Assembly: GCA_021813325.1 (NCBI GenBank)
Contig: JAKALA010000049.1
Location: 1 to 33,340, forward strand
Direction of reading: 5' to 3'
Length of the DNA stretch: 33,340 bases
Origin: a bacterium
GTDB taxonomy: Bacteria > Verrucomicrobiota > Verrucomicrobiia > Limisphaerales > UBA11358
Shown here piece after piece: positions 1 through 33,340 of the stretch. The translations under genes and the position numbers were made by a program. The notes under the pieces were generated by a model. That model was not told the DNA's origin. It saw only the letters and a list, made by a program, of their open reading frames with translations, and did no database searches. Position 1 is the stretch's first letter. Each line of letters begins with the position of its first letter.

Positions 1-140
1 TTTGTTCCGGACTGTGTCTCGTTCGTTTCATTGGTTATCAGTGTTCCTGACGGCGCGAAGCGCCGCCAGCAACGCTCATAACTCCTGGCTCAATTTTAGG
101 GGAGCTTGCCAACCGCCCGGCTCCGCCGCATTAATTTTTT

Positions 141-644
141 ATGAAACTTTATTTGCTGAGACACGGACTGGCCGTCGATCGGGGAACACCGGAATTTGAA
201 AACGACGAGCTGCGCCCGCTCACCCCCGCTGGACGGCGACAATTACGCCGGTCAACCGCCGCGTTCGCTGCGTTGGATTTGCGATTTGATCTCATTCTGT
301 GCAGTCCGCTGACCCGCGCCCGGCAAACGGCAAAAATCGTGGCCGCCGCGATGAGGTTCAAAGGCCCTGTCAAGGCAACCAATGAACTCAAACCTGGAAA
401 TAATCCAAAAGCGTTGATTCAGGCGTTGAATACAATGAAACCATGCCCGAAAAGTGTGCTGCTCGTCGGGCATGAACCTGACTTGAGCCGGTTGATTTCG
501 CTGCTCGTAACCGGTCACATTCACGCCGGCCTTGCCTTAAAAAAGGGTGGATTGGCAAAATTAAAACTGGAACGGCTGGCGGCGGGCCGATGCGCCACAC
601 TGGCCTGGCTGCTAACGCCCAAACATCTGCTAGCCATGGTTTAA
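141..644 (+). CDS. sixA: SixA-type phosphohistidine phosphatase
   Basis: 167 aa, close to the usual length of SixA (about 160 aa). It belongs to the histidine phosphatase (phosphoglycerate mutase-like) superfamily; SixA removes phosphate from histidine of phosphotransfer proteins in the cytoplasm. The RHG signature near the N-terminus gives the nucleophile His8 beside Arg7. The SPLTRARQTA segment (residues 55-64) supplies the phosphate-pocket arginine, and the LVGHEPD segment gives the second catalytic His111. The start is the ATG after a T-rich stretch; there is no clear Shine-Dalgarno. It converges on the dciA-like gene with 17 bases between stop codons. The family call is firm; the natural substrate is not visible from sequence. 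Confidence 0.9.
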   Translation: MKLYLLRHGLAVDRGTPEFENDELRPLTPAGRRQLRRSTAAFAALDLRFDLILCSPLTRARQTAKIVAAAMRFKGPVKATNELKPGNNPKALIQALNTMKPCPKSVLLVGHEPDLSRLISLLVTGHIHAGLALKKGGLAKLKLERLAAGRCATLAWLLTPKHLLAMV

Positions 645-661
645 AACCAGCCATCGTCCGA

Positions 662-1051
662 TCAACCAATGCGAAATGAAATTTTTTGCACCACGGATTT
701 GCCGAAGCTGTGTTGCAATCGCTCCAAGATCTCCTTGCGGCGGTAACGGACAATTTCATCCAGCCAGACGCTGCTGTCCACCTTTACGAAAAGTGTGCCT
801 TTGTGAAGGTTGGCGGGTTGGGCGTGCGCCGTCACCACGGGATCGATCAATGAGTTCCAAACCTTGACCAGTTCCGCTTCCGCCTGGCGGGCGTCCAGTC
901 GCAGATCCTTCATCAATCCCGGCAAAATGTCACTCGGCAGCCGGGCGGGCGTGGCGCGCGCTATTTCCAGCGGCGTGTAATCCACACCCCGCCATTGCGC
1001 CAGCACTTGGGCGCGGGCGCGGGCGGCGGATGATGATTTCTTCGTCGGCAT
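662..1051 (-). CDS. DUF721/DciA-like protein
   Basis: 129 aa. The C-terminal half has the DUF721 pattern: a conserved Trp in VWNSLIDPVVTAHAQP, then HKGTLFVKVDSSVWLDEI, then a final strand KISFRIG. DUF721 includes DciA, the replicative helicase (DnaB) loader of bacteria that lack DnaC; the domain is KH-like and binds DNA. The N-terminus is basic and rich in Ala/Lys. A GGAAAG just upstream of the ATG supports the start. A short repeat (1063-1094) lies in the upstream leader. Membership in DUF721 is well supported; an actual helicase-loading role is inferred from the family. Confidence 0.75.
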   Translation of the reverse strand: MPTKKSSSAARARAQVLAQWRGVDYTPLEIARATPARLPSDILPGLMKDLRLDARQAEAELVKVWNSLIDPVVTAHAQPANLHKGTLFVKVDSSVWLDEIVRYRRKEILERLQHSFGKSVVQKISFRIG

Positions 1052-1062
1052 CTTTCCAAGCT

Positions 1063-1094
1063 TAACCGCAGACGGATGCAGATGGATACTGATT
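1063..1094. repeat. dispersed GGATG-type short repeat, copy 1
   Basis: A TTAACC followed by roughly 12-base units built on GGATGxAxA/GATGGATAC. A related copy is found at 29390-29420. Both lie immediately upstream of the start codon of a minus-strand gene, so they would be transcribed in the leader. The two copies align with small gaps rather than perfectly. Confidence 0.45.
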
Positions 1095-1229
1095 ATTTTG
1101 CTGCGGTGAAGGCCCCGTTCGCCTCACCCGCGCGGTGACTTGAAATGTGTCTGCCGAAAATCCTTCCCAAAACCGCACAGCGTAAAAATTTTCCTTGCCT
1201 CGTTTCGCTTTGTATTGAAAAGTTGACGC

Positions 1230-1859
1230 ATGAATCCGAACTGGGCGGCAGACAATCTCCAAACCATCCGCACGCTGATGGAACGTTCCGCGCTCTACCG
1301 TCGCGCCTTGGCGCCCATCATGATTTACGTGGGTGCGGTCGGCATCGCGGGCGGCGTGGTGGGTTGGCGCCTGGCGATTGATACTTCGCGTGGTTTTGTC
1401 TTCTTCTGGACGGGCGTGGCGGCAGTGGCACTTGCCGGCGCCTATTTATTGATTCGGCGACAGGCTTTGAAAGATTCGGAACCGTTCTGGTCGCCGCCGA
1501 CGCGCCGGGTGACCCAGGCCATGTTGCCGGCGTTCCTAGTGGGCGCGATGGCTTCGGGCGTCATGGTGTATTGGGGAAATGACATCAATCCGCAATCCAT
1601 TTTTGTGCTGGTGTGGTGCTGGGCTTTTGGCTGCGGCATTCATGCCGCCGGATTTTTCATGCCGCGTGGCATCCGCTGGTTCGGCTGGGTTTTCATCATT
1701 GCCGGCGGCTTGCTGTTATTGGCGGGAATGAATCCGGAAAAAGATTTCCTGCATTTCATCAAGTCCCCGCACTTGTTGATGGCCTCCATTTTTGGCGGAC
1801 TCCATTTCGCCTATGGCATCTACCTTTACTTTACCGAGAAGAAAGCCACTGCCGCGTGA
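1230..1859 (+). CDS. polytopic membrane protein, partner of the downstream winged-helix regulator
   Basis: 209 aa with a short polar N-terminus (MNPNWAADNLQTIRTLMER) and about six hydrophobic segments: roughly residues 26-46, 54-73, 97-115, 124-142, 150-166 and 182-198. No catalytic motif was recognised. The last codons overlap the GTG of the following winged-helix regulator by four bases (GTGA), which suggests translational coupling. Such pairs of a 'TIRTLMER' membrane protein and a small winged-helix protein are, as far as I recall, common in Acidobacteria and Verrucomicrobia, often near creD. The function is unknown; membrane localisation is the only firm statement. Confidence 0.7.
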   Translation: MNPNWAADNLQTIRTLMERSALYRRALAPIMIYVGAVGIAGGVVGWRLAIDTSRGFVFFWTGVAAVALAGAYLLIRRQALKDSEPFWSPPTRRVTQAMLPAFLVGAMASGVMVYWGNDINPQSIFVLVWCWAFGCGIHAAGFFMPRGIRWFGWVFIIAGGLLLLAGMNPEKDFLHFIKSPHLLMASIFGGLHFAYGIYLYFTEKKATAA

Positions 1860-2161
1860 AACCGGAACTTTTTCTCAAACTGGATCGGGTGATCCACGAG
1901 AAGGGTCGGCTCGCCATCATGTCCATGCTGGCCGCCTCGCCGGAGCTGTCGTTCACCGAGCTGCGCGATGCGCTGGCGATGACCGACGGCAACCTGACCA
2001 CGCACATTCGCGCGCTTCAACAGGAAGGTTTTCTGGCCGTGGCCAAGTCTTACCAAAACAATCGGCCCTTGACGACTTGCTCGCTCACCACCGCCGGTCG
2101 GAAAGCCTTCGGCGAATACATTGATCTGCTCGAACAGATCGTCAAACAAAACAAGCCATGA
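1856..2161 (+). CDS. small winged-helix transcriptional regulator
   Basis: 101 aa, beginning at a GTG that overlaps the upstream stop (GTGA). The protein is essentially one winged-helix DNA-binding domain. A first helix pair (LDRVIHEKGRLAIMSMLAAS) is followed by the recognition region ELRDALAMTDGNLTTHIRALQQEGFL, and a wing (NNRPLTTCSLTTAGRKAF) precedes a C-terminal helix. This fits the HTH_34/MarR-ArsR-like class of single-domain regulators. An open frame runs upstream from about 1613, but that part lies wholly inside the membrane protein gene, so the GTG is preferred. There is no ligand domain and no cysteine metal site, so it probably responds through its partner or by dimerisation. The target genes are unknown; the neighbouring envelope genes are candidates. 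Confidence 0.82.
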   Translation: MKPELFLKLDRVIHEKGRLAIMSMLAASPELSFTELRDALAMTDGNLTTHIRALQQEGFLAVAKSYQNNRPLTTCSLTTAGRKAFGEYIDLLEQIVKQNKP

Positions 2162-2320
2162 ACCCTCTGATTGAACAAAGTTTCCCGGTCATGGTCATAC
2201 ACTTTGCCATACAAAGCGTAAATAAAACCCGGGTCCCAATTTCACCTTTAACCAAAACGGTTGGGAATTCGGCAATTCCAACCCCGCCTCTCAACCAGCA
2301 AAAAAACAACCGCAACCCTG

Positions 2321-2328
2321 GAAAGGAG
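2321..2328 (+). promoter_or_regulatory. strong Shine-Dalgarno fixing the ispH start
   Basis: GAAAGGAG lies a few bases before the ATG at 2332. It is one of only two strong Shine-Dalgarno sequences I see in the window, and it excludes the upstream in-frame ATG at 2158. Confidence 0.8.
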
Positions 2329-2331
2329 CCT

Positions 2332-3249
2332 ATGAAAATCATCCGCGCAGAACATTTGGGCATGTGCTTCGGCGTCAAAGATGCCATCGCCCTGGCGCTT
2401 GAGACCGCCCGGCACGAACCGCTGACCGTTTTGGGCGATTTGGTGCATAACGAAACCGTGCTGGCGGAGTTGCGCGCGCGTCAAATCGCTTTTCAAAATG
2501 AGGCGCAGGCGGTGGCCACGCCGACGGTGATGATCACGGCGCACGGAGCGTCTGAGCTTCGCCGGCAATCAGTGCGTGAACGCGGTTTGCGGGTATTGGA
2601 GGCGACCTGCCCTTTGGTGCTTGTGGCGCATCGGGCTCTAAGTAATTTGGTGGAGCAAGGATTTCATCCCGTCATCATCGGCAAACGTGATCATGTGGAA
2701 GTGCGTGGCATGACCGAAGACTTGGCCGTTTTTGATGTCGTGTTAAATGAAGACGACATCGGGCAACTACAGGAACGCCCGCAGTTCGGCGTGATGGCCC
2801 AGACGACGCAGCCGATCGAATACGTGCGACAACTTGTGCAGGAATTGCGGGAGCGCTTTCCGAATTCCGAAGTGCGCTTCATTGACACCGTCTGTCAGCC
2901 GACGAAGCAGCGCCAACACGCTGCGGTTGAGCTCGCGAAGCAAGCCGACGCCGTGGTCGTGATTGGCGGCGCGCACAGCAACAACACGCACGAATTGGTT
3001 AAAACCTGCGCAAAATATTGCCCGCAGGTTCATCACGTGCAGACGGCGGACGATCTAAAGCCGGACTGGTTTTCTGCGGACGATGTTGTCGGAATCACGG
3101 CCGGCACCTCCACGCCGGAGGCCATTATCGGTGCGGTTGAGCGGCGGCTTAATGATTTTTCTGCGTGGCAGAACGCATTGGCTTCCGGTCATCGACGAGA
3201 AGACCCCATTGCCGCCGGCATCCTTCAATCCTCCATCAACCACGGCTAA
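2332..3249 (+). CDS. ispH: 4-hydroxy-3-methylbut-2-enyl diphosphate reductase (IspH/LytB)
   Basis: 305 aa, the normal size. IspH makes IPP and DMAPP from HMBPP in the last step of the MEP isoprenoid pathway, using a [4Fe-4S] cluster. The three cluster cysteines are visible: Cys12 in GMCFGV, Cys93 in ATCP and Cys188 in DTVCQPT. Substrate residues correspond to His39 (VHNE), His121 and Glu123 (HVEVRG), and the Ser/Asn cluster at 216-218. The start is set by the Shine-Dalgarno at 2321-2328. A gap of 170 bases separates it from the regulator gene, so it probably has its own promoter. Only three bases separate its stop from the creD start, so the following membrane genes are probably co-transcribed with it. 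Confidence 0.96.
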   Translation: MKIIRAEHLGMCFGVKDAIALALETARHEPLTVLGDLVHNETVLAELRARQIAFQNEAQAVATPTVMITAHGASELRRQSVRERGLRVLEATCPLVLVAHRALSNLVEQGFHPVIIGKRDHVEVRGMTEDLAVFDVVLNEDDIGQLQERPQFGVMAQTTQPIEYVRQLVQELRERFPNSEVRFIDTVCQPTKQRQHAAVELAKQADAVVVIGGAHSNNTHELVKTCAKYCPQVHHVQTADDLKPDWFSADDVVGITAGTSTPEAIIGAVERRLNDFSAWQNALASGHRREDPIAAGILQSSINHG

Positions 3250-3252
3250 ATT

Positions 3253-4644
3253 ATGAATACACCGAGCACATCCATTGTTTCGTCTATTTCCAATTTTCTG
3301 CGACGACGCGCCATTTATTTCAAGATGGCAGGCGTGACCATCCTGATTCTTTTCTTGTTGATTCCGCTCACCATGATTCGTTCAGTGCTGCGCGAACGGC
3401 TCGACCGACGTAACCAGGCGGTGGCGGAAATTACCTCTGTTTGGGGGCGCGAACAAAACGTCATCGGACCGGTGTTGATCGTGCCCTATCGCTATTCATT
3501 CAAGTCATGGAAAGAGCAGCCGGCGAAAGATGGGAAGATTGAAAAGGTTGAAGTCGAGGAAACTGCCGTGGCGAAAGCTTACTTTCTACCTGCCTCACTC
3601 ACGATCAACGGAAACATTCAGCCTACAAAATTGCGGCGAGGAATTTATCAGGCCGTAGTTTATTCGGGACAAATGGAACTCACAGGCCAGTTTGCCCGGC
3701 CTGATTTTGAAAACTTGCGCATTGAGGAAAAGAATGTGTTGTGGGACGACGCAGTTGTTACATTCGCTATTCCAGATTTGCGGGGGGTTAAGGAAACACT
3801 GCAATTGCAATGGGCTGAAAGCCGCATTCCGTTATTGCCAGGATGCAAACTGACCGGCTTTTCCTCAGGAGTTTACGCGCGGGTTGGCGGGTTGCGCGAA
3901 ACCCATGAGGGCATCCCACTGAAGTTGAACCTCACGCTTAATGGCAGCGTTGGAATCCGGTTCGCGCCAGTTGGTGATCAAAATGCGGTCAAATTATCTT
4001 CCTCTTGGCCTGACCCGAGTTTTCAGGGCGCTTTTTTGCCGGTTGAACGAAACGTCGGTGCCGGTGGTTTCAGTGCGATCTGGCAAGTTTCCCAATACGG
4101 ACGCGATTACGCACAGCAGTGGACAGATCGGGATAGTGCGGCCGGATTAAGTTCCGGCTCGGTGGCAAGTTCACTGTTTGGTGTGAACTTTCTTTCGGGT
4201 ATCGACGCCTATCGCAATGTGGAAAGAGCGATCAAATACGGGATGCTATTTTTCGTCCTGGTCTTCGTGGCCTTTTTCCTATTCGAGATTCTTTCCGCCC
4301 TCAAAATCCATCCATTTCAATATACGCTCGTCGGGGTGGCGCTTACCCTGTTTTATTTGGGCCTGCTGTCGTTGTCTGAGTTCATTTCGTTTGGTCTGGC
4401 GTATTTGGCGGCGTCGGCAGCGACCACAAGTTTGATTTGGTTCTACTGTGCCACCGTGCTCAAAAGTGGCGTGCGGACACTGATCGTCGTCGGGATGTTG
4501 GCAGCAATTTACAGTTTTCTCTATGTCGCCCTGCAATTGCAGGATTACTCACTCTTGTTTGGCACAGCTGGCCTGTTTTTGGTGTTGGCAAGCGTGTTCT
4601 ACGTCACCCGAAACATCGACTGGTATGACCGCGACCAGAATTAA
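3253..4644 (+). CDS. creD: CreD-family inner membrane protein
   Basis: 463 aa, close to the roughly 450 aa of E. coli CreD. The layout matches the family: one N-terminal transmembrane helix (about residues 25-44), then the conserved RERLDRRNQAVAEITSVWGREQNVIGPVLIVPY segment. A large periplasmic region of about 260 residues follows, and the C-terminal third contains a cluster of about five to six helices from residue 325 on. CreD is an envelope-stress-related protein of unknown biochemical activity, regulated by CreBC in enterobacteria. No creBC is present here. The gene follows ispH by three bases and precedes three or four more membrane proteins, forming an envelope gene block. Confidence 0.9.
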   Translation: MNTPSTSIVSSISNFLRRRAIYFKMAGVTILILFLLIPLTMIRSVLRERLDRRNQAVAEITSVWGREQNVIGPVLIVPYRYSFKSWKEQPAKDGKIEKVEVEETAVAKAYFLPASLTINGNIQPTKLRRGIYQAVVYSGQMELTGQFARPDFENLRIEEKNVLWDDAVVTFAIPDLRGVKETLQLQWAESRIPLLPGCKLTGFSSGVYARVGGLRETHEGIPLKLNLTLNGSVGIRFAPVGDQNAVKLSSSWPDPSFQGAFLPVERNVGAGGFSAIWQVSQYGRDYAQQWTDRDSAAGLSSGSVASSLFGVNFLSGIDAYRNVERAIKYGMLFFVLVFVAFFLFEILSALKIHPFQYTLVGVALTLFYLGLLSLSEFISFGLAYLAASAATTSLIWFYCATVLKSGVRTLIVVGMLAAIYSFLYVALQLQDYSLLFGTAGLFLVLASVFYVTRNIDWYDRDQN

Positions 4645-4653
4645 AACAGCCTT

Positions 4654-5388
4654 ATGAAAACGAACCAAATCTCCGTCAGTCGCTGGTTGTCGGTTGTTGT
4701 TTACTCCATGGCCATGGCTTGGGTGGAGTCAGCCGTGGTTTTTTATCTGCGCAGCATGATCGACCGCATCGAGCCCTATCAACCTAATCCCCTGCCCATC
4801 ATTGGTGGGTTTGCCTCGGTGGAACTGCCGCGCGAATTCGCCACGCTGGTCATGCTGTTCGCCGTCGGCTATCTCGCCGGGCAAAACTGGCGGGCGCGTT
4901 TCGGCTACTTCGCCATTGCGTTTGGCGTTTGGGATATTTTTTACTACGTCTTCCTCAAGGTCATGTGTGGCTGGCCACATTCATTGCTGGATTGGGATAT
5001 TTTATTCCTGTTGCCATTGCCATGGTGGGGCCCGGTTTTGGGGCCGGTTTTGATTTCGCTGCTGTTGATTGTATCGGGCACGGTGGCCAGCCAATTTGAA
5101 ACGCCCCGCTCGGTTCAATCACCCGCCTGGCGCGCATGGTTGTTGAACTTCATTGGCGTGGCGCTGGCCTTGTATGTCTTCATGGCAGATGCGATTGCCG
5201 CCGCGAACACCGGATTGGACGCCATCCGAACCGTATTACCGGCCAAATTCAACTGGTTGTTGTTTGTCATCGCACTGGGTTTAATGGCCGCGCCAACCGT
5301 GCAAATGATTTTGTCTTTTCGAAAAGGGGAAGCCGATGAAATGAATGTGGCTGAAACCGGCCCACAGCCTAATGTTCCCACAAACTAA
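4654..5388 (+). CDS. polytopic membrane protein of unknown function
   Basis: 244 aa with about seven hydrophobic segments. Notable conserved-looking motifs are WVESAVVFYLR in the first helix and WDILFLLPLPWWGPVLGPV in the middle. These acidic and aromatic residues inside membrane segments look like a defined family, but I cannot name it. It starts nine bases after creD and its 3' end overlaps the next gene. The position in the creD block suggests an envelope role; that is inference only. Confidence 0.75.
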   Translation: MKTNQISVSRWLSVVVYSMAMAWVESAVVFYLRSMIDRIEPYQPNPLPIIGGFASVELPREFATLVMLFAVGYLAGQNWRARFGYFAIAFGVWDIFYYVFLKVMCGWPHSLLDWDILFLLPLPWWGPVLGPVLISLLLIVSGTVASQFETPRSVQSPAWRAWLLNFIGVALALYVFMADAIAAANTGLDAIRTVLPAKFNWLLFVIALGLMAAPTVQMILSFRKGEADEMNVAETGPQPNVPTN

Positions 5389-6088
5389 AAATTTAAGTTC
5401 GGTGACGTTTGAATTCCCAGCGCTTCTGCGCGGAGAAGTGAAGGCGCTTTTTGCCTGGAGCACGGAATGGAACGCACGGCGGCTCGCGATGCAACTGGCC
5501 GTGATCATCGTCGGTGCCGGAATTTACGGCGCGGCGATGGGCTGGTGGCGGGCACCGGAACAGGCGCTTTACGTAGCCATTAAATTTCCGCTCATCATCC
5601 TGCTCACCACATTCGGCAACGCCTTGATCAACGGGCTGCTGGCGCCACTGCTGGGTTTGAACATTCCATTCCGCCAATCGTTTTTGGCCGTGGTCATGAG
5701 CTTTGCGATCACAGCGGCCATCTTGGGCGCTTTCAGTCCGCTGATTGCGTTCATGGTCTGGAATTCACCCGCGATGGCAGCCGGTCCGGACAGCCCAAAA
5801 CCCTATGCAATGTTGATGCTGGCGCATGTCAGTGTCATCGCCCTGGCCGGCACCGTGGGGAATGCTCGAATGTTTCAACTGCTGGTTCAGTTTGGCCAGC
5901 GGGCTGCGGCGCGGCGCGTTATGTTTGCCTGGCTGGCGGGGAATTTATTTCTGGGTAGCCAGCTTTCCTGGATTTTGCGTCCGTTCATCGGGTCACCCGC
6001 CTTGCCGGTTGAATTTGTCCGCCACGCGGCATTGCACGGCAATTTTTACGAAGCCGTATGGAACTCCATTCAACAAATTTTTCCCTGA
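5372..6088 (+). CDS. membrane protein, Yip1-like (first of two related neighbours)
   Basis: 238 aa from the ATG at 5372. An in-frame ATG at 5345 would add nine residues, and neither has a good ribosome site. About 30 polar N-terminal residues (with LLRGEVKALFAW) are followed by five hydrophobic segments, a layout like Yip1-domain proteins. The segment IYGAAMGWWRAPEQALYVAIKFPL resembles VYGAVAGTFSGGTQLWAAPAKI in the next gene, which suggests tandem duplication followed by divergence. The start overlaps the preceding gene by 17 bases. No enzymatic motif is visible. The membrane assignment is safe; the Yip1 label is tentative. Confidence 0.65.
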   Translation: MFPQTKNLSSVTFEFPALLRGEVKALFAWSTEWNARRLAMQLAVIIVGAGIYGAAMGWWRAPEQALYVAIKFPLIILLTTFGNALINGLLAPLLGLNIPFRQSFLAVVMSFAITAAILGAFSPLIAFMVWNSPAMAAGPDSPKPYAMLMLAHVSVIALAGTVGNARMFQLLVQFGQRAAARRVMFAWLAGNLFLGSQLSWILRPFIGSPALPVEFVRHAALHGNFYEAVWNSIQQIFP

Positions 6089-6117
6089 TCAAAAATAATC
6101 CATAAACCCGTCAAGTT

Positions 6118-6837
6118 ATGAATGAACCCAATGCCATCCCGCCTGTCATTCCGTCCGTGCATCGCCAGCTGGGTGATGATCCGGGGGAGCAGCAACCGAT
6201 TCCGCACGTGTTCGCGGCGATTGAAGCGCTGCTGCGTCAGCCGCGCCGTTTGACGTATCAACTGCGCCAGCCGGGGGCGGGAAAATTGATCGGTTCCATG
6301 CTGTTCGTTACCGTTCTTTGCTGTCTGGTATATGGCGCGGTGGCGGGAACCTTTTCCGGCGGCACACAACTTTGGGCGGCGCCGGCAAAAATTGCGGATG
6401 GACTGCTTGTCTCGGCGGCCATCTGTTTGCCGAGCCTGTATATCTTTACCTGCCTGAGCGGATCGCAGGCGCGGCTGGGCGAAGTCGGCGGCCTCCTGGC
6501 GGGACTGCTCATGCTCATGACAATTTTGCTTGTCGGCTTCGCGCCCGTAGTCTGGATCTTCTCCCAATCAACCGCATCGCTGGCCTGGATGGGCGCGCTG
6601 CATCTGGTTTTCTGGTTTGTGGCCACGTTGTTTGGCGTGCGCTTCATGCTGGCCGGCTTCGCCCACTCCAACGCCCGGTCGCGCGCGGGCTTGCACGTCT
6701 GGATCATCATCTTTCTGCTGGTGGCATTGCAAATGACCACGGCCCTGCGCCCCATCATCGGTAAGTCCGATACTTTTTTCCCGACGGAAAAGAAATTCTT
6801 CCTGGTGCATTGGGGAGATCATTTGAGCGAGAAGTAA
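6118..6837 (+). CDS. membrane protein, Yip1-like (second of two related neighbours)
   Basis: 239 aa. The cytoplasmic N-terminus of about 55 residues is rich in Pro and Gln and ends in LLRQPRRLTYQLRQPG. Five hydrophobic segments follow, from about residue 60 to 210. The YGAVAG region after the first helix, with alternating aromatic and small residues, aligns by eye with the preceding gene product. It starts 29 bases after that gene and lies 13 bases before the next one, within the same run of plus-strand genes. Function is unknown; Yip1-type proteins in bacteria have no established role. Confidence 0.65.
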   Translation: MNEPNAIPPVIPSVHRQLGDDPGEQQPIPHVFAAIEALLRQPRRLTYQLRQPGAGKLIGSMLFVTVLCCLVYGAVAGTFSGGTQLWAAPAKIADGLLVSAAICLPSLYIFTCLSGSQARLGEVGGLLAGLLMLMTILLVGFAPVVWIFSQSTASLAWMGALHLVFWFVATLFGVRFMLAGFAHSNARSRAGLHVWIIIFLLVALQMTTALRPIIGKSDTFFPTEKKFFLVHWGDHLSEK

Positions 6838-6850
6838 TTTTCAATCTTCC

Positions 6851-7357
6851 ATGAACCGCGAGCAATCACTTCGTCAACGGTGCCTTTGGATGACCTGGCT
6901 GTTTATCATCGGTTTGGCAATTAGTGGCGCCACCGCCTTGCCGTTGCCCGCGGAAGTCCGGATTTTGACACGCATTCTCGGCGCGGATCACGGCTCGACT
7001 GGATGGCTAACTTGGCTCGTGCAAATTCGCGACGCGCTGAATTTGATGCAGGAGAAAGCTCCCGTTTTGTTTTATGGAACGGACTGGCTGGCGTTCGGGC
7101 ATTTCGTGATTGCGATTGCTTTTATCGGCGCCCTGCGGGATCCGGTGCGCAACCACTGGTTGTTTGAATTTGGAATGATCGCCTGCGTGCTGGTGGTGCC
7201 TTACGCCTTTCTCTTTGGCGGATTACGAGGAATTCCGATGTGGTGGCGGTTGGTTGATTGTTCGTTTGGCGTGTTTGGATTTGTCCCGCTTTGGTTTTGT
7301 CGAAAGTGGGCAGGGGAACTGGATGACAAATACAAATCTTCGAATCTTGATCTTTAA
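6851..7357 (+). CDS. small membrane protein of unknown function
   Basis: 168 aa with about four transmembrane segments: residues 13-31, 80-98, 108-128 and 134-152. The first helix is followed by LPLPAEVRILTRIL and a soluble loop with the sequence FYGTDWLAFGHFVIA, where Asp, Gly and His sit at the membrane border. I recall similar roughly 170-residue proteins in Bacteroidetes and Verrucomicrobia annotated only as hypothetical. It is the last gene of the plus-strand run that begins with ispH. About 190 non-coding bases follow before the next gene. Confidence 0.65.
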   Translation: MNREQSLRQRCLWMTWLFIIGLAISGATALPLPAEVRILTRILGADHGSTGWLTWLVQIRDALNLMQEKAPVLFYGTDWLAFGHFVIAIAFIGALRDPVRNHWLFEFGMIACVLVVPYAFLFGGLRGIPMWWRLVDCSFGVFGFVPLWFCRKWAGELDDKYKSSNLDL

Positions 7358-7547
7358 TCGGGACGGGTTCGCCTCCGAATTTAGTTAATTTCGAGCATTT
7401 TACCTTTATTGGTGGCCAGGCCGGGAATGCCAACGAAACCCCTTGGCGTTTGTCACCGAATCGTCGCCGAGCTGTTGTTGTTTTGACAAAATTCCTTGGG
7501 AAGATGCGCCTGCTTACAAAAGCATTACTAACCAACCTAATTAATTT

Positions 7548-8771
7548 ATGAAATATCCAAGGAAATTACTACCCGGTCTTCTGACGGTGACGTTTGGTCT
7601 GACTGTATTGACCCTAACGCCTCGCTCAGCTCTAGCAGAGGAAGGCGGGCAGTCCTTCAACAGCAGCAAACACAACGGCGAGCGCGACAGCGTGGTGCTT
7701 TCTTTTTCCACGGTCGGGGATTCCCGGCAAGACCCGGTTAACCCGGATCCCAGTCAACTGCCGGTTTCGACTCAGGACGCCATCTGGTTGCAAAACACCA
7801 AGGCATTGGAACGCATCAAACGCTCGGTGGAGTTGCAAAACTCCAGCTTTCTCTTTTTCAACGGTGACATGATCATGGGTTACGGAAATGCCGTCAGTCC
7901 CAAGAACACCGGCGTTTCCACCGTGGTCAGTTCAGACCTGATGGCGTTTTACCGGCAATATGGATTCTGGCGCGGCATGATGGCCGGCCTCATGGAAGGC
8001 GGCACTTATGTGGTGCCGGTGCCTGGCAATCATGAGTTGCAATGGAAAAAAGCTCCCCTGCCCGGCGGTGGCACAGCCAAGCAGGCCCAGGTGGCGAATG
8101 AAAATGCGTGGCGCGCAAACATGGGCGATTTGATTTTGGACACCAACCGCTTTCAAACCCTGTTCGGCGAACAGCCCTCTTTTATTAATGTTACCAACAA
8201 CGGTGGTTTGGACGGCCTGGCCTCGGATCAAAGCCAGCTATCCTATAGCTTTGATTTTCGCGGTTGCCATTTCGCCATCATTAATACCGATCCCTACGGC
8301 TACGATGCCCATGCCCCGGTGAACTGGCTGCAGGACGATTTTGCCTCGGCTCAAACTCGGGGTGTGAAACATTTCTTCGTTTTCGGCCACAAGCCGGCTT
8401 TCACCTATTATTTTGGAGATAACCTGCCCGACAAACCCGCTGGCCTGGATAATGACCCGGCCAGCCGTGACGAATTTTGGAGTGTGATCGAACAATACGG
8501 CGCCACCTATTTTTGCGGCCATGAGCATATTTATCACATGGATCAGCCCTGGGCTTCAGCTGGGGGTAAATCATGGCAGGTTTTGGTGGGTTCTGGCGGA
8601 TCACCTTTCGAAGCCTTGCCCACGGATAACACGATCAACTCATCCACCGACCGCGATTATGCCTGGGCAACAGTTACGGTGTTCAAGAGTGGCAAGGTTT
8701 GCATTACTGTTTTTGGCTTTAATGACCAATTTGGACCAACCAAGATTCTCAAGTCCGTTACCTTGAATTAA
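7548..8771 (+). CDS. exported calcineurin-like metallophosphoesterase
   Basis: 407 aa with a signal peptide (basic KYPRK, hydrophobic core, likely cleavage after SALA at residue 30). The metallophosphoesterase motifs appear in order: GDSR (Asp58), NGDM (Asp107), GNHE (Asn161-His162), FGHKP and GHEH near residues 325-327. These would bind two metals and hydrolyse phosphomonoesters or diesters in the periplasm. The gap of about 75 residues between the second and third motifs is long but normal for purple-acid-phosphatase-like members. It is a single-gene unit: about 190 bases separate it from the membrane gene upstream, and a strong terminator follows. The substrate cannot be told. Confidence 0.88.
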   Translation: MKYPRKLLPGLLTVTFGLTVLTLTPRSALAEEGGQSFNSSKHNGERDSVVLSFSTVGDSRQDPVNPDPSQLPVSTQDAIWLQNTKALERIKRSVELQNSSFLFFNGDMIMGYGNAVSPKNTGVSTVVSSDLMAFYRQYGFWRGMMAGLMEGGTYVVPVPGNHELQWKKAPLPGGGTAKQAQVANENAWRANMGDLILDTNRFQTLFGEQPSFINVTNNGGLDGLASDQSQLSYSFDFRGCHFAIINTDPYGYDAHAPVNWLQDDFASAQTRGVKHFFVFGHKPAFTYYFGDNLPDKPAGLDNDPASRDEFWSVIEQYGATYFCGHEHIYHMDQPWASAGGKSWQVLVGSGGSPFEALPTDNTINSSTDRDYAWATVTVFKSGKVCITVFGFNDQFGPTKILKSVTLN

Positions 8772-8796
8772 ATTCCGTTGGTTTTTGCAACTCACT

Positions 8797-8840
8797 CCGG
8801 GCGTTACCTTCATCTGGTAACGCCCGGATTTATTTTATTT
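8797..8840 (+). terminator. intrinsic terminator after the metallophosphoesterase
   Basis: A perfect 12-bp stem (left arm 8797-8808, right arm 8816-8827) closes a 7-base loop. It is followed by ATTTATTTTATTT on the plus strand. Confidence 0.92.
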
Positions 8841-8881
8841 GGGCTAGACAAATTTGGCGGGGCGGCGCGTCATTATCAAAA

Positions 8882-9394
8882 ATGCCCGCCGGAATGGACA
8901 TGGAACGGCTTTATGACGAACACGCCCAGTCGCTGTTTGCCTTCCTGCTCCATCTGACCCGGGACGAGGCCGATACGCGCGATTTGATCCAGAAAATTTT
9001 TGTCAAAATCGCGCGCGAACCCAAGCTGCTGACCGGCGTCCGGGAGGAGCGCGCGTTTCTCATCCGTCTGGCGCGCAATGCCGCCATTGACTTGATGCGC
9101 CGGCGCGGGTCGCGCGAGCGGAGCAAGGAACATTATGCCGCGGAATGCCCATCGCTTTTCGCCCCCGCTTCCGATCCGGATGAAGCCAATTTTCGCGAGC
9201 AATTGACCGCTGCGCTCACCTTGTTGCCGCCAGACCAGTGCATGGTGGCGCATCTGAAACTTTGGGAAGGCTTGACGTTTGAGGAGATCGCCACGGCCCT
9301 GGAAATTTCGCCCAACACCGCCGCGAGCCGTTATCGCTATGCGTTAGACAAATTACGCGAGCTATTGCGTCCCCTTTACGAGGAAATTAAATGA
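8882..9394 (+). CDS. ECF-type RNA polymerase sigma factor
   Basis: 170 aa, typical of extracytoplasmic-function sigma factors. Region 2 spans about residues 8-78: LYDEHAQSLFAFLLHLTRDEADTRDLIQKIFVKI, then FLIRLARNAAIDLMRRR. Region 4 spans about 110-165: LTALLP-type PPDQCMVAHLKLWEGLTFEEIATALEISPNTAASRYRYALDKLRELL, a clear helix-turn-helix. The start is uncertain by four codons; the ATG at 8894 is an alternative. Its stop overlaps the start of the next gene by four bases (ATGA), the usual arrangement of an ECF factor with its regulator. Target promoters are not visible here. Confidence 0.93.
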   Translation: MPAGMDMERLYDEHAQSLFAFLLHLTRDEADTRDLIQKIFVKIAREPKLLTGVREERAFLIRLARNAAIDLMRRRGSRERSKEHYAAECPSLFAPASDPDEANFREQLTAALTLLPPDQCMVAHLKLWEGLTFEEIATALEISPNTAASRYRYALDKLRELLRPLYEEIK

Positions 9395-9819
9395 ACGAGT
9401 TGGAACAACGCTTAAACCGTCAGTCGCCGCGCCCCATACCACCCGAATGGCGCGCGGAAATCCTCTCCGCCGCGCATGAAGCACAGGCAGCCCAAGCTAA
9501 GATTCAAACGTCACCGCGCTCGCGGCTAAACAAGCTGCATGATCAAATTTCGGCTTTGTTTTGGCCGCAGCCCAAGGCGTGGGCCGGCCTGGCCGCCGCT
9601 TGGATTTTTATTGTGGCCGTCCATGTCGCCTTGAGTGACGCACCGGTAAAACCCCTCGCTAAGGTCGCGCCGTCGTCGCCCGACGTTGTTTTGGAGCTGA
9701 AGAATCAACAGCGCCTGCTGGCGGAACTGGTCGGTTCCTACGAACCCAGGACGGCTGACCGGCAAAGAAAATCACCGGCGCGACCGCGCAGCCAATGCGA
9801 GGGCTTTCAAACCGCGTAA
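9391..9819 (+). CDS. single-pass membrane protein, candidate anti-sigma partner
   Basis: 142 aa. The N-terminal half (about 50 residues) is cytoplasmic-looking, with RPIPPEWRAEILSAAHEA. One transmembrane helix follows at about residues 65-83 (WAGLAAAWIFIVAVHVAL), then a Pro-rich linker, a short helix (LELKNQQRLLAELVGSY) and a basic tail. The start overlaps the ECF sigma stop (ATGA), so the two are translationally coupled. Topology and position fit an anti-sigma factor, but no zinc-binding HxxxCxxC motif or known anti-sigma domain is present. The role is therefore inferred from context only. Confidence 0.62.
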   Translation: MNELEQRLNRQSPRPIPPEWRAEILSAAHEAQAAQAKIQTSPRSRLNKLHDQISALFWPQPKAWAGLAAAWIFIVAVHVALSDAPVKPLAKVAPSSPDVVLELKNQQRLLAELVGSYEPRTADRQRKSPARPRSQCEGFQTA

Positions 9820-9901
9820 TCAGCGCGTTGCTTTGACAAAGGTGTGAATGCCGCCATTGGGTTCAATGGCTAAATCACTTTCGCAAAAACTCATTCGAAT
9901 T

Positions 9902-11668
9902 ATGAACGATAAACCTCAAAAACCCTGGCAGGAATCCGTAAAAAGTCCGGCGAAATATTTCGGCTGGTTTGGCGTGGTGATCAGTTGCGCTTTGCTGATT
10001 TGCGGGTGCGCTCTGTTTTTGCTGACAGCGCCGTGGAAATCGGAAAACTACGGCGGCATCACGGCGATAATCTGGATCGTTCTGATCGCCGCAGAGGTGA
10101 CGCTGGCGGTTTTCGTGGCCCGGGAATTCCTCCGCAATTTCCGGCGGTTTTTCTTTGCCCTGGTTTGTCTGGCGACGTTCATAGGATTGGTTTACGCGGA
10201 GGAAGATTTGCGCGGCTGGCTCACCTGGTCCCATTTTAAACGGGATTGGGAAGCCAAAGGGATAAACTTTGACATCGCGGGCGTGGCCCCGGCCCCGGTG
10301 GCCGGGGATAAAAACTTTGCCCTCACTCCCATCGCGTATTCCGGTTATGGATTCATTTTGACCCGCGATGGCAAACGGATTCCCAACGCCCAGCGCGATA
10401 CAAATTTCGTTCAACGGTTGCGTATGCCGATTACTGTAGAACATTTTAGAGAACCAGAACACTGGCTGGGCAACTGGCAGCTCGGCCAGTTCAGCGACCT
10501 GCAGGTGATGCAGAAATATTATCGGGATGCGGCTGCCAAGACGAACGAGTTTGCCGTGCCGGCGACGCCGCAATCGCCCGGTGCCGACATTTTGCTGGCG
10601 CTCGGCAAATACGACGCCACGATCGAGGAATTGCGGGCCGCCAGCGTGTTGCCGGAGTCGCGCTTTCCACTGGAGTATGATTACGATGACCCCGGAGAAA
10701 TTTTGCTGCCGCATTTGGCCGCGCTGAAGCAGTGCAGCGAGGTATTACAGTTGCGGTGCCTGGCGGAACTGGCCAATGGTCAAAACCAGAAGGCGACGGA
10801 TGACCTGAAGTTAATGTTGCAATTGACCGGCAAGGTGAAGACGGAACCATTTTTGATTTCGCATTTGGTGCGCATTGCCATGTTGCAAATGGCCTTCCAG
10901 CCGCTCTGGGAAGGCCTGGCGCGGCACCAGTGGACGGATTCCCAGCTCGTGGCTTTGGATGGCGAACTGGCAAAAATTGATTTTGCCGAGGCTTATGTGC
11001 GGGCCATGAAAGGCGAATTGGCCATGCAGCACGGCGAAATTAATTATTTGCGACGTAATCCTGGGCGATTGCCAGACTTGTTAAATGCGCGATTTTCTAA
11101 TGACGGTTGGATCGATAACGCAATTCTTGGTCTGCTCGGGCGCGTAGTTCCTACGGGCTGGTCTTATCAAAACGAGTATCGGTCGGCCCGGCTGATGGTG
11201 AACTATTTCATTCCCGTGGCGAACGAAGAACAAGGCACCTTTTCACCTGATTTGGGCGAACAGGGATCGGTCGTGTTGATGCAAGAAACCAAGTCGCCCA
11301 GCCCTTTTAATTTCATTGAGGGCAGAATGTTACCGGCGCTTACGCGCGCTTCGTTGCGATTTGCCTTTGCCCAAGCTTCGGTAAATATGGCCCGGATCGC
11401 CTTGGCGTTGGAACATTACCGGCTGGCGCACGGAGATTATCCCGCCGCCTTGGCCAAGCTTGCGCCCGATGACATCCAGGAACTGCCGCAGGACGTGATC
11501 GGTGGCCAGCCGCTGAAATACCGTCGTGAGGCGGATGGATTGTTTACGCTTTATTCGGTGGGATGGAATAAAACCGATGATGGCGGCGTGTTCGCCTTTC
11601 GCGCGGAAAATTCCGCCCGGCCTGACTTGGAGAAAGGCGACTGGGTCTGGCGCTATCCGGCGAAGTAA
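9902..11668 (+). CDS. large membrane-anchored protein with a pseudopilin-like C-terminal segment
   Basis: 588 aa from the ATG at 9902; an in-frame ATG at 9848 preceded by AAAGGTG would add 18 residues. Three transmembrane helices lie near the N-terminus (about 20-43, 53-74 and 83-100), followed by a soluble region of about 480 residues with no motif I recognise. Near the end, ALEHYRLAHGDYPAALAKLAPD and QDVIGGQPLKYRREADGLFTLYSVGWNKTDDGG resemble the C-terminal part of type II secretion G-like pseudopilins. That pattern also appears in many uncharacterised Planctomycetes and Verrucomicrobia proteins. It lies downstream of the ECF sigma factor and its partner and may be their target or part of the signalling unit. 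Function unknown. Confidence 0.7.
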   Translation: MNDKPQKPWQESVKSPAKYFGWFGVVISCALLICGCALFLLTAPWKSENYGGITAIIWIVLIAAEVTLAVFVAREFLRNFRRFFFALVCLATFIGLVYAEEDLRGWLTWSHFKRDWEAKGINFDIAGVAPAPVAGDKNFALTPIAYSGYGFILTRDGKRIPNAQRDTNFVQRLRMPITVEHFREPEHWLGNWQLGQFSDLQVMQKYYRDAAAKTNEFAVPATPQSPGADILLALGKYDATIEELRAASVLPESRFPLEYDYDDPGEILLPHLAALKQCSEVLQLRCLAELANGQNQKATDDLKLMLQLTGKVKTEPFLISHLVRIAMLQMAFQPLWEGLARHQWTDSQLVALDGELAKIDFAEAYVRAMKGELAMQHGEINYLRRNPGRLPDLLNARFSNDGWIDNAILGLLGRVVPTGWSYQNEYRSARLMVNYFIPVANEEQGTFSPDLGEQGSVVLMQETKSPSPFNFIEGRMLPALTRASLRFAFAQASVNMARIALALEHYRLAHGDYPAALAKLAPDDIQELPQDVIGGQPLKYRREADGLFTLYSVGWNKTDDGGVFAFRAENSARPDLEKGDWVWRYPAK

Positions 11669-11786
11669 TTCTTTGCAAGTGGATATTAAATTCGCGGGGT
11701 TGCTCTTGAAGTGAAAGTCGCGCATTGCAACCAAGTTTTATCAGTGTTCAACCGCGTTTAACTGTGGTTAAATTCGGGCCGCGATT

Positions 11787-13268
11787 ATGGAATACGAAGC
11801 TGTCATCGGGCTGGAAACGCACGTCCAGCTCAAGACCCAATCCAAGATGTGGTGCGGTTGCGCGAACCAATACGGTTCCGAGCCGAACACCAACGTCTGC
11901 CCCGTGTGCCTCGGCCTGCCTGGCGTGCTGCCCGTGCCCAACGCGGAGGCGCTCCGCAAAACCGTCTTGACCGGTTATCTGCTCAACTGCGAAATCCCCC
12001 GCTTCGCCAAGTTCGACCGCAAGAGCTATTTCTACCCGGACATGCCGAAGAATTACCAGCTCACCCAATACGACCAGCCCAGCACGGCCAACGGCTACGT
12101 GGAATTTGAATTTCAGGGCGGGATCTCCCGCGTGCGCATCACCCGCGCGCACCTCGAGGAAGACGTGGGCAAGAGCACGCATTTCGAGCGCCACAGCGGC
12201 GTGGATTTCAACCGCGCCGGCGTGCCGCTGCTGGAAATCGTTTCCGAGCCGGACCTTACCAGCGCCGACATGGCGTATGCCTATCTCAACGCGCTCACGG
12301 AAATTTTGCATCAGGGCGGCATCAGCGATTGCGACATGGAAAAAGGCATGGTGCGCTGCGACGTGAATGTGTCGGTGCGCCCGGTGGGTTCCCAGGAACT
12401 CGGCGCGAAGATTGAAATCAAGAACATGAACAGCTTTTCCGGCGTGCGCCGGGCGCTGGAATACGAAATCCCGCGCCAGATCGAAGCGGTAAAGCGCGGG
12501 GAAAAGCTCATTCAATCCACGCGCCGCTGGGATGATGTTGCTGGCATCACCGAGCAGATGCGCACGAAGGAAGACGCGCACGATTATCGCTATTTTCCCG
12601 ATCCCGACCTCATGCCGCTCGCGCCCACGGACGAATGGCTGGCCGGAGTAAAGGCGCAAGTCATCGAACTGCCGCTGGCGCGCAAGCAGCGGTTCATGAG
12701 CGACTTTGGTTTGCCAGCCGGCGACGCGGAAGTGTTCAAAATCAACCCAACGCTTGGCAATTATTTTGAAGGCATCGCCAAGCAGGCAAAGAACCCCAAG
12801 GCGGTGGCCAACTGGGTGATCAACAATTTGCAGGCGAAACTGGCGGAATTAAACGAAGCCGAAAAATCCGAACAAGGATCCATGGGCTTGGAACCGGCCG
12901 ACATGAAGCTGTCGTCGCTGGCGGATTTGAAATTCAAGCCCGAGGCGATTTTGGAGCTGGTGAATCTGGTGGAAGCCAAGACGATCAGCAGTTCCGCCGC
13001 GCAGCAGGTGTTTGCCGAGATGTTCGCCACCGGCAAGGCTCCCGCTGCCATCGTGCAGGAAAAAGGGTTGGCGCAAGTGAGCGACACGGGTGCGATTGAA
13101 CAGTTCTGCGATGAAGCCCTCGCGGCCAACCCGAAGTTTGTGGCGGATTACAAGGCGGGCAAGGTGGCGGTGCTCAACGCGCTCAAAGGCCAGGTGATGA
13201 AACTCTCCAAAGGCAAGGCCAACCCCGCGCTGGTCGGCGAAATTTTAGAGCGAAAATTGAAAAGCTGA
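11787..13268 (+). CDS. gatB: aspartyl/glutamyl-tRNA amidotransferase subunit B
   Basis: 493 aa, slightly longer than the usual 475-480. GatB binds the mischarged Glu-tRNA-Gln or Asp-tRNA-Asn and activates the acyl group, while GatA supplies ammonia. Family signatures are clear: EAVIGLETHVQL at the N-terminus, CPVCLGLPGVLPVPN near residue 38, YPDMPKNYQLTQYD, and HLEEDVGKSTH followed by DFNRAGVPLLEIVSEPD. The C-terminal YqeY-like tail domain begins at about residue 345 and ends in NPALVGEILERKL. gatA and gatC are not adjacent, so this is a split locus. It implies that Gln-tRNA and/or Asn-tRNA are made by transamidation in this organism. Confidence 0.97.
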   Translation: MEYEAVIGLETHVQLKTQSKMWCGCANQYGSEPNTNVCPVCLGLPGVLPVPNAEALRKTVLTGYLLNCEIPRFAKFDRKSYFYPDMPKNYQLTQYDQPSTANGYVEFEFQGGISRVRITRAHLEEDVGKSTHFERHSGVDFNRAGVPLLEIVSEPDLTSADMAYAYLNALTEILHQGGISDCDMEKGMVRCDVNVSVRPVGSQELGAKIEIKNMNSFSGVRRALEYEIPRQIEAVKRGEKLIQSTRRWDDVAGITEQMRTKEDAHDYRYFPDPDLMPLAPTDEWLAGVKAQVIELPLARKQRFMSDFGLPAGDAEVFKINPTLGNYFEGIAKQAKNPKAVANWVINNLQAKLAELNEAEKSEQGSMGLEPADMKLSSLADLKFKPEAILELVNLVEAKTISSSAAQQVFAEMFATGKAPAAIVQEKGLAQVSDTGAIEQFCDEALAANPKFVADYKAGKVAVLNALKGQVMKLSKGKANPALVGEILERKLKS

Positions 13269-13269
13269 T

Positions 13270-13457
13270 TTCAACCCGGATACCGCAATTGAAACCGCGA
13301 AAGACGCCAAATACGCGAATAGAAAAGCGGTTGTGTAAAGCGGGACATTCATGTGTTGGATAATGGCATTGTGGCGGGGCAAATGGAAGTGAACCCCGGT
13401 ATGTTCGCCTATTTCGCGTGGTTCGCGGTTTATCTCAACTGCGTTTTTTAGGTTGAA
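13270..13457. repeat. intergenic inverted-repeat element, copy A
   Basis: A 188-bp element with imperfect terminal inverted repeats of about 50 bases. The left arm (13270-13322) reads TTCAACCC, GATACCGCAATTG, AAACCGCGAA, ACGCGAA. The right arm (13404-13457) is its reverse complement with a few changes (TTCGCGTGGTTCGCGGTTTA then CAACTGCG and AGGTTGAA). The centre carries no gene I can support. It starts two bases after the gatB stop and lies between convergent genes. It matches copies B and C below. Confidence 0.75.
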
Positions 13458-13501
13458 TCCACGCAAAACTCCGCAGCGTCCTTGTCCTTGGACCCGCCGA
13501 A

Positions 13502-14206
13502 TCACCAAAAATGCCACGCTCCGCGCCAGACGACCCAGATCCCGAGCAGAAAATTGGTGATGGCATGAGCCGTCATTGCGTCACCCAGACGGTTTTTCCG
13601 CAGCACCAGCCATTGATAAGCGGCACCGCATAAAATGGCCGCCAGCCATTCGTTGTGGGCCAGGCCGAAAATTCCAATGGTCGCCAGAAACGGGGTTAGC
13701 GCAAATTGGTTCAGCGGCACCGCCAAAAAGTCAGGCTTCGCGATGTAGCGATACAAAAAGGAACGATAGAACACTTCTTCCAACGGCGGCACAATCAGGC
13801 TTGATCCGAGAATGCGCACGGCGATGAAGAACCAGGCCAGTCCGGAGCCGACCCCGTATTCAACGTTGGGGTTCCACATGGCCGGCGGAGTTTTGGGCGG
13901 ATGCGAAAGGCCCAGTTTGACCCAGAGCGAAGTTTGCGTCGTCCACTCGCCGTGGATGCCAATCCAGACCGCGAACATCGCCACGCCCATGGCCACCGCT
14001 TCCCAACTGAATGCCCACCGCATTTCTTTGAGAAGAGGACGCAAGGCAACAATCATGCCCAGCCCGACGACCGTTTTGCCGAAATAAAACCAATACGGCG
14101 AAGCGGCGCCAAAGTGGCTTTGGGCAGCCGTCAATAAAACGAAGATAAAAAACGGCGCCACCCGGACCGTCGTCGGCGAATTGGACAGTCTTTGGTAAAA
14201 GGACAT
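13502..14206 (-). CDS. CPBP-type intramembrane protease, CAAX prenyl protease-related (PEP-CTERM class)
   Basis: 234 aa with about seven to eight hydrophobic segments. The CPBP (Abi) glutamic protease motifs are present: EEVFYR (Glu143, Glu144, Arg148), His184 in LAHNEW, and His214/Asn218 in AHAITN. The conserved frame RILGSSLIVPPLEEVFYRSFLYRY, with the ending LLGIWVVWRGAWHFW, matches what I recall of the CAAX prenyl protease-related family found with exosortase/PEP-CTERM systems (TIGR03008). It starts eight bases after the gspB-like gene on the same strand, so it is probably the third gene of that operon. The substrate is unknown; processing of exported or sorted proteins is an inference from the family association. 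Confidence 0.85.
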   Translation of the reverse strand: MSFYQRLSNSPTTVRVAPFFIFVLLTAAQSHFGAASPYWFYFGKTVVGLGMIVALRPLLKEMRWAFSWEAVAMGVAMFAVWIGIHGEWTTQTSLWVKLGLSHPPKTPPAMWNPNVEYGVGSGLAWFFIAVRILGSSLIVPPLEEVFYRSFLYRYIAKPDFLAVPLNQFALTPFLATIGIFGLAHNEWLAAILCGAAYQWLVLRKNRLGDAMTAHAITNFLLGIWVVWRGAWHFW

Positions 14207-14213
14207 GATGATT

Positions 14214-14735
14214 TCAATTGCCCATGTTCAACACGGTGGCTTGGCCGTTGCGATCCACCAAAGTCACCGCCGATTTGGAGATGGCCTTCACCCGATATTT
14301 TAAAAATGGGTCACCCGTGCGCACCGTCTGGCCATCAATAATGGCACTGGGGGCAGTGGGCGAGTAAAAGATGCCTTGTAATTTGGGCAAAGGCAAGACT
14401 GCCGGAACCGGCACCGCTTCCAGCCGAGTTGCGGGAGCCGAGGTGTTAACCATGGGAGGAACCGGCGCTTTGACTTGAACCACCGGTTGCGCAGCGAAGA
14501 CCGGTTTGGATTCGACCGCAGGGGTCATGATCGTTGGCCGCGCGGAGCGATGGGCCAGCGACCAGCCGATGAATAATGTGGCAGCGATGATCAGGAAAAT
14601 CACCAATGCTGGCAGCAGCCAAATGGTGGCGGAGGGAGCTGGAGCGGGCACGGGTCGCAGCGGCGCGGGGGGATTCAACGGGCTTTGAGGCGGGGCCTTT
14701 CGAGCTTCTTTCAAGGCGTCATTGATCAGACTCAT
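14214..14735 (-). CDS. GspB-like general secretion protein
   Basis: 173 aa. The N-terminus MSLINDALKEARK is the typical MSxIxxALKxA start of GspB/ExeB-type proteins. A Pro-rich linker follows, then a transmembrane helix (about 37-60) and a second long Pro/Ala/Val-rich periplasmic linker. The C-terminal domain reads LQGIFYSPTAPSAIIDGQTVRTGD with the ending AVTLVDRNGQATVLNMG. In type II secretion, GspA and GspB form an inner-membrane complex that helps assemble the secretin. The ATG overlaps the stop of the exeA-like gene by four bases. No other gsp gene is adjacent except a pilC/gspF homologue about 12 kb away. Confidence 0.85.
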   Translation of the reverse strand: MSLINDALKEARKAPPQSPLNPPAPLRPVPAPAPSATIWLLPALVIFLIIAATLFIGWSLAHRSARPTIMTPAVESKPVFAAQPVVQVKAPVPPMVNTSAPATRLEAVPVPAVLPLPKLQGIFYSPTAPSAIIDGQTVRTGDPFLKYRVKAISKSAVTLVDRNGQATVLNMGN

Positions 14736-15547
14736 GTATGGATGTGTCCTTCCAGTTCGCGAATGGCCCGGCCCACCATCTGATAATTAATGCGAAAGCT
14801 GCGCTCCACAAATCCAGCCAGCAGCGCCTTGTCACACACGGCATTGATCAGCCGGGGAATGCCCTGGCTGTAGCGGTAAACCCGCCAGATGGCGGGCGTG
14901 GTGAAAGTCGGCGTGCCGGGCGATCCGGCGAGCGCCAGGCGGTGATGCACGTATTGGCCGACCTCCGTGCGGGTCAAGGCATTCAAGTGAAACCGCACCG
15001 TGATGCGCTGGCGCAGTTGCCGCAGCTTGTGGCTGTTCAGACGGTCGCGCAATTCCGGCTGGCCCATCAGCACGATTTGCAGCAGCTTCCGGTCGTCCGT
15101 TTCAATGTTGGAAATCAAGCGCACCTGTTCGAGCAATTCCTCGGTGAGGTTCTGTGCCTCATCCACGATCAACACGGTTTCGCGTCCGGCCAGGGTTTGT
15201 TTCAGCAGAAAATCACTCAGGGCCGTCATGGTTTCCATGCGATCCTTGCCCTTCACATCCAGGCCGTATTCCGTGGCAATGGCCTTCATCAATTCATCGC
15301 CGCGCAGCACCGGATTCAAAATGAGCGCGGTGGAATAATGGCCCTCCAACTGTTCCAGCAGCGCGCGGCAGAGCGTGGTTTTGCCCGCGCCCACCTCGCC
15401 CGTCAACTGCACGAACCCTTTGCGTTCGCGGATGCCATAGAGCAGATGGTTGAACGCCTCGCGATGCTTTGCGCTATGAAAAAGAAAACGCGGGTTCGGC
15501 GTGATGTCGAACGGCGCTTGCTGTAGGCCATAAAACTGCAAATACAC
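14732..15547 (-). CDS. ExeA/GspA-like AAA ATPase
   Basis: 271 aa. It begins with MYLQFYGLQQAPFDITPNPRF, the signature of the ExeA family. Walker A is GEVGAGKT (residues 50-57), Walker B is VLIVDEAQ (125-132), and sensor-type GQPELRDRL and the GIPRLINAVCDKAL motif follow. There is no C-terminal membrane/peptidoglycan-binding extension, so it resembles the short PEP-CTERM/XrtA-associated ATPases more than full-length ExeA. It is the first gene of a minus-strand operon with gspB-like and CPBP genes. It is divergent from cinA, with 132 bases between the starts. Confidence 0.9.
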   Translation of the reverse strand: MYLQFYGLQQAPFDITPNPRFLFHSAKHREAFNHLLYGIRERKGFVQLTGEVGAGKTTLCRALLEQLEGHYSTALILNPVLRGDELMKAIATEYGLDVKGKDRMETMTALSDFLLKQTLAGRETVLIVDEAQNLTEELLEQVRLISNIETDDRKLLQIVLMGQPELRDRLNSHKLRQLRQRITVRFHLNALTRTEVGQYVHHRLALAGSPGTPTFTTPAIWRVYRYSQGIPRLINAVCDKALLAGFVERSFRINYQMVGRAIRELEGHIHT

Positions 15548-15679
15548 CCCGCGCTTTTAGCAGAAAGCCCCGGCGGACGCCACCGAAAGGTTTGAGCGGC
15601 GCGCGCGCCGATGCCCTCGCGATCATCCTGCGTCTCGACCGGGCTTGCCAGTGAGCCGCATCTGCCGGAAACTGCGCGG

Positions 15680-16939
15680 GTGAATGTGGAAATCATCAAC
15701 ACCGGCAGCGAACTCATGCTGGGCCGGGTTTTAAACACCCATCAGCAATGGCTCTGTCGCCGGCTCGCGGATCTGGGCCATGTCGTGACGCGGCAGGTGG
15801 CCATCGCCGACAATGCCCGGGACATTCAAAATGCCGCGCGCGAAGCCCTGGCCCGCGCGGATCTGGTCATCACCACCGGCGGCTTGGGGCCGACTTCCGA
15901 CGACCTCACCCGCGAGTTGATGGCCGAATTGCTGGGGCGGCAGCTCGTGAAAAATGACCGCATCCGCGCTCATATCGAGGAACGATTTGCCAAACGCGGA
16001 TGGACGCGGCCGCCGGCAACCGATGTGGAAACGCTGGTGCCGGAAGGGGCGCTGTTTTTTCTGAATGCTCATGGCACGGCTCCGGGATTGGCCATGAAAA
16101 TTGAAAATAATGCAGGTCCGACTGCCGCCGGGGCGAAATGGCTGATCATGCTGCCGGGCCCGCCGCGTGAGCTGCGCCCGATGTTCGATGACCAGATCGG
16201 GCCTTGGCTGAAGCGGGAGATTAAAAGCGGGATTTTTGTTTGCCGCACGCTGCGCTCCACGGGCATCGGCGAATCACGGGTTCAGGAGTTTGTGCAAACG
16301 GATTTGCATCCGCTGGTGCAACGCGGATTGGAAATCGGCTATTGCGCCCGTCCCGGCGCGGTGGATGTGCGACTGACGGCCGGCGGCAGCGAGGCCGCCA
16401 AGCTGGTGGCGGAAGGCGAAGCCGTGGTCGCCCGAATTCTTGGCGCCAGCATTTTTGGCAAGGATGACGACGAGCTTGAAGCGGTGGTGGTTGAGCTCTT
16501 CCGGCGGAAAGGGAAGACGCTCGCGCTGGCCGAATCTTGCACGGGCGGTGAAATTGCCAGCCGGATCACGAACGTGCCTGGCGCTTCGGAGATATTTCTG
16601 GGAGGCGTGGTCAGTTACGCCAACTCGGCCAAGGAACAACTGCTGGGCGTCAGCGCGGATTTATGGCAACAACATGGCGCCGTCAGCGAAGCGGTGGCCC
16701 AGGCGATGGCTGTTGGGGCGCGGACCCGGCTGGGGGCGGATTTTGCCGTGGCGGTCACGGGTATTGCCGGGCCGGGCGGAGGCACGCCGGAAAAGCCGGT
16801 GGGCACGGTTTATATCGCGCTGGCTTCAGCGCAAGTTGTGGAGGCCAGACGTTTTCTGAATATCTGGGATCGCCACACGTTTAAACAGGTCACGGCCACC
16901 CAGGCCTTAGAGTGGTTGCGTCGGATGGTTTCTGCTTGA
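15680..16939 (+). CDS. cinA: CinA-like protein (nicotinamide mononucleotide deamidase-type C-terminus)
   Basis: 419 aa from a GTG giving (V)NVEIINTGSELMLGRVLN, the usual N-terminus of CinA. An in-frame ATG at 15611 would add 23 residues unlike the family. The N-terminal COG1058/MoCF-like domain covers about 1-170, with TTGGLGPTSDDLTRE and LPGPPRELRPMF. A KH-type linker domain follows, and then the PncC amidase domain from about 265 to the end: LALAESCTGGEIASRITNVPGAS, GAVSEAVAQAMA and AVTGIAGPGGGTPEKPVGTVYIAL. PncC recycles NMN to nicotinate mononucleotide; the N-terminal domain can act as an ADP-ribose pyrophosphatase. The gene stands alone, divergent from the exeA-like operon. Confidence 0.94.
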   Translation: MNVEIINTGSELMLGRVLNTHQQWLCRRLADLGHVVTRQVAIADNARDIQNAAREALARADLVITTGGLGPTSDDLTRELMAELLGRQLVKNDRIRAHIEERFAKRGWTRPPATDVETLVPEGALFFLNAHGTAPGLAMKIENNAGPTAAGAKWLIMLPGPPRELRPMFDDQIGPWLKREIKSGIFVCRTLRSTGIGESRVQEFVQTDLHPLVQRGLEIGYCARPGAVDVRLTAGGSEAAKLVAEGEAVVARILGASIFGKDDDELEAVVVELFRRKGKTLALAESCTGGEIASRITNVPGASEIFLGGVVSYANSAKEQLLGVSADLWQQHGAVSEAVAQAMAVGARTRLGADFAVAVTGIAGPGGGTPEKPVGTVYIALASAQVVEARRFLNIWDRHTFKQVTATQALEWLRRMVSA

Positions 16940-16972
16940 GGCAGCCTGATTTTACGCTAGTGTCAGCATGTT

Positions 16973-18277
16973 ATGTCTGCGTTAGTTGATAGCCCGGTGT
17001 CCGTCAGCCCCGTGCCTGTCCCGCCCAGGCCGGCCGCCAAGCCGCGCGGGATTTTGCTGGTCGTGGACGATGAGGAAGGGCCGCGGATGTCATTGAAAGT
17101 GATTTTCAAGGACACCTATGAACTGCTGATGGCGGAAGACGGCGTCAGAGCCATTGAACTGGCCCAGCAGCATGATATTGATGTGGCCATTCTGGACATC
17201 CGCATGGCGGGCATGTCCGGCATTGAAGTGCTGGAACGGCTGCGACAGGTGCGGCCGGATATGGAAGCGATCATGATCACGGCGTTTGAGACGACCGACA
17301 CGATCCGCCAGGCGCTTCGCCTGCGCGCCTGTGATTACATCAACAAGCCGTTTGATATCGCCACCATTCGCAACGCGGTCAGCCAGGCCATGCAACGCCG
17401 CGTGCTGGAAAGCCAGGTGCATAGCAGCGCCGACAAAGTGCGCGAGCTGCTTACTGAATTGCAGAACCGCAGCATCGAGGAGCAAATTGCCAAAACGCAC
17501 AAAGACATTTACGCCAGCATTCTGCACGACATCAACGGCCCGCTGACGGTGGTATCCGGCTTTGTGCAGTTATTGAACAAAAAGCTGGGCAATGAGTCGC
17601 GGTTGGAGACGGAAGATCTGGAATTCATCAAGGAACGCCTGCGCATCATCGAGCGGCAGGTGGTCAACTGCATTGAAATTCAGCGGCGCTACCTCGGATT
17701 TCTGCGCCGTCAAGGCAATGACCAGACGCACGCCGGCGTGAACCAGCTTTTGCACGATTTGGAGCAGCTTGTGCGCGTGCATCCCAGCCTGCAGGAAAAT
17801 GAATTCTGCCTGACCCCGCTCGCCGGCGATATTGGCGTCAAGGTCAACGGCACGGACCTGATTCAAATTTTGCTGAACCTTTCGGTCAACGCGTTTCAAT
17901 GCACGCCGTTGCCGCACCGGGTGGAAATTGGAGGCGAAGTGGAAACCGCCACCCTGGACCTCACGGCTTTCAAGGACGGCCCGAACGACCGTTTTCTGAA
18001 CGTCGAAAATATGCACAACGTCGCCCCGCTGGTGAAACTTTGGGTGAGCGATACCGGGCCCGGAATACCGCCGGAAGTGTTGCCGAAAATTTTTCAATCC
18101 TACTTCACCACCAAAGGTCCGAGCCAGGGCACCGGGCTTGGGCTTAATATCGTTCAGCGCTTGATCAAGGAAGGCCACGGCGCTCTGCATGTGCATACCC
18201 AGCGCAATGAGGGCACCACGTTCACCATTTATCTGCCCGGCACATCGCTCGTCAGGGAATCTGGTTCAGCACGCTAA
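16973..18277 (+). CDS. soluble receiver-histidine kinase protein
   Basis: 434 aa with no transmembrane segment. A Pro-rich start (about 25 residues) leads to a receiver domain (about 26-145) with the acidic pair Asp32-Asp33, phosphoacceptor Asp75 in AILDIR, Thr103 and Lys125 in NKPF. A coiled region leads to a HisKA domain with His185 in SILHDINGPL. An ATPase domain follows, with N-box LLNLSVNAFQ, G1 DTGPGIP, F-box FQSYFTTK and G2 GTGLGLNIV. The receiver-first order means the kinase is likely controlled by phosphorylation of its own receiver. It starts 33 bases after cinA. The 3' end overlaps the convergent lipoprotein gene by four bases. Its output partner is not in this window. Confidence 0.92.
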   Translation: MSALVDSPVSVSPVPVPPRPAAKPRGILLVVDDEEGPRMSLKVIFKDTYELLMAEDGVRAIELAQQHDIDVAILDIRMAGMSGIEVLERLRQVRPDMEAIMITAFETTDTIRQALRLRACDYINKPFDIATIRNAVSQAMQRRVLESQVHSSADKVRELLTELQNRSIEEQIAKTHKDIYASILHDINGPLTVVSGFVQLLNKKLGNESRLETEDLEFIKERLRIIERQVVNCIEIQRRYLGFLRRQGNDQTHAGVNQLLHDLEQLVRVHPSLQENEFCLTPLAGDIGVKVNGTDLIQILLNLSVNAFQCTPLPHRVEIGGEVETATLDLTAFKDGPNDRFLNVENMHNVAPLVKLWVSDTGPGIPPEVLPKIFQSYFTTKGPSQGTGLGLNIVQRLIKEGHGALHVHTQRNEGTTFTIYLPGTSLVRESGSAR

Positions 18278-18840
18278 AGCCGGATTACCGTTTGGGATTC
18301 CCCCAAGGCATTCCAGCCAATGAGAACCAGCACCCCGCCCACGATGGTCAGATCCGCCGTCACCGTCAGCGGTGTCCACGCGATCCGCTCCCACCGTCCG
18401 ACCCCGTCATTGTAAACGGGCAGCGCGAACGAACCCAGCGAATGCGAATCTTGGTAAAGGTTGAAACAGCCGATATTGGTCGTGGTGACCGCATAGAAAC
18501 CAGGGGGAAAATTCGTGCCGGATTGGGGCAGGACGGGCACGTGGTTCAGGCACGCCACGGAATTGGTGTTCACAAAGTGCGGCCGCGCATGATTAGCCAG
18601 GGCGCGATGGTTTTGATGCAAGAAATAAGCGCGGGGCTTGGTCTGGTCGCTGCGCTCGCAAAATTCGTCGTAAGCCACCAAAAAATCGTTTTCCCGGTCA
18701 GCGTGGAACAAGCGGAGGTGAGGGTCGCCCGCCGGCTCATTCCATTCATCGAACGTGGATTCCGACCACAATCGGCGGGTCACGCATCCGCCGGTGAGCA
18801 CCGGCAGCAGCAGCCACAATATTAGCAATCGATGGCGCAC
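18274..18840 (-). CDS. putative lipoprotein of unknown function
   Basis: 188 aa. The N-terminus MRHRLLILWLLLPVLTGGC is a lipoprotein signal with lipobox LTGG-Cys19. The mature part has Trp-rich segments (LWSESTFDEWNEP) and several Asn and His residues. A C-terminal hydrophobic stretch (TADLTIVGGVLVLIGWNAL) could be a membrane helix, which is unusual for a lipoprotein. I do not recognise the family. The gene is convergent with the histidine kinase gene and shares its last four bases. It is in line with, but separate from, the LeuC-type gene upstream, whose terminator lies between them. Confidence 0.65.
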   Translation of the reverse strand: MRHRLLILWLLLPVLTGGCVTRRLWSESTFDEWNEPAGDPHLRLFHADRENDFLVAYDEFCERSDQTKPRAYFLHQNHRALANHARPHFVNTNSVACLNHVPVLPQSGTNFPPGFYAVTTTNIGCFNLYQDSHSLGSFALPVYNDGVGRWERIAWTPLTVTADLTIVGGVLVLIGWNALGESQTVIRL

Positions 18841-18889
18841 AAGCAGAGCCTGCGCCGGTCAAGGGCAGTTGCAAGTAAAAACCCCGCGA

Positions 18890-18919
18890 AAAGAAAACCC
18901 CGGCAAAAAATTGCCGGGG
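18890..18919 (-). terminator. intrinsic terminator after the LeuC-type gene
   Basis: A 9-bp perfect stem (18898-18906 with 18911-18919) closes a 4-base loop. On the minus strand it is followed by TTTTCTTTT. It lies 29 bases past the stop of the LeuC-type gene. Confidence 0.88.
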
Positions 18920-18947
18920 CTGGACGGTTCAAAAATGACGACTGTGC

Positions 18948-20324
18948 TTAGTTTCCCACAAACTCGCGCGGGTCGGTCACCTTGCCGGTCAAGGCGCTGG
19001 CCGCCACCGTCGCGGGAGAGGCGAGGAACACTTTTGATTCCTTATCGCCCATGCGACCGGGGAAATTTCGGTTCGTGGCGCTGATGCAATTGATGCCGGA
19101 TTTGTTGATGCGGCCAAACGTATCCACCGGGCCGCCCAAACATGCGGCGCAACCGGCGTTTTCCGTCATCTGCACGCCGGCATTCACCATGATATCCCAG
19201 ATCGTTTCGTTGCCCCAATAAGTCGTCTGCAAATCACGGACGATCTCGGGCGTGGCCGGCACGCCAAAGGTGTCGATGACCACTTTTTTGCCGCGCAACA
19301 CGCGGGCGAATTCCACGAAGTCGCTGGTCTTGCCGCCGGTGCAGGAACCGACATACGCGCGATCCAATTTCATGTTGCCCATTTCCTTGGCCTTCTTGCG
19401 CTGGCCCGGATCGGGATGGCACGCCACGGTTGGTTCCAGCTTGCTCAAGTCCACCACGAGTTCGTAAACGAACTTCTGGTCCTTGTCCGGTTCGACCGGC
19501 TGATAGGCCGCTTTCGTTCCGTTCAATTTCACCCGCGCATCCACGTATTCCGCCGTGCGGGAATCGAATTCAAAAATGCCGTTCTTGCCGCCGGCCTCAA
19601 TGGCCATGTTGGCAATCGTCATACGATCGTCCATGCTCAGGCTGTTGGCGCCGGGACCGTCGAATTGCATCGCGCGATACGTCGCGCCGTCAAAGCCGAT
19701 TTCGCCGATGCAATGGAGGATGATGTCCTTCGCCATGACGCCGCGCTGCAATTTGCCTTCCAAGCGGAAGTGCATCGTCTCCGGCACCTTGATGAGCAAT
19801 TTGCCCGTGCCCATCACAAAGCCGGCGTCGGTGTTGCCAATGCCGGTGGCGAACTGGTTGAACGCGCCCGCCATGCAGGTGTGCGAATCCGTGCCGAACA
19901 ACACTTCGCCGGGACGCGTATGGCCTTTGGCCGGCAACGCCGCGTGACAGACACCCGCGTAACGGGAGCCGTATTGGCGCTTCATGTTGCCTTTCGCCAC
20001 GTCAAACGTCCAATGACCTTTCGGATCGTCAATGACGTCGTAGAAATACGGCAATCCCTGTTCGCCGGCGAACTCGCGGAGAATGTCCACGTTGCGGTTG
20101 GACTTGGAATCGGCGGTGAAAATATAGTGGTCGGGAATGATGACGATTTTATTTTTGTCCCAGACCTTGGCGTCCTTGCCGAACTCGCGTTTGAACACAC
20201 CTATTGTGCCCGGACCGCAGACATCGTGCGTCATGAGCACGTCCGCGTTCACCCAGATATTGTCGCCGGCCTGCACGCTGGCCTTGCCGGCCGCGCGGGC
20301 GAGGAGTTTTTCTGTCAACGTCAT
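18948..20324 (-). CDS. aconitase-family hydro-lyase, probable 3-isopropylmalate dehydratase large subunit
   Basis: 458 aa from the ATG giving MTLTEKLLARAAG, the usual LeuC N-terminus. The open frame runs 306 bases further upstream, into transposase remnant DNA. The [4Fe-4S] cysteines are Cys328 (YVGSCTGGK) and Cys392/Cys395 (GCAACLGGP). Other family motifs are FGTDSHT (143-149), KLLIKVPETMHF and GPGANSLSMDDRMTIANMAIE. The large subunit works with LeuD in leucine synthesis, but leuD is not adjacent; homoaconitase is an alternative. Between DHYIF...YFYDV and GVCHAALP there is a stretch of about 25 residues (roughly 97-122) that I do not expect in standard LeuC, where these motifs are nearly adjacent. 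It is a single gene with its own terminator. Confidence 0.85.
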   Translation of the reverse strand: MTLTEKLLARAAGKASVQAGDNIWVNADVLMTHDVCGPGTIGVFKREFGKDAKVWDKNKIVIIPDHYIFTADSKSNRNVDILREFAGEQGLPYFYDVIDDPKGHWTFDVAKGNMKRQYGSRYAGVCHAALPAKGHTRPGEVLFGTDSHTCMAGAFNQFATGIGNTDAGFVMGTGKLLIKVPETMHFRLEGKLQRGVMAKDIILHCIGEIGFDGATYRAMQFDGPGANSLSMDDRMTIANMAIEAGGKNGIFEFDSRTAEYVDARVKLNGTKAAYQPVEPDKDQKFVYELVVDLSKLEPTVACHPDPGQRKKAKEMGNMKLDRAYVGSCTGGKTSDFVEFARVLRGKKVVIDTFGVPATPEIVRDLQTTYWGNETIWDIMVNAGVQMTENAGCAACLGGPVDTFGRINKSGINCISATNRNFPGRMGDKESKVFLASPATVAASALTGKVTDPREFVGN

Positions 20325-20449
20325 AAGGCCCGCAAAGTAGCCGATAATCAGGGCAAGTTCAACTACGCGTTGGGGACGGAAAAGACATTGAGCTTTTGGT
20401 TCCCCGCTATTTTCGGTGGAATCTGGGAAGTGCTTGGATAGGCTTGAGT

Positions 20450-20712
20450 GGATGGTGCCGGTGGGTGCGCTGGGTGGCTCGCTTTTACAAGGCAGCCTCT
20501 TTGGCTCGATGGTGAAGCTGGCGCAAATGATCGAACGCCATCTGGCCGGCATCCTGGCGCACTGGAAACGGGGCCTGACCAATGCGTTTATGGAAGGCTT
20601 AAACAGCGTCTTCAGCGCCACCAAACGCAAAGCGCGCGGCTACCGTTCCACCACCCATCTCATCACCATGCTTTACTTCACCGCAGGCAAGCTTCGCCTG
20701 CCCCAACTCTAA
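20450..20712 (+). pseudogene. ISL3-family transposase, C-terminal remnant
   Basis: About 87 residues survive: MIERHLAGILAHW, then GLTNAFMEGLNSVFSATKRKARGYRS, then the ending MLYFTAGKLRLPQL. This is the C-terminal end of ISL3-type DDE transposases, including the last acidic region (MEGLNS). Full-length relatives are over 400 residues. The zinc-binding N-terminus and most of the catalytic core are missing. No terminal repeats were recognised. The remnant begins about 125 bases upstream of the LeuC-type start, so an old insertion may have reshaped that promoter region. Confidence 0.75.
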
Positions 20713-20731
20713 CTCCACCGAAAACAGCCGG

Positions 20732-20908
20732 GAACCAGATTCCGCAATGGAAACCGCGAAATAACGCGGAATACGCGAACCGGCCAGGGTTTCGGAACCA
20801 TTCCCCCATTCCCCGGCTGGATGAAGGGATTTGGCGATCTCACAAACTCGCTTTGACCTTGGTTTTCGCGGGGTTCGCGGTTTATCCCAACCGCGGAATT
20901 TGGGTTCA
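20732..20908. repeat. intergenic inverted-repeat element, copy B
   Basis: The left arm contains AACCAGATTCCGCAATGG, AAACCGCGAA and ATACGCGAA. The right arm contains its reverse complement, ending TTCGCGGTTTATCCCAACCGCGGAATTTGGGTTCA in pieces. The middle differs from copies A and C. It lies between the end of the transposase remnant and the end of metF. Confidence 0.72.
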
Positions 20909-20982
20909 TCTGTCATAGGTCCCGGTGCGCCAGCTTTCGTTTCTTCGGATCCTTCCGCCAACGCCGCGCCCGCTCAATATCT

Positions 20983-21894
20983 TCAATGCGATCCCCGTTC
21001 TTCGGGCGCGGCTAACCCTAAGTTGGTCAAGACTTCCAAGGTGGAATACGCCTTGTTTAGCGTGTAGAAATGCAGCCCGGGAACGCCGGCTCGCAACAGC
21101 GCGTCGCATTGCTCGGTGGCGTATTCAATGCCGAACTGGAGCGCCGCTTCGTCGTTGGCGCCGATGGCATCCAGTTTTTGCCGCAGGGCGGGCGGAATTT
21201 TAGCGCCACAGAGCTGGGTGAATTTCGTGATCTGCGTGGCGCTGACGATGGCAATGACGCCCGGCACAATGGGCACTCGCACGCCCAGCTTGCCCGTCAC
21301 GTAATCCCGAAATTCAAAAAAATCGGCGTTATCAAAAAACAGCTGGGTCAGCACATAATCCGCCCCTGCAGCCACTTTGGCTTGGAGATGCTCCCAATCC
21401 GCTTGTTTGCCGGCGGCGCAGGCAATGTGACCCTCCGGAAAACCCGCCACGCCGATGGAAAAATCGCCCTTTTCGCGGATAAACCGCACCAGTTGCGAAG
21501 AGTATTCAAATCCGCCCGCCGTCGGTTTGAATTCGCCGCCGCCGGGCGGGTCGCCCCGCAGCGCGAGAATATTTTTACAGTTCAGGGCATGGATTTTTTC
21601 CAACAGGGCGCCGACTTCTTCGCGGGTGTGGTTGACGCAGGTCAGATGGGCCAGCGCTGTGAGGCCGTGGTTGCGCTGGATTTGGTCCACCAGCATCAAT
21701 GTTTTATCGCGGGTGCTGCCGCCGGCGCCGTAAGTGACGGAGCAGAAGTCGGGACGCGCGGCCAGCAGGGCCGGGATTTGCTTTTCCAACAGGCTGCGCT
21801 CGCCTTCCCCGGTTTTGGGCGGAAAGAATTCCAGGGAAATGATCGGCCGCCCGGATGGCGGCTTGCCGGCGTAAATGTCGCGGATGAATTGCAT
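20983..21894 (-). CDS. metF: methylenetetrahydrofolate reductase
   Basis: 303 aa from an ATG giving MQFIRDIYAG; a TTG six codons upstream is a less likely start. MetF reduces 5,10-methylene-THF to 5-methyl-THF with FAD and NAD(P)H, feeding methionine synthesis. Motifs are the catalytic Glu22 in SLEFFPPKTGEGE, FCSVTYGAGGSTRDKT, the FAD-site Asp115 in ALRGDPP, and the substrate region TQLFFDN. The length is normal (E. coli 296). It stands alone on the minus strand: the upstream binding-protein gene has its own terminator. No SAM riboswitch was recognised in the roughly 140-base upstream region. Confidence 0.95.
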   Translation of the reverse strand: MQFIRDIYAGKPPSGRPIISLEFFPPKTGEGERSLLEKQIPALLAARPDFCSVTYGAGGSTRDKTLMLVDQIQRNHGLTALAHLTCVNHTREEVGALLEKIHALNCKNILALRGDPPGGGEFKPTAGGFEYSSQLVRFIREKGDFSIGVAGFPEGHIACAAGKQADWEHLQAKVAAGADYVLTQLFFDNADFFEFRDYVTGKLGVRVPIVPGVIAIVSATQITKFTQLCGAKIPPALRQKLDAIGANDEAALQFGIEYATEQCDALLRAGVPGLHFYTLNKAYSTLEVLTNLGLAAPEERGSH

Positions 21895-21930
21895 CGAAAA
21901 CGGATTATGCAAAAAGTTCGCCGGTGTGAA

Positions 21931-21967
21931 AACAAAAAGCCCCTTTCAGCAGGCCACTGAAAGAGGC
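21931..21967 (-). terminator. intrinsic terminator after the binding-protein gene
   Basis: An 11-bp stem with one G-T wobble (arms 21939-21949 and 21957-21967) closes a 7-base loop. It is followed on the minus strand by TTTTTGTTTTC. It ends the unit of the receptor and binding protein just before metF. Confidence 0.88.
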
Positions 21968-22036
21968 GGGAAGTTTTAAATGGCGGGGATTGTTCCGGGC
22001 GGATTTTCGTCTCGAAACCAGGCCCCAACCCGCGGG

Positions 22037-22828
22037 TTATTGAACCGGCGTAATGTTATATTTGGCCAGAATCTGGGCGTATTCCGGCGTTTTTTTGAAT
22101 TCTTTGAGGGTGTCGCTGATCTTGGCCGCCACCTCGGCGGCATTGGCCAGCTTGGGACTTACCGCCAGATACACCGGCAGGGGTTTCCCGGAAGAGCCGG
22201 CAAAGCGGATTTTGTCGGCCATGCCCAGGGTCTTGGCGTGCAACATTACCACCGAGCGGTCATCCAACAACAGCGTGATGCGTCCGGCCACCAGTTTCTT
22301 GATGCTGGTTTCAATGGGAATTTCACCGGTGGAAAAGGAAACTTTGGATTCGTCCTTGCTGTATTTTTTGATGTAATTGTCCATTTCGTCGCCATAGACA
22401 TAGTCTTGGATGACGCCCAGGGACTGGCCGTCCAACGAGGATACGCCCTTGAATTCCCAACTGGAGGATTTGACCGTGAAGAAATCCATGGTGGTGTAGG
22501 CGAACGGTTCGGCGCATTCGATCAAGCCTTCCTCTTTCACCTGGCTGTCCAGCACGGCGAGGAGCAAATCCGCTTTGCCTGCTTTGACATCCGCGACGGC
22601 GCGGGTCCACGGAATCAACTCGTATTTGACGGAGTAGCCGGCTTTGGCGATGACCGCCTTGGCGATTTCGGTCATGTAACCCGGGGTCGCCCCTTCCTGA
22701 TCGGTGAAGGGCGCCCAATTGTCGGCCAGCATGGTGAGGGTTTGGGCGTGCGACAGGGTGGCGCCGGAGAGGAGCGCCAGCGAGCAAGCCAGGGTTTTCA
22801 GTTTCTGACTAATGAGGGTGGTTTTCAT
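22037..22828 (-). CDS. periplasmic solute-binding protein, family 3
   Basis: 263 aa with a signal peptide likely cut after SHA (residue 28). The mature protein begins QTLTMLADNWAPFTDQEGATPGYMTEIAKAVIAKAGY and shows the SBP_bac_3 pattern: KADLLLAVLD, FAYTTMDFF, then a hinge and SIKKLVAGRITLLLDDRSV. Family members bind amino acids or similar small molecules and deliver them to ABC transporters or sensors. No permease or ATPase gene is adjacent. It lies 77 bases downstream of the chemoreceptor gene on the same strand and before a terminator, so it may serve as that receptor's ligand-binding partner (inference). The ligand is unknown. Confidence 0.88.
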   Translation of the reverse strand: MKTTLISQKLKTLACSLALLSGATLSHAQTLTMLADNWAPFTDQEGATPGYMTEIAKAVIAKAGYSVKYELIPWTRAVADVKAGKADLLLAVLDSQVKEEGLIECAEPFAYTTMDFFTVKSSSWEFKGVSSLDGQSLGVIQDYVYGDEMDNYIKKYSKDESKVSFSTGEIPIETSIKKLVAGRITLLLDDRSVVMLHAKTLGMADKIRFAGSSGKPLPVYLAVSPKLANAAEVAAKISDTLKEFKKTPEYAQILAKYNITPVQ

Positions 22829-22905
22829 AACAATGACGGATTGGGGATTAGGTGGTGATTCAGTTCTGACGGTGGTTGTGTTTCTGCGCCGGATAGTTCC
22901 GGTGA

Positions 22906-24390
22906 TTAGTTGGCGCGGCTGCCCATGAAGGCCGCGGGTTGAGCCGCTGACGCGACCGGTTTTCCATTGAAATGCCGGGGCGCGGCCATGGCCTCGCGGT
23001 CGTGAGATGGCGCGGCCGGATAACTGGCCGGTTGGTGGCCGTGGTTGAAATGGGAATCCGCGTTGCTTTGGCCCAACATGCCGACCAGCAGATCCACCAC
23101 TTCCTTGAGGGCGTTGGTTTCGGCTTGTAATTCCGTCGAGGCGCTGGCGCTTTCCTCGGCCCGGGCGGCATTGGACTGGGTGACCTGGGTCATTTGGGAA
23201 ACCGCCGTGGTGATTTGATTGATGCCCAGGCTTTGTTCGCGGCTGGCGGAGGCAATTTGAACGACCAATTCATCGACTTGATGGGTGCGCTGGGCCAGTT
23301 CCTGCAAGCTGGCGGCCACTTTGGTGTTCAGGGTCACGCCCAGTTCGCTTTTTTGGATGCTGTCCTCGATTTTTTCCGCCGTTTCCCGCGCGGCATTGGA
23401 ACAGCGTTGGGCCAGGTTGCGCACCTCGTCGGCCACCACGGCAAAGCCCATGCCCGCCTCGCCGGCCCGCGCGGCTTCCACCGCCGCATTCAGGGCGAGG
23501 ATGTTGGTTTGAAACGCGATTTCATCAATGGTCTTGATAATCTTGGCAATGTTGGCGCTGGAAGATTTGATGTCATCCATCGCCTTGGCCATGGCCGCCA
23601 TATCGGTGGTGCCGCTGTCGGCCACGCTCCGGGCGGACCCGGTCAGTTCCTTGGCGCGCTGGGCGTTCTCGGCATTGGATTTGGTGGTGCTGGCAATTTC
23701 CTCCAGGGATGCGCTGGTCTCTTCCTCCGAAGCGGCCTGCTTGCTCGCGCCGTCCGCCAGGTTCTGATTGTTGCTGGTGATGACCAGCGTCGAATTGGTC
23801 AGCTTTTGGGAACCATCAAGCAAATCGGTAATCACCTGTTTCAAGGGCCGCACCAAATTGCGGTTCATCGTCAACCACAAGGCCGCGACGAGGCAGAAAT
23901 TCACGGCCAAACACTCAATCACCTTGTTGAGCAGGGTGGCGCGCAACTGTTTACGCAGGCCTTTTTCGGTGAGGTTGATGGTGGCCATGCCGATGGGCTT
24001 GCCTTCATGATCAATCTCGCGTGTCTGGAACAGGTCGCTGGCCGCCACCGAATTGGTGCCAAATACGATTTTGCCGGCCGCGTCGCGGTCCACCGTGAGC
24101 GCGATGTCGAGATGTTGTTTGTCCTGGCCTTGCTGGATCGTGACGCTGGCCAGATCGGCATCGTTCATTTCCGCCGCCAACACGGCTTGCAGTTGGGTGT
24201 TGTCCATGCCCCACAAGGCGGCTCCGGCGCTTTGGGTCACCCGTTCCATCACTTGAATCGACTTTTTTTGGAGATCCTGATGCAAGTCACGCGACTGAAG
24301 GTAATACTCGCAAGCACTGCACAACACCATGATGCCCGTGGTGCTGATCACGCTGATCAACACGGTTCGCTGGATGGATGATAGTTTCAT
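22906..24390 (-). CDS. methyl-accepting chemotaxis protein
   Basis: 494 aa from the ATG giving [10 protein letters not shown]; an in-frame ATG at 24432 directly after GGGGCGG would add 14 residues. TM1 spans about 8-27, a periplasmic sensor about 28-156, and TM2 about 157-175. Only a short, poorly conserved HAMP-like stretch follows. The long coiled-coil signalling domain has its hairpin tip at [23 protein letters not shown] / [15 protein letters not shown] (about 288-329). The C-terminal 60 residues are low complexity (His/Pro/Ala) and lack an obvious CheR pentapeptide. It couples a periplasmic signal to CheA/CheW. A near-consensus sigma-28 promoter lies upstream and an orphan binding-protein gene follows. 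Confidence 0.94.
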
Positions 24391-24449
24391 AGATGCATTC
24401 AGGCATCCGGGCGGATGAATGTGGTTTTTCATCCGCCCCGATGTCCCAT

Positions 24450-24464
24450 GCAGGCGTTGCCTGC
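24450..24464 (-). other. hairpin in the chemoreceptor leader
   Basis: GCAGGC-GTT-GCCTGC, a perfect 6-bp stem with a 3-base loop. It sits at or just after the expected transcription start of the sigma-28-like promoter and 18 bases before the upstream alternative ATG. The role is unknown. Confidence 0.5.
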
Positions 24465-24472
24465 TAACACGG

Positions 24473-24499
24473 CTATCGGCTGAAAGGCGGACAACTTTA
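24473..24499 (-). promoter_or_regulatory. sigma-28 (FliA)-type promoter for the chemoreceptor
   Basis: On the minus strand, TAAA (24499-24496), a 15-base spacer and GCCGATAG (24480-24473). The FliA consensus is TAAA-N15-GCCGATAA, so 11 of 12 positions match with exact spacing. It lies about 80 bases upstream of the preferred receptor start. Chemoreceptors are classical late flagellar genes, which supports the call. Confidence 0.78.
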
Positions 24500-24570
24500 C
24501 ATTTTTTGGCAAACTAATGTGACGCTTCGCCGCCAGCCTCGGGACCAAACGGTTTTCACCAGCCAGGCCG

Positions 24571-24743
24571 TTGAACCCAAAAGCCGCAGTTGGAACCGCG
24601 AAACACCCCAAACACGCGAACAGGCAATGACTTCCCCAAAGACCGGCTTTCGCCGATGGGGTGAAAGCCGGATTTTTTAGAGTCCGCGCTTTTTCGCATA
24701 TTTTGCGTATTTCGCGGTTTCCATTGCGGAATCTAGGTTTATA
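24571..24743. repeat. intergenic inverted-repeat element, copy C
   Basis: A 173-bp element. The left arm starts TTGAACCC, then CGCAGTTGG and AACCGCGAAAC, ending ACACGCGAA. The right arm is the near reverse complement (TTTTGCGTATTTCGCGG, TTTCCATTGCGG, ATCTAGGTTTATA). The centre holds an additional inverted repeat around GGCTTTCGCC/GAAAGCC. It fills much of the 463-base gap between the chemoreceptor start and the porin; I see no gene in that gap. Confidence 0.74.
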
Positions 24744-24800
24744 CCGCGCCGTTCAGAGTGGCAGAAATGGAGCTGTCGAACGGAGGTGCAAGGGGTGCCG

Positions 24801-24835
24801 AATAAAAAAACCCTGCCAGCGAACTGGCAGGGTTT
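24801..24835 (-). terminator. intrinsic terminator after the porin
   Basis: A perfect 12-bp stem (24808-24819 with 24824-24835) closes a CGAA loop on the plus strand. On the minus strand it is followed by a run of T (the A-run at 24801-24810). It lies 18 bases past the porin stop. Confidence 0.93.
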
Positions 24836-24853
24836 GAGGGTTCTAAACTAAAA

Positions 24854-26113
24854 TTAGAACTTGTAGATCAAGTTGGCATAGAGACCGTAGGAGGTCGCTT
24901 TGTCAACCGAAACGCCGGTGGGCAGAATATACCGGTTGTTGCCGGTGTCGGCGCTGCTGGTAACCTTGTCGTAGCGCAGCTCCAAGCGGCTGATCACGTT
25001 GGCCCAGAGGTCATACTGCACGGTTTCGGTGAGCGAAATACCATTGTCGCCATCTTTATAAGAACTGCCGCTAAAATCTTGGGCTTCCCAGTATTCCGCG
25101 CGGGAATTGAAGCTGAGTTTATCCGTGGCCTTGATGGTGTTATACAAGGCGAGCACGAAAGGATCGGAGTGGACGGTTGTTCCACCGATAGTGCGAGTGG
25201 CCCCACCATAATTCTGCGCGTAGTCAAAGGCAGCGCCAAAGGTGACGCCAGACCACGGGCTGTTCAAAGTAGCACCAAGATAGTAGTTGATCTGGTTGCC
25301 GCCTTGGTCGCCAGTGCCCGTGGAAGGATTAGCAGCAGGGGTAGTTACGTTATTGGCAAATCCATAAACCATGCCCGCATAGAAAGTGGAGCCAGCGGCC
25401 CAACCCCAACTGCTCGGCGCCGAGAACGTGGCGGAAGCCAGCACCGTCTTGTGCCAGGCGCTGCCGCTCTGGTGGTCGAAGTTGTTGCGAGTGTTAATGC
25501 CCGCGTTGAGCGTGTTGGCAACACCGGCAGACACGGAGAACTCGTCATTGATCTTGTAGCTGCCGAGCACGCCGGTGTGCTCAGAGGGTTCAATGGCCCA
25601 GCCCCATGAACGGGTGTAATTGGGGTTGGCCCCCGCATCAAACGCTTCATAGCCCACCACGGTGTTGAACACACCGACTTTCCAGTCGATGCCATTGCCC
25701 ACCGGGGTGCGGAGCGCGACATAGGCCTGCTGAATGGCAAATTCACTGTTGTAGTTTCCGTTTAAAGATGGATTCCAGCCCACCGCGTCCGGGCCGAAGA
25801 GCAGGTCGGCCTGATAACCCGCCGCATAAGGCGTGTCATCCTGCGCTTTGGAGATGGAGAGTTTCACCACATCCAAGTTAAAACCGTTGGCTTTGCCGCT
25901 CTGGAGCGGAATATTGCCAGCGGGCGATTTGGCGATCGCATCGCCCTTGGGCCCCATCTGCCAATTCATTGAGGTGCCGACATAGCCGCTGATCACGGTG
26001 TCGGAGAGCGCGGTTTGCACCTGGCTCATTTTGGCTTCGTCTGCGCGGGCGGCGGAAGCGAGGCTCACTGCCCCGACTGCGGCCAGACCCAATGTCCATT
26101 TATTAAACTTCAT
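24854..26113 (-). CDS. outer-membrane beta-barrel porin (OmpL-like, BBP2 type)
   Basis: 419 aa. The signal peptide MKFNKWTLGLAAVGAVSLASAARA is likely cut after residue 24. The mature protein is made of alternating, Gly/Asn/aromatic-rich strands typical of a beta-barrel, with VISGYVGTSMNWQMG at the start and the aromatic C-terminus YGLYANLIYKF expected for BAM recognition. Motifs such as FAIQQAYVALRTPVGNGIDWKVGVFNTVVGYEAFDAGANPNYTRSWGW match the 'putative beta-barrel porin-2, OmpL-like' family of Verrucomicrobia and Planctomycetes. A strong GGAGGA six bases before the ATG, a structured leader and a strong terminator suggest a highly expressed single-gene unit. It probably forms a non-specific or sugar/anion pore; the substrate is unknown. 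Confidence 0.92.
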   Translation of the reverse strand: MKFNKWTLGLAAVGAVSLASAARADEAKMSQVQTALSDTVISGYVGTSMNWQMGPKGDAIAKSPAGNIPLQSGKANGFNLDVVKLSISKAQDDTPYAAGYQADLLFGPDAVGWNPSLNGNYNSEFAIQQAYVALRTPVGNGIDWKVGVFNTVVGYEAFDAGANPNYTRSWGWAIEPSEHTGVLGSYKINDEFSVSAGVANTLNAGINTRNNFDHQSGSAWHKTVLASATFSAPSSWGWAAGSTFYAGMVYGFANNVTTPAANPSTGTGDQGGNQINYYLGATLNSPWSGVTFGAAFDYAQNYGGATRTIGGTTVHSDPFVLALYNTIKATDKLSFNSRAEYWEAQDFSGSSYKDGDNGISLTETVQYDLWANVISRLELRYDKVTSSADTGNNRYILPTGVSVDKATSYGLYANLIYKF

Positions 26114-26125
26114 CTGTTCCTCCGA

Positions 26126-26205
26126 TGTTGTTTGTTGTTTGTTGTTTGTTGTTGACTGCGAAAATGGGGCAAAAACTGTTTGCCCCCAGCACCTAAAAAC
26201 GGTGC
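26126..26205 (-). promoter_or_regulatory. porin 5' leader with four 7-base tandem repeats and two hairpins
   Basis: Four exact copies of TGTTGTT (26126-26153; AACAACA on the transcribed strand) lie directly before the GGAGGA ribosome site. Upstream in the leader are a perfect 8-bp hairpin (26166-26173 with 26179-26186, 5-base loop) and a 5-bp hairpin (26189-26193 with 26201-26205). The order in the RNA is hairpin, hairpin, CA-rich single strand, Shine-Dalgarno, ATG. This resembles a standby-site or small-RNA target leader. The 8-bp hairpin could also act as an attenuator, but its T-run is weak. Confidence 0.55.
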
Positions 26206-26215
26206 CATTTGAAGA

Positions 26216-26244
26216 AAACTAGGGAAATGCGGGGAAATTGACAA
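26216..26244 (-). promoter_or_regulatory. possible sigma-70-like porin promoter
   Basis: On the minus strand, TTGTCA (26244-26239), a 17-base spacer and TAGTTT (26221-26216). The -35 box is good and the -10 box is weak. It would start transcription just before the hairpins of the porin leader. The remaining bases up to the pilC start (about 26245-26522) show no gene and no other clear signal. Confidence 0.35.
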
Positions 26245-26522
26245 TATTTTTTTAAAATCAACCCAAGCGCCCGCCAACGGCTCAAACGCTTGTTTTACAG
26301 CGACTTGAAACTTTTTGATGCCGGTTTCGACGGCCGCCGCCCGCGTTTCCACTTCCGGTTTTCCCGCAAAAACGTCGAGTTTTGCGACTCCGCAAACATT
26401 ACGGGCCGGCGCGGTTTGGGGGGGTGGATGTTTCTTGCTTGGAATAAATCGTGCTAAACCAACGGAAGTGGGTTAGAAATGCGTTCGGAATTGGGACGCG
26501 CACGAAATGCACCAGCCATATT

Positions 26523-27734
26523 ATGCCTCTATTTGCCTATACCGCCAGAGACACGGCCACCGGTCGTGAGATGCGCAACACCGTTGAAGCCGGTTCCGAA
26601 CAAGCCGCCATCGCCACGCTGCTGAATCGCAACTTGCTGGTGGTCGAGATTAAGGAAAAAACCATCAAGCGCGGCCAGACCCAGGGCGGCCGGGTGTCGC
26701 TGAACGATTTGGTCGTCTTTACCCGGCAGTTGGCAACCATGATCGATGCGGGTATCGCCATTGTCCAATCGCTCCAGGCGCTTGCGGAACAGGCGAGCAA
26801 CAAAATCATGCGGGATGTGATCCGCGACGTCTGCACCCGCGTCGAAAGCGGTGAAAGTTTTTCCGAAGCCTTGAGCAAACACCCCAAAGCGTTCAATCGC
26901 CTCTATGTTTCCATGGTGGCCGCCGGTGAAAAAGGCGGTTTGCTGGCGGAAATTCTGGGCCGGCTGGCCACTTATTTGGAAAACAGCGAACGGCTCCGCA
27001 AAAAAGTGAAAACGGCGCTGATGTATCCCACCGTGGTGACAGTGGTCGCCATCTGTATCACCACCTTTCTGCTGGTCAAAGTCATTCCGACCTTCAAGGA
27101 AGTTTATTCCGGGTTTGGCGCCAAGCTGCCCGCGCCCACCGAAGTCATGATCCGCATCAGCGAATTTGTTCAGGCCTACATTCTCTATCTGATCATCGCG
27201 GCCGGGCTGGCAATTTGGGGCTGGCTTTACTACATCAAGACCAAACCGGGTCGCGATTTTTGGGACAAGCAACGGATTAAACTGCCGGTTTTCGGGCCGA
27301 TCGCGCACAAAATTTGCCTGGCGCGTTTTACCCGCACCCTGGCTTCGCTGATTCGCAGCGGGGTGCCCATTTTGGAAGTCTTGCAGATCGTTTCCCAAAC
27401 CGTCGGCAACACCGTCATGGAAAAAGCCATCAAAACCGCCGGGTCGGACATTGAACGCGGCGAAGGCATTTCCGCGGCCTTGAGCAAACATCCGGTCTTT
27501 CCCTCCATGATCATCCGCATGTTAAGCGCCGGCGAACAAACCGGTAATATTGACTCCATGCTCGAACGCGTCTCCAATTTCCTGGATGAAGAAATTGAAA
27601 CCATCCTGTCCGGCCTGATGTCGCTCATCGAACCCCTGTTGATTGTCTTTCTGGGCGTGGTCATCGGCGGCATGGTGATTTGCATGTTCCTGCCCATTTT
27701 CAACCTGTCGAACATCGTCAGCGGAAACAAATAA
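26523..27734 (+). CDS. pilC: type IV pilus / type II secretion inner-membrane platform protein (PilC/GspF)
   Basis: 403 aa from the ATG giving MPLFAYTARDTATGREM, the family N-terminus. The open frame begins 24 codons earlier with unrelated residues. It has two T2SSF repeats, about 70-190 (LNDLVVFTRQLATMIDAGIAIVQSLQAL, VAAGEKGGLL) and 272-395 (ARFTRTLASLIRSGVPILEVLQIV, LSAGEQTGNIDSML). Three transmembrane helices lie near 170-195, 218-238 and 375-395. The protein organises the assembly ATPase at the inner membrane. It stands alone here, without pilB, pilT or pilin genes, and ends at a strong terminator. PilC and GspF cannot be separated by sequence alone. Confidence 0.92.
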   Translation: MPLFAYTARDTATGREMRNTVEAGSEQAAIATLLNRNLLVVEIKEKTIKRGQTQGGRVSLNDLVVFTRQLATMIDAGIAIVQSLQALAEQASNKIMRDVIRDVCTRVESGESFSEALSKHPKAFNRLYVSMVAAGEKGGLLAEILGRLATYLENSERLRKKVKTALMYPTVVTVVAICITTFLLVKVIPTFKEVYSGFGAKLPAPTEVMIRISEFVQAYILYLIIAAGLAIWGWLYYIKTKPGRDFWDKQRIKLPVFGPIAHKICLARFTRTLASLIRSGVPILEVLQIVSQTVGNTVMEKAIKTAGSDIERGEGISAALSKHPVFPSMIIRMLSAGEQTGNIDSMLERVSNFLDEEIETILSGLMSLIEPLLIVFLGVVIGGMVICMFLPIFNLSNIVSGNK

Positions 27735-27750
27735 CCGTTTACCGCCAAGC

Positions 27751-27787
27751 AACCGCCGGGTGAACCGTTCGCCCGGCGGTTTTCTCA
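27751..27787 (+). terminator. intrinsic terminator after pilC
   Basis: A 10-bp perfect stem (27751-27760 with 27772-27781), extended inside by an imperfect GAAC/GTTC pair, is followed by TTTTCTC on the plus strand. It lies 16 bases past the pilC stop. Confidence 0.88.
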
Positions 27788-27807
27788 TGACAACAGTGGA
27801 GATTTTG

Positions 27808-28017
27808 CTTTCAGCCCGAACTCCGCGGGTGGGGAGCGCCGGCCGCTGGCCGGCGGTGTTTGGCGGCCCGCCAAACCCGGCGTCCCACCATGATCTTCAC
27901 CGAACGAAACGGAGAAATATTGGTTCAACGAGGTTTTCGGCCGGCCGCCGAAAACCACCCGCGAGCCGCGGGTGCTTCCCAGGCCAACTGCGAAACTCGG
28001 GTTCAAGCGGCCACGCT
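27808..28017. repeat. hairpin-array element (candidate copy D)
   Basis: A GC-rich, gene-free stretch with four perfect consecutive hairpins: 27837-27855 (8-bp stem), 27858-27876 (9-bp), 27932-27956 (10-bp) and 27956-27974 (8-bp). Its right end, read on the minus strand, is TTGAACCC followed six bases later by CGCAGTTGG, matching the left end of copy C. The left end (TTCAGCCCGAACTCCGC) is a weaker inverted match. The interior is unlike copies A-C. The right end runs a few bases into the 3' end of the neighbouring beta-CASP gene (stop at 28003). Confidence 0.6.
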
Positions 28018-29379
28018 TTTCAGCGGACCCGGCTGATGCACTTTGATTTTCGGCCAGCGCTCCTTGATTTTGGTGGCGAACCAATGTCGCGCCGCGTCAT
28101 CGCCGTGGCCCAGTAAAATCACTCGCGGCGCCACCTGGCCGACAAAATCCAGCAAATCCTCCCGATTGGCATGCGCGGTCAAATCAAAATCCCGCACATC
28201 GCAATTCCGAGTCACAGGTCCCGCGCTCGGACTGAACACAAACGTTTCGCCCGGCCGGGCCGCCTTCAGCCGGCCCGCCGGCGAATCGGGGTCGGCATAG
28301 CCCACGAAGAAAATGCTCTGCCGCTCGTCGCCAATCATGCGCTTGGCCAGATCGTGCGCCGCCGTGTTTTCACTCATCATGCCGGATGTGATGACAAAAA
28401 TTTTGCCGCCCGTCAGCTTCATCGCATCGGCCACGCCCTTTTCCAGCACCGTTAACTGGAGCGCCTCGTTCAAACTCAAGTTTGTGTGCTGGCGGTGCAT
28501 CCGATGCGCCTCGATGTCGTAAATCTCCGTGAACACCCGGCCCAGCCCGCCAATGTAAACCGCCTGTTTTTTTAATCGGCCCGCGCGCATCAGCAGCGCC
28601 AGCAGCGCCAGAATTTCCTGGGTGCGGCCCAGGGCGAACGACGGAATCATCACGCCCGCCTTTTTCTTCAGCGCTTCATGAATGGCCGCCACCAGCCGGT
28701 CAATTTCCTTTTCCCGGCTGCAGCCGGCCGGGACGTCGCGGTTGCCGCGGGTGGTTTCCATGATCAGCACATCCGCCCGCACGTCTTCAAAACGGGCGCT
28801 GCGCATGATCGTCTGGTCGTGAAAACACACGTCGCCCGTGTAAAACAATGTTTCCTTCCTGCCGCGCAGTAAAATTCCCGCCGAGCCGAGCGTGTGACCG
28901 GCATCGAAAAATTCCAGCGTCGGCGACGATTGCCCCGAACGCACCTTGTGAAAGGCCGCCCATTCAATCTCGCGATTGTATTTGAAACCTTGGAAACGCG
29001 GCGAAAGCTCGTCCAGCTCGTCGTGGCTATACAGCGGATAATCCTTGATGCCCAGTTCATCCCGCTGGCGTTTCATCACGTTCACGGAATTATGCAGCAC
29101 CCGTTCCACCAGCAAATAGCTCAACTCGGTCATCAGCACATGGGCTTTGGGATAATGCCGGCAGGCCACCGGCAGACCGCCCACGTGATCGTGATGGCAG
29201 TGGGAAATCGCCACGGCATCCACGTCGGGCGCGCCGGCCTTGCCAAAGAGCGGCATGGCGGCGTGGCCTTCGCGTTTGGGATGCATTCCGGCATCGAGCA
29301 GAATTTTGTGCCCATCCAGTTCCACCAGCCAGGCGCTCGCCCCGATGTCCGTGTCCGGATTCAGATTTGAAATATTCAC
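28003..29379 (-). CDS. beta-CASP metallo-beta-lactamase fold hydrolase (RNA-processing type)
   Basis: 458 aa starting at GTG (residues NISNLNPDTDIGAS follow). The metal motif HxHxDH is SHCHHDH (His60, His62, Asp64, His65), with His162 in GHTLGSAG and Asp183 in YTGDVC. A beta-CASP insertion follows: METTRGNR, PSFALGRTQEIL, ITSGMMSENTAAH and DLTAHANREDLLDF. The final catalytic-site His is in LLGHGDDAARHW. This is the layout of CPSF73/RNase J-like nucleases, most like the single-domain bacterial relatives without KH domains. It probably cleaves RNA; the target is unknown. A short repeat (29390-29420) lies directly upstream of the GTG. It is downstream of the ATP-grasp gene by 250 bases. Confidence 0.9.
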   Translation of the reverse strand: MNISNLNPDTDIGASAWLVELDGHKILLDAGMHPKREGHAAMPLFGKAGAPDVDAVAISHCHHDHVGGLPVACRHYPKAHVLMTELSYLLVERVLHNSVNVMKRQRDELGIKDYPLYSHDELDELSPRFQGFKYNREIEWAAFHKVRSGQSSPTLEFFDAGHTLGSAGILLRGRKETLFYTGDVCFHDQTIMRSARFEDVRADVLIMETTRGNRDVPAGCSREKEIDRLVAAIHEALKKKAGVMIPSFALGRTQEILALLALLMRAGRLKKQAVYIGGLGRVFTEIYDIEAHRMHRQHTNLSLNEALQLTVLEKGVADAMKLTGGKIFVITSGMMSENTAAHDLAKRMIGDERQSIFFVGYADPDSPAGRLKAARPGETFVFSPSAGPVTRNCDVRDFDLTAHANREDLLDFVGQVAPRVILLGHGDDAARHWFATKIKERWPKIKVHQPGPLKSVAA

Positions 29380-29389
29380 CCGCGCAGTT

Positions 29390-29420
29390 TAACCACGGAT
29401 GAACACCGATGAACACAGTT
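29390..29420. repeat. dispersed GGATG-type short repeat, copy 2
   Basis: TTAACCACGGATGAACACC is followed by GATGAACACAG. It is related to copy 1 (1063-1094) and located eleven bases upstream of the GTG of the beta-CASP gene. A partial inverted copy (GTGTTCATCCGGG, about 29600-29612) closes the roughly 220-base gap, so the whole intergenic region may be one element. No gene is seen between 29380 and 29629. Confidence 0.5.
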
Positions 29421-29629
29421 TTCCCGCCGCCATCAAATGGCGTTTCCATCATGGCATGGACAGATGGGGAGTTTGGTCGGGCGCGCCGGACATCACAAAA
29501 CCGAGCGGCGCGCGCGGACGCCCGCCCCGCCGCCGCCCCCGGTTCATCGCCGGTGGGTCAAAGTTGATTTCATCCGCCCAATTCCATTGCAAGCAAGCAG
29601 TGTTCATCCGGGCTTGCTCCCGTTGACCA

Positions 29630-30910
29630 TTAAACGGCGCCCGGCGGCCACAGGCTTTGGCCAACATCCGTGCGGAAATAGCTGCCGACCACGCGGATTT
29701 TCCGGATGTTGGCGTAGGCCCGGGCAATGGCCGTCTTTAAACTCGGCGCCAGAGCAATGACGTCGGCGATCCGTTGTCCGGTTACATGCAACTTTCCATT
29801 GGCGGCGGCAACTTCGTTCCACCACACATCACAGTCAAATTTGCCGTCCACAGTCAGCGGCAATTGCGGTCCGCGCACTTGCGTGAACGGATAACCATAG
29901 CCGGCCAAGGTCAACGAACAGCCGAATTTGAATGGGTCATTAAATTCCAATGACAACTTTTCATTCCGGGCCGTCTTCAAGAGCGCTTCCGCCGGGTTCT
30001 TCAACATCCGCAAAATCATCGGTCCAGACGTCACGCCGATGCGGATGTTGTATTCAATCACGTGCCATTTGCCGCCGCGCTTGATGGCGGTGACTTGCAG
30101 CGGCCCGTTGAATCGCGCGGCCCGCAGCCACGGTTTCAGCGGATGAATCAGTTGCCGGGCGAGGCCGTATTTATCTTTCTCGTCGCGTTCCACCAAGCCG
30201 CCAAGCGGCGCGCCGGCCACGATGCCCAGGTTGCCGTTGAACGCGTATTTGTATTCCTGGTTGGTCACGAGCGAATAAATTTCGCCATCACTGACCAGGG
30301 CAATGTGTCCCGCTTCCGCCCGGCCCAAGTATTCCTGGAGAAAAACGCCTTCGGCATAATTCACCTGCCGCAGCCACGCCTGGGTATCCGCCACGGTTTC
30401 ACACATCACCGTGTGAATCGGGCTGGTGGGCGAGCACAGCGGATTTTTAATGACGAACGGCAGCGGATTGTCCTCCAAAATTTTCTCCGCCTCGATCCGG
30501 TTTGAGGCCACGAAGGATTTTGGAAATGGAATTTTGAATCTGGCGCAAAGCTCGCGGGCGAAGTCGCGCTCCCGCTCGATCCGCATCGCCTCGCCGGTCG
30601 GGCTGAAAATGCCAACGCCGGATTTGATCAGATCCGCCGCCCACGGCTGCAAGGCCCAATCAATGGACTGCGGAATGACGACGTCGATGTCGTTTTTCAC
30701 CAGCAGCGGCACGGGGCTTGGAAACGCTTCCCGCGAAAAAGTTTTGCCGCATAACGTGGGCGGATAATGGCCGTAGTTGCGGGTGAGATACGTCGAGACC
30801 TCCGCGCCGGCATCGGTGAGCGCGGTGCCGATGCTGTGGGCAAAGGAGCCGACGCCGAGGATCATCGCTGCCGGTTGCAGGCTTTTGGTGGCTGAAGATT
30901 TTTTCCGCAT
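29630..30910 (-). CDS. ATP-grasp protein, PurD (phosphoribosylamine-glycine ligase)-like
   Basis: 426 aa. A Rossmann-like N-terminus (MILGVGSFAHSIGTALTDAGAEVSTYL) is followed by the preATP-grasp segment GVGIFSPTGEAMRIERERDFARELCARFKIPFPKSF. The ATP-grasp core has VIKNPLCSPTSPIHTV, EGVFLQEYLGRAEAGHIALVSDG, a Gly-rich loop and the metal-binding WHVIEYNIRIGVTSG. The C-terminal part (FKFGCSLTLAGYGYP) recalls the PurD C-domain. It is clearly diverged from true PurD: the N-terminal GGREHA motif is replaced by GSFAHS. It may therefore be a carboxylate-amine ligase with another substrate. It is a lone minus-strand gene. Confidence 0.8.
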   Translation of the reverse strand: MRKKSSATKSLQPAAMILGVGSFAHSIGTALTDAGAEVSTYLTRNYGHYPPTLCGKTFSREAFPSPVPLLVKNDIDVVIPQSIDWALQPWAADLIKSGVGIFSPTGEAMRIERERDFARELCARFKIPFPKSFVASNRIEAEKILEDNPLPFVIKNPLCSPTSPIHTVMCETVADTQAWLRQVNYAEGVFLQEYLGRAEAGHIALVSDGEIYSLVTNQEYKYAFNGNLGIVAGAPLGGLVERDEKDKYGLARQLIHPLKPWLRAARFNGPLQVTAIKRGGKWHVIEYNIRIGVTSGPMILRMLKNPAEALLKTARNEKLSLEFNDPFKFGCSLTLAGYGYPFTQVRGPQLPLTVDGKFDCDVWWNEVAAANGKLHVTGQRIADVIALAPSLKTAIARAYANIRKIRVVGSYFRTDVGQSLWPPGAV

Positions 30911-31007
30911 TTGAATCGGCCGCCAGTGTCCCGCAGTTTCAGTTCGCGAGCAATCAGAAGTAATTCACCGCCTCGACTTCGTCGCAAATCATGGTCAAAA
31001 TGGGATC

Positions 31008-31220
31008 ATGGCCGATGAAAATTCATCCCGCTTGGAAAAACTGGAATCCCATCTTGCGCACCTGGAGCATCAGGTGGAACAATTGAACGCCGTGGTGATC
31101 GAGCAGGTCAAAATGCTCGAACGCCTGAAGAAGGAGGTTCAGCGCCAGTCCACCGCCATGCAGACGCTGGAATTGGAGCGGATCAAAGCCAACAACCAAA
31201 AGCCGCCGCATTATCAGTGA
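31008..31220 (+). CDS. slyX: SlyX-family protein
   Basis: 70 aa, the normal SlyX size. The pattern RLEKLESHLAHLEHQVEQLNAVVIEQVKMLERLKKEV is a single coiled coil, and the C-terminus PPHYQ carries the PPHY ending typical of SlyX. The function of SlyX is not established. The stop overlaps the GTG of the next gene by four bases (GTGA), so the two are translationally coupled. It starts 97 bases from the divergent ATP-grasp gene. Confidence 0.85.
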   Translation: MADENSSRLEKLESHLAHLEHQVEQLNAVVIEQVKMLERLKKEVQRQSTAMQTLELERIKANNQKPPHYQ

Positions 31221-32014
31221 AACCGCCGCGCATCAGCCGCCGCAAATTTATCACGACCGCCGTGCTGGCCACGCCGCTGGCGGCGCTGGCGGACGCGCAT
31301 TTCGTGGAGCCGGATTGGTTGAAGGTGCGGCGGTTGACCATCGGGACTGGAACGCCAACCCACCGGCTGGTTCACTTCAGCGATGTCCACCACAAGGGCG
31401 ACACCAAGTATCTAAAGACCGTTATCGATACGATTAATTCGCTGTCACCGGATTTTGTCTGTTTCACCGGCGATATTATGGAAGAAGGCAAATTTCTCGA
31501 CGAAGCGTTGAAAATTTTCAGCGGCATCAAAGCCCCGCTGTTCGGGGTTCCGGGCAATCATGATTACTGGAGCGGTATTCCCTTTGCGCCCGTTTATCAA
31601 TGCTTCCAACGCACGGGCGGCGCATGGTTGACCAACCGGCATCAAGTGGTCGCCGGTGGGAAAATTAATCTGGTGGGCATCGCCAGTGGTTGGATTTATC
31701 AACCGAAACAGACGTGGAGCCGTCTGCCCATCGATCCGGAAAAGAAAAATATCCTGCTCATGCACTATCCGGCGTGGGCCAACAACCTGGGGGGACAGAA
31801 ATTTGATTTGATGCTGGCGGGTCACTCGCACGGCGGCCAGGTGCGGATTCCGTTCTATGGCCCCATTGTCGTGCCGTATGGGGTGGCGGACTACGACATG
31901 GGCTTGTATCAAACCCAAGCCGGCCCGCTTTACGTCAATCCCGGCATCGGCTACATTGGCGATTATGATCTCCGCTTCAATTGCCGTCCCGAAATTACGG
32001 TGATTGAGGTTTAG
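31217..32014 (+). CDS. Tat-exported metallophosphoesterase (YaeI-like)
   Basis: 265 aa starting at GTG. The N-terminus has a twin-arginine signal (SRRKFITTA, then a hydrophobic stretch to ALA). Metal motifs are FSDVHH (Asp56, His58), TGDIM (Asp86), GNHDYW (Asn114-His115), a later His in LLMHYP, and AGHSHGGQ. The C-terminus ends YVNPGIGYIGDYDLRFNCRPEITVIEV, as in the YaeI/YkuE group of membrane-associated phosphodiesterases. Tat export suggests folding with metals in the cytoplasm. It is coupled to slyX by a GTGA overlap, an arrangement that suggests shared expression rather than shared function. Confidence 0.9.
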   Translation: MKPPRISRRKFITTAVLATPLAALADAHFVEPDWLKVRRLTIGTGTPTHRLVHFSDVHHKGDTKYLKTVIDTINSLSPDFVCFTGDIMEEGKFLDEALKIFSGIKAPLFGVPGNHDYWSGIPFAPVYQCFQRTGGAWLTNRHQVVAGGKINLVGIASGWIYQPKQTWSRLPIDPEKKNILLMHYPAWANNLGGQKFDLMLAGHSHGGQVRIPFYGPIVVPYGVADYDMGLYQTQAGPLYVNPGIGYIGDYDLRFNCRPEITVIEV

Positions 32015-32119
32015 CGCATCCGTAAAACTACCGAAGTTTCAAACAGATGCTTGTTTTGGATGACTGAAACGACGGCTTGCCGTTAAGTTTCAAAACCGGT
32101 TTAATCCAAGCATAAATCT

Positions 32120-33256
32120 ATGACACCATTTAGGGCGCTCCTTCTTTTCACTGTTCTTCTATTTGGGCTGTATATTCTCCGCTATCAGCCGCATAACGTG
32201 ACTCACCTAACCACAATGCCGGTTCAGCAAATCAAAGTTTTTTCACTGTCAAATGCACCGTCCACAAAAGTCGGAGCTGTGTGGTCAAGTAATATTCCTC
32301 CGGCAGTTTCCAAATTCATAGCCAATGCCAGCACTTCGACCAATTCTATCAGCCTGCAACCCACCTCAGCCAAAATTTCATATGTGGAATTCAAAGACAG
32401 TCAGCAACGAGATGCCTTCAACCGGCTGGAGAAAATGACAGCCGGTTCTGCCGAATTGGTATTGCGGCCCGACAATTCAACTCCAGTCCAAATCAAGGGC
32501 TATCCTTTAATGAAAGCGGTTGGTGGCGGCGGGACACTTGCCGAGCAAAATGTAAAGACAGCCAAAGCCTTCATGCAGGAAAATGCTTCGCTCTTGTTAT
32601 TGAATGATCCAAGCCAAGAGTTGCGCGTGTTGGCGAACGAGACGGACAACTTGGGAACAGTCAATATCCGCTACGCTCAAACCTACGCTGGTCTGGATGT
32701 CTGGCCCGCTCAATTAAGCGTTCATTTGGACGCACAGGGAAACGTGACCATGCTGGATGGAGCCTATATTGCAACCCCCGAGGGCATCGCGACAGTTCCG
32801 CAAATTTCGCAATCCGAATCTGAGACGCGTGCAAAGGCATTAGTGCCGGATGGAGAACTGGCAAAGGACAGCAAGCCAACTTTGATTATTTACGGCCCAC
32901 TGGACAAGCCGCCTCGGTTGGGGTGGAAATCCGAAGTGGTTGCTGGCTTACAAAATGATTGGATTGTAGTTGTGGATGCCTTGGACGGATCAACGCTCAC
33001 GGCATTCAATCAAGTGGCCGATGCAAATGTGGCGGGTTCCGGCGTGGATTTGCTTGGACAAACTCGCAGCTTAAATATTTGGCAGGAAGGCTCGACATAT
33101 TACATGCTGGACACCAGCAAATCCATGTTCAACTCAGCGAATGCGAATGGCTTAATCGGTATTTTTGATGCAAGAAATCTCACTCAAGATCAAATCATCG
33201 TTGGGAACACAATCCAAAATCTTTATTACACCACTTCATCGGGCTTGTATACTTAA
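32120..33256 (+). CDS. M4-type metalloprotease prepropeptide, lacking the catalytic domain (truncated)
   Basis: 378 aa. A signal or anchor helix (about 5-21) is followed by an FTP-type propeptide domain (about 105-195, VNIRYAQTYAGLDVWPAQLSVHLDAQGNV) and a PepSY-like domain (about 230-300, ending DWIVVVDALDGSTL). The start of a thermolysin (M4) N-lobe comes next: GSGVDLLGQTRSLNIWQEGSTYYMLDTSK. The stop comes about 75 residues into that lobe, before the expected HExxH. No frame in the remaining 84 bases of the window continues an M4 protein. The codons are more AT-rich than those of the neighbouring genes. It may be a truncated gene, a propeptide-only inhibitor, or a gene cut by an insertion or assembly break. 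Confidence 0.78.
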   Translation: MTPFRALLLFTVLLFGLYILRYQPHNVTHLTTMPVQQIKVFSLSNAPSTKVGAVWSSNIPPAVSKFIANASTSTNSISLQPTSAKISYVEFKDSQQRDAFNRLEKMTAGSAELVLRPDNSTPVQIKGYPLMKAVGGGGTLAEQNVKTAKAFMQENASLLLLNDPSQELRVLANETDNLGTVNIRYAQTYAGLDVWPAQLSVHLDAQGNVTMLDGAYIATPEGIATVPQISQSESETRAKALVPDGELAKDSKPTLIIYGPLDKPPRLGWKSEVVAGLQNDWIVVVDALDGSTLTAFNQVADANVAGSGVDLLGQTRSLNIWQEGSTYYMLDTSKSMFNSANANGLIGIFDARNLTQDQIIVGNTIQNLYYTTSSGLYT

Positions 33257-33265
33257 CGAACGCAT

Positions 33266-33335
33266 AAAGGTTGGGAGACGTGGCGATAGGTTAAGCGTTT
33301 GCCTGCGATCCATCCGATAAACCTTTGCAAACGCT
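33266..33335. repeat. nested inverted repeats at the window end
   Basis: AAAGGTT (33266-33272) pairs with AACCTTT (33320-33326), and AGCGTTTGC (33294-33302) pairs with GCAAACGCT (33327-33335). The two pairings would compete. They directly follow the abrupt stop of the truncated protease gene. The feature may extend beyond the window. Confidence 0.35.
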
Positions 33336-33340
33336 GGCCA

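Follow-up and report, generated by a model that had tools for sequence, protein, structure and literature searches.

The chemoreceptor gene described here is very probably transcribed from a class-3 flagellar promoter that is read by the organism's own FliA (sigma-28). The site was found in a stretch of 33,340 nucleotides (the window) and matches the full E. coli FliA consensus at 14 of 16 positions. Its strength as a case comes from the context and not from the shorter 11/12 match noticed at the beginning.

The probable promoter site and the gene behind it

Read on the minus strand, 24499-24473 is TAAAGTTG TCCGCCTTTCA GCCGATAG, i.e. TAAA, 15 bases and GCCGATAG, and the TAAA-N15-GCCGATAG element described in an earlier note on this DNA, with 11 of 12 positions of the short FliA consensus, was recovered unchanged on rereading. 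The 14/16 score refers to TAAAGTTT-N11-GCCGATAA, the E. coli octamers with their 16 specified positions as printed in PMC2859248 (consulted in excerpt). The expected transcription start in Table 1 takes over the spacing mapped at E. coli aer, where according to the same excerpt the start lies 6 bp below the -10 octamer (PMC2859248). The site is located 40 or 82 bases ahead of the two possible start codons of the receptor gene. Since a terminator-like hairpin follows the porin gene upstream, the receptor gene is probably transcribed from its own promoter. A consensus scan of 24350-24900 found no sigma-70-type site.

Table 1. Features around the receptor promoter (window coordinates)
Feature	Position	Strand	Remarks
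Sigma-28 (FliA) promoter, very probable	24473..24499	-	-35 TAAAGTTG 24499-24492, 11-bp gap, -10 GCCGATAG 24480-24473
Expected transcription start	24467	-	6 bp below the -10 octamer; inferred from E. coli aer spacing
Small perfect hairpin	24450..24464	-	GCAGGC-AAC-GCCTGC; 6-bp stem, 3-nt loop
Large leader hairpin	24401..24447	-	11-bp inner stem, 8-nt loop, 7 further outer pairs
Chemoreceptor (methyl-accepting chemotaxis protein)	22906..24390	-	494 aa from MKLSSIQR; 508 aa from ATG 24432
Terminator-like hairpin	24808..24835	-	18 bases past the end of the porin gene
Beta-barrel porin gene, upstream of receptor	24854-26113	-	PF07642

The encoded protein carries the MCP signalling domain PF00015 (153.7 bits, cut-off 34.6, 5.5e-45; 5.9e-45 for the longer form). 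Its first in-frame ATG (24432) sits within the large leader hairpin and the next one (24390) 10 bases past it. The latter is the likelier start codon because the hairpin has then already been passed and the resulting N-terminus, MKLSSIQR, resembles MKLSISQK of one relative (L056) and MKLSLKIT inside a receptor of contig C6; the evidence is weak, since among 22 relatives compared at the N-terminus only L056 starts in this way. In the proposed sequence of events RNA polymerase carrying FliA would bind TAAAGTTG and GCCGATAG and initiate near 24467, the first 77 nt or so of the transcript would form a structured leader, and the receptor would probably be translated from ATG 24390. It would thereby be produced along with the flagellins and some of the Che components.

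FliA and the motility genes of this genome

The earlier note had named the absence of fliA and flagellar genes as the observation that would speak against it. Both are present. FliA is encoded at C6:135446-136117 and recognized by TIGR02479 (248 bits, cut-off 189.6) as well as by NF005413 (235 bits, cut-off 201). Its gene stands in a row with those of FlhA, an SRP54-type GTPase, which we take to be FlhF-like, and MotA. The flagellar set found comprises two flagellins, a third gene with a flagellin N-terminal domain, FliF, FliD and FliS, and the chemotaxis set comprises CheR, CheW, two CheA-like kinases, CheD and eight chemoreceptors. From these genes the cell would be expected to swim; of the motile organism announced in the note it is the genetic equipment that was observed.

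The FliA regulon that the note had deduced from a single site gains candidate members, as similar elements precede fliC1 (14/16), fliC2 (12/16), cheW (13/16), cheA (13/16) and cheR (14/16). Upstream of fliD (10/16) and fliS (9/16) the scan found no sigma-28 site. Of the seven other receptors one reaches 12/16 and six score 9-11; one of these six follows cheW with its own 13/16 site. At the fliC1, fliC2, cheR and HDOD sites the -35 element starts with TCAAG or TTAAG instead of the TAAAG of E. coli, a hint that the -35 preference is slightly broader here.

Two further loci were recorded in the course of the scan. A 117-aa ORF on the minus strand (L119:5962-6315, contig C34), without Pfam match and one short ORF away from fliD, has its first possible start overlapped by a 15/16 sigma-28 site; its product may be a flagellar protein that has escaped recognition, or an anti-sigma factor. 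In one intergenic region of contig C15 (12574-12727, L023/L139) two divergent sigma-28-like sites of 13/16 are found, one 19 bp ahead of an ORF with response-regulator and SpoIIE-type phosphatase domains and the other facing an ORF with no family over cut-off.

Rarity of the site and alternative explanations

A chance resemblance, with the receptor being read from another promoter that is invisible to a consensus scan, appears improbable to us. Two observations speak for it. The window contains one match with at most one mismatch in 12 positions (shuffle mean 0.12), and because at least one match of 11/12 turns up in 11 of 100 dinucleotide-shuffled versions of the window, this match by itself is weak and not significant. 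Furthermore, most other receptor genes, both here and in relatives, are without such a site. With 16 positions the picture is different: the site scores 14 and the next best anywhere in the window 11, whereas the upstream regions of 123 control genes have best scores of 8-12 (12/16 in one region), so that the site exceeds all of them. It also lies the above mentioned 40 or 82 bases ahead of a gene of the expected class. In the whole 4.28 Mb genome a scan with the FliA consensus yielded seven sites of at least 14/16, five of them at or beside motility genes, namely this receptor, fliC1, cheR, an HDOD-domain gene on the flagellar contig and the ORF beside fliD, which has the top score of 15/16. 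The other two (C34:75478 and C44:11028) are within ORFs that have no connection to motility; at fliC1 the site shares bases with the end of a 91-aa ORF, which is taken to be spurious. At this density about 0.0002 sites are expected per 310-base upstream region and about 0.002 for all eight receptors combined. Among 377,659 positions, a sample of 20 stretches plus the window in which the stretches were partly picked for motility genes or sites, six sites of at least 14/16 compare with a mean of 0.09 and a maximum of 2 for 500 permuted motifs.

Even less probable is that the site is read by another sigma factor of the genome instead of the flagellar FliA. The FliA/WhiG model has 11 matches in this genome, FliA included, but FliA alone is over the curated cut-off, the next best reaching 115.4 bits, and the site is similar to the promoters in front of the flagellin genes here. 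We thus keep to a class-3 flagellar promoter read by FliA.

It is the top-scoring sites and where they lie that carry the signal, and not counts of weak matches. At 12/16 or better the same 377,659 positions contain 39 sites, which is equalled by 38 of the 500 permuted motifs and hence not exceptional, and genome-wide the motif is even rarer than its reversed control, with 48 versus 98 sites at up to 3 mismatches in 16 and 433 versus 627 at up to 2 in 12. An earlier comparison with the control genes had given p 1e-8, a value inflated by CheR, HDOD, the fliD-adjacent ORF, CheW and CheA, which were partly picked for their sites. Repeated with genes chosen by family only (the seven other receptors and two flagellins), these still outscore the controls (Mann-Whitney p ~1e-4); a score of 12 is attained by 3 of 9 versus 1 of 123. 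The receptors of C91 and C34 were scored separately from the control comparison, and the C91 receptor may sit among the 123 controls.

FliA, receptors and sigma-28 sites in relatives

FliA is over the cut-off in only 20 of 58 relatives and in 10 of 35 within the same genus, so motility is patchy among them, several of these genomes being incomplete. Relatives with a strong match to the receptor mostly possess FliA (11 of 12, versus 9 of 46 others; p 7e-6), with a receptor counted as present at 150 bits or more and seven relatives with weaker matches entered as absent. The single receptor-positive exception, G006, has flagellins but lacks both FliW and a FliA match over the cut-off, perhaps because of an assembly gap.

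The same element is found before the flagellin genes of relatives. A site of at least 12/16 occurs in 18 of 25 loci and on the opposite strand in none of 25; these 25 were drawn from 46 matches, of which 30 were kept as loci and the 5 weakest of those omitted. In 8 of the 25 the site stands 143-147 nt before the start, and in fliC1 of this genome 142 nt, distances that imply long flagellin leaders. For several other loci the measurement began at an in-frame start codon further downstream, which makes the distance too large.

The receptor genes of relatives behave differently. Over 18 of 29 loci the best score is 12/16, attained once, and none reaches 13/16, which is no better than the opposite strand (p 0.25), where a score of 13 occurs once; this test covers paralogs, many of them perhaps within operons. 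Omitted were L104 (from the genome under study) and L088, L092-L099 and L109, all of them weak, partial or located at the edge of a contig. With the 12-position motif, receptor genes on named contigs (29 of 30 supplied loci, L049 with its ORF open at the 5' end being left out) show one mismatch in 1 of 29, two in 1 and three in 8; the controls show none below three, and three in 2 (reversed motif) or 4 (opposite strand). Since most receptor genes of relatives are without the site, FliA control would be a trait of particular receptor genes and not of receptor genes generally. No full-length ortholog of the receptor was found among the relatives' matches, which start at residue 106 or later with the exception of one weak match (residues 28-200).

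The predicted structured leader of the receptor transcript

The small hairpin which the earlier note had placed at the transcription start is real and lies just downstream of the expected start at about 24467, but it is the smaller of two. Folded from 24467, both hairpins jointly reach -40.7 kcal/mol (z -6.5, matched by none of 200 shuffles). When the 90 nt below 11 sites were folded, with z taken from mononucleotide shuffles, this leader gave -6.3, cheW -4.6, the fliD-adjacent ORF -2.4 and the other eight -1.6 or values closer to zero. For the large hairpin, protection of the 5'-end and tuning of translation are the plain options.

Several candidate identities of this leader were rejected. 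It is not a dispersed repeat, since the genome search revealed no second copy and the other nine matches comprise 14-22 bases or are the hairpin's own other arm. Rfam gave five sub-threshold matches in 23900-24900, all to unrelated families. A CsrA-type motif was also discarded, as the leader contains three GGA triplets but none of ANGGA form.

Flagellin leaders and fliW-csrA

A conserved leader RNA is located directly before flagellin genes in this clade. In the genome under study both flagellin ORFs are on the minus strand of L119 (G000:C34:1-20000), with leaders at about 9755-9900 and 11100-11250. Of 27 flagellin loci, 22 combine an ANGGA hairpin at 53-64 nt ahead of the start with a second one at 12-17 nt that covers the ribosome-binding site, and between these two lies a middle CCCC/GGGG hairpin. 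L176 has the second ANGGA hairpin only, L180 the first only, and L158, L159 and L174 have neither. In an alignment of 24 leaders (A1, with L158, L159 and L174 omitted) 7 of 14 predicted pairs are changed on both sides, and all seven belong to hairpins one and two. The third hairpin, which covers the ribosome-binding site, is nearly invariant and hence yields no covariation evidence. Rfam has no match around the two flagellin leaders of this genome.

The genes csrA and fliW are neighbours on the contig that carries the flagellar cluster (L188/L189, G000:C6:124781-125328, minus strand). FliW occurs in 15 of 16 flagellin-bearing relatives versus 0 of 9 picked relatives without FliA. Control of flagellin by CsrA and FliW is known from Bacillus (PMC7652899) and Campylobacter (PMC4894983), and the B. 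subtilis hag leader has two CsrA sites, one over the SD sequence (PMC7652899), as far as the excerpts of these papers go. The word Verrucomicrobia is absent among the literature matches listed on this control. As in B. subtilis and Campylobacter, fliW and csrA stand side by side here, and as in the excerpted description of hag two GGA hairpins are found in the flagellin leader, one of them over the ribosome-binding site. In contrast with the known circuit there is an extra middle hairpin and no Rfam match in the two leaders, and the CsrA sites are putative.

We lean, with some reservation, towards a joint reading in which the FliA regulon has an additional RNA-level layer. Sigma-28 flagellin transcripts would carry the conserved three-hairpin leader, whose two CsrA-type GGA hairpins would be under fliW-csrA control, and the receptor transcript's own, different and very stable leader structure would tune receptor translation.

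Comparison with E. coli and biological meaning

The receptor site has the same -35/-10 octamer arrangement and 11-bp gap as FliA promoters of E. coli such as that of aer, likewise a FliA promoter on a chemoreceptor-type gene, and the matching sigma factor is encoded here too. It differs from the E. coli consensus in that both its -35 and its -10 element end in G, and from E. coli FliA promoters in the strongly structured leader below it. Among the literature matches listed no title deals with FliA promoters in Verrucomicrobiota.

The site is real yet an ordinary part of the gene control of a swimming cell, of an already known promoter kind, and a FliA promoter on a receptor gene is what a specialist would expect. 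Its presence indicates that a Verrucomicrobiota-like genome, from a genus with a patchy distribution of flagella, employs the classic FliA promoter code, and that motility genes distant from the flagellar cluster, like that of this receptor, can be spotted by sequence.
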